Shown one piece after another: positions 1 through 64,000 of a DNA stretch of 64,000 nucleotides. Below the pieces are notes generated by a model that worked only from the letters and a program-made list of their open reading frames with translations, was not told where the DNA came from and made no database searches. Numbering within the stretch: the first letter of the stretch is position 1; each line of letters opens with the position of its first letter. The DNA comes from Bacillus multifaciens (GTDB lineage: Bacteria > Bacillota > Bacilli > Bacillales > Bacillaceae_G). A program made the position numbers and the translations under genes. Location of the stretch: positions 1-64,000 of the forward strand of contig NZ_JAVBXD010000005.1 of assembly GCF_030756675.1 (NCBI RefSeq), written 5' to 3'.

Positions 1-427
1 CAGGCATAGACGTTGTAGTTGACCAAGAGTCCGTTGTAGGATCGTATACCTCTACAGTATTGGTAGCCCCTCCATATGTAAATGCATTTCCACGGTAACC
101 ACCAATAGCATAAATTTTATTGTCCACTACCGCTACACCTAAATCAGTACGCGCTGTTGGCATATTTGCTTTATTTGACCATTTATTAGTTTTTGGATCG
201 TATTCTTGTACTACATTAGATACCGTTGAACCCGAAGCTCCACCAATCACATAAAGCTTCCCATTCACTTCGGCTACCCCAGCACCCGCTCTTCCTTCAA
301 AAAGCGTATCTTTCAACTTCCAAACATTATTATCCGTTTCACCTGCATGTGCTACAGGAGAAAAAATATTAGGCAGTAACCCAAATATAAGTGTAATAGT
401 TAGTAAATATAAAAAATATTTTTTCAT
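1..427 (-). CDS. Secreted Kelch-repeat protein (N-terminal part, runs off the window)
   Basis: The frame opens at ATG 425-427 behind a good ribosome site (AAGGAGG) and stays open to the window edge, so about 142 N-terminal residues are visible. It starts with a typical signal peptide: MKK, a hydrophobic stretch, then SPVAHA-GE as a likely signal peptidase I site near residue 28. The mature part carries Kelch motifs (KLYVIGG, VVQEYDPKTNKW, KIYAIGG, TVEVYDPTTDSW) that build beta-propeller blades. Kelch propellers are binding or sugar-oxidase folds, and no catalytic assignment is possible from this fragment. It is likely exported to the cell surface or medium. It is isolated from the core genes and lies in the repeat-rich accessory end. 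Confidence 0.8.
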   Translation of the reverse strand, partial: MKKYFLYLLTITLIFGLLPNIFSPVAHAGETDNNVWKLKDTLFEGRAGAGVAEVNGKLYVIGGASGSTVSNVVQEYDPKTNKWSNKANMPTARTDLGVAVVDNKIYAIGGYRGNAFTYGGATNTVEVYDPTTDSWSTTTSMP

Positions 428-554
428 CGAATCCTCCTTATTATTATCATATTATTAATATATAAACATTAATGGAATTAAATAGAATCGTCAAGGTGAT
501 TGAGATATTATTTCAGGGATTTTACCATATCTCCATCAATCTAAAAAACAAACT

Positions 555-735
555 AACTGACAGCAATAAAATCTTAAGTTGATCGATATGTATGGTAACC
601 CCTTTATGGGGATACGGCAGGATGCGATTTATGTAGCTTTAAATTAAAGTTTGATTAAAAAGTGTGCTCAAATCCTCATTTTACAGTAAACAAATAGAAG
701 CCATTTTGAAAAAAGATTAATTAAAATGGCTTCTT
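555..735. repeat. Degenerate interspersed repeat, copy 1, ending in a strong inverted repeat
   Basis: This stretch begins near the word TTAAGTTGAT (574-583) and ends with an 11-bp inverted repeat, GAAGCCATTTT (697-707) with AAAATGGCTTC (723-733). A diverged copy of the same order (TTAAGTTGAT, then ATTTTACA, then GAAAAAAAGATTGATCAAAATGG) occurs at about 1770-1890, and TTAAGTTGAT also occurs at 1177-1186. The terminal hairpin could end transcription of the small gene at 820-1010. No gene is seen in 428-819. It looks like decayed cereus-group intergenic repeats, but the family is not assigned. Confidence 0.5.
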
Positions 736-819
736 TATTTGTTCATACATATTGTGTTTTAATAAAAAAGCTTGATAATTTTAGCAAGCGAATAGTGAAG
801 ATTCGCCCCTGTTTCAGTA

Positions 820-1010
820 TTATCTACATTTACTACATAAAATTTCGTTTGCTCTCTTAGCTAATACTTTATCTAATTGTCCAACAGGCATATTTTTTTT
901 TCAGGTAATACTAAAGAAACTGTAAATCGTTCACCATGTTCAATTGTTTTACCACATTGTGAACATACTAAATTTACATCTTTAAAATGATTTTTTAATT
1001 TATCTAACAT
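820..1010 (-). pseudogene. Small zinc-ribbon protein interrupted by a frameshift in a poly-A run
   Basis: The ATG at 1008-1010 follows an AGGAGG ribosome site at 1021-1026. The frame encodes MLDKLKNHFKDVNLVCSQCG and continues through IEHGERFTVSLVLPEKK, then stops at a TAG at 873-875. The stop comes just after a run of nine A (minus strand, about 892-900). With seven or ten A the frame continues as NMPVGQLDKVLAKRANEILC, then SKCR and TAA at 820-822. That restores a second CxxC, giving a plausible two-knuckle zinc ribbon of about 63 aa. The intact C-terminal half argues for a recent homopolymer indel, a sequencing error, or slippage. The function is unknown. Confidence 0.6.
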
Positions 1011-1030
1011 ATCATTTATTCCTCCTATTT

Positions 1031-1063
1031 AATCTTATATAATAAATATCATTATATAAGATT
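1031..1063. promoter_or_regulatory. Perfect 13-bp inverted repeat just upstream of the zinc-ribbon gene
   Basis: AATCTTATATAAT at 1031-1043 is exactly mirrored by ATTATATAAGATT at 1051-1063, with a 7-nt spacer. It lies directly 5' of the ribosome site of the small gene at 820-1010, so it could be an operator overlapping the promoter or a leader hairpin. It is very AT-rich, so chance is not excluded. Confidence 0.4.
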
Positions 1064-1070
1064 AAATAGA

Positions 1071-1105
1071 AAAGATGGAGTGAAATTCCAATTCACACCA
1101 TCTTT
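1071..1105 (-). terminator. Probable intrinsic terminator after the 89-aa gene
   Basis: Two 14-nt arms (1071-1084 and 1092-1105) pair with one mismatch and are followed on the minus strand by a T-rich tract (TCTATTTAAT). It lies about 110 nt past the stop of the gene at 1215-1484. Confidence 0.55.
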
Positions 1106-1214
1106 AGAAACAACTATTTTATAAATCCGTAATAAAACTTTTTTCAAAACATCGTGACTTTATTACAAACCAACACTTAAGTTGATAGGCATGTGGCGCT
1201 ACTCCTTATTCAAA

Positions 1215-1484
1215 TTATACCTTTTCTTGTTTTAAGAGCTCCTCTAACCTATTCTGAAATTTATTATTTTCTTCAACATCTTTTAAGATTGTCTCAAGAT
1301 TATCTTTCCCTAAAAACACTCTAATTGAAGAATTAAATATCATCAACCTGCCATATCTTTGTTCCGTTTCTTTAAACCATTCTTCTTTTCTCAGTAACTC
1401 AAGATTTTTACGAATTGTTTTTTCATTCTTGGAAGGGATGGACATGATAATTCCTCCCAAAATATCACTAATTACGTCGCTCAT
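1215..1484 (-). CDS. Uncharacterised 89-aa protein
   Basis: I choose the ATG at 1484 (protein starting MSDVISDILGG) because GGAGGG sits six bases upstream. A longer frame from 1523 would have no ribosome site in place. The protein has a short hydrophobic N-terminal stretch (ISDILGGIIMSI) followed by a charged, mostly helical region rich in Lys and Glu (KNEKTIRKNLELLRKEEWF, and EENNKFQNRLEELLKQEKV at the end) with coiled-coil character. I do not recognise a family. It starts 43 nt after the stop of the 42-aa membrane peptide gene at 1527-1655, so the two are probably co-transcribed. The surroundings are accessory and repeat-rich. Confidence 0.55.
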   Translation of the reverse strand: MSDVISDILGGIIMSIPSKNEKTIRKNLELLRKEEWFKETEQRYGRLMIFNSSIRVFLGKDNLETILKDVEENNKFQNRLEELLKQEKV

Positions 1485-1526
1485 GTATGACCCTCCTTCA
1501 AAAGCATGCATCAATAGACTCAATTT

Positions 1527-1655
1527 TTAAATATATTTTATATTCATTATAAAGACACCTAAATCATAGCCTGTTTTTAATATAGCTATAGCTGAAATTA
1601 TAGCTAATGGATATTTAATAAATGGATTGCTTAGGAGCTTCTTTACTTTTTTCAT
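1527..1655 (-). CDS. Predicted 42-aa single-span membrane peptide
   Basis: This is a small open frame with a good ribosome site (GGAGG, seven bases before ATG 1653-1655). The peptide begins with basic MKKVKKLLSNPF, followed by a hydrophobic segment (YPLAIISAIAILKTGYDLGV) and ends FIMNIKYI. A basic N-terminus plus one hydrophobic helix is typical of small membrane-active or regulatory peptides, including some type I toxins, but there is no proof of such a role. It is immediately upstream of, and likely in an operon with, the 89-aa gene at 1215-1484. Confidence is limited by its length and lack of known relatives. Confidence 0.45.
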   Translation of the reverse strand: MKKVKKLLSNPFIKYPLAIISAIAILKTGYDLGVFIMNIKYI

Positions 1656-2134
1656 GTGCAATCCTCCAGTGTGTTGTTAATCCTAGTTTATATAGTATCA
1701 TAAATATTTTATATAATGATTAATAGCGAGAGTTTAGTACATTTTTTGTTTTGGTGTAAATATGAATTCTTAAGTTGATGGGAATGTTGTTGGTTTGGAA
1801 TAAACTTCAATTAAAATCATGCTACAAATGTTGATTTTACAATAGAAAAAAACCACCCACTGTGAAAAAAAGATTGATCAAAATGGATGGGGATAATTTT
1901 GTGGAGGAATTATTTTTTATAAAAAAGTTTGATTAAAACTTACTTAGAATTCTTCAATCGAAAAGGAATAAAACGATACATCTTTTTTATAAACAGTACG
2001 ACTTTATTTCAAAGCCACAATTTAATGTTGTTTTTCATTGTACACCCCATTTAATCCCCCACTTATTATAGAATCTTTTACTTAGTAAAGAATCAAATTT
2101 CTTTTCCAAAACCAATATATTACTATGTATATAC
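1656..2134. other. Gene-free AT-rich interval with degenerate repeats
   Basis: No coding frame with a ribosome site was found. It contains the second diverged repeat copy (about 1770-1890, beginning TTAAGTTGAT). It also contains, at about 1999-2035, a sequence similar to 1150-1186 (GACTTTATTTCAAAGCCACA versus GACTTTATTACAAACCAACA). The interval probably consists of decayed repeats. Confidence 0.4.
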
Positions 2135-2164
2135 AAAAGCATGGCATCCTAATGCCATGCTTTT
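2135..2164. terminator. Strong hairpin, probably a bidirectional terminator
   Basis: A perfect 13-bp stem (2135-2147 with 2152-2164; AAAAGCATGGCAT and its complement) with a 4-nt loop is followed on the plus strand by TTTTTC. On the minus strand it is the first strong hairpin downstream of mutL, about 200 nt after its stop. Confidence 0.6.
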
Positions 2165-2289
2165 TCTTCCATTAATATACTTCTCTCACATCATTATTTT
2201 TCTAGTATAATAACACAAAATTTTATTAATTTCATAATACTGTTATTTTTTACACTAACTTTTCAACAATACAAACAATTCCCGTTATC

Positions 2290-2350
2290 CAGTAGCGAAC
2301 TTTTTTACTTTCAGTAGCGGACTTTTTTCCCAGTAGCGAACTTTTTTCCC
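2290..2350. repeat. Three tandem copies of a 17-bp unit just after mutL
   Basis: CAGTAGCGAACTTTTTT occurs at 2290-2306 and 2331-2347, and with one change (GGA for GAA) at 2312-2328. The spacers are 5 and 2 nt. In the mutL transcript the units read AAAAAAGUUCGCUACUG. The array begins about 15 nt past the mutL stop codon. Confidence 0.75.
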
Positions 2351-2364
2351 TTTGGACAAATTTT

Positions 2365-4278
2365 TCACATCACCCGCTTAAACATCTTCTCCAGTTCATA
2401 AGTCGAATGATGCACAAGTATCGGTCTCCCGTGCGGACAAGTATACGGATTCGTTGTTGTTCGCAGTTCTTCTAATAAGGCGAAGATTTGATCGTTCGTT
2501 AAATATTGATTCGCTTTAATCGATGCTTTGCAGCTCATCATAATAGCTGCTTCTTCACGCAGTTTTTTAATATCAACTTTTTTCAGTTTCAATACTTGCT
2601 GCATCATTTCATCGATAATTTCCATCTCTTGTCCTTTTGGGAACCATGTTGGATGTGAGCGGACAATGAATGATTGATGGCCGAATTGTTCTAGGAAGAT
2701 TCCTACTTTTTTCAGTTCTTCTAGTTGCTCTTCAACGCGCAAAAATTCATTTAGCGATAAATCAATTCGGTACGGAACGAGTAATTCTTGTACCTCTGGC
2801 GTTACTTGTCCTACTTTATCACGGAAATATTCATAGTTAATGCGCTCCTGAGCTGCATGCTGGTCAATCATATATAGTCCTTTATCATTTTGGGCGAAAA
2901 TATATGTTCCATGCATTTGCCCAATTGGATACAACGGCGGTAAATCGTTTCCGTTCATTTCGATTTCTTGCACTGCTTCAAGTTCTTCCAATTCAAAATC
3001 TTCTTCATGGTCTTCCCAACCATTCTCTTGCGAAAGCGTTTCTTCTACAATCGGCTTAGATGGTTGCCAATTATTTTCTTCTTTTACAAGAGACTCTGGC
3101 GGCTGCCATTCTTGTTTTGGTGGATTCCAAAGCGGTGGTGATGACTTCGGTTTTTCTTCTTGTTCATCCATTCCACTTGGTAGTACGATAGTTGGCAGCT
3201 CTTTCGGTTTGGCGTGCTCAAACTGAAACTGCTCTTGGACGCTTTCATCCTTTTCTTTTTTCTTCGGTGCAGGGCCAGCATCAGGAATAAGTTGAATCTT
3301 TTTAAATGCAGCTTGTAATGCTTGTTCAATAAGCTGCAATAGTTCCTGTTCTTTACTGAAGCGAACCTCTAGTTTTGCTGGATGAACGTTCACATCGACT
3401 AGCATTGGATCCATTTCAATTGATAAGAAACCAATTGGGTAGCGGCCAACAGGCAATAGCGTATGATAACCTTGTTGCACTGCCTTCATTAAGACATAAT
3501 TCCGAACGTAACGACCATTTACAATCGTTGACATATAGTTACGGGATGCACGCGTTACTTCTGGCAACGTCACATACCCACGAATCGTAAAGTCTAACGA
3601 TTCTGCTTCAATTGGAATTAATTTCTTCGCAACTTGAATGCCGTAAATCGCCGCAAGAACTTGTCTTACATCACCATTTCCTGATGTATGAAGTAGTTTC
3701 TTCTCATTATGAAACAAACGTAAAGAGACTTCTGGGTGCGACAGTGCAATGCGATACACAATGTCGGTAATATTCCCAAGCTCTGTATGAACTGTTTTCA
3801 TATATTTTAAGCGTGCTGGTGTATTAAAAAACAGGTTTTTAACCGTAATATCTGTCCCTTTACGGCTCGCTGTTTTTTCTTGCTTTAAAATTTCCCCGCC
3901 TTTAATGACAAGGTTTGTTCCTGGTACATCCCCTGTACTTGTGATTAACTCTAATTCACTGACAGATGCGATACTCGGTAATGCTTCGCCGCGAAAACCG
4001 AGCGTTCGAATACGAAACAAATCATTTTCATCTTTAATTTTACTTGTCGCATGTCTCTCAAAAGCGACGATACAATCTTCTTCAGCAATGCCATCTCCAT
4101 TATCGATAATGCGAATTTTCGATAATCCAGCTTCTTCTAAGTGGATTTCAATAGATGTACTATTCGCATCGATGGAATTTTCGACAAGTTCTTTTACAAC
4201 CGAAGCAGGACGTTCTACTACTTCCCCTGCCGCAATTAAGTTAGAAAGCTGATCATCGAGTTTGCGAATTTTCCCCAT
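2365..4278 (-). CDS. mutL: DNA mismatch repair protein MutL
   Basis: MutL couples mismatch recognition by MutS to strand removal. In Bacilli it is itself a nicking endonuclease. The N-terminal GHKL ATPase motifs are all visible: [10 protein letters not shown] (near 30), DNGDGI (near 60), RHATSKI, and [13 protein letters not shown] (near 95). After a variable Pro/Glu-rich linker comes the endonuclease domain with [21 protein letters not shown] and CPHGRPI, which bind the metal. The 637-aa length is normal. It starts eight nt after the mutS stop, and its ribosome site overlaps the end of mutS, so the two are translated from one transcript. The gene is intact. Confidence 0.97.
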
Positions 4279-4286
4279 CTACTTAC

Positions 4287-6950
4287 TCATCCTTTCTTCA
4301 ACTTTTTCTGTAAACGGTACAGTTCATTTAACGCTTCTAACGGTGTCATATCAAGTAAGTCCATTTTTTTAATTTGCGTTAATACTGCTGTTTCTTTTAA
4401 ATCAAGTACAGGCTTGTCTTCTTTTTTCACTGGTTGTTCCGCTGCAAAAAAGGATAGCTGTGATTCTTCTTCCACTTCTTCTTGCGGCAATACTTCTTCT
4501 TTTACAACCACAGGTTCTTGCACGATTTCTTCTAAAACTTTGACTTCCGTTCGTTTCGGAATAATAATTTCCTCTTGGCCTTCAAGCTGTGCTAATACTT
4601 CTTTCGCACGAGCAATTAAGCTATCTGGAAGCTCTGCAAGCTGAGCAACGTGAATACCATAACTCTTATCAGCTGCCCCTTCTTGAATTTTATGCAAGAA
4701 GACAACTTTTCCGTTTTCTTCAATTGCGGAAACATGTACATTTTTTAAGTGATCTAAACTTTCTTCTAGAACTGTTAATTCATGATAATGTGTTGAGAAT
4801 AACGTTTTTGCACCAATTTGATCATGAATATGCTCGATAATTGCTTGCGCTAATGCCATACCGTCATACGTAGATGTACCACGGCCAATTTCATCAAATA
4901 AAATTAAACTTCTTTCCGATGCATTCGCAATTGCATTTTTCGCTTCTAACATCTCAACCATAAACGTACTTTGGCCTGATATTAAATCATCTGCTGCCCC
5001 AATTCTCGTAAAGATTTGGTCAAACACAGGAAGTACAGCCTCTGCCGCTGGTACAAAACAACCGATTTGCGACATAACGGTAATCAGTGCTAATTGACGC
5101 ATATACGTACTTTTACCGGACATATTTGGACCAGTAATCAAAAAGACGTCCATATTTTCAGGCATGATACAGTCGTTTGGTACATACAATTTGCCGTTTA
5201 ATACTTTTTCAACGACCGGATGACGGCCATCTTTAATAAAAATTTCTCGTTTATTCGTTAATGTTGGTTTTACAAATTGTTCTTCTTCACTTACAGTTGC
5301 AAAACTTTGAAGAACATCTAGTTCACTAATAATCTTTGCTAATTGCTGCAATTTCGGAATAAATACTTTCACTTCTTCGCGTAGAGCTGTGAATAAATCA
5401 TATTCTAACTGAACGATTTTTTCTTCTGCTTCTAAAATTAATGTCTCTTTTTCTTTTAACTCATCTGTAATAAAGCGTTCTGCATTCGCAAGTGTTTGTT
5501 TCCGCTCATAACGTCCTTCTTGAAGTGCAGATAGATTTGCTTTTGTGACTTCGATATAGTAGCCAAAAATACGATTATAACCAATCTTTAATGATTTAAT
5601 TCCCGTTATATCACGCTCACGTTTTTCCAGCTCTGCAATCCACGTTTTCCCATTTTTGCTTACATAACGATATTGATCTAATTTCTCACTGTAACCATCT
5701 TTAATAATGTCACCATCTTTTATCGAAAGCGGCGGATTTTCTTGAATACTTTTCTCTAGTAACGCTGTTAAGCTTTCACATGGATCAGCGCCTTGAATTA
5801 GCGTTGCAGCATACGCATTATCTAACAGACTAACCGCTTCTAGAATGGCTGGTACTTGCAGTAAGGAACGCTTTAATTGCAGTAAATCGCGCGCATTAAC
5901 ATTACCATATGAAACTTTTCCTGCTAATCGCTCTAAGTCGTATACTTCTTTAAGTTTTTCTTTCAAATCTTCACGGAAGAAATAATCATTTACAAACGTT
6001 TCAACCATTTCTAAACGTTCTTCAATTTTTTCTTTTTGAATGAGCGGACGTTCCATCCACTGTTTTAGCATACGTCCACCCATCGCTGTTTTCGTTTTAT
6101 CTAAAAGCCATAATAATGAACCTGTTTTTTCTTTTGTGCGAATGGTTTCTGTTAGTTCTAGATTCCGTTTAGAATGGACATCGATCTTCATAAATTGATT
6201 CGTATAATAAATTTCAACAGGCTGCAGGTGATCTAGGGAACGTTTTTGTGTTCGTAAGACATAGTGAAATAAACGTCCAACTGCTGCAAGTAATTTTGTT
6301 TGTGTCACATTTTGAACGAGATACATAAGACTCTCTGGAATTTTTGTTTCTTCCTCATATGAAACTGTCATTTTTAATGTTGCTAACAGCTTATCCAATT
6401 CTTCCTTAGAGAACGTGGAAGATACAACAATTTCTTTCGCGCCCGTTGCGTATACTTCTAGCAATACATCTTCAAGTGTTCCCGTTAATAACATTACTGT
6501 ATTTTGACCTGTTGTTAAGTCATTGCAAGCTAATGCATAGGAACCATCTTCAAAATGCACTAGTGCTGCAAGGAAGTTATTTTCCTTTTCATCTATCGTA
6601 CGACCTTCCATCATCGTCCCTGGTGTAATTAATTGAACAACTTCACGGCGTACCACACCTTTTGCTGTTTTTGGATCTTCAACTTGTTCACAAATCGCTA
6701 CTTTATATCCTTTTTCAATCAATTGTTCAATGTAGTTTTTTGCAGCGTGATATGGTACACCACACATCGGAATCCGTTCGCTTCCGCCCCCATCACGACT
6801 CGTCAATGTAATTTCAAGTTCATGTGCTGCTTTTACAGCATCCTCAAAAAACATTTCATAAAAATCACCTAATCGAAAAAATAAAAAGGCATCTTGATAA
6901 TCTGCCTTGATCTTTAAATATTGCTGCATCATCGGCGTGTACTGTGCCAT
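4287..6950 (-). CDS. mutS: DNA mismatch repair protein MutS
   Basis: MutS recognises mismatches. It is an 887-aa protein from the chosen start [11 protein letters not shown] (ATG 6948-6950, with GGAGGAG seven bases upstream). An upstream in-frame ATG at 6980 lacks a ribosome site. The N-terminal mismatch-reading loop GDFYEMF is present near residue 37. The C-terminal ABC-type ATPase shows Walker [10 protein letters not shown], Walker [13 protein letters not shown] and the STHYHEL His switch. A QLSFF motif near the C-terminus fits a beta-clamp binding site, known to direct Bacillus MutS to replication forks. It is followed by mutL and preceded by cotE, as in B. subtilis. Confidence 0.97.
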
Positions 6951-7047
6951 TTTGCTCCTCCATACATCTCTCTTTTTCACTTTAAAAATATATTATAACA
7001 TAATTATACACGAATGATTTTGATCCATCATCTGAAACATATACAAA

Positions 7048-7074
7048 AAGCTAGGAAGAGGCTCTTCCTAGCTT
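7048..7074 (-). terminator. cotE intrinsic terminator
   Basis: A 13-bp stem (7048-7060 with 7062-7074) begins five nt past the cotE stop and is followed on the minus strand by TTTTTGTAT. It separates cotE from mutS. Confidence 0.8.
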
Positions 7075-7078
7075 CATC

Positions 7079-7621
7079 TTACTCTTCTTCAGCTTCTACA
7101 ATAAAGTTAGGATCAAGTTCATCAAACTCATCATCATCCACTTCAAATTGTTGATCATCTTCTTGACATCCATCTGGATTTACACTTACACAAATTTTTG
7201 TTTCTCCAACTACCTCTGTGACAAATTCACGTTCTACTGTAACAACCATTTTATTTCCGTTCGGTGAAATCACAGCTTCTAAACAATTTGGATGTTGAAC
7301 AACACGTGCAATAATTTCAATATCTTCCCCAGAAAAATTTGTATCACGGTAACCAACTTTCACATCATCAGTGTAATGCACTCTCTCTGTTACAACTTCA
7401 GTTTTCGTGTTTTCATCGTGTGAGTACCATGTGTTAATGTCATAGTATCCTTCGATTTCTACATACTTTCCATTCCTTTTTGCCTCGTATGCATGGTTAA
7501 TAACCCAGCACCCTAGAATACTTGTTGGTGTGTGATTTGGTGCAACAGTGTGAGTTGTTTTCATATACTTACGCCCTTTTCCCACAACTGCTTTCGTAAT
7601 TATCTCTCTAAATTCGGACAT
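7079..7621 (-). CDS. cotE: Outer spore coat morphogenetic protein CotE
   Basis: CotE nucleates the outer coat of the spore (and affects exosporium attachment in the cereus group). The 180-aa protein starts [19 protein letters not shown], has the conserved middle region [10 protein letters not shown]-like (here [15 protein letters not shown]) and [15 protein letters not shown], and ends in the acidic tail characteristic of the family ([14 protein letters not shown], then EAEEE). The start is preceded by GGAGGG. Its position immediately upstream of mutS matches B. subtilis. It has its own terminator, and expression in the mother cell from sporulation promoters is expected from the family, but I did not verify the promoter. 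Confidence 0.96.
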
Positions 7622-7776
7622 ACGAAACCCTCCTCAATGTATATTCCATTCATTATATGCGGGATAAATGCGGAATGTGTTATTCTTTTTGAAAAGCTAT
7701 TATATACCGTTCATTATGTAATAGGAAACTGCTGATTTTCAAAAGTTGAACACAATGATTGAAACTGACACGAAAC

Positions 7777-7808
7777 AAAAAAAGATGTCGAACTCGACAT
7801 CTTTTTTT
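7777..7808 (-). terminator. ymcA terminator overlapping the stop codon
   Basis: A perfect 14-bp stem (7777-7790 with 7795-7808) with a four-nt loop is flanked by A and T runs. Its upstream arm overlaps the ymcA stop codon at 7807-7809. Confidence 0.85.
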
Positions 7809-8232
7809 AGCAAGTGCCTTTCTTATTTGCTACTTCAGCACCTGTCTCTCCTTTTAACACGTTGCCGCCAGTTGAAATAATGATTTCATCTGTGACTGTG
7901 TTTGAAATCGTACTTGTGACAAGCTGCAATAAATCATTTACATATGTCTGAGAAGATTTAAACTCTTGTACAACCGGAATTTCATCCAGTTTATCTTGCA
8001 GCGCATCAATTTCCGATTCTACCTTTTTTAATGCTTCCCATTTCCCATAATGTTGTAAATTTACTGCTTGTTTTTGCAAAACTTTAATTTCATCAATCGT
8101 ACGTTTTACATTTTCATTTTTATGAATTTGCGCTTCTGCACGTTTAAAGAAATCCACTTCTTCTGTTTCAGAAATCATTTTTGCTAATTCTTTCGCTTGC
8201 TCTACAATTTCATCTTTTGTAAAGATTTTCAT
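7807..8232 (-). CDS. ymcA: YmcA/RicA family regulator of RNA processing
   Basis: This 141-aa protein belongs to the YlbF/YmcA (Com_YlbF, formerly DUF964) family. In B. subtilis YmcA (RicA) forms a complex with YlbF and YaaT that carries Fe-S clusters, stimulates RNase Y-dependent mRNA processing and is needed for biofilm, competence and sporulation. The visible sequence is almost all helical (KDEIVEQAKELAKMISETEE, VKRTIDEIKVLQKQAVNLQH, VESEIDALQDKLDEIPVVQE). A C-terminal Cys (KKGTC) is present. It begins three nt after miaB and shares its transcript. Its presumed target RNase Y is encoded 7 kb away in this window. Confidence 0.92.
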   Translation of the reverse strand: MKIFTKDEIVEQAKELAKMISETEEVDFFKRAEAQIHKNENVKRTIDEIKVLQKQAVNLQHYGKWEALKKVESEIDALQDKLDEIPVVQEFKSSQTYVNDLLQLVTSTISNTVTDEIIISTGGNVLKGETGAEVANKKGTC

Positions 8233-8235
8233 CTA

Positions 8236-9765
8236 TTATTTCACCTCGATCGGCTCCTCAACCAATTCCCCGTTTAGAGACCAAGTTTTTGCTTTTGTTA
8301 CTTTCACTTTTACAAGCTGACCGATTACAGATTTTGGAGCTACGAAGTTTACAAGTTTATTGGCACGTGTATAACCTGCAAGTACATCAGGATTATTTTT
8401 ACTTTCTCCATCAACAAGCACTTCAACAATTTGCCCTTCATACGTTTTATTCTTCTTCGCAGAAAATTCATTTACTAATGCATTTAAACGTTGCAAACGT
8501 TCTTTTTTCACTTCCATCGGTACATTATCCTGCATTTTTGCAGCTGGTGTACCTTCACGTGGTGAATAAATAAATGTATATGCACTATCAAAGCCTACTT
8601 CACGATATAACGACATCGTTTCTTCAAATTGTTCATCTGTTTCATTTGGGAAACCGACGATAATATCTGTCGTTAGTACTGCATTAGGAATCGCTTCTTT
8701 AATTTTACGTACAAGTTCTAAATAATGTTCACGTGAGTATTTACGTGCCATAATTTTCAACATATCCGTACTTCCAGATTGCACCGGTAAGTGAATATGT
8801 TCAACTAAATTGCCGCCTTTTCCAAGTACCTCAATTAAATGATCATCAAAGTCGCGCGGATGGCTTGTTGTAAAACGAATACGTGCTACGTCAATCTTAC
8901 GAAGTTCATCCATCAGATCTCCTAAACCATATTTCATATCTTCGAAGTCTTTTCCGTATGCGTTTACGTTTTGACCAAGTAGCGTAATTTCTTTATAACC
9001 ATTTGCTGCTAAATGACGTACTTCTTTAATAATGTCTTCAGGATGGCGGCTACGCTCTTTACCACGTGTATACGGTACGATGCAATACGTGCAGAATTTG
9101 TCACATCCGTACATTATGTTTACCCACGCTTTAATATCCCCGCGGCGTACTTTTGGAAGATTCTCAATGACATCTCCTTCTTTTGACCATACTTCAACAA
9201 CTGTCGCTTTCGCAAACATAGCATCTTTTAAAATGTATGGAAGGCGGTGGATATTATGTGTACCAAATACCATATCTACATGCTGATGTTTTTGCATAAT
9301 TCTGTTTACGACAGATTCCTCTTGTGACATACAACCACATACACCAATTAAAAGATCAGGATTTCTTTGTTTTAAAGATTTTAAATGACCAAGTTCCCCG
9401 AATACTTTATTTTCAGCATTTTCACGAATTGCACATGTATTTAGTAGAATCACATCTGCATCTTCTGTAGAGAATGTTGGCTCATATCCAAGAGTCGTAA
9501 AGATGCCAGCCATTACTTCTGTATCATGCTCATTCATTTGACATCCATAAGTACGGATATAAAACTTTCTTCCAGCACCAAAATTACGAAACTCTTCTGG
9601 TAAGCCAAAGTCACGTTCAATTTTAACTTCTTCTTTTCCACGTTTTTTCGCATCTTTTAAAGAAGGTGGCTGATATACACTTTCAAAATATTTACTGTAA
9701 TCTTTTTCTGCTTTTTTAGTAGTTGAAGTTGCTTGTTGACCTGCTAATCGTTGCTCTTCGTTCAT
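8236..9765 (-). CDS. miaB: tRNA-2-methylthio-N6-dimethylallyladenosine synthase MiaB
   Basis: A radical-SAM methylthiotransferase that converts i6A37 to ms2i6A37 in tRNAs reading UNN codons. After a Bacillus-type N-terminal extension of about 65 residues comes the UPF0004 domain with three cluster-binding cysteines ([26 protein letters not shown]). The radical-SAM CxxxCxxC motif follows ([10 protein letters not shown]), and then a TRAM domain at the C-terminus ([14 protein letters not shown]). At 509 aa it has the length of B. subtilis YmcB. The start ATG 9763-9765 has AAAGGAG upstream. It heads an operon with ymcA. Confidence 0.96.
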
Positions 9766-10061
9766 GAATAATCTCCTTTCAACCTTACATATACAAAGTT
9801 TTAACTTTTAGTTGTTGTTTAAGTTGTTTTTATAAAAAAGCATATCGCTTCATTCCTATACACATTATTATAGTATAAAGCGTTCAGTCAAATTAAACAA
9901 TAGAGATGGCTTGGATTCATGAACGATTTCACTTGATACTAAAGGGGATACGAGAAGCTCATATAATATGACTCTTATTTATTATTTTATCATTCTGAAT
10001 TTTCATAGTAAACAAAATACATCTTATTATGTAAGGACTTAATCATAATTTTGTATCAGAA
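9766..10061 (-). promoter_or_regulatory. miaB upstream region
   Basis: No gene is seen. A good -10 hexamer for miaB (TATAAT) lies at 9867-9872 on the minus strand, giving a leader of about 95 nt. The best -35-like word (TTGACT, 9886-9891) is only 13 nt away, so the promoter assignment is tentative. Confidence 0.35.
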
Positions 10062-10089
10062 AAGGCTACCGAATTTTCGATAGCCTTTC
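10062..10089 (-). terminator. korB terminator
   Basis: Twelve-nt arms (10062-10073 and 10078-10089) pair with one mismatch just after the korB stop. The following minus-strand bases (TTCTGATAC) are only moderately T-rich. Confidence 0.65.
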
Positions 10090-10094
10090 ATCTA

Positions 10095-10961
10095 TTACAT
10101 GAATTCTGCTACAAGCTCATCAAACATTTTTTGGTCCATTTGCAGATCAGCATGAACTAATGGTTTTTCACTATAACCTTTTACAAGCTCTTGGTAAGAA
10201 GGTTGTTCTTTATTTTGATAAATTAAACCTGTTACTAAACCTTTGTTTTCCATTAATGTTTGCATTGCAAGCATTCGATTAGATGGATCATATCCTTCTA
10301 CTTCGCTAAGTCTTGTTAAATTCTCTTTAAACCAATCGTACGTGTTTACCTTGTTATACGTTACACATGGGCTATATACGTTGATGAGAGAGAAACCTTT
10401 ATGTTGAATACCAGCTTCAATTAGCTGTGTTAATTCTTTTAAATCACTAGAGAAACTTTGTGCTACGAACGTTGCTCCAGCAGTTAATGCCATTTCCATT
10501 ACAGATAGCGCTGGCTCAATTGATCCTTGCGGCGTACTTTTCGTTTTAAAGCCCGCTTCACTACGTGGTGAAGTTTGCCCTTTCGTTAAACCGTAAATTT
10601 GGTTATCCATAACAATATACGTAATATCAATATTACGACGAATAGAATGAATCGTATGTCCCATACCGATTGCAAAACCGTCACCGTCACCACCTGATGC
10701 GATAACTGTTAAATCACGATTTGCCATTTTTACACCTTGTGCAATTGGAAGGGCACGTCCGTGAATACTATGAACGCCGTAAGAGTTAATGTAACCAGAG
10801 ATACGACCAGAGCAACCGATACCAGAAATAACCGCTAATTCATCAGGATTTAAACCTACATTTGCAGCAGCACGCTGAATTGCTGCTTGTACTGAGAAGT
10901 CACCGCAACCTGGACACCAGTTTGGTTTTACACTATTACGAAAGTCCTTAAATGTTGCCAT
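10095..10961 (-). CDS. korB: 2-oxoacid:ferredoxin oxidoreductase, beta subunit
   Basis: The thiamine-diphosphate subunit of a KorAB-type enzyme. These enzymes oxidatively decarboxylate 2-oxoglutarate (or a related 2-oxoacid) to the acyl-CoA while reducing ferredoxin. The ThDP motif GDGDGFAIGMGH with NQIYGLTKGQTSPRS is clear. Cysteines for the [4Fe-4S] cluster are in WCPGCGDFS (near 15), GIGCSGR (near 50) and CVTYN (near 199). The length of 288 aa is typical. It overlaps the end of korA by 14 nt, so translation is coupled. Which 2-oxoacid is used cannot be decided from sequence. No ferredoxin gene is in the window. Confidence 0.92.
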   Translation of the reverse strand: MATFKDFRNSVKPNWCPGCGDFSVQAAIQRAAANVGLNPDELAVISGIGCSGRISGYINSYGVHSIHGRALPIAQGVKMANRDLTVIASGGDGDGFAIGMGHTIHSIRRNIDITYIVMDNQIYGLTKGQTSPRSEAGFKTKSTPQGSIEPALSVMEMALTAGATFVAQSFSSDLKELTQLIEAGIQHKGFSLINVYSPCVTYNKVNTYDWFKENLTRLSEVEGYDPSNRMLAMQTLMENKGLVTGLIYQNKEQPSYQELVKGYSEKPLVHADLQMDQKMFDELVAEFM

Positions 10962-12705
10962 TTAAAACAACCCCTTTTTTGCATTCGTTGTAAATTTCTT
11001 TTGGCAAGAACGGGTTTCCGTCATATTTCAGCAGACTAGAAATTTTCTCACCATAGCCAAGATTCATCTTCATAATATTAGCAAGCTGTCCAGTTGCATT
11101 GTTTTCTACAACGACAACACGTTTTGCATCTTTCACAAGCGGCAGCATTTCAGCTGTTGGGAATGGATGAATTAGACGAACATGAGCATGATTTACTTTT
11201 AACCCTTCTTGCTCTAAACGCTCCATTGCTTCTTCAATTGCACCACGAGTTGAGTTAAAGCCTACTAATAATACATCAGCGTCATCATATTTGGCATTTT
11301 GGTATACAGGGGTATTAAACTTGATATTCTCCATTTTACGGAAACGTTTGTCCATTTGTGCACTGCGGTTCAGTGCTGACTCGGATGGTTTACCTGTTTC
11401 ATCGTGCTCTACGCCTGTTACATGGTGAATACCATTTTTCATACCAGGTACAACACGCGGGGAAATACCATCTTCTGTTACTTCATAACGTTTGAAGTAT
11501 GCTTTATTTTCACGCTCTGGTAACTCAGCATGTAAATCCAGTTTACCACGACGAATTTCAACTTTTTCTAATTGAAGCGGTTCTACTGTTTGTTTACCTA
11601 AAGAAAGTTGTAAATCTGTTAAAAAGATAACAGGAACTTGATATTCTTCAGCTAAGTTAAATGCTTCGACAATATCATAGAATGCCTCTTCAGCAGTACT
11701 TGGTGCCATAACAATTTTCGGAATCTCACCATGCGTTCCGTAAATCATTGCCATTAAATCAGATTGTTCTTGTTTTGTTGGTAATCCCGTACTTGGTCCA
11801 CCACGCTGTGTATCAATGATTACAAGAGGTGTTTCTGTAATCCCAGCTAGTCCAATCGCTTCCATCATGAGAGATAAACCAGGACCAGCTGAAGCTGTTA
11901 ATGTACGTACACCAGCATAGTTTGCACCAATTGCCATCGTACAAGCTGCGATTTCATCCTCAGTTTGAATAACCGTTCCTCCAACTTTTGGAAGCTTCTT
12001 AATTAAGTATTCCATAATCTCAGAAGCAGGTGTAATTGGATAAGCAGACATAAAACGCGCACCGCCAGCTACTGCACCAAATGCGATTGCATCGTTTCCA
12101 ATCATAAACATACGTTTTTTCCCATCTGCTTTTTCAAGTTGCATCATATTTACTTTTTCGCCGAGCAATTCTTTCATATATTGAGAGCCTCGCTGAATTG
12201 CTTCCATGTTCTTCTGAACAACTTGCTCTCCTTTACGACCGAAAATTTCATCTACAACTTCTAAATACACTTTTTCATCTAGCCCTAATACCGCACTAGA
12301 CGCTCCAACCGCAACCATGTTTTTCATTAAAGATGTACCTAACTCAGAAGCAATATCCGTAAATGGAATTGCATATAAAGTTACATCTGTACCTTCAGGA
12401 ATGCTTGGATTGAATTTTGCATCAGCAACAACAATTCCACCAGGACGTAATTCGTGGAAGTTAAAATCAATCGTTTCTTGATCAAATGCAATTAAAATAT
12501 CTAAATCATCTGATATCGCGCGTACCTCTGTTGTACTTACGCGAATTTTATTGTTTGTATGACCACCTTTAATTCGTGATGAAAAATGGCGATAACCATA
12601 TAAATAATAACCTAGTCGGTTTAATGCAATACAGAAGATTTCTCCTGTACTTTCAATTCCTTCACCTTGTTGGCCTCCAACTTTCCATGAAAGTTGACTA
12701 ATCAT
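10948..12705 (-). CDS. korA: 2-oxoacid:ferredoxin oxidoreductase, fused gamma-alpha subunit
   Basis: The partner of the downstream beta subunit. The N-terminal about 190 residues are the gamma (CoA-interacting) domain (VGGQQGEGIESTGEIF, RHFSSRIKGGHTNNKIRV). From about residue 195 the alpha domain begins (GNDAIAFGAVAGGARFMSAY, PITPASEIMEYL, QTEDEIAACTMAIGANYAG). This gamma-alpha fusion of 585 aa with a separate beta subunit is the usual two-gene layout in Bacilli and actinobacteria. The start is ATG 12703-12705 with an AGGGGTGTAGG ribosome region. The pair lies between miaB and spoVS, and I recall it is missing from this place in B. subtilis. Confidence 0.92.
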   Translation of the reverse strand: MISQLSWKVGGQQGEGIESTGEIFCIALNRLGYYLYGYRHFSSRIKGGHTNNKIRVSTTEVRAISDDLDILIAFDQETIDFNFHELRPGGIVVADAKFNPSIPEGTDVTLYAIPFTDIASELGTSLMKNMVAVGASSAVLGLDEKVYLEVVDEIFGRKGEQVVQKNMEAIQRGSQYMKELLGEKVNMMQLEKADGKKRMFMIGNDAIAFGAVAGGARFMSAYPITPASEIMEYLIKKLPKVGGTVIQTEDEIAACTMAIGANYAGVRTLTASAGPGLSLMMEAIGLAGITETPLVIIDTQRGGPSTGLPTKQEQSDLMAMIYGTHGEIPKIVMAPSTAEEAFYDIVEAFNLAEEYQVPVIFLTDLQLSLGKQTVEPLQLEKVEIRRGKLDLHAELPERENKAYFKRYEVTEDGISPRVVPGMKNGIHHVTGVEHDETGKPSESALNRSAQMDKRFRKMENIKFNTPVYQNAKYDDADVLLVGFNSTRGAIEEAMERLEQEGLKVNHAHVRLIHPFPTAEMLPLVKDAKRVVVVENNATGQLANIMKMNLGYGEKISSLLKYDGNPFLPKEIYNECKKGVVLNGNI

Positions 12706-12954
12706 TTCCTACACCCCTTTAACTGCATACATTGTAGTGTATTTTTTTACAGTACTAGTTTAGCACTTTTTAAAACAAGAAACTACAATGAACACAAATT
12801 ATACGTCTTCTAAATTTCAATGAATGTTTCGCATAATCTTAATTCGTTTACAATTCTAGCCCTACAACCGTAAAAATGCAACAATTTGATACAATTTCAT
12901 TGCTTATTTTTTCAAATTTTCTAACTTTTCAATAAACAATTTTATAGCAATGTT

Positions 12955-13878
12955 CTAAAACGGAATATGGTGTATAAAATTACGATATATGAAATTATTT
13001 ACTTGCTCTTCTTTATATCGCTTTAATAGTTCATTTATGACATATTCATAATGTTCATACCGTTCCACATGTACGACTGTTTCCGTGATTCCATCAAAAT
13101 CTGATCCGAATCCAACATTCTTCTCACCACCAAGCATACATACATGCTCTACATGCCTTAATATTTCATCTGTACAAACAGACTTGTTTGCAGCTAAAAA
13201 CATTGGGACGAATGTTATCCCAATCATTCCATCTTTTTGAATTAACGCTCTAATTTGTTCATTCTTTAAATTTCTTGGATGCGGACATAACTCATAACTA
13301 TTTGAATGCGATGCAATTGGATAATTGGAAAGCTCCATTACATCCCAAAACCCTTTCTCCGACAGATGAGAAACATCTGTCCATAGCTTGTAACAATTTA
13401 AGTCTTCTACTACTTTTTCACCAAACAGTGTTAAGCCGCCACCTCGAGACTCTAATGCTCCATCCGCAACTAAGTTCGCATAGTTCCAAGTAAGTCCAAC
13501 AGAACGAACGCCAAGATAATATAACGTTTTTAGCTTCGTTAATTCTTTTCCAATTGCATCGCATCCTTCTAAAGTTAAAAGCGCTCCTATATCATTCGTT
13601 CCCAATTGTTGAATATCTTCTTTTGTCCTAATCCACTTTATATTTGGCAGTGCCAAAATTTGTTCATGAAAGATATTTGCCATCTCTAATGCAACTGTAA
13701 ATCGCTGTTCATACGGAACTTCTTCTGGTACATAAATTGCAAAACATTGAATACTACCACCATTTTGTCTTAACTGATCATATGTAATATGTAAAGAAGA
13801 ATCATTTTGAAAAGTTCGTTTTCCTTTCCCCATCCATAACTGCCACAATACATCACAGTGCGCATCAAAAATCTTCAA
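12955..13878 (-). CDS. Membrane dipeptidase-like (peptidase family M19)
   Basis: A 307-aa zinc dipeptidase of the renal dipeptidase family, expected to cleave dipeptides, possibly with D-residues. Metal-binding signatures are in order: DAHCDVLWQLW at residues 5-15, TLEGCDAIG (bridging Glu) near 125, DVSHLSEKGFWDV with the next His, ASHSNSYELCPHPRNL near 205, and GFGSDFDGI near 265. No signal peptide is visible, so it is probably cytoplasmic. It is a monocistronic unit between korA and spoVS. The physiological substrate is unknown. Confidence 0.88.
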   Translation of the reverse strand: MKIFDAHCDVLWQLWMGKGKRTFQNDSSLHITYDQLRQNGGSIQCFAIYVPEEVPYEQRFTVALEMANIFHEQILALPNIKWIRTKEDIQQLGTNDIGALLTLEGCDAIGKELTKLKTLYYLGVRSVGLTWNYANLVADGALESRGGGLTLFGEKVVEDLNCYKLWTDVSHLSEKGFWDVMELSNYPIASHSNSYELCPHPRNLKNEQIRALIQKDGMIGITFVPMFLAANKSVCTDEILRHVEHVCMLGGEKNVGFGSDFDGITETVVHVERYEHYEYVINELLKRYKEEQVNNFIYRNFIHHIPF

Positions 13879-13943
13879 TGCACTTCATCCTCCTCCCTGC
13901 CCCTTAAGTTGAGGGCTGACTGTCCACAAATAGAGGGATAAAA

Positions 13944-13973
13944 ATGACCTGTTTGCATTTGCAAACAGGTCAT
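13944..13973 (-). terminator. spoVS terminator
   Basis: A perfect 13-bp stem (ATGACCTGTTTGC at 13944-13956 with 13961-13973) with a four-nt loop lies six nt past the spoVS stop and is followed on the minus strand by TTTTTATCCC. Confidence 0.85.
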
Positions 13974-13978
13974 CCAAT

Positions 13979-14239
13979 TTAACGAGGTTCTACAATTAAT
14001 TTAATCGCTGTACGTTCTTCACCATCAATCATAATATCTGTGAAAGCTGGGATACATATCAAATCCACACCACTCGGCGCCACAAACCCTCTCGCAATTG
14101 CTACTGCCTTTACAGCTTGATTCAATGCACCTGCACCAATTGCTTGCATTTCTGCTGAACCGCGCTCACGAATGACTCCAGCAAGTGCACCAGCTACAGA
14201 GTTAGGTACCGAAGTTGCTTTAACTTTTAATATTTCCAT
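13979..14239 (-). CDS. spoVS: Stage V sporulation protein S
   Basis: An 86-aa Alba-like small protein required for coat assembly and timely septation in B. subtilis sporulation. It is extremely conserved, and the sequence is near-canonical: MEILKVKATSVPNSVAGALA, AEMQAIGAGALNQAVKAVAI, and the C-terminal DGEERTAIKLIVEPR. The start has GAGGAGG-like sequence upstream. It has its own terminator and a 150-nt gap to ymdB, so it is probably transcribed alone (a SigH promoter is known in B. subtilis, not checked here). Confidence 0.97.
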   Translation of the reverse strand: MEILKVKATSVPNSVAGALAGVIRERGSAEMQAIGAGALNQAVKAVAIARGFVAPSGVDLICIPAFTDIMIDGEERTAIKLIVEPR

Positions 14240-14388
14240 TGCTCGTTTCCTCCTCGTTTCTTTAAAAAATATTAGCGATTGAGTTCACTTTTTACATATA
14301 TTCACGAGCAATGATTCATATTCCTGCTAAAAATTCGTAATTTTTCTAAAAAATTAAAATATATTTTCTTTTCTAACTTTTATGCGTT

Positions 14389-15183
14389 TTATTCAAAAAA
14401 TGGTTGATCATCATTAATTAAAATACGATCAATTTTTTTCGCTTTTCCTGTATTAGGATCTACATCAATTAGCACGGCACTTAACTGCGTTCTTCCACTC
14501 GTTACTTCAAATCGTACTGGGAGGTTTGTTAAAAATTTCTTCAGCACAGCTTCGCGATCCATTCCTAAAATTCCATCATATGGACCTGTCATCCCAACAT
14601 CCGTAATATAAGCTGTTCCATCTGGTAAAATACGATTATCCGCTGTTGGAACGTGTGTGTGCGTACCAACAACTGCTGTAGCACGTCCATCTACATACCA
14701 TCCAAGCGCTTGCTTTTCACTCGTCGTTTCCGCATGAAAATCAATAAAAATAATGTTCGTACGTTTTTTTGCGATTTTAATCAATTCGTCCACTTTTCGG
14801 AATGGACAATCAATTGGCGGTAGGAATGTACGGCCTTGTAAATTAATTACCGCTACCTCTACACCATTACAATTCACAAAAATAAGTCCTTTTCCTGGCG
14901 TTCCTTCTGGGAAATTTGCTGGTCTTGCAAGATACTTTGCATCATCAATAAATTCAAAAATTTCACGGTTATCCCAAGCATGATTTCCTAGTGTAACTGC
15001 TTGTGCACCGCACTCTAAAAAATTACGATAAATTTTCTCTGTAATGCCACGTCCACCTGCAGCATTCTCTCCATTAATAATCGTAACTGTAGGTGTATAT
15101 TTTTTCTTTAACGCAGGCACGTAATCTTGAATCATCTTTCTTCCTGGCGAGCCTACTACATCCCCAACAAATAAAATTCTCAT
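14389..15183 (-). CDS. ymdB: YmdB metallophosphoesterase (2',3'-cAMP phosphodiesterase family)
   Basis: YmdB controls late adaptive responses such as biofilm matrix and flagellar gene balance in B. subtilis, and hydrolyses 2',3'-cyclic nucleotides in vitro. I choose ATG 15181-15183 (protein MRILFVGDVVGSPGR), which has AAAGGG nine bases upstream. The in-frame ATG at 15201 does not have a ribosome site. Metal ligands are seen in GDVVGSPG (Asp8 region), NGENAAGG, LGNHAWDNR, DFHAETTSEK and GTHTHVPTADNR. The length of 264 aa matches the family. It follows rny in the same orientation, separated by the rny terminator. Confidence 0.95.
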   Translation of the reverse strand: MRILFVGDVVGSPGRKMIQDYVPALKKKYTPTVTIINGENAAGGRGITEKIYRNFLECGAQAVTLGNHAWDNREIFEFIDDAKYLARPANFPEGTPGKGLIFVNCNGVEVAVINLQGRTFLPPIDCPFRKVDELIKIAKKRTNIIFIDFHAETTSEKQALGWYVDGRATAVVGTHTHVPTADNRILPDGTAYITDVGMTGPYDGILGMDREAVLKKFLTNLPVRFEVTSGRTQLSAVLIDVDPNTGKAKKIDRILINDDQPFFE

Positions 15184-15312
15184 TATTCTTACCCTTTCCA
15201 TCTATACATTCTTCGCAGTTTATTCTCATAAACTACAATCTTCACTTATAAAAGAATCATTTCCGATTCTACAAGCTTTTCTATATTGTGTCCATTCTCG
15301 ACACAAAAAAAT

Positions 15313-15336
15313 AAAGTGGTGCAACACCACCACTTT
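15313..15336 (-). terminator. rny terminator overlapping the stop codon
   Basis: AAAGTGGTG (15313-15321) pairs with CACCACTTT (15328-15336), followed on the minus strand by ATTTTTTTGTG. The upstream arm includes the first bases of the rny stop codon. Confidence 0.8.
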
Positions 15337-16897
15337 ATTTTGCATATTCAACTGCACGAGTTTCCCGAATAACGGTAACTTTAATATGTCCCGGATAATC
15401 CAGTTCATTTTCAATACGTTTTCGAATATCACGTGCTAAACGATGAGCCTCTAAGTCATCAATTGTATCTGGTTTCACTAAGATACGAACTTCACGTCCA
15501 GCTTGGATTGCATATGATTTCTCAACACCTTCATAAGACTCAGAAATCTCTTCAAGCTTTTCAAGACGACGAATATAATTTTCAAGCGTCTCACTTCGCG
15601 CTCCAGGTCTTGCTGCTGACAGTGCATCTGCCGCAGCCACAAGAACTGCGATAATAGAAGTCGGTTCTGTATCCCCATGATGAGATGCAATACTATTGAT
15701 AACAACTGGATGCTCTTTATATTTTGTCGCAAGCTCGACGCCAATTTCAACGTGGCTACCTTCAACTTCATGGTCAATTGCCTTTCCGATATCATGCAAT
15801 AAACCAGCACGACGAGCCAGTTTTTCGTCCTCGCCAAGTTCTGCTGCCATTAGCCCAGCTAAGTAAGCAACTTCCATAGAGTGTTTTAGGACGTTTTGAC
15901 CGTAGCTTGTTCTAAATTTCAAACGACCTAAAATCTTAATTAAGTCTGGGTGTAATCCGTGTACCCCAACTTCAAAAGTCGTTTGTTCTCCAACTTCACG
16001 AATATACTCATCCACTTCACGTCTTGATTTTTCAACCATTTCTTCGATACGCGCTGGGTGAATACGTCCGTCTTGTACAAGTTTATCCAAAGCAATACGA
16101 GCAGTTTCACGACGAATCGGGTCAAAACCTGATAATATTACCGCTTCTGGCGTATCATCAATAATTAAATCAATACCCGTTAATGTTTCTAACGTACGAA
16201 TATTACGGCCTTCACGTCCGATAATACGACCCTTCATCTCGTCATTTGGAAGATTTACAACTGAAACCGTTGTTTCGGCAACGTGATCAGCAGCACATCT
16301 TTGCATAGCTAAAGATAAGATCTCTTTCGCTTTCTTATCCGCTTCTTCCTTTGCACGTACCTCAGTTTCTTTTACCATAACAGCGATTTCATGCGAAATT
16401 TCATTTTCAACTTTTTCTAAGATAATAGCTCTTGCTTGATCACGTGTTAGGTTAGAAATACGCTCTAATTCATCTTGCTGTTTTTGTACTAACTCTCCCA
16501 CTTTGCTTTCCAAATCTTCAATCTGCTGTTGTCTTGCTACAAGAGATTCCTCTTTCTTTTCTAATAATTGCTGACTTTTCTCAAGCGATTCATCTTTTCG
16601 ATCAAGGTTCTCTTCTTTTTGCATTAAACGATTTTCTTGTTTTTGCAACTCGCTTCTTCGGTCACGAATTTCTAATTCCGCTTCTGTACGAAGTGTATGA
16701 ATTTCATCCTTTGCTTCTAATAGCGCTTCTTTTTTCAGTGCTTCTGCTTGACGATTTGCATCTTCTACAATGCGCTTCGCTTCATTAGTCGCACCGTTAA
16801 TCTTCGCTTCTGCAATGGACTTTCGAACAAAAAACCCAACAACTGCACTGACGATGGCCAGCAAAATGGAGATGAGTATCCAAACTTCATTACTCAT
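15335..16897 (-). CDS. rny: Ribonuclease Y
   Basis: RNase Y is the membrane-bound endoribonuclease that starts bulk mRNA decay in Bacilli. Residues 1-25 are a membrane anchor ([19 protein letters not shown]). Residues 30-200 form a long coiled coil (repeated [16 protein letters not shown]-type heptads). A KH domain follows ([20 protein letters not shown]). The HD domain is near 335-430 with the His-Asp pair in [18 protein letters not shown] and further His in SHHGDTEP. The 520-aa length is canonical. The ribosome site is AGGAGGTG. A strong SigA promoter lies about 230 nt upstream (17125-17153). Confidence 0.97.
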
Positions 16898-17124
16898 AAT
16901 TTCACCTCCTCTTGCTATGAATGAAAAAAGACTGCATGGATGTACATTGTTTGCATCTGCAACGTACAGCGATGACCTTCGTCCCGCCTTTTCAAGGGAC
17001 TTTCTTCAATTCACAATTAAACTAGACATATGCTTATTTCGGAAAGTATACGTCCTCTCCGAATGTTACTTCTCTTCTTGAGAAGAGTGTGTCGTATATA
17101 ATATAAGAAAAAATATACATTATC

Positions 17125-17153
17125 ATTGTATCTACCGCTATTTTCATTGTCAA
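17125..17153 (-). promoter_or_regulatory. Strong SigA-type promoter for rny
   Basis: On the minus strand TTGACA (17148-17153) and TACAAT (17125-17130) are separated by exactly 17 bp. Transcription would begin near 17118, leaving a leader of about 220 nt before rny. The leader contains short hairpins such as CTTCTCAAGAAG. Confidence 0.75.
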
Positions 17154-17233
17154 GCATTGTCTACCTTTACTTTCTTTACCTACCTTAAAGTGAAACTACC
17201 ATTCGTGAGATTTTTTTATCTTCCTCTGATTAT

Positions 17234-17430
17234 TATATAAATACAATTTGAAAAAACGACATGTAAGCCCTTTTCTTTTTAAAGGGAAATGAGAGCATCT
17301 GGCCATGCTAGAGGCGGTCAGGCCCATTGTGCCACATGCGAGGTTTCAAACAAAGGGAGAAAGCCAGTAGCGGTCATATTGTATTTGGTATAGCAGCGAC
17401 TTTTATGTAGAAATATTAAAATGGATTTAT
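17234..17430. repeat. Dispersed ~195-bp repeat, copy A
   Basis: This stretch aligns along its whole length with 45742-45937 in the same orientation. Shared words in order are TATATAAAT, AAAAAACGACATG, CCTTTTCTTTT, GAGAGC-TCT-GCCATGC, AG-GCGGTCAGG-CC, GCCACATGCGA, CAAACAAAGGGAGAAAG, TAGCAGC and ATTAAAAT. Neither copy has an obvious reading frame. It lies between the rny promoter and the group IIC intron. It is probably one of the cereus-group dispersed repeats, but I cannot name the family with confidence. Confidence 0.75.
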
Positions 17431-17529
17431 ATAGTGAAACCAATTGGCCAGATGCCACCAGGTTATTGTCCACTTACTTTCTATGTTTTTAGTACGATTT
17501 TGAAATTGACTATTATAGACCAGAGAAAA

Positions 17530-19421
17530 ATCGAGTAGGAGGAGGCGATTAACCTCCGACCTCTCACACCACCGTACGTACGGTTCCGTATACGGCGGTT
17601 CAAATTAAGTTTGACGTAGTTGTTCATAACGTAAATACAGACTTCTCAGACCTTGGCAACTCCAATAAAAGTTGCTAAGGCTTCTGTGTAAAATCGGACT
17701 TTTACTTACTCTCCAATAACCCTTTCGAGAGTTTCCCCATTCATATGCCTTTCCTGCTTCAACACCTAATTTCCTTAGATTCTTTATCCGTGTTTTAGGT
17801 CTTTTCCACATCTTCCAAATACATTGACGGAGTCGCCTTTGTATCCACTGGTCTAGTTGTTCAAAGATGCTCTTTGTATCAGCTAGCGCAAAGTATCCGA
17901 GCCAACCAATTAGGTATTGGTTCAGTTTCTTCACCCTATCTTCCATAGAGATACTCCACTTCCGTGACGTTAACTCTCTAATTTTCGCTTTTACACGTTT
18001 CATCGTTTGTTTCGCTAGACGAATTCTCGGATTCTTCTTGCTCCTTGTAAAGGTAAAACCCAAGAACTTTCGATTCCAAGGACGGTCGTACATGGATTTC
18101 TCTTTGCTTACTTTGAGTTTTAATTTCCCTTCAATAAACTTTGTGATTCCTTCCATGATACGTTTCGCCGCTTTGCGTGAGCGAGCAAATATATTACAAT
18201 CGTCTGCGTACCTCACAAAGCGTAGATTTCTTCCTTCCAATTCCTTGTCTAGCTCATCCAACATGATGTTGGATAGAAGCGGGCTTAGTGGGCCGCCTTG
18301 CGGGGTGCCTTCCGTACTTCGCTGATACATTCCACCAATCATAATGCCTGATTGAAGAAATTTACGAATGAGCTTGAGTAATACTCCATCCTTTATTCTT
18401 CGTTCTAGTAAATCCATCATCTTGTCGTGGTTTACCTTGTCAAAGAATTTCTCTAAGTCTATATCAACCACCCATGTATACCCTTCTTGTATATATTCTT
18501 TCGCTTTTCGCACTGCTTGATGTCCCTGTCTATTCGGACGGAAACCGTAGCTACTATCCGAAAAGTTAGGGTCATACATGCGAGTGAGCACTTGGGCAAT
18601 TGCTTGTTGAATGAATCGGTCTCGAACGGTTGGAATACCTAATAACCGAATACCGCCGTCTGGTTTCGGGATTTCGACTCGACGTACTGGTTCCGGTTCG
18701 TAGGTTCCTGTCACAAGGGATTCTCTTACCTGTTGCCAGTGGTCTTTCACATACGGTCGCAGGTTTTGGACCATCATTTTGTCTACACCATGGCTTCCCT
18801 TGTTTCTTTCTACTCGCTTGAGCGCTTGTATTAAGTTGTCTCGTTCTAATATCCAATTCATCAACATACTTACGTTCCTTTCTACGTGAATAAAGAGTTC
18901 TATTTATACCCTTACATACTCAGCCCTCTTGAAGTCCCCCGTGTATTCACCACTTCCTCCTCCAAGTAAGTCCTATCTTCGGATTGTCTGCTTCATCATA
19001 TGTAGTGATAGCCTAGTTCTTATTCTTCCTAATTCGTTCAGCCCTTCCTTGAATTCTCGAGTGTTCAAGTACTATGGCTTCTGCTGACTTCTGATGATTC
19101 AGCCACTCATCACTGAATGGGTTACTAAGTGTACTTAGCTTATTCATCAGACCTCCCCGGGTAAGAATGTATTCTTTCATTCCATGTCCCCACTCCATTT
19201 ACTCTGCATCACCTTTGGCAGTAAGAGTTTTGTCTTGTTATGCAGACTCACTCAGTGATACCTAGCCTTCTATGAAGTTCGTGTTCCTTGGGGCGGAATT
19301 TTGCCGCTGACTTCCTTCAGATTTCACGTCACCATGAACACCCTTGTCTTAAGCTAACCCCTACTACTGCCTTCGTGGCTCGGGACTTTCACCCTAGAGA
19401 ATACACCCATGCCGGGCACAC
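17530..19421 (-). mobile_element. Group IIC intron inserted behind the recA terminator
   Basis: The intron reads 5' to 3' on the minus strand. Its 5' end at 19421 is GTGTGCCCGGCATGGGTGT, the typical bacterial class C start. The 3' end is near 17530, after a domain V hairpin (CCGTATACGG-AACCGTACGTACGG region, 17562-17600) and a domain VI hairpin (GGAGG...CCTCC) ending CTACTCGAT. Length is about 1,890 bp. Domain IV encodes the reverse transcriptase at 17605-18867. Insertion is immediately 3' of the U tract of the recA intrinsic terminator, exactly the target preference known for group IIC introns. The 3' boundary may be off by one or two bases. Confidence 0.9.
17605..18867 (-). CDS. ltrA: Group IIC intron reverse transcriptase/maturase
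   Basis: A 420-aa intron-encoded protein. RT blocks are in order: IPKPDGGIRLLGIPTVRDRF, SYGFRPNRQGHQAV, VVDIDLEKFFDKVNHD, GTPQGGPLSPLLSNIMLDEL, and the catalytic RYADDCNIFARS. The maturase (X) domain follows (RKWSISMEDRVKKLNQYLIG, WKRPKTRIKNLRKLGV). There is no HNH endonuclease domain, as expected for class C proteins that prime on the replication fork or on nascent strands. The start ATG at 18865-18867 has AGGAA upstream. The frame is intact, so the intron may be mobile. It should bind and splice its own RNA. Confidence 0.95.
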   Translation of the reverse strand: MLMNWILERDNLIQALKRVERNKGSHGVDKMMVQNLRPYVKDHWQQVRESLVTGTYEPEPVRRVEIPKPDGGIRLLGIPTVRDRFIQQAIAQVLTRMYDPNFSDSSYGFRPNRQGHQAVRKAKEYIQEGYTWVVDIDLEKFFDKVNHDKMMDLLERRIKDGVLLKLIRKFLQSGIMIGGMYQRSTEGTPQGGPLSPLLSNIMLDELDKELEGRNLRFVRYADDCNIFARSRKAAKRIMEGITKFIEGKLKLKVSKEKSMYDRPWNRKFLGFTFTRSKKNPRIRLAKQTMKRVKAKIRELTSRKWSISMEDRVKKLNQYLIGWLGYFALADTKSIFEQLDQWIQRRLRQCIWKMWKRPKTRIKNLRKLGVEAGKAYEWGNSRKGYWRVSKSPILHRSLSNFYWSCQGLRSLYLRYEQLRQT

Positions 19422-19431
19422 ATAAAAAAAT

Positions 19432-19455
19432 AAAAGACACGAAACCGTGTCTTTT
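19432..19455 (-). terminator. recA terminator, target of the group IIC intron
   Basis: A perfect 10-bp stem (AAAAGACACG 19432-19441 with CGTGTCTTTT 19446-19455), four-nt loop, followed on the minus strand by ATTTTTTTAT and then directly by the intron 5' end at 19421. It overlaps the recA stop codon (19454-19456). Confidence 0.9.
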
Positions 19456-19879
19456 AATCATCAAGAAGAGTCTTATCTTCTCCGTTTCCAGCTGCACCCT
19501 CTTCTCCAATACCATGATGCTCACGAATAAAGAATGCTATTTCATCTGTAATTTCTGGATTTTCTTTTAAGAATTGCTTCGCATTTTCACGACCTTGGCC
19601 TAAACGTTCCTCATTATAAGAATACCAAGCTCCGCTCTTTTGAACGATATCAAGTTCAGAAGACATATCTAAAATTTCGCCTTCTCTTGAGATCCCTTCT
19701 CCGTACATAATATCAACCTCTGCAACGCGGAAAGGAGGCGCTACTTTATTTTTTACTACTTTCACTTTTGTTTTATTACCAACAATATCGTTACCTTGCT
19801 TTAACTGCTCAGCACGACGTACTTCAAGACGCACTGTTGAATAGAATTTCAATGCACGTCCACCTGGAGTTGTTTCTGG
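19454..19879 (-). CDS. recA: RecA recombinase, exon 2 (C-terminal 141 residues)
   Basis: The second exon begins with the Pro codon at 19879 ([20 protein letters not shown]) and continues to LLDD and TAA. It supplies the end of DNA-binding loop L2 and the C-terminal domain. The preceding ATG at 19880-19882 belongs to the intron (its last base is the terminal G), so it is not a start codon. Joined to exon 1 (20208-20816) the product is 344 aa, a normal RecA length, with no residue missing. The intrinsic terminator overlaps its stop codon and carries a group IIC intron behind it. Confidence 0.96.
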
Positions 19880-20207
19880 CATAATTCTATAGATTTTCCA
19901 TCTCTATAGCGCGGACTATCTCTTCATCTCTTTACAGAGAGCCTTGCACTTCCAGCAGGAGCCCATCTTCTGCCGTACCCTACTCAGTTAACTTTAAAAG
20001 TCCTTTTCGGTAGTCTCTACACCTTCTTCATATCATTCTGAAGCTTGGCACGGTATTACCCTATTATTTGGAGGGCTTCACCGTTAGCAGCTATATCGCT
20101 ACACCCTTAGGCAATAAGGTTCACAAGGTTTTTTGAACATGCTATCACTAGCAAGGGAAACCCATAGTAAACTCCTTAATCTAAAACGATTAAGCAACCA
20201 TTTGTTG
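19880..20207 (-). ncRNA. ORF-less group I self-splicing intron in recA
   Basis: The 328-nt insertion lies exactly between the codons for Asn203 and Pro204 of RecA. The upstream exon ends in U (GGAAAT) and the intron ends in G (GAATTATG), the boundary rules of group I introns. Internal signals on the minus strand fit the core: GAGACTA (about 20012-20018) can pair with TAGTCC (about 19914-19919) as P7, and AATACCGTGCCAAGC (about 20044-20058) resembles the conserved core. It has no reading frame for a homing endonuclease. I recall a published group I intron of about this size at recA in B. anthracis. The splice sites are inferred from the protein. Confidence 0.92.
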
Positions 20208-20816
20208 ATTTCCAAACATTACCCCAACTTTTTCACGAATTTGGTTAATGAAAATGGCGATTGTTTTTGACTTGTTAATCGCACCAGATAATTTACGAAG
20301 AGCTTGTGACATTAAACGTGCTTGTAAACCGACGTGAGAGTCACCCATTTCTCCTTCAATCTCTGCTTTTGGAACAAGTGCTGCTACCGAGTCAATAACA
20401 ATAATATCAACTGCACCGCTTCGTACTAATGCTTCAGCAATTTCAAGCCCTTGTTCTCCTGTATCTGGTTGAGATAATAATAATTCATCAATGTTAACAC
20501 CTAGTTTTTGTGCATATACAGGATCCATTGCATGTTCCGCATCAATAAATGCCGCTTGTCCGCCTTGACGCTGTACCTCTGCAATCGCATGTAAAGAAAC
20601 GGTTGTTTTACCTGAACTTTCAGGTCCATAAATTTCAATAATACGGCCTCGTGGATAACCACCAACTCCAAGGGCAACATCAAGTGCCAATGAACCACTT
20701 GATACAGTAGAAATCTTACGTTCCGCTTGCTCTCCTAGTTTCATAATTGAGCCTTTACCGAATTGTTTTTCTATTTGTTTTAACGCCATATCTAATGCCG
20801 CTTGACGATCACTCAT
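20208..20816 (-). CDS. recA: RecA recombinase, exon 1 (N-terminal 203 residues)
   Basis: RecA forms the ATP-dependent filament for homologous recombination and triggers LexA cleavage in the SOS response. Exon 1 carries the start ([20 protein letters not shown]), Walker A GPESSGKT (66-73), Walker [13 protein letters not shown] (about 140-150), and loop L2 up to GVMFGN. Reading on into the intron adds QQMVA and a stop, so unspliced RNA would give a truncated 208-aa protein lacking most of L2. ATG 20814-20816 has AGGAGG upstream. A SigA promoter and an SOS box precede it, so transcription is damage-inducible. Confidence 0.96.
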
Positions 20817-20850
20817 TCAAAAATTCCTCCTTAACTTAAATGCTAATCTT

Positions 20851-20880
20851 ATTATACATATTTTCTCCCCATTATGCCAA
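20851..20880 (-). promoter_or_regulatory. recA promoter
   Basis: On the minus strand TTGGCA (20875-20880) and TATAAT (20851-20856) are 18 bp apart, about 35 nt before the start codon. The SOS box lies just upstream of the -35. Confidence 0.7.
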
Positions 20881-20887
20881 CAAAAAT

Positions 20888-20901
20888 CGAACGTTTATTC
20901 G
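20888..20901. promoter_or_regulatory. LexA (DinR) SOS box of recA
   Basis: The 14-mer CGAACGTTTATTCG (plus strand) reads CGAATAAACGTTCG on the minus strand. It matches the Bacillus consensus CGAACRNRYGTTYG at 13 of 14 positions in the better orientation. Its place seven nt upstream of the recA -35 is right for LexA repression. Confidence 0.85.
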
Positions 20902-20954
20902 TTTTTTTATTTTCCAATAGAGGAAACCCTCTATTTTTCTATATAAAATAGCAA

Positions 20955-20986
20955 AAGCTAGAAGAGATTTATATCTCTTCTAGCTT
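20955..20986 (-). terminator. cinA terminator with the stop codon in its loop
   Basis: A perfect 14-bp stem (20955-20968 with 20973-20986) encloses a four-nt loop (20969-20972) that contains the cinA stop codon. It is followed on the minus strand by TTGCTATTTTATAT. Confidence 0.75.
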
Positions 20987-22207
20987 CTTATACAGATGAT
21001 AAAATCCATATTTAACAGTTCGTTCACGAATTTGTTGACGACTTCCACTTAATGTAAGGGGAATAACTACCGTCGGTTGTTCATCTATTGCTAAACCAAT
21101 AAACACTGTCCCCAGCTCTTTTCCTTCAGACGCCTCTGGTCCTGCTACTCCAGTAAAACTAATTCCAACATTCGTTTGCATTAGTTTTTTCACATTTTCA
21201 GCAAGATAACGGGCACAAGATTCACTAACAGCTCCATCTGTTTGTAAAGTCTTTTCTGGCACATGTAATACATGTTGTTTTACATCATTGCTATAACAAA
21301 TTACGCCACCTTTAAACAGAGTAGATACACCAGCAACTTCAGTAATACGATCACCAAATAAGCCACCTGTTAAGCTTTCAGCACATGCAACCGTTAAACA
21401 TTTTTGTTTAAGCAAAGCAATTGCCTTTTTGTGAAGAAGATCTTGATTGTATCCATAAAAGAATGGCCCTACTCTTTGTAAAATCAAGTCTTCTATATGA
21501 TTTATTAAAGATTCAGCTTCTTTTGCATCATTGTGCTTTGCTGTTAGGCGAAGCGTTACTTCTCCTTCAGAAGCAAGGGGAGCAATAGTTGGATTCGTTT
21601 GAGCATCTATTAAATCTTGAACCTTTGCTTCTAATTGCGATTCTCCAATTCCAAAAAATCGAAGAGTACGAGAATATAGATTCTCACCAGATGTGAAAGG
21701 AAGAAGCCAATTCTCTACATAACTTATATACATTGGATTCATTTCTTTAGGTGGTCCTGGGAGTAAAATATATACCTTGTTATCCTTACATAATCCCATA
21801 CCTGGAGCCATACCATGATCATTCGCAAACACAGTAGCTCCTCTTAAAACAAGAGCTTGTTTTTTATTATTTTCGGTGAACTCTCTTCCCGTTCTTCTAA
21901 AATAATCAGTAATGGAACTGAGTGCCACTTCATCATATACAAGCTCTTCCTGCAAGGAGGACGCAATTGTTTCTTTCGTTAAATCGTCTTTTGTCGGTCC
22001 TAAACCACCTGTAAAAATCAATATATCTGCACGTTTTTGAGCAATTTCAATTGCCCGGCGTAAGCGATTATTGTTATCCCCTACAACAGTGTGATAATAT
22101 ACATCGATTCCGATAGATGCTAGTTTTTCTGATAAAAACTTGGCATTCGTATTCGCAATTTGCCCAAGCAATAGCTCTGTACCAACCGCGATAATTTCCG
22201 CATTCAT
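20969..22207 (-). CDS. cinA: CinA family protein (competence/damage-inducible, NMN deamidase type)
   Basis: A 412-aa two-domain protein. Residues 1-170 are a MoaB/MogA-like domain ([44 protein letters not shown]). The C-terminal about 160 residues are the PncC domain ([30 protein letters not shown]), which deamidates nicotinamide mononucleotide in homologues. I prefer ATG 22205-22207 (MNAEIIAVG) over the in-frame ATG at 22222, because GGGGGA lies at the right distance. It lies between pgsA and recA as in B. subtilis. Read-through from cinA into recA is limited by the strong terminator. Confidence 0.94.
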
Positions 22208-22228
22208 CTTCCATTCCCCCATAAGCCG

Positions 22229-22807
22229 TTATTTCGAATCAACAAACACCGCTCTATTTTTCCAGAAATAATCCCATCCTGAAATAACCGTAAAGATAAG
22301 TGCAATCCATATTGAAATATCTGCAATTGGAATTTGAATTAAATTAAACGGAACATCGTGAAGTAAGTAGGCAGAAATCGCAATAACTTGCATCCACATT
22401 TTAATTTTCCCAGGCATTTTCGCAGCAGCCACTTCCCCTGTACCAGCTAATACGAGACGCAAGCCTGTAACAGCAAATTCTCGGCTAATAATAACAACCG
22501 CCATCCAAGTCGCTACATAATGTAAATCTACAAGCGTAATTAATGCTGCAGATACTAATAATTTATCCGCCAAAGGATCTAAAAATTTCCCTAGATTCGT
22601 TACAAGATTATGTTTTCTTGCATAATGGCCATCAATCCAATCTGTCGCAGAAGCAATAATAAAAACAAGAGCTCCGGCTAAGTGCTGAATTGGCAATTCT
22701 ACATCTCCAATTGTATATACTCCCCAATCAAACGGAACGAGCATAATAATTAAAAATATAGGAATTAAGCAAATTCTTGATACAGTAATTTTATTTGGTA
22801 AATTCAC
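22229..22807 (-). CDS. pgsA: CDP-diacylglycerol-glycerol-3-phosphate 3-phosphatidyltransferase
   Basis: This integral membrane enzyme makes phosphatidylglycerophosphate, the first committed step to phosphatidylglycerol. The CDP-alcohol phosphotransferase motif D-G-x2-A-R-x8-G-x3-D-x3-D is intact (DWIDGHYARKHNLVTN, then LGKFLDPLADK at about residues 60-87). Several hydrophobic helices are visible (ICLIPIFLIIMLVPFDW, HLAGALVFIIASA, WMAVVIISREFAVTG, ISIWIALIFTVIS). The length of 192 aa is normal. It lies 21 nt upstream of cinA and downstream of rodZ. Confidence 0.96.
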   Translation of the reverse strand: MNLPNKITVSRICLIPIFLIIMLVPFDWGVYTIGDVELPIQHLAGALVFIIASATDWIDGHYARKHNLVTNLGKFLDPLADKLLVSAALITLVDLHYVATWMAVVIISREFAVTGLRLVLAGTGEVAAAKMPGKIKMWMQVIAISAYLLHDVPFNLIQIPIADISIWIALIFTVISGWDYFWKNRAVFVDSK

Positions 22808-22871
22808 AGCTATTCCTCCATCATGTCAAAAACGGTTTATGCATTGAAAAAAGTCATCGGAACGATGACTA

Positions 22872-23762
22872 TTATTGTGCAGGTTGTTCTCCTAGGTTTT
22901 TAATCACCAAAATTTGATGATACATTTCTTCTGCATTTTGTGGAAATTCAACAACTTTACCGTTAATTTTAATTTCCACATTTGGCGCACTACCAATGTT
23001 TAAGCGCACAACACGTTCTGACGATAAATCTTGTTGTTGTTTTTCATCCTTATTTAAAGTACCTGTATAAAATTCTTTACCATCTTCGTTTTTAATATCT
23101 ACATAGCTTGTACCTTTTGCAGTTAATTCTACTTTAAATTCTTTATTATGACGAAGCTCTAATGTAGATTCTTTCCCATTTTTTTTAACAACTTTAATCT
23201 CTTCTTGAGCTGTATTTTGTTGCTGCTGAGCTTGTTGAGGTGCTTCTGCTTTTTTCTCTTCTTTCTTTTCTTCTTTCTTTTGATCAAGAGGAGAATTTTC
23301 TGCTTTTTCCACTTCTGTTTGTGCATTTTTCGTTTGTTTTACTTGACCATCGTCATTTTTACCTAAAACAAACTGAAACACGAACCAAATTGCTACACCA
23401 ACAGCAATAACAAGCAATGTAATTAAAATTTTAGGCATATGATCTGCAATTGGTGATGTCGCTGCTCTTTGCACAGTTTCCTGTGCTTTTTGTCCCGTGG
23501 AAATTTGCGGAACATCATGAGAAACCGACTGCGGTATTTCGTGTCTATATTCTTCTAGTACCGCCTCTCCATTTAATCCAACTGCTTCTGCATATTGCTT
23601 TATAAAGGCACGTGCGTAAAAATCCCCAGGCAATATACTTAAATTTCCTTCTTCAATACTAATCAAATAGCGTTTTTGAATTTTCGTAACTTCCTGCAGC
23701 TGATCGATGGAAAAACCTTTCAATTCTCGTGCTTCTTTCAGCTTTTGTCCTAATTCTGTCAA
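22872..23762 (-). CDS. rodZ: RodZ/YmfM, cytoskeletal HTH membrane protein
   Basis: RodZ links the MreB cytoskeleton to the wall-synthesis machine. The N-terminal Cro-type HTH (LTELGQKLKEARELKGFSID, VTKIQKRYLISIEEG) is followed by a linker and one membrane segment (ILITLLVIAVGVAIWFVFQF, near 115-135). Then comes a Gln/Glu/Lys-rich stretch and a C-terminal beta domain (DUF4115 type). I choose the TTG at 23760-23762 (protein MTELGQKLKEAR, 296 aa) because GAGGTG lies six bases upstream. The in-frame GTG at 23769-23771 is part of that ribosome site itself. It is co-oriented with ymfL and pgsA. Confidence 0.88.
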   Translation of the reverse strand: MTELGQKLKEARELKGFSIDQLQEVTKIQKRYLISIEEGNLSILPGDFYARAFIKQYAEAVGLNGEAVLEEYRHEIPQSVSHDVPQISTGQKAQETVQRAATSPIADHMPKILITLLVIAVGVAIWFVFQFVLGKNDDGQVKQTKNAQTEVEKAENSPLDQKKEEKKEEKKAEAPQQAQQQQNTAQEEIKVVKKNGKESTLELRHNKEFKVELTAKGTSYVDIKNEDGKEFYTGTLNKDEKQQQDLSSERVVRLNIGSAPNVEIKINGKVVEFPQNAEEMYHQILVIKNLGEQPAQ

Positions 23763-23783
23763 TGCTAACACCTCAATATTTCT

Positions 23784-24569
23784 TTAAAAGTCGAACATAG
23801 AAAAATTATTTTGATTTCCTTGTTCAATTTCATCTACTAGACTGTATTGAATTTCTTCATCGTAATCATTTCTCAACTCAATAATGTAATCAAAATCATC
23901 AAGAGTATATTCTGACTGACTCACAAATACATCCGGATGCTCTACAACTTTTGTTGCTGGCAATCTCATAATTTCGCGAACAAGCTGCCAGTGTCGTTCA
24001 TTTGCGCGCTTCGTTGAAACAATTCCATCTAAAATAAAGATATTATCATCATTATATTCATCTTCAATTAATTGACTGCGTACCGTCTGTTTAATAAGAG
24101 TCGACGATACAAAAAGCCAACGTTTATTTGCACAAACACTTGCAGCAACGATGGACTCTGTTTTTCCAACGCGTGGCATTCCACGAATTCCAATTAATTT
24201 ATGGCCATCTTTTTTCATAAGTTCCGCCATAAAATCGACAAGTAAACCTAATTCATCACGAACGAAACGAAATGTTTTCTTATCATCCGCATCTCGCTGT
24301 ATATATCTTCCGTGCCGAACTGCTAATCGATCGCGAAGCTTCGGTGGACGATATTTCGTTACAGTTATATTATCCATCGTATTTAAAATTGATTCAAGTC
24401 TAGAAATTTGTTCTTGATTCTCACACATTAATAATAGTCCGCGCCTAGCATTGTCTACCCCATTAATTGTAACAATATTAATACCAAGCATACCGATTAA
24501 CGAAGAAACATCACCAAGCAAGCCAGGTCGGTTTTTATGTATTTCATACTCAAAATACCATTCAATCAT
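23784..24569 (-). CDS. ymfL: YmfL (DUF3388) ACT/P-loop-like protein
   Basis: A conserved 261-aa Bacillus protein of unknown function. The first about 75 residues look like an ACT-type regulatory domain (YEIHKNRPGLLGDVSSLIGM, INIVTINGVDNARRGLLL). The middle holds a P-loop-like motif (GIRGMPRVGKTESIVAAS, near 125-140) and a region (NIFILDGIVSTK) that could be a Walker B-like strand. The pattern suggests a nucleotide-binding sensor protein, but this is inference. It starts with GGGAG upstream and lies 22 nt before rodZ. Confidence 0.82.
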   Translation of the reverse strand: MIEWYFEYEIHKNRPGLLGDVSSLIGMLGINIVTINGVDNARRGLLLMCENQEQISRLESILNTMDNITVTKYRPPKLRDRLAVRHGRYIQRDADDKKTFRFVRDELGLLVDFMAELMKKDGHKLIGIRGMPRVGKTESIVAASVCANKRWLFVSSTLIKQTVRSQLIEDEYNDDNIFILDGIVSTKRANERHWQLVREIMRLPATKVVEHPDVFVSQSEYTLDDFDYIIELRNDYDEEIQYSLVDEIEQGNQNNFSMFDF

Positions 24570-24692
24570 TTGATGACACTCCCCTTGCTTACTTTACACC
24601 TACGTACTATATTATATGATTTTCCCCTAATAGGAAAGTGAAATGTACAATCGAGAACTCGATTTAATTGAAGGATTCTCAAAATCGACAAA

Positions 24693-24718
24693 AAAAGAGA
24701 GGATACTTCCTCTCTTTT
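24693..24718 (-). terminator. ymfJ terminator
   Basis: A perfect 11-bp stem (24693-24703 with 24708-24718) with the loop TACT lies three nt past the ymfJ stop and is followed on the minus strand by TTTGTCGATTTTG. Confidence 0.85.
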
Positions 24719-24720
24719 CA

Positions 24721-24969
24721 CTACTTATGTTTGACCATTTTTACCATTAAATTTGCAATTATATGTTGCTCTTGTTCATCTGCAACCTTCCATAGCTCCG
24801 CCAATAATTTTTCTTGGTCATTACGCGCTTCTACTTCATTTGCTAAATAATCCCCAATGCGATAGGCCATATCAGAAATTGCACCGCCGTCTAAGCCTTT
24901 TCCTTGCGCTTGGTCTAAACGCTCTCCTAAAAAGCCTTTCCATTGTTCAAAGTTATCTAATACTGACAT
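24721..24969 (-). CDS. ymfJ: YmfJ (DUF3243) small conserved protein
   Basis: An 82-aa helical cytoplasmic protein conserved in Bacilli, with no known function. The start MSVLDNFEQW (ATG 24967-24969) is chosen because GAGGTG is seven bases upstream. An in-frame start at 24984 lacks a ribosome site. Recognisable family features are the N-terminal NFEQWKGFLGERL and the GDYLANEVEARN-DEQ-type middle. It has its own terminator and a 108-nt gap to ymfI, so it may be transcribed alone. Confidence 0.85.
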   Translation of the reverse strand: MSVLDNFEQWKGFLGERLDQAQGKGLDGGAISDMAYRIGDYLANEVEARNDQEKLLAELWKVADEQEQHIIANLMVKMVKHK

Positions 24970-25077
24970 CGTTAAGCACCTCACTATTAAGTAATGGAGT
25001 CATATTTACTATTTACCACTATGTTCTTTTTTATGTACGAACAAAATGCAAAATACAATACTCCTTACTTTAAACGA

Positions 25078-25791
25078 TTAACAATGCCATCCCCCATTCA
25101 CTCCAATAATTTGACCTGTTATATAAGATGCTTGAGAAGAAACTACAAATGCAACTGTATTGGCTACTTCTTCTGCCACGCCTAATCGGCCAAGCGGAAT
25201 TTCTTCTGCAATCTCTTGCTTTTCTTCATTCGAAAATACACGCATCATTTCTGTTTCAATTGCGCCTGGAGCAATCGCATTCACCCGTACACCGCTTAAT
25301 GCAACCTCTTTTGCCAATGCTTTTACGTATGAATTTTGCGCTCCTTTCACCATTGAATACAACACTTCGCATGAAGCACCTATTTGTCCCCAAATGGAAG
25401 AAATAACAACAATATTCCCACTTCGATTTCGAATCATGGAGGGAAGTGCAAATGAAACAAGTTTATATACATTTTTCACTTGTAGCTCCACCATCTCATT
25501 TAATTGTTCATCCGTAACATCTGTCGTTAATCCAAAAATACTTTGCCCAGCTGCATATACAATTGTCTCAATTGGATGGTGAATTTGCGACCATAATCGC
25601 GAAGCACCATCTGTTTCCGATAAATTAGCCTGAACGGGAATAATATCTTTAAGTTCTTGCTCTAATTGCTGAACTCTCTTTTCACCTTGGTTATAATGAA
25701 CATACACCGTGTAGCCATCTTTTACTAATCGTCTTACAACGGCAGAGCCGATTCCTCCACTTCCCCCGGTAACTAATGCAAACTTCTTCAT
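25078..25791 (-). CDS. ymfI: YmfI, short-chain dehydrogenase/reductase (FabG-like)
   Basis: A 237-aa NAD(P)-dependent SDR. The cofactor motif TGGSGGIG (residues 8-15), the NAG-like YAAGQ, the catalytic Ser (VISSIWGQIG) and YxxxK (YSMVKG, near 150) are present, and PGAIETEM follows. The fold is that of 3-oxoacyl-ACP reductases, but true FabG lies elsewhere in Bacilli, so its substrate is unknown. It follows ymfH by 21 nt and probably belongs to the ymfF-ymfH-ymfI operon. Confidence 0.88.
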   Translation of the reverse strand: MKKFALVTGGSGGIGSAVVRRLVKDGYTVYVHYNQGEKRVQQLEQELKDIIPVQANLSETDGASRLWSQIHHPIETIVYAAGQSIFGLTTDVTDEQLNEMVELQVKNVYKLVSFALPSMIRNRSGNIVVISSIWGQIGASCEVLYSMVKGAQNSYVKALAKEVALSGVRVNAIAPGAIETEMMRVFSNEEKQEIAEEIPLGRLGVAEEVANTVAFVVSSQASYITGQIIGVNGGWHC

Positions 25792-25812
25792 CTTTTTCCT
25801 CTCTCTACTTCA

Positions 25813-27099
25813 TCATTTCTTTGGAAGTACTTGGCAAACACTAAGTCGTTCTTCTTCTAAAAGGCTCTTCGCAACTGTTTGTAAATCTTGAATTGATAAA
25901 CTTTCCAAAACAGATAATGCGTCAAACAGACTAGAGCCGTTAAATGCATATCGTGTGAATTGATTTGCAATATATTCTGGTGAATTTAGAGAACGTAAAA
26001 AACCACCTATTTTCTTCTTTTTCACACGTTCTAACGTTTCCGCGCATAACTCATCATAATTTGTTTGTAGTAAAATATCCGTTATTCGCTTTGCTAATTC
26101 ATCTGGATGCTTCGTATCTCCACCAATCATCGCAAAACCAAAACTGCTTTCTTCTGTATAATCGTACGAAAACGTATCATCAATTAAACCTTCATTATAC
26201 AATGTTTCATAATGGGTAGAACTTTTTCCAAATAAATAATCTAACATAAGTGTTAAAGCAATTTCTTGTTTTAACAAGTCCTTCCCTTGTCGCTTCAAGT
26301 CTTGTGTTTTCACACCAACTAAGCATTTCGGTGTTTGTACCGGCATTGTAATAACCATTTTTTTCTCATTTACTTGTTCTGGTTCTTCATCAAAAGATCT
26401 TGCAATTTCAGATTGCGCAGTATAATTTTTCTTCGCTTGATTTTGACGCACTAAATCCATCGTTTTCTCTGGATCAATCGAACCAACAACAAATAGCAAC
26501 ATATTGCTTGGGTGATAAAATGTATGATAACACTCATACAGTAAATCTTTCGTAATTTCACTAATTGAATCAATTGTTCCAGCGATATCAATCTTTACAG
26601 GGTGTTTCCTATATAAACTGTCAATTAATCCAAAATATAAACGCCAATCGGCATTATCTTGATACATTTGAATTTCTTGCCCAATAATCCCCTTCTCTTT
26701 CTCGACAGTTTGTTCAGAAAAGTATGGATCTTGTACGAAATCTAACAATGTTTCTAAATTCTTTTCAACGTTTGATGTACAAGAAAATAAATATGCAGTT
26801 CTTGTAAACGATGTGAATGCGTTTGAAGAAGCTCCTTGCTTACTAAATAATTGAAACGCATCGTGATCCTCTTTTTCAAATAATTTATGCTCTAGAAAAT
26901 GTGCAATTCCATCCGGCACACGAAGCATCTCATTTTTTCCAAGTGGCACAAACGTATTATCGATAGAACCATACTTTGTCGTAAATGTTGCATACGTTTT
27001 ATTAAAATCTTGTTTTGGGAGAATATATACTTCTAAACCATTGGACAGTTTTTCGTAATACAGCGTTTCTTTTAATTGTTCATAAACGATCTTTTCCAT
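25813..27099 (-). CDS. ymfH: YmfH, M16 family zinc peptidase (catalytic partner)
   Basis: A 428-aa insulinase-like peptidase. The inverted zinc motif HxxEH is intact (GIAHFLEHKLFEKED, near residue 70), with the distal Glu region in EKEKGIIGQEIQMY. I choose ATG 27097-27099 (MEKIVYEQLK) because GGAGGGAG lies six bases upstream. It begins one nt after the ymfF stop, so translation is coupled. M16 proteins of this kind act as a pair of an active and an inactive subunit, and ymfF next door lacks the motif. The substrate is unknown. In B. subtilis the genes border ymf/alb-like loci affecting small peptides, which is only a hint. Confidence 0.9.
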   Translation of the reverse strand: MEKIVYEQLKETLYYEKLSNGLEVYILPKQDFNKTYATFTTKYGSIDNTFVPLGKNEMLRVPDGIAHFLEHKLFEKEDHDAFQLFSKQGASSNAFTSFTRTAYLFSCTSNVEKNLETLLDFVQDPYFSEQTVEKEKGIIGQEIQMYQDNADWRLYFGLIDSLYRKHPVKIDIAGTIDSISEITKDLLYECYHTFYHPSNMLLFVVGSIDPEKTMDLVRQNQAKKNYTAQSEIARSFDEEPEQVNEKKMVITMPVQTPKCLVGVKTQDLKRQGKDLLKQEIALTLMLDYLFGKSSTHYETLYNEGLIDDTFSYDYTEESSFGFAMIGGDTKHPDELAKRITDILLQTNYDELCAETLERVKKKKIGGFLRSLNSPEYIANQFTRYAFNGSSLFDALSVLESLSIQDLQTVAKSLLEEERLSVCQVLPKK

Positions 27100-27100
27100 T

Positions 27101-28375
27101 TTAAACTCCCTCCGTCCCATGTAAGAAGTAAATTGTATCTAGCTGAATATTATGGGCTACTTTAACAATTTCATCTTTCGTTACTCGTTCAATCTCTGTT
27201 AACCATTCTTCCACAGGGCGGTCATAATTTGCAATTACTCCATGATACAGAAGTTCTACTAAACCGCGCGGCGTATCAATTGTCTCTAAAACTTGATTTT
27301 TAATTACACTTTTTGTTTGTACGATTTCCTCATCAGTAAAATCACCATTTTGCATCGCTATCATTTGTTCTTTAATAATCGTAACAGCTTTTTCGTAATT
27401 TTTCCCTTCAATTCCAGACATTACAAACAGAAGTCCCTTATGACTTTCATAACGAGAGGCAGCATAATATGCCAAGCTGTTTTTCTCACGTACATTTACA
27501 AATAATTTCGAATGTGAAAAACCACCAAATAAGCCATTAAATAATTGCAAAGCAAAATAGTCTTCGTCCCGATACGTAATATATGTGCGGTATCCTATAT
27601 TTAATTTACTTTGCTTTAGTTCTTGTTTTTCTACAACCTCTTGTTCTTCTTCATTTTTCTTATGAAGCAATACATTTCTTTCTTTCGGTTCACGTTCAGA
27701 AACAGAGAAGTACCGTTTCACAAGGTCAAAAGCCCCTTCTTCAATATCACCTATAATATATAAATCCATTTCATCTTCATCTAATACTTTTTTATAATAT
27801 TGGTACAACGTTTCGTTTGTAATCTTAGAAACACGCTCTTTTTGACCGTTTGCACTTAAGCGGTACGGCTCTACTTTACACATTTCTTCGATGAGTCGTT
27901 CATTTGCATAGCGCATTTTATCATCAAACGTAGATTCGATCCGCTGCACGAGTGCACGTTTTTCACTTTCTACAACTGTTTGTAAAAAACCATTTCCTTC
28001 TGTTGCTGGTCTTAGTAAAATATCAGCCAGCATCGCAAGCGCTTTTTCAAAGAGCGGCGGCGCTTCTTGTAAATATGTTTCATTAGCAATGTCTATATAA
28101 ATAGAAATAACATGATCCTCACCTTTTTTACTTACATCAACAGCTAATGACGAACCATATAGCTCCTCTAAATATTGACGAATTCGAATGACAGATGGGT
28201 GTGTTTCAGTAGCACTTTGTAATACATAAGGAAGCAAAGCCCGCTCTGTTACTGTTTCTTCACATAACGGTGACTTTAACCGTAACACAAATGTATTCGT
28301 TTTATATTTTTCTGTTGGAATCATATGTACACGTAATCCACCTAATTCATGTGTTTCTTGTTTTATAAGATTCAT
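27101..28375 (-). CDS. ymfF: YmfF, M16-family protein lacking the zinc motif (non-catalytic partner)
   Basis: A 424-aa M16-like protein. Where YmfH has HFLEH, this one reads LLPYVLQSATETHPS, so the HxxEH metal site is absent. The C-terminal M16 half (LFNGLFGGFSHSKLFVNVRE, NSLAYYAASRYESHKG) is conserved and probably contributes substrate contacts (R/Y pair) to a heterodimer with YmfH. The start ATG 28373-28375 has AGAGGAGG upstream. It is the first gene of the ymfF-ymfH-ymfI unit, about 130 nt downstream of the nup terminator. Confidence 0.9.
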   Translation of the reverse strand: MNLIKQETHELGGLRVHMIPTEKYKTNTFVLRLKSPLCEETVTERALLPYVLQSATETHPSVIRIRQYLEELYGSSLAVDVSKKGEDHVISIYIDIANETYLQEAPPLFEKALAMLADILLRPATEGNGFLQTVVESEKRALVQRIESTFDDKMRYANERLIEEMCKVEPYRLSANGQKERVSKITNETLYQYYKKVLDEDEMDLYIIGDIEEGAFDLVKRYFSVSEREPKERNVLLHKKNEEEQEVVEKQELKQSKLNIGYRTYITYRDEDYFALQLFNGLFGGFSHSKLFVNVREKNSLAYYAASRYESHKGLLFVMSGIEGKNYEKAVTIIKEQMIAMQNGDFTDEEIVQTKSVIKNQVLETIDTPRGLVELLYHGVIANYDRPVEEWLTEIERVTKDEIVKVAHNIQLDTIYFLHGTEGV

Positions 28376-28477
28376 TTGTAAACCTCCTCTAAAAAGGAAT
28401 TTTCTTCTTCAATATACAGTTTTCACAAAAGAAAATGCAAATTTTCTCATGTATTAACGTTATTGTATGTCAAAAAA

Positions 28478-28495
28478 CTCGCACTAATGTGCGAG
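28478..28495 (-). terminator. nup operon terminator
   Basis: A 7-bp GC-richer stem CTCGCAC/GTGCGAG (28478-28484 with 28489-28495) flanked by A and T runs lies about 12 nt after the nupQ stop. It reads out as TTTTTTGACA on the minus strand. Confidence 0.8.
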
Positions 28496-28506
28496 CTTTT
28501 TAGCTT

Positions 28507-29466
28507 TTAACGTTTTCCTTTTTCATATGGTGTTCCAAGCGCTTTCGGAGCTTCGGAACGTCCAACAAAACCAACAAGTGCAAAAATTGTTAATACATAT
28601 GGTAATATCGTTAAAAAGATACTTGGAATTTGATCTAAAACAGGTATTGTACCACCTGTAACACCAAGTGACTGTGCAAATCCAAAAAATAACGCTGCAC
28701 CTAGAGCTCCAATTGGATGCCACTTTCCAAAAATCATTGCCGCTAACGCTAAAAATCCTTGCCCTGTAATTGTAGCGCCAGAAAAGTTATTTGAAATAGA
28801 TGTTGAAAACACAGCACCACCGACACCTGCAAACATACCTGATAGACAAACTGCAATATAGCGCATTTTATAAACATTAATCCCCATCGTATCAGCTGCC
28901 ATCGGATGTTCACCAACAGCACGTAATCGTAAGCCAAATGGTGTTTTATAAATCACATACCAAACTACAAATGCTAAAATAATTGCAATATATGAAGTTA
29001 ATGGTACATCAGAGAAAAATATTTTTCCAATAACAGGAATATCAGAAAGGCCAGGAATATCAATTTTTTCAATACGATATTGGATAAAATCAGTTTGACC
29101 TTTTCCAAAAATCTTTTTAATCGCAAACACTGTTAATCCTAACGCTAAAAAGTTAATCGCTACTCCGCTGACAACTTGATCCGCACGGAATGTAATTGAC
29201 GCAATCGCATGAAGAAGTGCAAACAATCCTCCGCCAATTGCTGCAAAAATAAGCGCAATCCACGGTGTCATCGCTCCCCATGTATCTCCCATTAATAGAG
29301 TTGTAACAACCCCAATAAACGCACCAAACAACATTAAACCTTCTAACGCAATGTTTACAACACCAGAACGTTCACTAAATACGCCTCCAAGTGCTGTAAA
29401 AATAAGCGGTGCTGCCGTATATAACGTACCTGTCACAAGAATGGCTACAATATCTAGGAAACTCAT
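28507..29466 (-). CDS. nupQ: Nucleoside ABC transporter permease NupQ
   Basis: A 319-aa integral membrane permease of the BPD_transp_2 family, like B. subtilis YufQ (NupQ), which takes part in guanosine uptake. The signature stretch GGVFSERSGVVNIALEGLML is near residues 27-46. Eight or so hydrophobic helices are seen. The conserved loop AVGEHPMAADTMGINVYKMR, which contacts the ATPase, is near 220. It begins one nt after the nupP stop, so the two are translationally coupled. The substrate is inferred from homology. Confidence 0.9.
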   Translation of the reverse strand: MSFLDIVAILVTGTLYTAAPLIFTALGGVFSERSGVVNIALEGLMLFGAFIGVVTTLLMGDTWGAMTPWIALIFAAIGGGLFALLHAIASITFRADQVVSGVAINFLALGLTVFAIKKIFGKGQTDFIQYRIEKIDIPGLSDIPVIGKIFFSDVPLTSYIAIILAFVVWYVIYKTPFGLRLRAVGEHPMAADTMGINVYKMRYIAVCLSGMFAGVGGAVFSTSISNNFSGATITGQGFLALAAMIFGKWHPIGALGAALFFGFAQSLGVTGGTIPVLDQIPSIFLTILPYVLTIFALVGFVGRSEAPKALGTPYEKGKR

Positions 29467-30525
29467 TTATTTCCCCTCCTTGCTAAAACGAGAAAGTGCC
29501 CATCGTAAAACGTAGCTACACGCTACAAAGAAAATAATACATGCGATAATAACATTAATGAGTTCAGACGGAACGTTCGCTTCAAAGTTCATTTGCGGTG
29601 CAGCACTTTTCAATCCGCCAAATAAAAGTGCGGATAACAAAATACCAAATGCATTATTTGCACCAAGAAGAGCCACGGCAATACCATCAAATCCTATTCC
29701 TGTAAAAGAAGACATCGCTGTCATGCTTTGGAATGTTCCAAGCCCCTCCATTGCACCGCCAATTCCAGCAAATGCACCAGCAATCGTCATTGATAATACA
29801 ACATTACGCGACACTTTCATTCCGGCATATTTAGAAGCGTGCTGATTAAACCCAACCGATTTGAGCTCGTAACCTAATGTTGTACGATCTAATATAAACC
29901 ACATAATAAGTGCTACAACAATCGCTACAACGATTCCCCAGTGCAGGCGAGAGCCATCTGTTAAAGAGGCTAACCAAGAAGAAGCTAAAGACGCACTCGC
30001 TTTTATATCATACGATTTTTCATTTGCTTCATGCAGAAAATTCCTAATGATGTAATAAGTTACATAAAGCGCGATGTAGTTCATCATAATTGTGACAATA
30101 ACTTCATTTACCTTAAACTTCCCTTTTAAATATCCAGGAATAAATCCCCACAGTCCGCCAACAAGCGCTGCAAATAATATCGATAACGGAACATGGAGGA
30201 ACGCTGGTAAAGAAACAGCATAACCGAACCAAACAGCAGCAAGCCATCCCACTAGCAATTGTCCTTCTACTCCGATATTAAACAAACCTGTACGGAAGGC
30301 AAACGCTACTGATAAACCAGCAAGAACAAGTGGAATCATCGTTCTGAGTGTTTCCCCTATTGCACGTGGATTTCCGACCATACCATCCCATAATGCAGCA
30401 TAGCCAACGATTGGATCGTATCCGCTCGTAATCATGACAATGGCTCCAACAAGTAAACCAAAAATAACGGATAATACAGGTACTAAAATGTTAATTGTTC
30501 GCTCCGTTAAAAATTTTTTAGCCAT
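29467..30525 (-). CDS. nupP: Nucleoside ABC transporter permease NupP
   Basis: A 352-aa permease paired with NupQ. It carries the family loop RTGLFNIGVEGQLLVGWLAA near 80-100 and the coupling-helix region ELKSVGFNQHASKYAGMKVS near 230. There are about eight membrane segments (for example INILVPVLSVIFGLLVGAIV at the start). It overlaps the end of nupO by eight nt (30518-30525), which suggests coupled translation and 1:1 stoichiometry. Confidence 0.9.
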   Translation of the reverse strand: MAKKFLTERTINILVPVLSVIFGLLVGAIVMITSGYDPIVGYAALWDGMVGNPRAIGETLRTMIPLVLAGLSVAFAFRTGLFNIGVEGQLLVGWLAAVWFGYAVSLPAFLHVPLSILFAALVGGLWGFIPGYLKGKFKVNEVIVTIMMNYIALYVTYYIIRNFLHEANEKSYDIKASASLASSWLASLTDGSRLHWGIVVAIVVALIMWFILDRTTLGYELKSVGFNQHASKYAGMKVSRNVVLSMTIAGAFAGIGGAMEGLGTFQSMTAMSSFTGIGFDGIAVALLGANNAFGILLSALLFGGLKSAAPQMNFEANVPSELINVIIACIIFFVACSYVLRWALSRFSKEGK

Positions 30526-32050
30526 TTGTGTTCACCTTCTCTTTCTTCTTTCCCCCAGCCATTAGCAGACCTAGCTGTTGCTCATTTGTCTCTTTTGCAT
30601 TGACAACATCAACAATTTTCCCTTCATAAATGACAGCAACGCGGTCACTTACATTTAAAATTTCGTCAAGCTCTAACGACAGCAATAGAACCGCTTTTCC
30701 TTTATCACGCTGTTCAATTAACTTTTTATGAATAAATTCGATTGCCCCAACATCTAAACCGCGTGTTGGTTGTGCAGCAATTAATAAATCCGGATCACGA
30801 TCCACTTCACGAGCAATAATTGCCTTTTGCTGATTCCCTCCGGATAACGCTCGTGCTGGTGTATGTTCACTTGGAGTACGAACATCAAACTGCCCAATTA
30901 ATGATTTTGCTTTTTCATAAACCTTTGTAAAATTCAAAACACCTTTTTTAGAATATGGATTTTTATAGTACGTTTGCAGTACCATATTATCTCCGATAGA
31001 AAAATCAAGAACAAGCCCATGTTTATGACGATCTTCAGGAATGTGTCCAACACCTTCCTCTGTAATGCGTCTAACTGGCCAATTTGTTACGTCTTTCTCT
31101 CTTAACGTAATAGAGCCTGACTCAACTTTTCGTAAACCAGTAATCGCTTCTATTAATTCACTTTGTCCATTCCCATCGATTCCTGCAATACCGATAATTT
31201 CTCCTGCACGAACAGTTAAGTCAAGTCCTTTTACGGTAGGTAAATGACGTGCATCGTGCACAACAAGATTGGAAATTTCAAGTACATTTTCACGTGGTTT
31301 GGCGTCTGACTTTTCTGTTTTAAAATTCACTTGACGTCCGACCATCAATTCTGCAAGCTTGTTTTCATCTGTATTTGCAACGTCTACCGTTCCAATTCCC
31401 TTTCCTTTACGGATAATTGTACAACGATCACATACTTCCATAATTTCTTTCAACTTATGTGTGATAAGAATAATAGATTTTCCTTCTTGCACAAGCTTTT
31501 TCATAATATGAATTAGTTCTTGAATCTCCTGCGGTGTTAATACAGCAGTCGGTTCATCAAAAATTAAAATTTCTGCTCCGCGGTAGAGCGTTTTCAAAAT
31601 TTCTACACGCTGCTGCATCCCAACAGAAATATCCTCTATTTTCGCATATGGATCTACCGACAATCCGTATTGCTCAGATAATGCTTTAATTTCTTTAGCA
31701 GCATCATCAATAGCAATCTTCCCGCTTTTCTTCGGTTCATTTCCGAGAATAATATTTTCTGTAACTGTAAAATTATGTACAAGCATAAAGTGCTGATGCA
31801 CCATGCCAATTCCAAGATCATTTGCTATATTTGGGTTTGTAATTTTTACAGGTTTCCCTTTTATTTTAATTTCACCTTGTTCTGGTTGATACAAGCCAAA
31901 CAAAACATTCATAAGTGTTGATTTCCCAGCACCATTCTCTCCAAGCAAAGCATGAATTTCTCCCTGTTTCACTTGCAGCGTAATATCATCATTCGCCACA
32001 ATCCCTGGGAATACTTTTGTAATATTATTCATCTCAATTACGTATTCCAT
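30518..32050 (-). CDS. nupO: Nucleoside ABC transporter ATPase NupO (duplicated ATPase)
   Basis: A 510-aa protein with two ABC domains. The first has Walker A GENGAGKST (near 38), signature region ISVGMQQRVEILKTLY and Walker B LIFDEPTAVLTPQE. The second has a degenerate Walker A (GIDGNGQSELIEAITG), a clear signature LSGGNQQKAIIAREV and AAQPTRGLDVGAIE in place of a standard Walker B. This double-domain form with one weakened site is usual for sugar/nucleoside importers of this class. It lies between the lipoprotein gene and the permeases. Confidence 0.93.
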   Translation of the reverse strand: MEYVIEMNNITKVFPGIVANDDITLQVKQGEIHALLGENGAGKSTLMNVLFGLYQPEQGEIKIKGKPVKITNPNIANDLGIGMVHQHFMLVHNFTVTENIILGNEPKKSGKIAIDDAAKEIKALSEQYGLSVDPYAKIEDISVGMQQRVEILKTLYRGAEILIFDEPTAVLTPQEIQELIHIMKKLVQEGKSIILITHKLKEIMEVCDRCTIIRKGKGIGTVDVANTDENKLAELMVGRQVNFKTEKSDAKPRENVLEISNLVVHDARHLPTVKGLDLTVRAGEIIGIAGIDGNGQSELIEAITGLRKVESGSITLREKDVTNWPVRRITEEGVGHIPEDRHKHGLVLDFSIGDNMVLQTYYKNPYSKKGVLNFTKVYEKAKSLIGQFDVRTPSEHTPARALSGGNQQKAIIAREVDRDPDLLIAAQPTRGLDVGAIEFIHKKLIEQRDKGKAVLLLSLELDEILNVSDRVAVIYEGKIVDVVNAKETNEQQLGLLMAGGKKKEKVNTNG

Positions 32051-32086
32051 ATTAATCCTCCTAACAGGATAAAGTTCTTTATATAT

Positions 32087-32117
32087 GCAAAGGTTAGTTC
32101 TTAGAACTAACCTTTGC
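32087..32117. other. Strong hairpin between nupN and nupO without a U tract
   Basis: A perfect 14-bp stem (GCAAAGGTTAGTTC 32087-32100 with 32104-32117) with a three-nt loop. On the minus strand it is followed by ATATATAAAG, so it is unlikely to be an efficient terminator. It may stabilise the 3' end of the nupN message and raise the binding protein over the membrane parts. Confidence 0.6.
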
Positions 32118-32130
32118 TATTAATCTACCA

Positions 32131-33213
32131 TTATTTTTTAAGAGAAGCTTCAAATGTTTTGTACTCATTTGGAGTAGAAGGTACTTTAATTTCACCACTT
32201 ACAATTTTCTTTTTCAATTCTTCTACTTTTGTTAAAATTTCTGGATTTACTTTTTTCACATTGTCAGTTGTTTTTGCAATTCCAACACCATCATCTTGTA
32301 AACCAAACTCTTCTGTTTTACCGCCTTCAAGTTTACCGTCTTTTGCTTTTTGTGAAACTTTTTCTACCGCAACATCAACACGTTTTACCATTGAAGTTAA
32401 TGTTACGTTTTCTGGCATACCTTCTTGGTTTTGGTCACGGTCAACACCGATTACCCAAACATTTTCTCCTTTTTTCTTACGGTTTTTCGCTTCTGTAAAT
32501 ACACCGTTACCAGTAGCACCAGATGCATGATAAATTACGTCTACACCTTGGCCATACATTGCTGAAGCTAATACAGAACCTTTTTCTGGTTTATCGAATG
32601 CTTCTGCATATTGAGATACAACTTCAATATTCGGATTTACAAATTTCGCTCCTGCCTTGAAACCAGATTCAAATTTTTCAATTAGAGGACTTTTAATCCC
32701 TCCAATAAATCCTACTTTATTTGATTTTGTTGTCATAGCTGCAACCGCACCTGCTAGGAAAGAACCTTCATGGTCTTTAAATGTAATACTTGTTACATTT
32801 GGCTTATCAACTACTGCGTCAACAATTGCAAATTGTTTTTTTGTATTCTTTACTGCTGTTTCTTGGATAGCCTCTTGCATTTTATAACCAATTCCGAATG
32901 TTAAATTGTAATTAGTGTCTACAAACTTAGCTAAGTTTGGAATGTAGTCTGCATCTTTAGCAGATTCAAGATAGCGATATCCTTCATTTTCTTTTAGTTT
33001 GTTATCTTTACCAAACTTTTTTAAACCTTCCCAAGCAGATTGGTTAAATGATTTATCATCTACTCCACCAACGTCTGTAACCATACCAACTTTAAAATTT
33101 TTACTGTCTTTTTCCTCTTTTTTCTCGCTTGACTTATCAGTGTTTCCACAAGCTCCTAAAATTGTGCTTGCTGCTAACGTTAATGATAATAAAATTCCCG
33201 CTTTTTTCTTCAT
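32131..33213 (-). CDS. nupN: Nucleoside-binding lipoprotein NupN (BmpA family)
   Basis: A 360-aa BMP-family substrate-binding lipoprotein. The lipobox is ASTILGAC-GN (lipid Cys near residue 21), followed by a charged flexible linker with many Lys, Glu and Ser. The binding domain shows family blocks DVGGVDDKSFNQSAWEGLKK, VGFIGGIKSPLIEKFESGF, and VYHASGATGNGVFTEAKN (here DVIYHASGATGNG). Homologues bind purine nucleosides (guanosine in B. subtilis YufN). It starts the nup structural genes and is followed by a stabilising hairpin. A GntR gene lies upstream. Confidence 0.93.
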   Translation of the reverse strand: MKKKAGILLSLTLAASTILGACGNTDKSSEKKEEKDSKNFKVGMVTDVGGVDDKSFNQSAWEGLKKFGKDNKLKENEGYRYLESAKDADYIPNLAKFVDTNYNLTFGIGYKMQEAIQETAVKNTKKQFAIVDAVVDKPNVTSITFKDHEGSFLAGAVAAMTTKSNKVGFIGGIKSPLIEKFESGFKAGAKFVNPNIEVVSQYAEAFDKPEKGSVLASAMYGQGVDVIYHASGATGNGVFTEAKNRKKKGENVWVIGVDRDQNQEGMPENVTLTSMVKRVDVAVEKVSQKAKDGKLEGGKTEEFGLQDDGVGIAKTTDNVKKVNPEILTKVEELKKKIVSGEIKVPSTPNEYKTFEASLKK

Positions 33214-33302
33214 ACTAAAAACCCCTCCTAAAATATGTATCTAGTTAGTTCTACAACCATGTCCCTATTTTCTTGCTGTCACCTCCCTAAAATGAGCACA
33301 AT

Positions 33303-34028
33303 CTACATACGTTTTCTTAATACATGGAAGCTAAATTTGTCTGCTCGAAAATAATTAATCGAATATAAAATCGGTTCATCATTTTGATCATAGTGCATTT
33401 GCTTTAACACAAGTAATGCTGTTTCAGGTCCACATTCTAAAATTGGTGATATTTTAGAGTGATAGCCAAGAGGTTCAATATGAGCAACAGCATATGTAAT
33501 GCGTTTATGTGTATTCCTATGTATGACCGTAAGCAATGATTCCTCTTTGTATTCTGACAAATCAGGAAGAACTTCTTTCGGTAACTTATCAACGCAATAA
33601 ACAACAGGTTCCCCATCTGCTGTACGAACGCGTTCAATCATAAGTGTTTCAAAACCCTCTTCACTATTAAACTTTTCTTTTTCTTCTTCCGTTAAGCTCC
33701 CTACTGCTGATGATAGAAATACTGTACCTGGCTTTTTACCTGCACTAGTAATCATATCTGTAATACTAGATAATTGTTCAATTCCTGAAGAAAACAATGG
33801 CTTTGCATTTACAAACGTTCCTACACCATGCCGACGAATGACAACGCTTTCTTCTTCTAAAATTCGAAGTGCTTCTCGCAAGGTCGCTCTACTAACGCCT
33901 AACTCTTTTGCTAGATCAAATTCGGACGGTAGTTTTTGTTTTTCTTTATATACCCCGCTTTTAATCTTCTCTTTAATGTGGTCAATCACTCGTAAATACA
34001 AATGTCGACTATCTGACTTTACTGACAT
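33303..34028 (-). CDS. ymfC: GntR-family (HutC subfamily) transcriptional regulator, YmfC-like
   Basis: A 241-aa regulator. The N-terminal winged helix is clear ([40 protein letters not shown] at about 30-75), and the C-terminal UTRA effector domain follows ([40 protein letters not shown]). I choose ATG 34026-34028 ([12 protein letters not shown]), which has GAGGGGAG four bases upstream. An earlier in-frame start at 34049 lacks one. It ends 90 nt before nupN in the same direction, so it is a good candidate for controlling nup, possibly in response to a nucleoside or sugar. That role is inference. Its upstream region is unusually rich in inverted repeats. Confidence 0.85.
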
Positions 34029-34046
34029 AAGACTCCCCTCGCACTT

Positions 34047-34155
34047 CACTTATTCGACCTCTGATGTAAGACCTCTTTTCCCTTTTTTTCCACAATTCAT
34101 ATATCATGAATTCCCCTAAATAAAAATAAGAAAGTTAAGATTTGTCGAATAAGTG
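34047..34155. promoter_or_regulatory. Perfect 12-bp inverted repeat pair flanking the ymfC leader
   Basis: CACTTATTCGAC at 34047-34058 is exactly mirrored by GTCGAATAAGTG at 34144-34155, 85 bp apart. The proximal arm lies 18 nt before the ymfC start codon. The pair could be two operators that allow looping, or arms of a leader hairpin close to the ribosome site. Confidence 0.5.
34094..34112. promoter_or_regulatory. 19-bp palindrome upstream of ymfC
   Basis: AATTCAT-ATATC-ATGAATT is symmetrical, with 7-bp arms and a 5-bp centre. This is a typical size for a dimeric GntR operator, so auto-regulation is possible, but the site does not match a consensus that I know for certain. Confidence 0.4.
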
Positions 34156-34196
34156 CTAATAATTTCGTTAAATGAAATTTTCTTTCTTTAACCTAT

Positions 34197-34256
34197 AAAA
34201 AAAACTTTGCACCTTACATTTCTCATATGATGAAAAAGTTAGGAACAAAGTTGTTC
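34197..34256 (-). promoter_or_regulatory. Possible terminator/antiterminator switch in the ymfC leader
   Basis: On the minus strand GAACAA/TTGTTC (34243-34256) forms a small hairpin. Its 3' part CTTTG (34246-34250) can instead pair with CAAAG (34205-34209), which is followed directly by eight T (34197-34204). The second pairing would look like an intrinsic terminator with a long loop. The stems are short (5-6 bp), so this is only a hypothesis. Confidence 0.3.
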
Positions 34257-34263
34257 TACACCT

Positions 34264-34402
34264 TGTATTGACACTTTTTCCTCATAGTCTAGCAAATTTA
34301 TGGTTGCTAGGTAGAAACTTATGGACCTTATTACCAAGATTATATGAGGTTTATTTTGATTTCGAAGTAATCGTACCATTTGAAATGATTACTGTCAATA
34401 CA
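34264..34402. promoter_or_regulatory. Branched inverted-repeat region with an embedded promoter
   Basis: The outer arms TGTATTGACA (34264-34273) and TGTCAATACA (34393-34402) are perfect. Nested inside are CCTCATA/TATGAGG (34280-34286, 34343-34349), CTAGCAA/TTGCTAG (34289-34295, 34304-34310) and AGTAATC/GATTACT (34366-34372, 34387-34393). The minus strand shows TTGACA (34394-34399), 17 bp, then TACGAT, a plausible promoter toward ymfC. No coding frame is present between ymfC and spoIIIE. Confidence 0.5.
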
Positions 34403-34507
34403 ATCGAACAAAAAAATCGAACGTTGGAATTTTAAAATATACAACCATTCGTATTCTAATTAAAATCACCTTATAGTAAGCGTTATCATTTTTATTTAAT
34501 AAAGAAA

Positions 34508-34531
34508 CCGACTAGAATGACTTCTAATCGG
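34508..34531 (-). terminator. spoIIIE terminator
   Basis: CCGACTAGAA (34508-34517) and TTCTAATCGG (34522-34531) pair with one mismatch, loop TGAC, followed on the minus strand by TTTCTTTATT. It begins nine nt past the spoIIIE stop. Confidence 0.75.
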
Positions 34532-34539
34532 CTCCTTTT

Positions 34540-36903
34540 TCACGAACTTTTCTCTTGAATATCTTTTAGTAGCACTTCACGAGGCTTGCTTCCTTCATAT
34601 GGACCGACAACACCGTTTATTTCCATTGCATCAATCAATCGGGCCGCACGCGTATACCCAATACGAAACCTGCGCTGTAACATAGAGACTGATGCTGTTT
34701 GCATATCTACAACAAGCTGCACTGCTTCATCATATAAATTATCCTCTACCTCTTGCTTCGTTTCTTGTACATCTTGCGGAATCATATCCTCTTGATATTG
34801 TGCTTTTTGCTGCGCAACAACATACTCTACTACTTTTTCTACTTCATCATCTGATAAAAATGCACCTTGTACACGAACTGGCTTAGAAGCACCAATTGGT
34901 ACAAACAGCATATCACCTCGTCCTAACAATTTCTCTGCTCCCCCTGTATCAAGAATCGTTCTTGAATCAGTTTGAGAGGAAACCGCAAAAGCAATTCGCG
35001 ATGGAATATTGGCTTTAATAACACCAGTAATAACATCTACAGATGGACGCTGCGTTGCAATAATTAAATGAATACCAGCTGCACGTGCCATTTGTGCCAA
35101 ACGCATAATCGCATCCTCAACATCAGAAGAAGCAACCATCATTAAATCCGCCAACTCGTCCACGATAACAACAATATACGGAAGTTCTGGTTGCTTCGCT
35201 TCAGATTGTTCATTATGTTGTTTAACGTATTCGTTGTATCCTTCAATATTCCGTGTTCCGCTATGCGCAAACAATTCATAACGTCGTTCCATTTCATTGA
35301 CAACCTTTTTTAATGCCTGTGACGCTTTTTTCGGGTCTGTCACAACAGGCGTTAATAAATGCGGAACACCATTGTATACATTTAATTCTACCATTTTAGG
35401 ATCAATCATCATAAGTTTCACTTCATGCGGTTTAGCGCGCATTAAAATACTTGTAATAATCCCGTTAATACATACACTCTTTCCGCTACCAGTTGCCCCT
35501 GCTACTAGTAAATGGGGCATTTTATTTAGACGTGCTAATACAGCTTCACCTGTAATATCTCGCCCAAGTCCAATTAATAGCTTTTCTTCCGGATGATTAT
35601 TTGCTTTCGAATCCAATACTTCTCTTAACGTAACCACTGCAACTTCTGCATTTGGCACTTCAATACCAACAGCTGATTTCCCTGGGATCGGTGCTTCAAT
35701 TCGAATATCTTTAGCCGCTAAAGCTAGTGCTAAATCATCACTTAAACTAACAATTTTACTAACTTTAACTCCCATATCAGGATATACTTCATATTTTGTA
35801 ACAGCTGGCCCTCTATGAACCTTTGTTACTTTCGCTTTCACACCGAAGCTTTGGAATGTTCGTTCCAACTTACGAGCATTTTCATAAATCGTCTCATTCT
35901 CATTTGTCACTTGCTTATTGTTCGGAAACTTTAATAGTTCTAAAGACGGCAACTTATAGTCTTTATTTTCAACATCAGAAAAATGCATTGGCGGGGCTGT
36001 CGTCTCTCCGGAAAGCGATTCAACAATTTTTCCACCTTTTTTCCGCTGCGGCTGTTCTTCTTGCACCGGCAAAGGATCCTCTTGAGTTGCTTTAGGAAGT
36101 TCTTCACTTATTGGATCCGGCGTTGCATAGTTTTCAGTAAAGTTTGATATAATCGGCGGGGCTACATCCACTTCTTCTATACGCTCTACTAACTCCGGCA
36201 CATCTTGCACATGACGTTCACTCCGCGTGCGAGATGCCTTTTTCTTTTCAGTTTTTTCAACAGCCCGTTTCGTTTGCCAATCTTTATAATCACCTTGCAT
36301 CACTTGAAATTGCCGTCTAAGTATACTTCCAATCGGCGCAAGTACTTCTCCTATATGTTTATTTGTAATACATAATACACCAAGCAAAATGAGAATCATT
36401 CCAATTATGTACGCGCCAACCTCATCAAATAAAAAATAGCATGTCGCAAACATAATAGCCCCAAACATTCCCCCGCCTAAATGTACTGAATCGACTCCTT
36501 TTTTCATTTCATGAAAGAACAAATCTTTTGTCGTTACAATAACAGATGAACTTTGTACTGCCCCGTCTTTTGTTAAAAGGTTAACTAATGTAATGTGACT
36601 AAACATCAATATCGCTAATACGATTAAATATAGACCAATCAATCGTTTGTTTAATAAATTCGGCCACTCTCGTTTTATAACAAACGCTATAGAAAGTGCA
36701 ATAACCCCAAGTACTCCAAGTATGTACCATTCTCCAAAGAAAAAGCGAAAAAATAGCACGAATGCTTTTCCGACAACACCTAGTTGCATAATTGTAATGA
36801 TGGAGAGCGCAAAAAGAGTCAAACCGACGATTTCGTAGTACAAAGTTGGCTTTAAGGTACGTCTTGCTTTTGTTTTCGTCCCTCTTTGCTTTTGTTTTGC
36901 CAT
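34540..36903 (-). CDS. spoIIIE: DNA translocase SpoIIIE/FtsK
   Basis: SpoIIIE pumps chromosomal DNA across the division septum, most importantly into the forespore. The 787-aa protein has four N-terminal membrane segments (within residues 20-170: [73 protein letters not shown]). A charged linker comes next. The RecA-like motor carries Walker [11 protein letters not shown], Walker [13 protein letters not shown] and [12 protein letters not shown]. The C-terminal gamma winged helix ([20 protein letters not shown]) reads polar DNA sequences. It is intact and flanked by its own terminator and by that of ylzJ. Confidence 0.97.
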
Positions 36904-36993
36904 TTCTTCACCTCAAATTCTCATTCAAAAATATAACTTTCACAGAATCATTATAGTCCCATTCAAACAGGATTTTACAGAATAAACTGAAGA

Positions 36994-37018
36994 AAGCAGC
37001 CTACACACACGGCTGCTT
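36994..37018 (-). terminator. ylzJ/tepA terminator
   Basis: AAGCAGCC (36994-37001) pairs with GGCTGCTT (37011-37018) across a nine-nt loop, followed on the minus strand by TCTTCAGTTTATTC. It separates ylzJ from spoIIIE. Confidence 0.65.
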
Positions 37019-37069
37019 CACCCTCTTGTTTTTTATATTATACCATAGCTCATAAACAAAATCCTGCTT

Positions 37070-37276
37070 TTACGAAAAGGATATTTTCTGCCCAGGTTCA
37101 TATTGTAAAAAATGTTGGGGGTTTGTACTTAATACACGTACAACAGAATAATTATTTTCATTTCCCATTTCCACAACCATATCAATACCATCTACATGAA
37201 TAATTTTCTGTTTCGTAAATTCACTATGATCCATCGGATACACGAGTTGCTCTGGCATAATCGTATATAAAATCAT
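37070..37276 (-). CDS. ylzJ: YlzJ-like small conserved protein
   Basis: A 68-aa protein matching the YlzJ family ([14 protein letters not shown]...). Its function is unknown. It is probably a small beta-rich cytoplasmic protein ([20 protein letters not shown]). Its ATG overlaps the tepA stop (four-nt overlap, 37273-37276), so it is translationally coupled to tepA. The order tepA-ylzJ-spoIIIE matches B. subtilis. Confidence 0.85.
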
Positions 37277-38022
37277 TGTAGCAACGCCCCACCTTGTTCA
37301 GTTGATGTTTTTGCATCAATTAATTCATTTAATTTTTTGATTGCTTGGCCAATCCCTCCAACATCATCAATTAAACCATATTTCACCGCATCCAAACCTA
37401 CAACATTTGTACCAATATCTCGCGTTAAATTCCCTTTTGCAAACATTAACTCCTTAAAACGATCTTCTGTTACTTTGGAATGCTTTGTTACAAAACGAAT
37501 AACACGCTCTTGCATTTTATCTAAATACTCAAATGTTTGTGGAACACCTATTACAAGACCTGTAAGACGAATAGGGTGAATTGTCATTGTTGCTGTTTCT
37601 GCAATGAATGAATAATCTGTTGATACCGCAATCGGCACACCAATGGAATGGCCTCCGCCAAGTACAATCGATACAGTCGGTTTTGAAAGCGAAGCGATCA
37701 TTTCAGAAAGCGCAAGCCCAGCTTCCACATCCCCTCCAACTGTATTTAACAAAATTAATAATCCTTCAATTTTAGGGTTTTGTTCAATTGCTACAATTTG
37801 CGGAATAACATGTTCATATTTCGTCGTTTTATTTTGTGGTGGCAATTGCACATGCCCTTCAATTTGCCCTATAATCGTTAAACAATGAACACGCGATTCA
37901 TTTAATTGCGGGACATTTGTCTGTCCAAGCTGCTGAATTTTCTCTAATACAGAAGCTTCTTTCGTCTCTTCTTTTGTCTTGGGCTCTTTTTCTTCACTTT
38001 TCATTTCATCACGCTCTATCAT
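37273..38022 (-). CDS. tepA: TepA, ClpP-like translocation-enhancing protease
   Basis: A 249-aa ClpP-fold serine protease. In B. subtilis TepA is linked to degradation of signal peptides or spore proteins. After an acidic/basic N-terminal extension ([17 protein letters not shown]), the ClpP fold shows [20 protein letters not shown], the catalytic Ser in [11 protein letters not shown] (near 130) and the catalytic His in [11 protein letters not shown] (near 155). ATG 38020-38022 has AAAGGGG seven bases upstream. An alternative start at the second Met (residue 7) is less likely. It lies between rnjB and ylzJ. Confidence 0.9.
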
Positions 38023-38099
38023 GTCGTATCCCCTTTCTCACGTATATAACTATTATTTGTTAAGTTATAAATTTCATTCGACAGAGGATAAAAGAAAAA

Positions 38100-38119
38100 G
38101 CTGCCTATAAATAGGCAGC
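38100..38119 (-). terminator. rnjB terminator
   Basis: An 8-bp stem GCTGCCTA/TAGGCAGC (38100-38107 with 38112-38119), loop TAAA, followed on the minus strand by TTTTTCTTTTA, seven nt past the rnjB stop. Confidence 0.85.
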
Positions 38120-38125
38120 CCTCTC

Positions 38126-39796
38126 TTATACTTCCATGATAATTGGTAAAATCATCGGTTTTCTCTTCGTTTCTTCAAATAAAAATTGTCCAAGTAATTC
38201 ACGAATATTTTGTTTTAATGTTGACCATTCAATAGAATATTCTTTAATAGATTGTTCTACAATTGTACGTACGATATCAGTTGATTTTTCAATTAACGCT
38301 TCAGATTCACGAACATAAACAAATCCTCGCGAAATTATTTCTGGTCCAGAAATAATTTTTTTCTCATCTTTCCCAAGGGTTACAACAACGACTAAGATAC
38401 CGTCTTGCGATAGCATTTTTCGATCTCGTAACACGATATTCCCAACATCACCAACGCCTAATCCATCAATCAATACATTTCCAGCTGGAACCTTCCCTGC
38501 TGGTTTCGCTTCACCATCTGTAAAGGAGATTACTTCACCTTTTTCAGTGATAAAAATACGATTCGAATGAATTCCAACATCCTGAGCTAAACGGGCGTGA
38601 GCTTTTTGCATACGAAATTCACCATGTACAGGCAAGAAATATTTTGGTTTCATTAAATTCAACATTAACTTCAATTCTTCTTGACTACCGTGCCCAGAAA
38701 CATGGACTTTCTTTTCTCCATAATATACGACATCCGCACCTGTCCTAAATAATAAATCAATTGTTCTTGAGACAGATGTTTCATTCCCTGGAATTGGGGA
38801 TGCTGCAATAATAACTGTATCACCTTTACGAATTGAAATTTGTTTATGAGCTTGTCTTGCCATCCTAGTAAGGGCAGCCATTGGCTCACCTTGACTTCCA
38901 GTCGTTAAAATTGTCACCTTTTTCTCAGGATAATTATCAACTTCCTGCAGTGAAATTAACATACCGTCTGGAATATTTAAATAACCTAGATTATATGCAA
39001 TATCAACTACCTTTACCATACTCCGGCCCACTACTGCTACCTTACGACCAGTTTCATAAGCCGCATCGAAAACTTGTTGAATACGATGAACATTAGACGC
39101 AAATGAAGCTACAATTATACGGCCTTCTGAATTATAAAATACTTTAGAAATCTCTACACCGACTTCTCTCTCAGATCCTGTATAGCCAGGACGCTCTGCA
39201 TTTGTACTATCAGATAGTAAGCAAAGTACACCTTCATTGCCGATTTGTGCCATTTTTCCAATATCCGCACCATTATTCCCAATCGGAGTTTGATCAAATT
39301 TAAAATCACCAGTGTATACAATTGCACCTTGTGAAGTATGGAAGCAAACACCCACTGCATCTGGGATACTGTGGGTTGTTTTAAAGAAAGAAACCGTTGT
39401 CGTATCGAATTCTACAGTAGCATTAGAATCGATTGTTCTTAAATCAACACGGCCTAACATGCCCGCTTCTCCTAATTTTTCTTTCACTAGACCGTTTGTT
39501 AGTTTGGTTCCATAAACTGGAATATCTAATTTTCTTAACACATAAACAATACCACCAATATGATCTTCATGACCATGTGTTAAAAATAGTCCTTTTACGC
39601 GCTCTTTATTTTCCACTAAATATGTGATATCAGGAATAACAATATCTATTCCAAACATCTCTTCTTCTGGAAACATAAGTCCTGCATCCACAATAAAAAT
39701 TTCAGAATCAATTTCCACGCAGTACATATTCTTTCCAATTTCGCCCACTCCGCCGAGAGCGAATACTTTTACAGTATCTATCTCTTTCTTCTTCAT
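38126..39796 (-). CDS. rnjB: Ribonuclease J2
   Basis: A metallo-beta-lactamase RNase J of 556 aa, in the syntenic position of B. subtilis rnjB (ymfA) between dapA and tepA. RNase J enzymes have 5'-exo- and endonuclease activities in mRNA decay and maturation. The zinc motif THGHEDHIGG is intact (near 75-84), with further ligands in TTHSIPDAVG and YTGDFKFD. The beta-CASP domain (SDSTNAERPGYTGSE, ASFASNVHRIQQVF) and the C-terminal domain follow. The start codon is preceded by only a weak ribosome site (CCAGG), which sits inside a predicted leader structure. Confidence 0.93.
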   Translation of the reverse strand: MKKKEIDTVKVFALGGVGEIGKNMYCVEIDSEIFIVDAGLMFPEEEMFGIDIVIPDITYLVENKERVKGLFLTHGHEDHIGGIVYVLRKLDIPVYGTKLTNGLVKEKLGEAGMLGRVDLRTIDSNATVEFDTTTVSFFKTTHSIPDAVGVCFHTSQGAIVYTGDFKFDQTPIGNNGADIGKMAQIGNEGVLCLLSDSTNAERPGYTGSEREVGVEISKVFYNSEGRIIVASFASNVHRIQQVFDAAYETGRKVAVVGRSMVKVVDIAYNLGYLNIPDGMLISLQEVDNYPEKKVTILTTGSQGEPMAALTRMARQAHKQISIRKGDTVIIAASPIPGNETSVSRTIDLLFRTGADVVYYGEKKVHVSGHGSQEELKLMLNLMKPKYFLPVHGEFRMQKAHARLAQDVGIHSNRIFITEKGEVISFTDGEAKPAGKVPAGNVLIDGLGVGDVGNIVLRDRKMLSQDGILVVVVTLGKDEKKIISGPEIISRGFVYVRESEALIEKSTDIVRTIVEQSIKEYSIEWSTLKQNIRELLGQFLFEETKRKPMILPIIMEV

Positions 39797-39803
39797 GTTG
39801 TTG

Positions 39804-39927
39804 CCTGGTTTAAAAATAGTATAAAAACTGATCCCACTAACATTGTCGAGAAACCAGGGGAAACTCCACCATCATTTTTCAACATCTAAAACGAAGGTCT
39901 TATCACGTTTTTTGTTTTTAAACCAGG
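39804..39927 (-). promoter_or_regulatory. rnjB leader with alternative pairings that cover the ribosome site
   Basis: The sequence next to the start codon reads UUUUUAAACCAGG (39816 to 39804). It is perfectly complementary (13 bp) to CCUGGUUUAAAAA at 39927 to 39915. A second upstream copy, CCCCUGGUUU (39860 to 39851), can pair with the same AAACCAGG. Both upstream copies are preceded by GGUGGA. The two pairings exclude each other, and the purines before the ATG are within the paired block. This suggests translational control of rnjB, perhaps by RNase J itself, which is inference. Confidence 0.5.
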
Positions 39928-40044
39928 TTCCACCTCTCTTTCATTATATAAATCAAATATTTTATGTAATTTCATACACAATCCGATAATCCGTAATGTT
40001 TTTCCATTTTTGCTAAGCATACCCGTACTAAGCTACTTAGCCAT

Positions 40045-40074
40045 ATTATAACTGATATAAGAAATAGAACACAA
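40045..40074 (-). promoter_or_regulatory. Probable rnjB promoter
   Basis: On the minus strand TTGTGT (40069-40074), 18 bp, TATAAT (40045-40050). Transcription from about 40038 would give a 240-nt leader. The rest of 40080-40205 holds no gene. A 13-bp word (TAGAGGGATAAAA) at about 40190-40202 is shared with about 13931-13943, each time just behind a terminator. Confidence 0.5.
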
Positions 40075-40207
40075 GTTAAATTATAAGAAAGCAAAGAGAA
40101 GAATATGTATAAGAGGATACACCGGATAACAGTAAAGTTAACTAGTTGGTCTTAAAAGTGTTGTATAACCCGTAATTATTTCCCCAATGTAGAGGGATAA
40201 AATACAA

Positions 40208-40240
40208 AAAGTGGCTTAGCACATATCACTAAGCCACTTT
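40208..40240 (-). terminator. dapA terminator
   Basis: A perfect 12-bp stem (40208-40219 with 40229-40240) four nt past the dapA stop, followed on the minus strand by TTGTATTTTATCC. Confidence 0.85.
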
Positions 40241-40244
40241 CCTA

Positions 40245-41123
40245 TTAGCGAGGAATAGATTGGATAACTTCAAGTAATTGCGTTCTTTCTTCTTCAGTCA
40301 ATGGTAGAAGAGGTAAACGAACAGAACCAACGTCTAGTCCTACGATTTGCAATGCCGTTTTGACCGGAGTTGGACTCGGTGCCATAAATAATGCATTTGT
40401 CACTCTTACTAACAATTGATGAAGCTTTTGTGCTGTTTTCATATCACCAGTTTGGAATGCTACAATCATGTCTTGCATTTCATTACCAATAATATGAGAA
40501 GCAACAGATACAATCCCTTTTGCCCCAATTGCCATAGCTGGCAATGTTAATCCGTCATCACCGCTGTATACAGCAAAATCAGCATCTGTTTTTTCGATAA
40601 TTTCTGTCATCGTTAATACGTCGCCGCCCGCATCCTTGATTGCAACAATGTTTGGAATTTGTGATAAACGAACAACTGTATCAACAGAAATTTGTACAAT
40701 AGATCGACCAGGAACGTTGTATAACATGATCGGCAGTTTTGTACTTTCAGCAATTGTTTTAAAATGCTGATACATACCTTCTTGACTTGGTTTATTATAA
40801 TACGGTGCAACTAACATAATCGCATCTACGCCTTCTTCTTCCGCTTTTTTCGTAAGCTCCACAGAAGCATGCGTGTTGTTGCTACCAGTTCCAGCTATCA
40901 CAGGCACCCTTTTATCAACAACAGATACGACATGACGATATAACGCTACCTTTTCTTCAGATGTTAATGTAGGAGATTCACCCGTTGTTCCTCCTACAAC
41001 GATTGATGTTGTCCCGTTATCAATCAAATAATTTACCAATTTTGTTGTCTTTGCAAAATCGATGTTTCCATTTTTATCAAACGGTGTGACCATCGCAGTT
41101 GCAATTGTCCCAAAATCTCTCAT
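40245..41123 (-). CDS. dapA: 4-hydroxy-tetrahydrodipicolinate synthase
   Basis: DapA condenses aspartate semialdehyde with pyruvate, the branch-point step to diaminopimelate, lysine and dipicolinate. The 292-aa TIM barrel shows GGTTGESPTLT (near 44), the Tyr in LYNVPGRS (near 134) and the Schiff-base Lys in IVAIKDAGGD (near 162). ATG 41121-41123 has AAGGAGTGAG upstream. It lies 11 nt after dapG, completing an asd-dapG-dapA operon next to the dipicolinate synthase genes. Together these supply DPA in the spore. Confidence 0.97.
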   Translation of the reverse strand: MRDFGTIATAMVTPFDKNGNIDFAKTTKLVNYLIDNGTTSIVVGGTTGESPTLTSEEKVALYRHVVSVVDKRVPVIAGTGSNNTHASVELTKKAEEEGVDAIMLVAPYYNKPSQEGMYQHFKTIAESTKLPIMLYNVPGRSIVQISVDTVVRLSQIPNIVAIKDAGGDVLTMTEIIEKTDADFAVYSGDDGLTLPAMAIGAKGIVSVASHIIGNEMQDMIVAFQTGDMKTAQKLHQLLVRVTNALFMAPSPTPVKTALQIVGLDVGSVRLPLLPLTEEERTQLLEVIQSIPR

Positions 41124-41134
41124 GGTCTCACTCC

Positions 41135-42367
41135 TTATAATTCCAGTTGCTTTTCTTTTGAAAGCTCAAATGCACGATGAAGTGCATTTACAGCATCTAC
41201 AAGTTTCTCTTCTTTCACAAGTACCCATATTGTTGTATGGCTATCTGCTGATTGCAATATTTGAACTCCATTTTCAGCTAATGATGTGACAATTTTCGCT
41301 GTAACACCTGGAACACCTGCGATTCCAGCTCCAACAATAGATACTTTTGCACAGTGCTCCGTTACAATTGGATCATATCCAAGCTTATGAAGCACTTCAA
41401 CTGCTCGATCTGCAACATCATCACTAACTGTGTATGCTACACCGGTAGGAGAAATATTGATCAAATCTACGCTAATCTTTTCATTTGCCATTTCTTTAAA
41501 AACTTCTGTTTGTAAATCATATGCCCCGTCTTTTGCTAACACTTTAATTTGCGTTACATCGGAAACATGAGCAATACCAGTTACAGGACGCTCTTGTACA
41601 TCACGACCTTTTGTTGCACCATCATACGCTGCAATTAAAGTTCCCTCGCTATCAGAATACGTAGAACGCACACGCAGAGGTACTTTTGCATGCATCGCAA
41701 TTTCAACAGCACGAGGATGAACAACTTTTGCACCTTGATATGCCATATTACAGATTTCATTATATGTTACATTTTCAAGATGTCGTGCATCTTTTACAAT
41801 ACGAGGATCAGCTGTCATCACACCTTCTACATCTGTAAAGATATCAATATATTCGGCATGAAGCGCAACACCTAATGCCGACGCTGATGTATCACTTCCA
41901 CCGCGTCCAAGTGTTGTCGTATCGCCTTCTTTTGTTTGCCCTTGAAATCCCGTTACGACAATTACATCTACTTCTTCTAACTCTTTACGTATACGTTCAC
42001 AGTTCATTTCAATGATTTTAGCGTTTGTAAAATCATCATTTGTAATAAAGCCAGCTTGTGCACCATTGAATGCTGCCGCTTTAATTTCATTTTCATTTAA
42101 CATATTTGAAAACACAATTGCCGAAATTAACTCACCACAAGACAACAATAAATCTTGTTCACGTTTTGAAATAAACGATTGTTTTTCACTTACAAGGCTT
42201 AATAATGTATCAGTCGCATATGGCTCACCTTTGCGACCCATCGCAGATACAACAACTACAATTTTATAGCCTTCTTTCAATGATTTTTTGATGTGGTGAA
42301 GGGCGTGTTTTCGACCATTTTCATCACGTACAGATGTACCACCAAATTTTTGGACAATAATTTTCAT
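41135..42367 (-). CDS. dapG: Aspartate kinase I
   Basis: Aspartokinase phosphorylates aspartate at the start of the pathway. The 410-aa protein has the N-terminal kinase motif KFGGTSV (7-13), GRGGSDTSASALG (near 160), and two C-terminal ACT domains (IKVLAKDGAYDLQTEVFKEM, VSIVGAGIAGVPGVTAKIVT) that sense the end product. In B. subtilis the equivalent in this operon (DapG) is inhibited by diaminopimelate, and I infer the same. It follows asd by 22 nt. Confidence 0.95.
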   Translation of the reverse strand: MKIIVQKFGGTSVRDENGRKHALHHIKKSLKEGYKIVVVVSAMGRKGEPYATDTLLSLVSEKQSFISKREQDLLLSCGELISAIVFSNMLNENEIKAAAFNGAQAGFITNDDFTNAKIIEMNCERIRKELEEVDVIVVTGFQGQTKEGDTTTLGRGGSDTSASALGVALHAEYIDIFTDVEGVMTADPRIVKDARHLENVTYNEICNMAYQGAKVVHPRAVEIAMHAKVPLRVRSTYSDSEGTLIAAYDGATKGRDVQERPVTGIAHVSDVTQIKVLAKDGAYDLQTEVFKEMANEKISVDLINISPTGVAYTVSDDVADRAVEVLHKLGYDPIVTEHCAKVSIVGAGIAGVPGVTAKIVTSLAENGVQILQSADSHTTIWVLVKEEKLVDAVNALHRAFELSKEKQLEL

Positions 42368-42389
42368 TTTTGCACCTTCTTTTAGCCGT

Positions 42390-43436
42390 TTACACTAATT
42401 GTAATTTCACTAATCGTTCTGCAATTTGAACAGAGTTCCATGCAGCACCTTTTAATAAGTTATCAGATACGACCCAAAGATGGAATCCTTTATCATTGTT
42501 TAAATCTTTACGAAGGCGACCAACGAATACTTCGTTTTTACCAACTGCAGTTGCTGGCATTGGATATACTTGTTCTGCTGGATTATCTTGCAGTACAACT
42601 CCTTCTGCATTCGCTAACAGAGTACGCAGCTCTTCTACTGTTACACCTTCTTTTTCCACTTCAATATACACCGATTCAGAGTGACCTGATACAACTGGCA
42701 AGCGGACACATGTTGCCGCTACTTCAAGATCTGGCATATGCATAATTTTCTTTGTTTCATTAATCATTTTCATTTCTTCAAATGTAAAGCCATTATCTTC
42801 AAACTTATCAATTTGCGGAATCGCATTAAATGCAATTGGATAATGCTTTTCATCACCTTTTACTGGTAAAACATTTGCTTTTGCTTCTTCACCATTTAAA
42901 ATGGCTTGTGATTGTTCATGTAGCTCTTCAATTGCAGCCGCTCCTGCTCCTGATACAGCTTGATATGTGGAAACGATTACTCGTTTTAAACCAAAGTTTT
43001 GACGAACTGGTTCAAGAGCAACTACCATTTGAATGGTAGAACAGTTTGGATTTGCAATAATTCCATTATGCTCTAATAAATCTTTTTCGTTTACTTCTGG
43101 TACAACAAGCGGAACATTTTCCGTCATGCGAAACGCACTCGTATTATCGACAACGATTGCACCGCGTTTTGCTGCTTCTGGTGCTAATTGTTTTGATACA
43201 GATCCACCCGCACTGAAGAGTGCAATATCCACTCCTTCAAAACTTTCAGGAGTAGCCTCTTGTACTGTTACTTCTTCTCCTTTAAATAAAAGCGTTTTAC
43301 CTGCAGAACGTTTAGATGAAAGTAACGATAACTGTCCAATTGGAAAATTACGTTTCTCTAAAGTATTTAACATTTGTTCACCAACTGCGCCGGTTGCTCC
43401 AACTACAGCGACATGAAAAGATTTTTTCTTTTCCAT
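42390..43436 (-). CDS. asd: Aspartate-semialdehyde dehydrogenase
   Basis: Asd reduces aspartyl phosphate to the semialdehyde with NADPH. The NADP motif is [12 protein letters not shown] (residues 11-22), the active-site Cys is in [13 protein letters not shown] (near 130), and the later [13 protein letters not shown] and GRLRKDLN regions fit the family. I choose ATG 43434-43436 with AAAGGGG seven bases upstream. The GTG just before it in frame is too close to the ribosome site. It is 348 aa. A terminator-like hairpin separates it from spoVFB. Confidence 0.96.
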
Positions 43437-43482
43437 CACTATGCCCCTTTCTAGGTACCAATCCTTCTATACTTAGAATAAA

Positions 43483-43503
43483 AAGGAGTAACAAATACTC
43501 CTT
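43483..43503 (-). terminator. spoVF operon terminator
   Basis: AAGGAGTA/TACTCCTT (43483-43490 with 43496-43503), five-nt loop, followed on the minus strand by TTTTATTC. It can separate sporulation-specific spoVFAB transcription from vegetative asd-dapG-dapA transcription. Confidence 0.7.
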
Positions 43504-43585
43504 CTCATTCTTAATAGAATTAATTTTATCATATTCTGCGATAAGAATGATGGTTTCATGAAAAAAATTGTCTGTTTTTTGCTTG

Positions 43586-44185
43586 TTAATTCATATACTT
43601 GAATTTTTCTACAACTACAGGTTGGAGTTGTTTTCCTCCCATCGACTCTACAATTGTATCTTGCAATAATTCCATACGCGCTACCATAGAATTGGGCTTA
43701 TTGTGCGGTGAATCTTGCCCAAACGGCACAAAATAAATATTTTTTGTTGCCATTAGGCGCATTAAGTTTACACCGTTTAATCCAAGAGCATCGTTCGTTG
43801 AAACCGCTAATACAACAGGTTTACCATTTCGCAAGGTAGCTTTAGCAGCCATTAATACAGGAGAATCTGTCATTGCATTGGCAAATTTACTCATTGTATT
43901 TCCTGTTAATGGTGCTATAACCATACAATCCAATGGAATTTTCGGACCAAGCGGTTCTGCCCCCGCAATTGAATCAATTACTTTATGACCAGTAATAGCT
44001 TCTATCTTCTCAATCCACTCGGCACCTTCACCAAATCTTGTATTTGTCGTTTGTAATGTATATGATACAACAGGGAGTACTTCCGCTCCATCCGCAACAA
44101 GTTTTTCTAAGTGTGGCATGACTTCTGCATACGTACAATGTGAGCCTGTTAACCCAAAACCAATTCGTTTCCCATTTACACTCAT
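43586..44185 (-). CDS. spoVFB: Dipicolinate synthase subunit B
   Basis: The flavoprotein-like subunit of dipicolinate synthase, made in the mother cell to produce the Ca-DPA of the spore core. At 199 aa it has the flavin-binding pattern of the HFCD family: GLTGSHCTYAE at 12-22, MVIAPLTGNTMSKFANAMTD near 90 and LNGVNLMRLMATKN near 140. It overlaps spoVFA by four nt. The neighbouring asd, dapG and dapA make its substrate. Confidence 0.94.
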   Translation of the reverse strand: MSVNGKRIGFGLTGSHCTYAEVMPHLEKLVADGAEVLPVVSYTLQTTNTRFGEGAEWIEKIEAITGHKVIDSIAGAEPLGPKIPLDCMVIAPLTGNTMSKFANAMTDSPVLMAAKATLRNGKPVVLAVSTNDALGLNGVNLMRLMATKNIYFVPFGQDSPHNKPNSMVARMELLQDTIVESMGGKQLQPVVVEKFKYMN

Positions 44186-45084
44186 TTTTTATTCTCCTTT
44201 CTTACGTCTACATCTGCCATTAATAAATTTGAAAGGACATTTGCGAGAATTTGTCCTGCTGTTTTTGGTGCGACAATCCCTGGAAGTCCAGGCGCTAACA
44301 AAGCCTTAATTCCCCGCTTTTCTGCATAGCGGAAGTCTGTCCCTCCCGGTTTAGAGGCTAAATCAATAATTAATGTATGAGCAGGCATTTTTGAAATCGC
44401 ACTTGCAGTTACAACAAGATGGGGGATTGTATTAATAACAATATCGACATCGTGTACCTCTCGCTCTATATCTCGCATTTGAAATGGCGTAAATGTCATT
44501 TCTGTAATACGCGCAATATGTTCAGAACGACGAGCACCTACTTTTACTTTCGCTCCTAGTGACTGAAATGCCCTTGCTACACTCATTCCAGTTCTCCCAA
44601 AACCTAATACCATTACCGTAGACCCATGAATTGTGTAATCGGTATGTTGAATAACCATCATAATAGTCCCTTCAACAGTTGGTATTGAGTTATAAATCGC
44701 TACATCATCACGATCAAACAATTTGACAAGTTTTCGATTCGTTGAAGAAGCAATTGTGTCTAAGTAAGTGTTACTAATACCTGAATATATCGTAAAATGG
44801 GCTGGTGTGTTTTCAATCTGTTCTTTTGTAATCATAACTTTTGCATTAGAAAAAATTGTATCAATCTTTCCATTTGCATCAGTTCCAGCTACCGGCAAAA
44901 TAATGGCATCTAAAGAAGTAAAATCGAGATCTTGCATACTCTCTTTTGCTGATCCTGTAAATCCATGATCCAACTGATCAAAACCTACTAATGAGAGTTT
45001 CGCATCAAGCTCAACTAGCTTACGAATGACTTCAAGCTGCCTTGCATCTCCTCCTATGACAGCGATATGAATATCAGTCAACAT
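44182..45084 (-). CDS. spoVFA: Dipicolinate synthase subunit A
   Basis: The NAD(P)-binding dehydrogenase subunit of dipicolinate synthase. I choose ATG 45082-45084 (MLTDIHIAVIGGDARQLEVI) with GAAGGTG nine bases upstream. A GTG 12 nt earlier is part of that ribosome site. The N-terminal IAVIGGDARQLEVIRKL and the central Rossmann motif VLGFGRTGMSVARAF (near 155) are clear. It is 300 aa. It is coupled to spoVFB by a four-nt overlap. Expression by SigK is known in B. subtilis but was not checked here. Confidence 0.95.
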   Translation of the reverse strand: MLTDIHIAVIGGDARQLEVIRKLVELDAKLSLVGFDQLDHGFTGSAKESMQDLDFTSLDAIILPVAGTDANGKIDTIFSNAKVMITKEQIENTPAHFTIYSGISNTYLDTIASSTNRKLVKLFDRDDVAIYNSIPTVEGTIMMVIQHTDYTIHGSTVMVLGFGRTGMSVARAFQSLGAKVKVGARRSEHIARITEMTFTPFQMRDIEREVHDVDIVINTIPHLVVTASAISKMPAHTLIIDLASKPGGTDFRYAEKRGIKALLAPGLPGIVAPKTAGQILANVLSNLLMADVDVRKENKK

Positions 45085-45201
45085 TCTTTTCTTCACCTTC
45101 TTTTTCTCTCATTATAAGAAAAGTGCCTACTTTTTCGTTTTCCTCCACATCATATGTAATGTACGAGTATAAGGTGATTGAAAACAATAAAGTGCAACTT
45201 T

Positions 45202-45352
45202 AATCAGTGGGGGTTTTCTTCATCCCCCACTGATTATTAGCCCTCACCAATCGGGCTTTTACGGACAGTTTATCTCCCACCTAACTTCTTTGCTTTCGCT
45301 GAATTTTGAGGTAGGAGTATTACTGTCCGTTAATGCGGGACAAAGTAAGAAT
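45202..45352. repeat. Structured intergenic repeat, bcr1-like
   Basis: Three hairpins in a row: AATCAGTGGGGG/CCCCCACTGATT (45202-45213, 45224-45235), GCCC/GGGC near 45239-45255, and a long nested hairpin with outer arms ACGGACAGT/ACTGTCCGT (45261-45269, 45322-45330) and inner arms CTCCCACCT/AGGTAGGAG (45274-45282, 45309-45317). The unit ends near GCGGGACAAA. From memory this resembles the approximately 155-bp bcr1 repeat of the B. cereus group. The assignment is by recall only. No gene is present in 45097-45405. Confidence 0.65.
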
Positions 45353-45381
45353 GACTTACATCTATAGATTTCCATAATAAA

Positions 45382-45406
45382 AAAGACGACCACATTGGTC
45401 ATCTTT
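45382..45406 (-). terminator. ymxH terminator touching the stop codon
   Basis: Eleven-nt arms (45382-45392 and 45396-45406) pair with one mismatch and are followed on the minus strand by TTTATTATGG. The upstream arm includes the last base of the ymxH stop. Confidence 0.75.
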
Positions 45407-45657
45407 TAATTAAAATCTGAATAATTTACAAGGTCAAAAATAATCATATCTTGGCCTACTTTTTTAATTCTACTCCACTCCACCCTTACTTCTTGTTGCC
45501 CTCTTTTAAATCCTCCCCATTTTCCAACTGGAATAATGAGCGCTTGAATCTTCCCATCTTTCTCATCAATCTCTAGGTCAGCATGCCCTAATACCCCCAT
45601 TCGTTCCGCACGCTGTAAATCAACAATTTCTTTTCCGCTTAGCTCACTTAATCGCAT
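45406..45657 (-). CDS. ymxH: YlmC/YmxH family PRC-barrel protein
   Basis: An 83-aa PRC-barrel-like protein of the YlmC/YmxH sporulation-associated family. It begins MRLSELSGKEIVDLQRAERM and continues with GVLGHADLEID and ALIIPVGKWGGFK, both typical. Its biochemical role is unknown. GGAGGGGATG lies upstream. It sits between mlpA and spoVFA as in B. subtilis, but two repeats now flank it on each side. Confidence 0.88.
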   Translation of the reverse strand: MRLSELSGKEIVDLQRAERMGVLGHADLEIDEKDGKIQALIIPVGKWGGFKRGQQEVRVEWSRIKKVGQDMIIFDLVNYSDFN

Positions 45658-45741
45658 TCCATCCCCTCCATATATAACACTTTTATTAGAAGATTTCTTT
45701 TATATTAAGTACCTATTCTAGACTTCACAAAAAAATGCCTA

Positions 45742-45937
45742 TATATAAATCCAAGTTAAAAAAACGACATGAAATCCTTTTCTTTTCAAGTGGGCGAGAG
45801 CGTCTAGCCATGCATAGAAGCGGTCAGGGCCTTTTTTTGCCACATGCGAAGTTCAAACAAAGGGAGAAAGAAAGTAGAAGAATCTATTTTTCTGCATAGC
45901 AGCAATTTATATACAGAAAGATTAAAATAGATAGAAA
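45742..45937. repeat. Dispersed ~195-bp repeat, copy B
   Basis: Aligned with 17234-17430 in the same orientation, with small indels (for example a longer T run in CCTTTTTTTGCC near 45830). It contains no reading frame of note. It lies between ymxH and the mlpA terminator, so in the mlpA direction it sits downstream of that terminator. Confidence 0.75.
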
Positions 45938-45952
45938 TATAAATGAAAATTT

Positions 45953-45988
45953 AAAAAACCGTTTCTTCTAAATAAGAAACGGTTTTTT
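45953..45988 (-). terminator. mlpA terminator
   Basis: A perfect 15-bp stem (AAAAAACCGTTTCTT 45953-45967 with 45974-45988), loop of six nt, eight nt past the mlpA stop. Confidence 0.85.
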
Positions 45989-45996
45989 TAACATAT

Positions 45997-47241
45997 TTAT
46001 TTTTGATTTATTCCTTTTGGAAGCGCTCCATTCGGACTAATCAATGCTGCTGAAAACTCATCTGTGAACATATTCCGAATCAATGTATCTACATCTGCTT
46101 TTGTAACACTGTTTACACTTTCGATAATTTCATCTAATGAACGGTGTTTTTTTAGAAGTAATTCATTTTTACCATTGCGGCTCATTCGACTATTTGTACT
46201 TTCTAAACTTAACATAAGATTTCCTTTTAGTTGCTCTTTACTGTTAAGTAATTCTTTTTCTGTAATACCTGTATTTTTTAATGTATCAAGTGTTTGTTGA
46301 ATTGTTTCGTACAACATATCAAGTTGCTGACTGCCCGTTCCTCCGTAGATTGTTAACATCCCTGTATCTTCATAAGAAGAATGATAAGAAAATACAGAGT
46401 ACGCTAACCCACGTTGCTCGCGCACTTCTTGGAACAAACGACTACTCATACTGCCGCCTAGAATATTATTCAATACAATCAGATTATAAATACTTTCATC
46501 ACCCATCTGTAATCCTTTAAATCCTAAACATAAATGAGCTTGTTCTGTCTCTTTTTTGCGTGCTACTTTATTTGGATGAAAAATAGGGCTATGTACTTGT
46601 TCACGGTTTGTTGTTCCTTCATAATCTCCAAAATATTGTTCAACGATTTGAACAAATGATTCATCAATGTTACCAGCAATTGAAACAACGACATTTTCTG
46701 GCGTATAATGATTTTTCATGTATTCACGAAGCGTATCACCTGTAAACGTTTCAAGCGTTTGCTCTGTTCCTAAAATAGGATATGCCAGCGGGTGCGTCTC
46801 ATACGTCGCTTTCGTTAACATATCATGGACGATATCATCTGGCGTATCTTCATACATTTTAATTTCTTCAAACACAACATTTTTTTCTTTTTTCAATTCT
46901 TCTTCAACAAATGTTGAATTAAAGAACATGTCCGCTAAAATATCAAGTGCGTATTTCGCATGCTCATCTAACACTTTCGCATAATAACATGTATATTCCT
47001 TTGATGTAAACGCATTAACTTGCCCGCCAATGCTGTCAAAGGATTCTGCAATTTCTCTAGCACTACGTGTTTTCGTCCCCTTAAAAAACATGTGTTCTAA
47101 AAAGTGAGAAATCCCATTATTTTTTTCGTTTTCATTTCGTGATCCCGCATGAATCCATACTCCAATTGCAACAGAACGTACTGTTGGAATATGTTCCATT
47201 ACGATTCTTACTCCATTTTTACACGTATATTTTTTGATCAA
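45997..47241 (-). CDS. mlpA: MlpA, M16-family zinc protease (processing peptidase-like)
   Basis: A 414-aa mitochondrial-processing-peptidase-like protease. The zinc motif GISHFLEHMFFKG (HxxEH) is near residue 51, with the distal Glu in EEIKMYEDTPDD. I choose TTG 47239-47241 (protein MIKKYTCKNGVRIVMEH) because AGGAGG lies about eight bases upstream. The longer frame from 47262 would begin before that ribosome site. It is reported in B. subtilis to affect expression of extracellular enzymes. It is the third M16 gene in the window after ymfF and ymfH. Confidence 0.9.
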   Translation of the reverse strand: MIKKYTCKNGVRIVMEHIPTVRSVAIGVWIHAGSRNENEKNNGISHFLEHMFFKGTKTRSAREIAESFDSIGGQVNAFTSKEYTCYYAKVLDEHAKYALDILADMFFNSTFVEEELKKEKNVVFEEIKMYEDTPDDIVHDMLTKATYETHPLAYPILGTEQTLETFTGDTLREYMKNHYTPENVVVSIAGNIDESFVQIVEQYFGDYEGTTNREQVHSPIFHPNKVARKKETEQAHLCLGFKGLQMGDESIYNLIVLNNILGGSMSSRLFQEVREQRGLAYSVFSYHSSYEDTGMLTIYGGTGSQQLDMLYETIQQTLDTLKNTGITEKELLNSKEQLKGNLMLSLESTNSRMSRNGKNELLLKKHRSLDEIIESVNSVTKADVDTLIRNMFTDEFSAALISPNGALPKGINQK

Positions 47242-47329
47242 AAGCCTTCCTCCTATTAACAATTTCGCTGTTAAAAAATTCTATTATATAATCATAACAA
47301 GTTTAAAGACGAATGTCATGCAAATGTGT

Positions 47330-48229
47330 TTAATCAATACGCTTTTCATCTACTAAAGCAGATACGTTTCCTACAGTATATCCTTTTTCTTTTAGCTTTG
47401 AAATCAATGTATCAAGCGATTCTGCCGAAGAAGAAGTTGGATGCATTAAAATAATAGCACCGGGATGTACTTTACTAAATACTCTTTGGAGTAACACGTG
47501 CGGTTCTGGATGCTTCCAATCAATTGTATCCACTGTCCACATAATCGTTCCCATTTGTAACCTTGCAGCAGTATGAACAACATCGTCACGAAAACTGCCA
47601 CTTGGAGGTGCAAACCAACGCACTTTTTGATTCGTTGCTGCTTCAATGACTTGATTCGTTTTTTGTAATTGTTCTTGGATTGCAGAAAGCGATAGAGTTT
47701 TCATATCAGGATGCGTATACGAATGATTTCCCACTTCCTGATTAGCATCCGCAATCATTTTTGCAAACCGTAAATTTTCTTTTACCCATCTTCCCTCTAG
47801 AAAGAAAGTTGCCTTCACATTATGCTTTTGCAGTACCTCTAACATACGTGGAAGATATTCATTCCCCCAAGCAACATTAATGGTAAGTGCAATCATTTTT
47901 TTACTTGGATTCCCTCTATAAATAGGGGCAGGTGATAAGTCTGCTAAATGTACTTTGGGCGATACTTCTCGGTATACCAATTGTTTCTCATCAAAACGGC
48001 CCTGTTTCTTCATGTTATTATAGGAAGCTTGTATATCCACTTCTTTCCCATTATACCCTGGCATCGCTTTCCACACTTTATCAATGAATGCATTTTGCGC
48101 TGGAATCGCATACCCTTTTGCTTGTTCTTCAATTTCTTCATACAAACGGTCCTTTGCATATGATATATGCGAAACATGCATAGCGGAGAACCATAATATT
48201 ACTATGAGTAAAATAATGCGAATTTTCAT
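47330..48229 (-). CDS. ylxY: YlxY, polysaccharide deacetylase-like exported protein
   Basis: A 299-aa protein with an N-terminal signal sequence or anchor (IRIILLIVILWFSAMHVSHI). The C-terminal NodB homology domain is recognisable (VKATFFLEGRWVKENL, GNHSYTHPDM, RWFAPPSGSFRDDV, and the final ILMHPTSSSAES). The usual TFDDG metal/catalytic motif is replaced by TINVAWGNEY, so the catalytic Asp pair is missing while HxxxH-like NHSYTH is kept. It may not be a classical deacetylase. The gene lies between pnpA and mlpA, as in B. subtilis. Confidence 0.9.
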   Translation of the reverse strand: MKIRIILLIVILWFSAMHVSHISYAKDRLYEEIEEQAKGYAIPAQNAFIDKVWKAMPGYNGKEVDIQASYNNMKKQGRFDEKQLVYREVSPKVHLADLSPAPIYRGNPSKKMIALTINVAWGNEYLPRMLEVLQKHNVKATFFLEGRWVKENLRFAKMIADANQEVGNHSYTHPDMKTLSLSAIQEQLQKTNQVIEAATNQKVRWFAPPSGSFRDDVVHTAARLQMGTIMWTVDTIDWKHPEPHVLLQRVFSKVHPGAIILMHPTSSSAESLDTLISKLKEKGYTVGNVSALVDEKRID

Positions 48230-48413
48230 TAAGCACCCTCCAATAAAGTAAAACTTCCATCAGTCAAGGATCTTCCATCCGCCGACTAATAGTTAGCACG
48301 ATTTCCCTTCTATTCTTTTGAGGTACACCTTGTTAAACGAAAATAATCAACAGTTTCTTTTCTTATCATTGTTAATTTAAACGTTCTCATTAAAACTATA
48401 CTCCCTTATATAC

Positions 48414-48445
48414 AAAAAACCTTGAGATGTATCCCAAGGTTTTTT
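48414..48445 (-). terminator. Second pnpA terminator
   Basis: AAAAAACCTTG (48414-48424) pairs with CAAGGTTTTTT (48435-48445). It lies 50 nt beyond the first hairpin. Confidence 0.7.
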
Positions 48446-48454
48446 ACATAGCAA

Positions 48455-48481
48455 AAAAGCTAAGGGATTCCCTTAGCTTTT
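48455..48481 (-). terminator. First pnpA terminator
   Basis: AAAAGCTAAGGG (48455-48466) pairs with CCCTTAGCTTTT (48470-48481). It is the nearer of two consecutive terminators behind pnpA. Confidence 0.8.
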
Positions 48482-48494
48482 CTCTAGCTTATTC

Positions 48495-50645
48495 TTATTC
48501 TTGCTCTTGTTCTTGCCCTTGCTCTTGTTCTTGCTTTGCAGCTTCTTTTTCCTGCTCTTCTTTAAGCAATACTTTTCGAGATAAGTTTACACGACCTTGT
48601 TTATCGATTTCGATAACTTTTACTGAAATCTCATCACCGATTTTCACAACATCTTCTACTTTCCCTACACGTTCAAGTGCTAATTCAGAAATATGAACAA
48701 GACCGTCTTTACCACTGAATAATTCAACGAAAGCACCAAATTTTTCAATTCGTTTTACTTTTCCTAAGTAAATTTCACCTACTTGAACTTCACGAACGAT
48801 ATCTTCGATAATTTTCTTCGCTTTTTCATTCATTTCTTGATCAATAGATGAAATAAAGACTGTGCCATCTTGTTCAATATCAATTTTCACGCCTGTTTCT
48901 TCAATAATCTTGTTAATTTGCTTTCCGCTTGGTCCAATAACATCACGGATTTTATCTGGATTAATTGTCATTGTCACAATCTTAGGAGCATATTTAGATA
49001 ACTCCGTACGTGGCTCAGCAATAACAGATAACATATGATCTAAAATGTGCATACGTCCAACTTTTGCTTGTTGCAATGCTTCTTCTAAAATTTCACGTGA
49101 TAACCCTTCAATTTTAATATCCATTTGAAGTGCCGTTACACCTTTAGCTGTACCTGCTACTTTAAAGTCCATATCACCTAAGTGATCTTCCATTCCTTGG
49201 ATATCCGTTAAAATTGTGTAATGGTCACCAGACTTCACAAGTCCCATTGCAATACCAGCAACTGGAGCTTTAAGCGGAACACCTGCATCCATCATCGCTA
49301 AAGTGCTACCACAAATACTTGCTTGTGAAGTAGAACCATTTGATTCTAATACTTCTGATACAAGACGTACTGTATACGGGAAGTCCTTTTCAGATGGAAT
49401 AACTGGCTCAAGGGCACGTTCACCTAATGCACCATGACCGATTTCACGACGACCTGGGCCGCGCATTGGTCTCGTTTCCCCAACACTAAAGGACGGGAAG
49501 TTATAATGATGCATGAAGCGTTTTGATTCTTCTACACCAAGACCATCTAAAATTTGTACATCGCCTAATGCTCCTAATGTACAAATACTTAATGCTTGTG
49601 TTTGTCCACGTGTAAACAAACCAGAACCATGCGTACGAGATAAAATTCCTACTTCTGATGCTAGAGGACGAATTTCATCACCTTTACGTCCATCTGGGCG
49701 AATTTTTTCAACTGTAATAAGACGACGTACTTCTTCTTTTACAATTTTATATAGAATTTCATTTACTTGTCCTAATGTTTCAGCATCAGCTTCTTGCGCC
49801 TCATAATGCTGGGTAATACGCTTTTTCACTGCATTAATTGCATCTTCACGTGCATGTTTTTCGTGTACTTGAATTGCTGCATGCATATCTTGCTCTGCCA
49901 TTTCACGTACAGCTTGATCAAGCTCAGCGTTCACTTCATATAACTGAACTTCCGTTTTTTCTTTTCCAACTGCTTGTACAATTTCTTCTTGGAAAGCAAT
50001 TAGACGTTTAATTTCTTCATGACCAAACATAATTGCTTCTAGCATCGTTTCTTCAGGCACTTGGTCTGCTCCTGCTTCTACCATGTTAATAGCATCTTTT
50101 GTTCCAGCAACAACAAGGTGAATATCACTTTGCTCCTGTTGTTCAACTGTTGGATTAATAATAAATTCGCCGTCAATACGACCAACTGTCGCACCAGCAA
50201 TCGGCCCTTCAAATGGAATATCTGAAATCGATAACGCCAATGAAGAACCAAGCATAGCTGCCATTTCTGAAGAACAATCTTGATCCACACTCATTACAAT
50301 GCTGACTACTTGTACTTCATTACGGAAGCCATCAGCAAAAAGAGGACGAATTGGACGATCAATTAAACGGCTCGCTAAAATTGCTTTCTCACTTGGACGA
50401 CCTTCACGTTTGATAAAGCCGCCTGGAATTTTCCCTACTGCATATAAACGTTCTTCATAGTTTACTGTTAACGGGAAGAAATCTACATTTTTTGCCTCTT
50501 TTGATGCAGTTGCTGTAGATAGAACCGCTGTATCGCCATATCTTACTAAAACTGCTCCGTTTGCTTGTTTTGCAAGCTGACTTGTTTCAATCGTTAGCTG
50601 ACGACCAGCCCAATCTATCGAGAAGACTTGCTTTTCTTGACTCAT
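48495..50645 (-). CDS. pnpA: Polynucleotide phosphorylase
   Basis: PNPase degrades RNA 3'-5' by phosphorolysis. The 716-aa protein has two RNase PH domains (first: [20 protein letters not shown]; second: [20 protein letters not shown]), with catalytic residues around [23 protein letters not shown] domain ([20 protein letters not shown]) and an S1 domain ([20 protein letters not shown]) follow. The C-terminus ends in a low-complexity Glu/Gln tail ([11 protein letters not shown]) encoded by short DNA repeats. Tandem terminators follow. It is the third RNA-decay gene in the window, with rny and rnjB. Confidence 0.97.
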
Positions 50646-50778
50646 TTAAGTACCCCTCTCAATTTAAAATATTCAATTCTTCTATGTAAATGGATAATAT
50701 ATCACAACATTCTTCCTCTAGTATTACCGAAAATTCAGTAAGCTATCAAGAGTAGAAGATATATTTTTACCTAACAAA

Positions 50779-50799
50779 AAAGCGGGAATATTCCCGCTT
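50779..50799 (-). terminator. rpsO terminator
   Basis: AAAGCGGGAA (50779-50788) pairs with TTCCCGCTT (50791-50799), seven nt past the rpsO stop, followed on the minus strand by TTGTTAGG. Confidence 0.75.
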
Positions 50800-50805
50800 C
50801 TTTGA

Positions 50806-51075
50806 CTATCGACGTAATCCAAGCTTTGTGATTAGTTCACGGTAGCGAGTGATGTCATTGTTACGAAGGTAAGTAAGTAAGTTACGACGTTTACCAACCA
50901 TCTTTAAAAGACCGCGACGTGAATGATGATCCTTCTTGTGAGTACGTAAGTGCTCATTTAGAGTGTTAATTTGCTCCGTTAGGACAGCAACTTGAACTTC
51001 TGGAGAACCAGTATCAGTCTCATGAGTTCTAAATTGTGCAATAATTTCGTTTTTACGCTCTTGTGTTAAAGCCAT
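50806..51075 (-). CDS. rpsO: 30S ribosomal protein S15
   Basis: An 89-aa primary 16S rRNA-binding protein that helps organise the central domain of the small subunit. It is highly conserved ([40 protein letters not shown], and the rRNA-binding [19 protein letters not shown]). AGGAGGTG lies upstream. A leader of about 100 nt separates it from ribF. S15 is known to control its own translation in several bacteria through such leaders, though I could not verify a binding site. Confidence 0.98.
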
Positions 51076-51175
51076 CCTATTTCACCTCCTAAGTATTAAA
51101 TCCCCAATTACCTAGCAAACGTCGGTGAGTCGTAATGCCAAGCAATGGTTATTGTAAAGTACATAAGATAGAATA

Positions 51176-52147
51176 CTACTTTTCATTAGAAAAAGCAAGT
51201 ATATTATTTGCATGGCTAAAATAATCTTCTGCCGTTCTTTTATCTTTTGCAATTTGTGCAACTAACTCATCAATTCCGTTAAACTTTTTTTCTTCACGAA
51301 TGCGCATGTGCCACTCCACAACGACAGACTCATCATATATATCACGCTGAAATTCAAAAAGATGTACTTCAATAGAAAGCTGCTTTTCATTTTCCTTAAA
51401 AGTAGGTTTATATCCAATATTACATACACCTTCATGCCACTCATCATTCACGTTCATTCTAACGGCATATACACCAACAGGCGGCAAAAGATATTCATCA
51501 TTTAAAGCGACATTTGCGGTTGGAAAGCCAATTTGGCGTCCTCGCTTATCTCCATGAACAACTGTACCTTCAACTGTATATGGTCTGCCTAAAATAGCTG
51601 GAATTCGTTCCATTTCTCCGTTACGGATATGTTTTCGTAATAATGTGGAACTTACTTTTTCTTCTTGAAATTCTACTTTTTCAATCACGGTTTGTGTAAA
51701 CGCCCCTCTCGCATGAAATGGTAAAGTTTCCATCGTTCCTTTTCCTAAACGTCCGTACGAATAATCAAAACCAGCTACAACATGTTTTGCATTTAGCCCA
51801 ATAATATAATCATCTACAAATTGTTGTGGCAGTAAATTTGCAAATGCTTCGTCAAATTTCACAACATATAAAATATCAATTCCTAAACTTGCAATCACTT
51901 TTTCTTTACTTCGTAAAGGCGTAATATACTCTACATGCGCTTCCTTTTTCCCTAATACAACAGACGGATGCGGATGAAAAGTCATAACAGCACTTTTATA
52001 ACCTCGCTCTTCTGCAACCTTTTTCGCAGTACGAATAACACGTTGATGACCTAAATGAATACCATCAAAATAGCCTAATGCCATCACAGTAGGCTCTATT
52101 TCCGTTTTGTTTAATGCATGGGGATGAGTTAAATGAATGAGTTTCAC
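51176..52147 (-). CDS. ribF: Bifunctional riboflavin kinase/FMN adenylyltransferase
   Basis: Makes FMN and then FAD. It is called RibC in B. subtilis. I choose the GTG at 52145-52147 (MKLIHLTHPHALNKTE), preceded by AAGGTG. An upstream in-frame ATG at 52183 has no suitable ribosome site. The N-terminal adenylyltransferase shows ALGYFDGIHLGHQRVI (near 28), and the C-terminal riboflavin kinase shows RGRQIGFPTANVAL (near 190) and VCNIGYKPTF. The length is 323 aa. It follows truB, as usual. Confidence 0.95.
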   Translation of the reverse strand: MKLIHLTHPHALNKTEIEPTVMALGYFDGIHLGHQRVIRTAKKVAEERGYKSAVMTFHPHPSVVLGKKEAHVEYITPLRSKEKVIASLGIDILYVVKFDEAFANLLPQQFVDDYIIGLNAKHVVAGFDYSYGRLGKGTMETLPFHARGAFTQTVIEKVEFQEEKVSSTLLRKHIRNGEMERIPAILGRPYTVEGTVVHGDKRGRQIGFPTANVALNDEYLLPPVGVYAVRMNVNDEWHEGVCNIGYKPTFKENEKQLSIEVHLFEFQRDIYDESVVVEWHMRIREEKKFNGIDELVAQIAKDKRTAEDYFSHANNILAFSNEK

Positions 52148-52190
52148 GCTTGAATTCACCTTTTTCTGTAATAATCCTTCCAATTATTCA

Positions 52191-53114
52191 TTATAGCTGT
52201 AATTCTTGATTATTCACAAGTACTTTCATCGGTTTCAGCATACCTGGATGTTTTGGGTGATGTTCATAAATTGCTAAACAGCGTTCCTTTTCATCAAAAA
52301 CTGTAATAAATGGCGCCGTCACTTGTTCCTTATTCGGTAAAAACATACCATTCTTCACTTTTTCTGCTTGTTCCTCATTGACAACCATTTTTGGAAACTT
52401 ACATAACGCTTCATCAATCGATATGAAGATAGATTCCACTGTTCCATTTTGCACGTTTTGTTCAATTTCTTCAAATGATATGCAATCTTCTAATTTAAAC
52501 TCTCCTGATGCTGTTCTCACAAGATCGGACATATGCGCCGGAAATCCAAGCTTTTCCCCAATCATAACAGCTAATGTTCTTACGTATGTTCCTTTACTAC
52601 AAGTCACTCGGAAACGGAGGGAAATTGTCTCTCCTTCAAATAATTCACGGTTATCAAGTAAAATGAATTCATGAATCGTAATTGTACGAACCGGACGCTC
52701 TACTTCTATTCCCGCCCTTGCATATTCATATAGTTTCTTTCCATTCACTTTTACAGCCGAATACATTGGTGGTACTTGTTCGATTGTTCCCGTTAAGCCA
52801 GCTAATACTGATTCTACCTCTTGACGGGTAATAACACGATTGACATCTTGCTTTGCAACAACTTCACCTGAAGCATCTTCTGTAGTCGTCGAAAATCCTA
52901 GCGTAACTTCACCTTCGTACGTTTTTGTTTCGCTCGTTAAAAATTGCGCAATTTTCGTAGCACGCCCTACACAAATTGGTAATACCCCTGTCACATCCGG
53001 GTCTAAAGTTCCTGTATGCCCTATACGTTTCTCTCTTAATATTTTTCTTAATTTAAATACACAATCATGTGATGTCATCCCTTTTGGTTTATGTAATAGT
53101 ACTACACCTTCCAT
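52191..53114 (-). CDS. truB: tRNA pseudouridine-55 synthase
   Basis: TruB makes psi-55 in the T-arm of tRNAs. The catalytic Asp lies in HTGTLDPDVTGVLPICVGRA (near 40), and the RNA-binding and YAR segments are seen (KLYEYARAGIEV, CSKGTYVRTLAVMIGEKLG). A C-terminal PUA-like region follows. It is 307 aa. ATG 53112-53114 has GAGGTG upstream. A good hairpin with a U tract lies just upstream, behind rbfA. Confidence 0.96.
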   Translation of the reverse strand: MEGVVLLHKPKGMTSHDCVFKLRKILREKRIGHTGTLDPDVTGVLPICVGRATKIAQFLTSETKTYEGEVTLGFSTTTEDASGEVVAKQDVNRVITRQEVESVLAGLTGTIEQVPPMYSAVKVNGKKLYEYARAGIEVERPVRTITIHEFILLDNRELFEGETISLRFRVTCSKGTYVRTLAVMIGEKLGFPAHMSDLVRTASGEFKLEDCISFEEIEQNVQNGTVESIFISIDEALCKFPKMVVNEEQAEKVKNGMFLPNKEQVTAPFITVFDEKERCLAIYEHHPKHPGMLKPMKVLVNNQELQL

Positions 53115-53167
53115 ATATTCACCTCATCGTTATACTTTTGTGTACTAGACTTATTTCAGATTGAAAA

Positions 53168-53193
53168 AATGGATAGACAAATGTCTATCCATT
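53168..53193 (-). terminator. Terminator-like hairpin between rbfA and truB
   Basis: A perfect 12-bp inverted repeat (53168-53179 with 53182-53193) is followed on the minus strand by TTTTTTCAAT. Its upstream arm contains the rbfA stop codon. It may make expression of truB-ribF partly independent of the nusA-infB operon. Confidence 0.65.
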
Positions 53194-53548
53194 ATTCTTC
53201 CCGCTTACCTTCTTTATTAATTTCATGTAAAAGTGTATCAATTCGATGACCATATCCAATCGATTCATCAAATTCAAAGGAGATTTCAGGTGTTTTCCGA
53301 AGACGAATACGCTGTCCAATTTCGGAACGGATAAAACCTTTTGCCTTCGCTAAGCCTTTTAATGTATTTGCTTTCTGTTCTTCGTCTCCTAAAACAGAAA
53401 TGTATACTTTGGCAATTTGTAAATCTCCACTTACTTGTACATCTGTTACTGTTACAAATCCAACACGTGGGTCTTTAATTTTCCGACTAATAATGTCGCC
53501 TAATTCTTTTTTCATTTGTTCGCCCACACGGTTTGCACGTAGTTTCAT
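53192..53548 (-). CDS. rbfA: Ribosome-binding factor A
   Basis: RbfA assists late 30S maturation and cold adaptation. The 118-aa KH-like protein shows [40 protein letters not shown] and [20 protein letters not shown] (here [11 protein letters not shown]). It follows ylxP by 15 nt in the infB operon. A terminator-like hairpin overlaps its stop codon. Confidence 0.95.
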
Positions 53549-53563
53549 ACCTATTCACCTCAT

Positions 53564-53845
53564 TCAATACCATTCCAATTGTGTTATCGTACGTTCAATT
53601 TCAGGAAATGAATCAATGTAGGCAAGTACACGATTCATTTCTTTTTCGCACACAACACGATTTGAGGATACGGAAACAATCGCAATTTCTGTACGTTGCC
53701 ATACATCTTGATGCCCAACTTCTGAAACAGATACATTGTAACGCTGTTTCACACGAGTTAAAACACGCTGTAAAATTGCCCGTTTCTCTTTTAAAGAATG
53801 CACGTCATAAATCATACACTCAAATGAGAGTGAAGCGATAATCAT
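53564..53845 (-). CDS. ylxP: YlxP (DUF503) conserved protein
   Basis: A 93-aa DUF503 protein of unknown function, found between infB and rbfA in many Firmicutes. Family words are [20 protein letters not shown] and [20 protein letters not shown]. Its start overlaps the infB stop by four nt. Context suggests a role in ribosome or RNA maturation, but none is demonstrated. Confidence 0.9.
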
Positions 53846-55908
53846 CGCTTCACTTCTTCCATAATGTACGCCTCAATGATGTCCCCTTCTTTAAGATCAT
53901 TATATCTTTCAATTGTAATACCACACTCATAGTTTTGGGCAACTTCTTTTACGTCATCTTTGAAACGTTTTAACGTATCAAGTTGACCTTCGAAAATAAC
54001 TACGCCGTCACGAATGATACGCACGCCGCTATCACGTGTAATTTTACCATCTGTTACGTAACATCCTGCAATTGTTCCAACTTTCGTTACTTTGAACGTT
54101 TGACGAACTTCTGCTTGACCAATTACTTTTTCTACGAATTCAGGATCTAGCATACCTTGCATTGCAGCTTCGATCTCTTCGATTACTTTATAAATAATGC
54201 GGTGCAAACGAATATCAACATTTTCTAATTCAGCTGTACGCTTCGCATTGACATCAGGACGTACGTTAAATCCAATTACAATTGCATTAGATGCAGAAGC
54301 TAAAATAATATCAGATTCTGTAATTGCACCTACGCCAGTATGGATAATTTTCACTTTTACGCCTTCAACATCAATTTTACGAAGTGATGCTGCCATTGCT
54401 TCCACAGAACCTTGTACATCTGCTTTCACAATCAAGTTAATTTCTTTTACATCGCCTTCTTTAATTTGTTGGAATAAATCTTCAAGGCTTAATTTAGATT
54501 TTTCGCCACGCTGTGCAAGCAATGCTTGTTGTGCACGTGATTCACCGATTTGACGTGCTTTCTTCTCATCAGCAAATGCCATAAAGCGATCTCCTGCTTG
54601 TGGTACTTCATTTAAACCTGTAATCTCAACAGGAGTAGACGGACCAGCAACTTTTACACGACGACCAATATCATTTACCATCGCACGAACACGGCCGAAC
54701 GATGTACCAACAACGATTGGATCTCCTACTCGAAGTGTACCGTTTTGTACAAGTAATGTCGCAATTGTTCCTTTACCTTTATCAAGCTGCGCTTCAATTA
54801 CTGTACCAGTTGCATAACGATTCGGATTTGCTTTGTATTCTTCTACTTCACTTACAAGAAGAATCATTTCTAACAAGTTGTCAATTCCTTCACCTTTAAT
54901 AGCTGCGATTGGTACGAAAATTGTATCACCGCCCCAAGCTTCTGGAACTAATTCATATTCTGTTAACTCTTGCATTACACGGTCTGGATTTGCTGATGGT
55001 TTATCCATTTTATTTACAGCAACAATAATTGGTACTCCAGCTGCTTTCGCATGATTAATCGCTTCAACTGTTTGCGGCATAACACCGTCATCAGCTGCTA
55101 CAACAAGAATTGTAATATCCGTAACTTGTGCACCGCGTGCACGCATTGTTGTAAATGCTGCGTGACCTGGTGTATCTAAGAACGTAATTTTTTTGTCGTT
55201 TACTTCAACTTGGTATGCACCAATATGCTGCGTAATTCCGCCAGCTTCACCAGCTGTTACTTTCGAATTACGAATAGAGTCAAGTAATGTTGTTTTACCA
55301 TGGTCAACGTGTCCCATAATTGTAACAACAGCTGGACGCTCTTTTAAGTTTTCTTCATTGTCTTGTTCGTCCATAAACGTCTCGAATTCTGTTTCACTAA
55401 CAATTACTTCTTCTTCTACTTCAATACCATAATCACTAGCAATTAACTCAATTGTATCTTTATCTAAATCTTGGTTAATTGTTGCCATGATTCCAAGCAT
55501 AAAGAGCTTTTTAATAATTTCAGATGGCTCTTTGCTTAATTTTTTCGCAAGTTCGCCTACTGCAAGCGTGCCAGAGAAAGTAATTTTGTCTGGTGTTTCT
55601 ACTACTTGCGTTTGTTGTCTTCCAGCAAAGTTTTCTTGACGTTTGTCTTGATTCCCTTTACCTTTTTTCTTATTCTTATTGCTGTTCTTTTTGCTGCGAA
55701 CAACTTTTTCTTCTACTTCAAACTCATCTGCAACAGAAGGTTTTTCTGCTCCATCATTATACTGATTATCTAACTTGTTTACTACTTCGTCATCTAACAT
55801 CGCCATATGATTCGATACCTCAATATTCATTTCTTTTAGTTTTGTAATAATATCTTTACTTGAGATATTGTGTTTTTTTGCATATTCATATACTCGAATT
55901 TTACTCAT
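53842..55908 (-). CDS. infB: Translation initiation factor IF-2
   Basis: IF-2 delivers fMet-tRNA to the 30S subunit. I choose ATG 55906-55908 ([20 protein letters not shown]) with GGGGGTG just upstream. A longer in-frame start at 55968 runs through ylxQ. G motifs are [26 protein letters not shown] and NKMDK (within residues 195-305). The N-terminal domain has the lysine-rich linker ([20 protein letters not shown]). Domains II-IV follow, to AYIMEEVKR. It is 688 aa, a short Bacillus form. Confidence 0.96.
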
Positions 55909-55912
55909 ACCT

Positions 55913-56224
55913 TCACCCCCGGTAAGTTGTATCGAGCATGCTAAGCAGCTTCTTAGCAAAGCCGTCATCTAACACCGCTACAACGACTCGTTCTTCTCTC
56001 CCAATCGCATGCCCTAATTCTTGTCGATTTTCGACCTTTCTCATTGGTACGTTGTAGAATGTTGTTTTGTCCGTAATGCGCTTTGTTGTATTTGCTGACG
56101 CATCTTCAGAAAGCAATACGAGCTTTGCTTTACCGCCTCGAACTTCTTTTAAAACAAGCTCTTCACCCGATATAATCTTTCGAGCCCGATTAGCCAGCCC
56201 TAAAAACGATTTCCAATTGGACAC
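55913..56224 (-). CDS. ylxQ: YlxQ, L7Ae-family RNA-binding protein
   Basis: A 103-aa L7Ae/L30e-type protein between ylxR and infB. Members bind kink-turn RNAs, and the target of YlxQ is not settled. Features are [40 protein letters not shown] and [20 protein letters not shown]. Its start codon lies immediately after the ylxR stop with no gap, implying coupled translation. Confidence 0.92.
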
Positions 56225-56497
56225 TTACTTCGACTCCTTCTCAACAAGCTCAATTAGCTCTTCATAAAGAGAGTCATCAATTTTCGCTTTTAGGTGATGT
56301 TCCAAGACATTCTTCTTTTTCGCCTGAGAAATGCATTCTTTATCTTTTGACAAATATGCACCGCGTCCTGATTGTTTACCTGTTAAATCAATCGACACGA
56401 CTCCCTCCTTGGAACGAACAATGCGAATGAGCTCGCGTTTTGATTTCATTTCTTGTGTTACCACACATTTTCGTAACGGAACTTTCCGATTGCTCAC
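56225..56497 (-). CDS. ylxR: YlxR (DUF448) RNA-binding protein, RnpM-like
   Basis: A small basic protein between nusA and ylxQ. In B. subtilis it has been reported to bind the RNase P RNA (RnpM). I choose GTG 56495-56497 (MSNRKVPLRKCVVTQE, 90 aa), because AGAGG lies eight bases upstream. The ATG at 56501-56503 is only two bases from it. Visible features are RKCVVTQEMKSKRELIRIVR, DLTGKQSGRGAYLSKDKECI and a C-terminal helix. Confidence 0.88.
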   Translation of the reverse strand: MSNRKVPLRKCVVTQEMKSKRELIRIVRSKEGVVSIDLTGKQSGRGAYLSKDKECISQAKKKNVLEHHLKAKIDDSLYEELIELVEKESK

Positions 56498-56508
56498 GTT
56501 CATCACCT

Positions 56509-57609
56509 CTATTCGATTTCATCTTCAGCAGAATCGAATGCGAGCATCATATCTTCTTCTGTTAAAAGTCCTAGTTGTTTCGCATCAGACTCACTTTTAA
56601 TATCAATTTTCCAGTTTGTTAATTTCGCTGCAAGTCGCGCGTTTTGCCCACGCTTACCAATTGCTAAGGAAAGTTGATGATCTGGAACAATTACAGTAGT
56701 TGCTTTGTCTTCTTCGTTTACAAGCACTTTTACAACTTGTGATGGACTGAGTGAATTTGCTACATATTCAACTGGATCATTTGACCAGCGAACAATATCA
56801 ATTTTTTCACCTTTTAGCTCATCTACGATGCGTTGTACACGTTGTCCTTTCGGTCCTACACAAGAACCTACTGGATCTACATCTACATTCTCAGAGTAAA
56901 CTGAGATTTTAGAGCGGTCTCCAGCTTCACGTGCTACAGAACGAATTTCTACAGTTCCATCATAAATTTCTGGCACTTCAATTTCAAACAGACGCTTTAA
57001 AAGGCCTGGATGCGTACGTGACACATAAATTTGCGGGCCTTTTGTTGTTTTCTCTACTTTTGTAATGAAAACACGGATGCGATCATGCGGTTTGTACTGT
57101 TCGTTTGGCATTTGCTCGCTTACTGGTAAAAGTGCTTCTACTTTCCCTAAACTTACATAAATAAAGCGAGCATCTTGGCGTTGTACAATACCAACCATAA
57201 TGTCTTCTTCACGGTCGCTGAACTCAGAGTAAATCACGCCACGTTCAGCTTCACGTACACGCTGCGTTACAACTTGTTTTGCTGTTTGTGCTGCAATACG
57301 ACCGAAATCTTTTGGCGTTACTTCAATCTCTAATACGTCGCCCTCTTGGTAGTTTGGATTAATTTGTCTTGCTTTTTCAACAGAAATTTCAAGACGTGGG
57401 TCAAATACATTTTCCACTACATCCTTACGCGCTAATACTTGAATAGTCCCAACTTCAGGATTGAAGCTAACGCGAACATTTTGCGCTTGATTGAAATTTC
57501 GTTTATAAGCAGAAATTAAAGCTGCTTCAATAGCATCAATAATAATATCTTTGCTAATACCTTTTTCTTGTTCTAATACGAGCAAAGCATCTAACAACTC
57601 AGTGCTCAT
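56509..57609 (-). CDS. nusA: Transcription termination/antitermination protein NusA
   Basis: NusA binds RNA polymerase and stimulates pausing and intrinsic termination in Bacillus. The 366-aa protein has the N-terminal polymerase-binding domain (MSTELLDALLVLEQEKGISK), an S1 domain (GVIYSEFSDREEDIMVGIVQ), and two KH domains (VGSCVGPKGQRVQRIVDELK; HQLSLAIGKRGQNARLAAKL). No C-terminal acidic repeats are present, as usual for Firmicutes. It lies 17 nt after rimP. A leader hairpin upstream of rimP could be its autoregulatory target. Confidence 0.97.
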   Translation of the reverse strand: MSTELLDALLVLEQEKGISKDIIIDAIEAALISAYKRNFNQAQNVRVSFNPEVGTIQVLARKDVVENVFDPRLEISVEKARQINPNYQEGDVLEIEVTPKDFGRIAAQTAKQVVTQRVREAERGVIYSEFSDREEDIMVGIVQRQDARFIYVSLGKVEALLPVSEQMPNEQYKPHDRIRVFITKVEKTTKGPQIYVSRTHPGLLKRLFEIEVPEIYDGTVEIRSVAREAGDRSKISVYSENVDVDPVGSCVGPKGQRVQRIVDELKGEKIDIVRWSNDPVEYVANSLSPSQVVKVLVNEEDKATTVIVPDHQLSLAIGKRGQNARLAAKLTNWKIDIKSESDAKQLGLLTEEDMMLAFDSAEDEIE

Positions 57610-57626
57610 GAAGATCCCCCTTCTTA

Positions 57627-58097
57627 CTAAAACGTAACTGCAAGTCGCGCATTGGCAACTTTATCCATTGGAATTTGGATTTCTTTTTTACGTGTTTTAA
57701 TTGTTAATAGTAATGTAATTGTTGTTCCATCATATGCAAGTAGCTTTCCTTCAAACATTTTCTCGCCATCGATTGGCTCGTATGTTTTAATTGCAACTTG
57801 TTTGTCTACTGCTTGCTGAAAATCTTTTTCTTTCTTTAATGGACGCTCCGCTCCTGGGGAGGATACATCTAAAAAGTAAAGATGAGGAATTGGATCCTCT
57901 TTATCTAAAGCTTCACTTAATCGCTCACTTACCGCACCGCATTCCTCAATATCTACTCCTGTATCAGAGTCAATGGATACGCGTAAAAACCAATCTTTTC
58001 CTTCTTTCACATACTCTACATCTACAAGCTCAAGGCCAAGCTCTTCGACAATTGGCTGCGCAAGTGCTTCAACAACTTCTGTGACTTTCTTATCCAT
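57627..58097 (-). CDS. rimP: Ribosome maturation factor RimP
   Basis: RimP assists 30S assembly. I choose ATG 58095-58097 ([20 protein letters not shown]), seven bases after AAAGGAGG. An earlier in-frame start at 58142 lacks such a site. Family blocks include [40 protein letters not shown] and [17 protein letters not shown]. It is 156 aa and opens the rimP-nusA-ylxR-ylxQ-infB-ylxP-rbfA operon. Confidence 0.95.
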
Positions 58098-58199
58098 AAA
58101 CAGCCTCCTTTCTGCCGCCATGTAACAGTTGAAAGACTTCATCCTGCGTACTTTTAACCAATGCAGTTTGTATATTCTTTCTCGTTAGCTAACAAAAGC

Positions 58200-58217
58200 C
58201 CCTGCTAATAAGCAGGG
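58200..58217 (-). promoter_or_regulatory. Attenuator-like hairpin in the rimP-nusA leader
   Basis: CCCTGCT (58200-58206) and AGCAGGG (58211-58217) form a compact stem that is followed on the minus strand by GCTTTTGTTAG, and lies about 100 nt before the rimP start. It looks like a weak intrinsic terminator ahead of an operon that encodes a termination factor. Confidence 0.5.
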
Positions 58218-58329
58218 AATATCTGTCTTAGTATTACCAAATTTAAGAAGTAAAACTTGTAACAAAATATGTATATACGACAGAAGCGTCTACATAAATT
58301 TTAGACGCAGAAGCGTAGATAGTAAAACG

Positions 58330-58353
58330 AAAGAGTGGGTTTCCCCACTCTTT
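58330..58353 (-). terminator. polC terminator
   Basis: AAAGAGTGGG (58330-58339) pairs with CCCACTCTTT (58344-58353), loop of four nt, about 85 nt past the polC stop, followed on the minus strand by CGTTTTAC. Confidence 0.75.
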
Positions 58354-58437
58354 TTTTCACAAAATATACATGACATGGTTATCTCGCTACCTAGTATAGC
58401 ATAGCAACCATGGTTTTGCAAAGACTTTTCCTTCCTA

Positions 58438-59843
58438 TCAGAACAGGGATAACTGGTTTTGATCTGGTAGTTCTCCTAAACAACCTTGACTATCTAAATA
58501 CTCAATAATTGTTTTGGAAATCTTACTGCGCTGTTGTAAATCCTCTTTCGATAAAAACTCGCCATTTTCACGTGCTGCTACAATACTTAATGCCGCATTT
58601 GTACCAAGACCAGGTATTGCATTAAATGGTGGAATCAATGTATTTCCATCAATAATAAAGTCAGTTGCACTAGAGCGATATAAATCAACCTTTTGGAATG
58701 AGTAACCACGTTCGCACATTTCAAGTGTCATTTCTAATACTGTTAATAAGCTTTTCTCTTTCGGCGATGCATCTAATCCTTTTTGCGCAATTTCATCAAT
58801 TTTAACGCGGATAGATGCTGAACCTTTAGCCATCGCCTCTAAATCAAAATCATCGGCACGAACTGTGAAATATGCCGCGTAGAATAAAAGCGCAAAATGC
58901 ACTTTGAAATACGCAATGCGCACAGCCATGAGTACATATGCTGCCGCATGGGCCTTTGGGAACATATACTTAATCTTTTTACATGATTCAATATACCATC
59001 CCGGCACATTATTATTGCGCATTTCCTCTTCCCACTCTGGAGGTACACCTTTCCCTTTACGTACAGATTCCATAATTTTAAACGCTAAAGATGGTTCTAA
59101 ACCTTGGTATATTAAATACACCATAATGTCATCACGACAACCGATTACTTCACTCAGTGTACATGTGCCATCATAAATGAGTTCATTTGCATTTCCAAGC
59201 CATACATCTGTACCGTGAGATAGTCCAGAAATTTGGACAAGCTCTGAAAATGTCGTCGGCTTCGTTTCCTCTAACATTTGGCGAACGAATTTTGTACCAA
59301 ATTCCGGGATACCAAGTGTACCTGTTTTACAGTTAATTTGTTCTTCTGTTACGCCAAGTGATTCTGTACCTGAGAAAATTTTCATTACTTCTGGATCATC
59401 AGTTGGAATCGTCTTCGGATCCACTCCACTTAAATCTTGAAGCATACGAATCACTGTCGGATCATCGTGTCCAAGTATATCAAGTTTTAATAAGTTATCA
59501 TGAATAGAATGGAAATCAAAATGTGTAGTTCTCCATTCTGCCTCTAAAGAATCTGCTGGATATTGGATCGGTGTAAAATCAAAGACATCCATGTAATCCG
59601 GCACTACGATAATACCACCTGGATGTTGCCCTGTCGTTCTCTTAACACCAGTACACCCTGATACAAGACGATCTACCTCTGCTCCTCGTATCGTTAAATT
59701 ATGGTCTGAAGCATAGCCTTTCACATAACCATACGCGGTCTTTTCGGCAACGGTGCCTATTGTTCCAGCACGATATACATTATCTTCACCGAACAGTACT
59801 TTCGTATAGTTATGGGCACGAGGTTGGTATTCTCCTGAGAAGT
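58438..59843 (-). CDS. polC: DNA polymerase III PolC, exon 2 (C-terminal part)
   Basis: PolC is the main replicative polymerase of low-GC Gram-positives. Exon 2 starts at 59843 with the last two bases of an Asn codon and continues [20 protein letters not shown], then the palm, fingers and thumb regions ([40 protein letters not shown]). It ends in the beta-clamp motif QLSLF. An in-frame GTG at 59889 and the following 15 codons belong to the intron and are not the true start. Joined to exon 1 at 62509 the sequence PDIDLNFSGEYQ is restored without any gain or loss. Confidence 0.95.
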
Positions 59844-62508
59844 ATAGTGATAGGTAAGCATTTGATATTATCTCCAGCTTTTCCCCCACTCCACACCGTG
59901 CGTGAGGCTTTCACACTCACACGGCGTTCCATCGTTAACTCTGTCGAAGTTTATAAGCTAAGTTTTGGATTTCCTACTTCCGTTCTCAGCTTATTTAATT
60001 TGTTTAAAGCTTTCTTTTCAAACTTGGCTAACATTTTTTTGTAATCTTTATTTGCAAGAGGGTCTTTATTATGAATTAACATATGATATTTCTTATTGAT
60101 AATAATTAAGTTATCATATTCATCACTACCGCCTTGAGCTGTTGAATTGATGTGGTGACATATAGCATTATGAGGAGTCAATCGTTCCCCTGTTATTCCA
60201 CAACATCCTTTTTGCACAACATATTTACTTAAGCGGTTGTTTTCATACAGAACACTTTTTGCTTTATATATTCCTTTACGAAACATTTCAATTTCCCGCA
60301 CAGACACACGCTTTATCTCTTTATGAATTGATGCCCTATCCTTTTCATTATAAACGGAGAAGTTAGGATCTCTTTGACCTCGTATATCATGTCGAATTGC
60401 TTCAATAGGATAGACCAGTAATCCATTACTTTTAAACCTTGGACAATTATAATCTCCATAGAATTTATCAATGATATTATTCGTTTCCTTTGTATAAACA
60501 AAGATGTTTCTGAACATCAATGATTTTATATTCGGATGAATTTTATGTCTTATCTCATTAAAATCTTGAGAAATTCTGGTCGCAATTTTGTAGTAGTTAT
60601 GCAATCCAAGAATGTTCGAATTAAAATTCATCACTTTTTCTGGAGTGGGACTTTTCCTCATCTTAACGAGTTGATGGCGGATAACGCCTAATACCTTCTC
60701 TTTTGCTTTCGGGTCCATCTTTGAGTTTACGATATAGCCTGTTTTGGCATTTCCTTTTTGAACGGCTCTAAAACGAATCCCTAAAAAGTCTGTACCGTTT
60801 TTCCGTAAGTTTGTGATTTTACTTTTTTCTTCACTTATCTCAAGACCTAATCTTTCCTTAAGCCATGTTTCAACCGCTATTTTAATCTTTCTAGCGTTTT
60901 CGTAGGAATTTGTGAAGATTTTAAAGTCATCCGCATATCTTACTAAATACATTGGTTTTAACCTTGTCTTTTTAAGTGCATCCGTTTTATTACGTTTCAA
61001 TTTGTAAGGCACTCTCGTCGGTTTTGTTTCCCATTGGTTTGACACCCACCAATCAAGTTCATTTAATACAACATTGGCTAGCAATGGAGATAAAATACCA
61101 CCTTGAGGAGTCCCTTTAACAGGAATACCTTCACCTGTAATTTCCGCCTTCAGCATTTTTTTGATGATGGATAAAACACTTTTGTCCCGTATTCCAATTG
61201 TCCATAGCTGCCTCATTAACTTTTTATGATTAACGTTATCAAAGAAACCTTTAATATCTATGTCCACTACAAAATGTTGGTGACTGTGATTGACCATATG
61301 ATAACACCTAGCTAAAGCGTCATGAGTGCTTCGTTTTGGTCGAAAACCATAGCTTTGTGGATGAAACTTCCCTTCAACAATCGGTTCCAAAACTTGCAGG
61401 AACATTTGCTGAATTAATCGGTCTTCAATCGTTGGAATCCCTAAAGGTCGCATTTTCCCGTTTGGCTTTGGTATAAACACACGTCTTACTGTGTGTGGCA
61501 TGTAGTTTTCCAATCTCTTCTTCGTTAATCTGATTAGCTTGTCAGCATCTATTTTATTAAGATGTTTCATTGTGTGTCCATTTGTACCTTTCGTTTTACT
61601 CCCCGTGTTGCTTTTTAAATTACGAAAGGCTAATCGAATGTTTTCTTCAGAAACAATCAGCTCATAAATGTTTTTGAAATATCGACCCTTTTTGCTCTCT
61701 TCATAAAGATTATCAAAAGTTGATTGTAAGCCAAAATATTCATTGTTTCTTAATTTTTGAATCATTAAGTCAGCCAACTAATCACTTCCTTATGAAGTTT
61801 TCGTTTCTCTTTTGTCATACACGAATCTGACTTTTGTAGGTTTTGTTTCGACGTTAACGACTTGTGCCCTTCCCTCTGAAATGTTTTTATCCTCCGACTT
61901 ATTGGTTATTCAGTCATCTTCAGCATTTCATTAAGCGGTACTACGGCACTACTGCCACTTTCGTAAAATGTGTTATAGCATTTGCCTTTCCACATACCAT
62001 CGTCATCGAAGTGCAACCTTCTCTTATGTCGAAAGCTTCACACGTTCCACTATTCCTATCTGTACATAATTCCCTTAGGTTCCCCCTAAATTCCGCCAAG
62101 CTTGACTGTGCCTGTAACACAGTATGGATTTTCATAACCAAACGTTTACTCATCCACACTTGGAAGTCCTCTTTGGACCCCGTTACATTTCTGTAACGTG
62201 ATATTCTCGAAAAGTCAGTCGAGGGTTCGTCCCAGTGATTCTACTGATTCTAACCATAGGAATTTTATAGACACCAGACCTATCATTCACAGAAGGTTTC
62301 TACCTCCCTTTCCTCGTCTTTACGTTAGGGTTAACTTCAGCCTACTTTAACGGGCTTCAAACGATGTTGATGTTTGCAATATCGCTATCGCTTGCCGTAG
62401 CTTCAGTGAGTGTGTTTCAGGACGTTACCCCATCATTCCACACTTTGGAATAGCAGTTCTACTAGCAGATGCTAGTGCTTAACCTTTTCAGTTAAGAACG
62501 TGTCGCAC
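59844..62508 (-). mobile_element. Group II intron interrupting polC
   Basis: The 2,665-bp intron reads on the minus strand from GTGCGACACG (62508 downward) to CCTATCACTAT (59844). It has the expected GUGYG start and AY end. Domains I-III lie in 61778-62508, domain IV holds the protein gene 59951-61777, and a domain V-like hairpin (CGCCGTGTGA...CACGCACGG, about 59885-59920) precedes the 3' end. Insertion is after the first base of an Asn codon of the PolC active-site motif. Splicing at these sites restores the frame, and the intact maturase supports active splicing. The subclass is not assigned. Confidence 0.92.
59951..61777 (-). CDS. ltrA: Group II intron-encoded reverse transcriptase/maturase/HNH endonuclease
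   Basis: A 608-aa LtrA-like protein. RT blocks: FIPKPNGKMRPLGIPTIEDR, SYGFRPKRSTHDALARCYHM, FVVDIDIKGFFDNVNHKKLM, KGTPQGGILSPLLANVVLNE and catalytic YLVRYADDFKIFTNS. The maturase X domain follows (LGLHNYYKIATRISQDFNEI). The C-terminal HNH endonuclease shows CCGITGERLTPHNAICHHIN and YDNLIIINKKYHMLIH, with paired Cys and His. All domains required for splicing and retrohoming are present and uninterrupted. It is unlike the 420-aa protein of the other group II intron in the window. Confidence 0.95.
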   Translation of the reverse strand: MADLMIQKLRNNEYFGLQSTFDNLYEESKKGRYFKNIYELIVSEENIRLAFRNLKSNTGSKTKGTNGHTMKHLNKIDADKLIRLTKKRLENYMPHTVRRVFIPKPNGKMRPLGIPTIEDRLIQQMFLQVLEPIVEGKFHPQSYGFRPKRSTHDALARCYHMVNHSHQHFVVDIDIKGFFDNVNHKKLMRQLWTIGIRDKSVLSIIKKMLKAEITGEGIPVKGTPQGGILSPLLANVVLNELDWWVSNQWETKPTRVPYKLKRNKTDALKKTRLKPMYLVRYADDFKIFTNSYENARKIKIAVETWLKERLGLEISEEKSKITNLRKNGTDFLGIRFRAVQKGNAKTGYIVNSKMDPKAKEKVLGVIRHQLVKMRKSPTPEKVMNFNSNILGLHNYYKIATRISQDFNEIRHKIHPNIKSLMFRNIFVYTKETNNIIDKFYGDYNCPRFKSNGLLVYPIEAIRHDIRGQRDPNFSVYNEKDRASIHKEIKRVSVREIEMFRKGIYKAKSVLYENNRLSKYVVQKGCCGITGERLTPHNAICHHINSTAQGGSDEYDNLIIINKKYHMLIHNKDPLANKDYKKMLAKFEKKALNKLNKLRTEVGNPKLSL

Positions 62509-64000
62509 TCAAATCAATATCAGGAACCTTATCTCCTTTAAAACCAAGGAACGTTTCGAACGGAATATCATGACCGTCTTTTTTATATGCAGTTCCACAA
62601 TTGGGACAATCTTTATCAGGTAAATCAAATCCCGAACCGACCGAACCATCATTAAAGAACTGAGATTGCTTACAATTTGGACAAACGTAATGCGGCGGCA
62701 AAGGATTTACCTCTGTAATTTCCATCATTGTCGCAACAAACGATGATCCAACTGAACCACGTGAACCAACAAGATAGCCATCAATAAGTGATTTCTTTAC
62801 AAGCTTATGCGAAATCAAATAAATAACAGCAAATCCATGTCCAATAATACTTTTCAATTCTTTTTCCAGGCGTGCTTCTACAATTTCTGGAAGTTCATCT
62901 CCGTAAATACTTCGCGCCATTTCGTAACTCATATCACGCGTTTCATCATCTGCACCTTCAATTTTTGGAGTATAAAGGTCATCTTTTACAGGCTTTACTT
63001 CACCGATCATCGATGCGACTTTTTGCGTATTTGTTACAACAATTTCTTTTGCTTTTTCTTCGCCTAAGAAAGAGAAGCATTCTAACATTTCATCTGTTGT
63101 TCGGAAATACACAGGTGGCAATGAATGACGATTTAATGGATTCGCTCCGCCTTGCGAACTCACTAAAATTTTCCGATACATTGCATCTTCTGGATTTAAA
63201 TAATGAACATTTCCTGTTCCAACAACAGGCTTATCTAACGTTTCACCTAACTTTACTAAGTTAGAAATAATTGTTTTTAATTGACCCTCATCACGAACGA
63301 GTTCAAGCTCTACCAAATGTCGCAACACTTCTGGCGGCATGACCTCAATGTAATCATAAAACTGAGCAATTTCCTCTACTTCTTCTGGTGCCTTTTGCAT
63401 CATCGCTTCAAATACTTCACCTTTATCGCAAGCTGTACCGACCAAAATACCTTCGCGATACTTCTTTAATAAAGAACGCGGAATACGAGGTACACGGTAG
63501 AAATATTGAAGATGCGCGTAAGAAACAAGTTTATATAAATTTTTCAATCCTTCATCCGACGTTGCAAGAAGGGTCACATGACTTGGACGTCCACGTTTAT
63601 ACGCATCTCCTTGTCCCATACTGTCATTTAACTGATCGTGATATTCAAAGCCTTTTTCAATTACATTTTTCAGCATCTTCACAAGCAAATATCCAGTTGC
63701 TTCTGTATCATAAATCGCACGGTGATGTTGTGTTAATTCGATGTCAAGCTTTTTACATAACGTATTTAAACGATGGTTTTTCATCTCTGGAAATAAGAAA
63801 CGAGCCAATTCTAACGTATCGATAACTGGGTTTTTCGTTTTTTCTAATCCACTTTTCTTAAATCCAACGTTTAAAAATCCCATATCAAAGCTTGCATTAT
63901 GAGCAACAAGTGTATGATTCCCAATCCACTGTTCAAACTTTTTAAAGACTTCTTCTACTTCCGGTGCATCCGTAAGCATATCATCTGTAATACCCGTTAA
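62509..64000 (-). CDS. polC: DNA polymerase III PolC, exon 1 (partial, runs off the window)
   Basis: The frame is open to the window edge ([20 protein letters not shown]), so the visible Met at 63979 is not the start. The 3'-5' exonuclease domain shows [20 protein letters not shown] and [19 protein letters not shown]. The PHP part follows ([33 protein letters not shown]). A zinc-finger region comes next ([10 protein letters not shown], then [20 protein letters not shown]). The exon ends with VPDIDL plus the first base of the next codon at 62509. Reading into the intron adds SATRS and a stop. About 497 codons are in the window. Confidence 0.95.

Follow-up and report, generated by a model that had tools for sequence, protein, structure and literature searches.

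How does a cell keep an essential replication gene at work when a group II intron sits within the codons for its active site? This question is raised by polC in the window, by which we mean the whole stretch of 64,000 nt of Bacillus multifaciens DNA that was analyzed. PolC is essential, and two Asp residues of the interrupted motif, PDIDL-N-FSGEYQ, bind catalytic metal. Read along the minus strand, exon 1 terminates with ...GATATTGATTTGA at 62509, the intron of 2,665 nt extends from GTGCGACACG (62508) to ...CACTAT (59844), and exon 2 opens with ACTTCTCAGGAG at 59843 (Table 1). The split point lies inside the Asn codon, which is completed by A from the first and AC from the second exon, and the predicted exon joining restores PDIDLNFSGEYQ. 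The two exons match positions 476-976 and 978-1444 of the PolC profile NF001688, the split residue being the sole gap, and the product of exon 1 can be aligned to a PDB PolC chain as far as PDIDL. The 5' part of polC falls outside the window, the gene start not being within the 64,000 nt. An earlier note on this DNA, made from the sequence alone, had claimed a group II intron with exact borders in the Asn codon and an exact restoration of the reading frame. Exon reading and the ends of the Rfam matches confirm the borders to the base, and the frame is restored as claimed, with NF001688 losing only the split residue. A chance origin of the intron call is excluded because 31 other genomes carry the same intron at precisely this base.

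Table 1. Coordinates of the polC exons, the intron and its parts in the window
Feature	Position	Strand	Basis
polC exon 1 (3' part; ends with PDIDL and the first base of the Asn codon)	62509..64000	-	sequence, PolC profile, PDB alignment
Group II intron GTGCGAC...CACTAT, 2,665 nt	59844..62508	-	border reading, Rfam
polC exon 2 (opens with the remaining AC of the Asn codon; 467 aa, then stop)	58438..59843	-	ORF translation, PolC profile
Protein encoded in the intron (608 aa; RT with YADD, maturase region, HNH-like C-terminus)	59951..61777	-	translation, TIGR04416, Pfam
Part of ribozyme domains D1-D4	62264..62461	-	RF02004, 154.1 bits, E 2.3e-34
Domains D5 (CGC triad, from sequence) and D6	59844..59929	-	RF00029, 52.4 bits
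Predicted branch-point A, unpaired within D6, 8 nt from the intron's 3' end	59851	-	consensus structure
Candidate EBS2, intron nt 305-309, AUAUC, for exon -13 to -9	62200..62204	-	pairs in 32/32 introns
Candidate IBS2, exon positions -9 to -13	62517..62521	-	pairing with candidate EBS2
Candidate EBS1, intron nt 347-351, CAAGU, for exon -2 to -6	62158..62162	-	pairing; other offsets score higher

Does the intron retain the structure of a ribozyme? A covariance-model check, proposed in the earlier note, yields matches above the gathering score at both ends of the intron, and the RF00029 match stops on the proposed 3' splice site. Both RF02004 and RF00029 were also present in all 21 loci scanned among the 31 other occupied ones. 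TTACCTAT followed by six bases ending in AT forms the 3' border in 32/32 introns, and this border was not used in finding them. The start GTG[CT]G, likewise present in 32/32, was part of the search pattern, and conservation of the 5' border is therefore by construction, as occupied sites were found via the exact 5' border pattern. A consensus structure for the first 600 nt of the 32 introns contains 158 pairs with 99.1% of the cells paired and 89 pairs changed on both sides, and the D5-D6 consensus, made from 26 distinct rows, contains 28 pairs, 100% paired, 10 of which have changes on both sides. Four basal pairs of the predicted D6 helix appear to change on both sides. The consensus energies of -145.9 for the 5' 600 nt and -30.8 for D5-D6 compare to averages of -30.0 and -6.3 for 20 column shuffles, which constitute a weak control, the consensus structure being predicted from the same alignment that was scored. 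The covarying pairs of this predicted structure indicate that the ribozyme of the polC intron is under selection. As to pairing with the exon, the candidate EBS2 is the sole offset of 506 that pairs in 32/32 introns with exon positions -9 to -13, a match of 5 bp to an exon segment that was chosen after several were tried. When the exon segment is taken from -8 to -13, full pairing is reached in 14/32 introns by the best offset, with which a second one ties. At its middle base the candidate EBS2 has A in three introns, which all face GAT; the remaining introns have G there and face GAT or GAC.

The protein encoded within the intron of the window scores 366.4 bits against TIGR04416, the model of group II reverse transcriptase/maturases (cut-off 300), and 148.9 bits against Pfam RVT_1. 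Its best match in the PDB is 6me0, labelled maturase reverse transcriptase, which we take to be from T. elongatus. The Pfam scan of the protein detected neither GIIM nor any HNH family at an E value of 0.001 or better; YADD and HNH-type residues are visible in the translation, and residues 524-594 match the IscB model weakly (22.8 bits, below the cut-off of 175), presumably in the HNH part of this model. The frame starts with TTG behind a Shine-Dalgarno-like AAGGAAGTGATTAG, which is common to the relatives keeping that start. Directly before the TTG, the window and nearly all of these relatives read ...GTGATTAG, and the locus L094 differs with ...GTGATTAA. The uninterrupted frame of 608 aa and the TIGR04416 score bear out the intact RT/maturase/HNH protein described in the earlier note, the end being HNH-like by its residues.

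How widespread is this intron, and is it bound to this one site? A protein scan of genome contigs found 65 loci. The 15 closest, with 69-94% protein identity, are all located at the same polC base, in hosts of the genera Bacillus, Priestia, Domibacillus, Mesobacillus, Lysinibacillus, Metasolibacillus and Kurthia, and in the remaining 50, with at most 63% identity and some of them short contigs, neither of the flanking polC motifs was seen on the strand that was read. Pattern surveys added 16 occupied genomes, giving a total of 31 besides the window, and both borders were read in each. In one order, 21 of 261 genomes matched the pattern and 20 of 261 were verified as occupied; L101 (genome G391) is a chance pattern match with no intron after the pattern and was excluded from all intron counts. 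In a second order 6 of 397 evenly drawn genomes were occupied, and in one family at least 5 of 193 (G001, G009, G014, G026 and G190), the pattern that covers both states matching in 191 of these 193. Introns with variant borders escape an exact pattern, and each of these occupancy figures is therefore a minimum. The occupied-site pattern is absent from most genomes surveyed, and PDIDLNFSGEYQ is uninterrupted in each of eleven empty-site genomes that were read. In addition, 23 genomes, 22 of them occupied and the other being G391, were searched with the intron protein, and among the matches listed none outside polC reached 60% identity. Comparison of these loci indicates that the intron of the window belongs to a polC-homing lineage, found here only at active-site codons of polC.

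The both-state pattern also bears on whether occupied cells hold a second gene to fall back on. It matches once, and occupied, in 31/31 other occupied genomes, and no second, empty polC was detected in them with this exact pattern, which a diverged copy could escape. The earlier note had held that growth must depend on splicing and had named a second intact polC as the finding that would speak against it. The comparison of these 31 other genomes supports such a dependence, and dependence of host growth on polC splicing is strongly implied by the sequences.

What happens to the intron protein over time? Fifteen of the 32 introns, the window included, encode a full-length protein of 607-608 aa. 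Five introns are of full length with a broken frame, three are partly deleted (1,265-1,674 nt) and nine are ORF-less (767-921 nt). The protein is accordingly broken or missing in 17 of the 31 relatives, a count that includes broken frames in draft assemblies, some of which may be sequencing errors, and the 3' border and the RNA pairing are kept. Several independent losses of the protein are likely because the deletions in the ORF-less introns end at different places, those of L098 and L100 being alike. In a structure derived from the 15 intact introns only, the pairs retained number 183-192 of 189-193 in the ORF-less introns, the lowest value being that of the very divergent L104, and 189-193 of 192-193 in the intact ones. 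Where pairs differ from those of the nearest intact intron, 86 of 101 are still pairable in the ORF-less introns, L104 set aside and the other eight taken together, and 209 of 228 by the same measure among intact introns; a slight relaxation of ribozyme pairing in the ORF-less introns is possible. The Rfam scores of the nine ORF-less introns fall inside the range of the seven intact ones that were scanned. The flanking polC exons are open, as far as they were fetched, in 30 of 32 cases, L094 and L104 having apparent frameshifts. Extra introns, suspected in these two loci from early stops, were rejected, as tblastn found near-continuous PolC with apparent frameshifts. Two further observations concern these loci. 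The partly deleted polC intron of L091 contains a Bacillaceae-1 RNA at 3532-3602 (RF01690, 64.2 bits), and more RF01690 matches are found in the polC loci L095, L098, L099, L100 and L103. The intron of L104 is the most divergent, 32% from its nearest intact intron, and its host genome of 3.8 Mb, G026, has 49 matches to the group II RT family and 36 D5-D6 matches.

One host stands at the end of this series. In G216 the polC intron is ORF-less (847 nt), and the assembly gave no match to the intron protein (E 1e-10), to TIGR04416 (1e-5) or to RVT_1 (0.01). The D5-D6 of its polC intron is the only RF00029 match above the gathering score, the second one scoring 33.5, with 150 of 245 candidates scored. 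The other 11 hosts of ORF-less or partly deleted introns each hold some group II RT gene, and a maturase may possibly act there in trans. Whether we see a bacterial case of a mobile retroelement becoming obligate and splicing-only within an essential replication gene seems to us evenly balanced. If this were true, the polC mRNA of G216 would be spliced without a maturase, either by the RNA alone or with the help of host proteins as in organelles, and the course from empty site through invasion and decay to protein-free retention could be compared across living species.

Could the intron instead serve the host as a control element? The earlier note had proposed a brake on replication, with polC splicing answering to temperature, Mg or the level of maturase. 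An unspliced transcript would indeed yield a truncated PolC, exon 1 of the window reading just 5 codons into the intron, and conditional splicing is described, in passages of two papers, for inteins in the mycobacterial replicative helicase DnaB (PMC6195587, PMC7360933). However, occupancy is sporadic in both orders surveyed (20/261 and 6/397), and loss or breakage of the maturase in 17/31 relatives argues against a conserved maturase-based control. Nothing seen in the sequences analyzed points to regulated splicing, and as protein decay and sporadic occupancy suit a selfish element better, we consider a regulatory intron unlikely and do not retain the proposed brake.

Somewhat less likely still is an old intron that was inherited vertically and lost many times, and that is not a mobile element. 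Host and intron do agree in the Lysinibacillus set L003, L004, L091 and L095 and likewise in L098, L099 and L100, and vertical descent following arrival is likely in some lineages. In contrast, the intron proteins of Kurthia huakuii (L006) and K. gibsonii (L012) are identical at 192/192 fourfold sites and their ribozymes are 99.7% identical, whereas the polC exons of the same two species have a protein identity of 79-89% and agree at 39-41% of the fourfold sites. Conversely, the sister hosts L008 and L011, with a PolC identity of 97-99%, hold intron proteins that are just 74% identical. The window and Priestia abyssalis agree at 74% of fourfold sites in the intron protein and at 32-35% in the exons. 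Moreover, the ribozyme tree and the PolC tree appear to conflict, for example in the two Domibacillus species, which carry introns from different clades. In the Kurthia pair, exon identity is 82% and 80% over the 50 nt that flank the intron on each side, no higher than farther away, and local exon conversion was rejected, as identity beside the junction was not raised in the four pairs looked at. Judged from these identities, purely vertical descent is contradicted for several pairs, and the intron has evidently passed between species without the flanking exon. Precise insertion into a polC already present, such as retrohoming would produce, agrees with this pattern better than an exchange of polC alleles. 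As to a transfer vehicle, no match of at least 60% identity was found among 72,556 plasmid records or 50,697 phage records, and no match in IMG/VR was confirmed. It is very improbable, finally, that the intron stays unspliced and PolC functions as two polypeptides, for which an in-frame GTG at 59889 in the window would give a 483-aa ORF across exon 2: such split expression was rejected because 9 of 32 introns have no ATG, GTG or TTG between the last stop and exon 2, the places of the start differ in the others, the covarying ribozyme pairs would be left unexplained and the split would fall beside the presumed catalytic Asp residues.

With considerable confidence we thus read the intron of the window as an intact and probably mobile member of a selfish retrohoming lineage that is specialized on the DNA encoding the PolC active site and is decaying towards a splicing-only form. 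Splicing in vivo, retrohoming as the mechanism and growth dependence on splicing are what we infer from comparing genomes. On this reading, the intron RNA would splice from the polC transcript aided by its own maturase, restoring PDIDLNFSGEYQ so that the host stays alive. The spliced RNA-protein complex would then recognize an intron-free polC through EBS/IBS pairing and through its protein and copy itself in. Such a target would be available in nearly every related genome, because it encodes invariant active-site residues. Between arrivals the protein would decay and the ribozyme be retained, as it cannot decay while the host needs spliced polC, and some lineages would end ORF-less and splicing-only.

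The window holds further elements of this kind. Its recA is also split (19454-20816, minus strand), with exon 1 in the ORF at 20190-20816 and exon 2 in the ORF at 19454-19882, and a group I intron match (RF00028) lies at 19887-20132, its 35.1 bits (E 7.2e-7) being below the gathering score of 50. A second group II intron is located at 17530-19338 (minus strand) between recA and an rny-like gene and encodes a 420-aa RT/maturase, for which profile scans gave no endonuclease match. Three predicted self-splicing introns are hence found inside 45 kb of the window. A purine riboswitch is present at 34265-34367 (minus strand, 79.1 bits). Regarding the host, DapA of the window is about 89% identical, counted from the alignment, to its best PDB chain 3hij, which we take to be from B. 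anthracis. The C-terminal part of PolC is at most 88% identical to 41 others compared, and polC exon 2 reaches a best identity of 78% among 26 genomes of one order compared, most of them at least 5 Mb in size. Membership of the B. cereus group, implied in the earlier note, is not confirmed by these identities.

Why does such a lineage matter? In it nature has replicated invasion, decay and the loss of the splicing protein, so that the way in which a group II intron comes to depend on its host, which models of spliceosome origin include as a step, becomes testable in culturable Bacilli. The lineage also carries a warning for annotation, as polC in occupied genomes resembles two broken genes and is probably functional. 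According to sections of the literature, bacterial group II introns are mostly found outside housekeeping genes and are uncommon in essential genes (PMC4424553), or are virtually never found in housekeeping genes, for which a selection-driven extinction was proposed (PMC3522654). A literature search, mainly of openly licensed papers, gave among the matches listed none on a group II intron with polC as host.

How, then, does the polC intron compare with known systems? The portion of PMC3522654 that discusses Chee and Takami (2005) describes the recA gene of Geobacillus kaustophilus as host to a group II intron. On that description both introns are of group II and interrupt an essential gene of DNA maintenance in a relative of Bacillus, and the polC lineage differs in the gene, in holding one site across several genera and in repeated protein loss. 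In Bacillus, recA and nrdE are reported to carry group I introns (excerpts of PMC3984707). By that account these are self-splicing and reside in essential DNA genes like the polC intron, but they differ from it in ribozyme class and homing mechanism. Ll.LtrB of Lactococcus lactis, which is inserted in the relaxase gene of a conjugative plasmid, is like the polC intron a mobile-type group II intron with its own protein; part of PMC6003770 states that such introns are seldom found in housekeeping genes, a rarity to which the polC lineage would be an exception. The TeI4 introns of Thermosynechococcus elongatus, as treated in part of PMC2882425, comprise ORF-containing and ORF-less relatives, with TeI4h in an essential tRNA gene, and to that extent share with the polC introns both kinds of relatives and an essential host gene. 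Per the same extract, it is inside a single genome that TeI4 copies multiply, and the proposal is made that driver proteins work on behalf of several introns (PMC2882425). The polC introns are unlike TeI4 in that no second match of at least 60% identity appeared among the matches listed in 22 occupied genomes, and in G216, in which no RT was found. In Azotobacter the essential gene groEL hosts a group II intron, located at the stop codon. It splits no active-site motif, whereas the polC intron does. Essential bacterial genes are thus already known as hosts of group II introns, and what seems new here is a range limited to polC together with protein-free derivatives.
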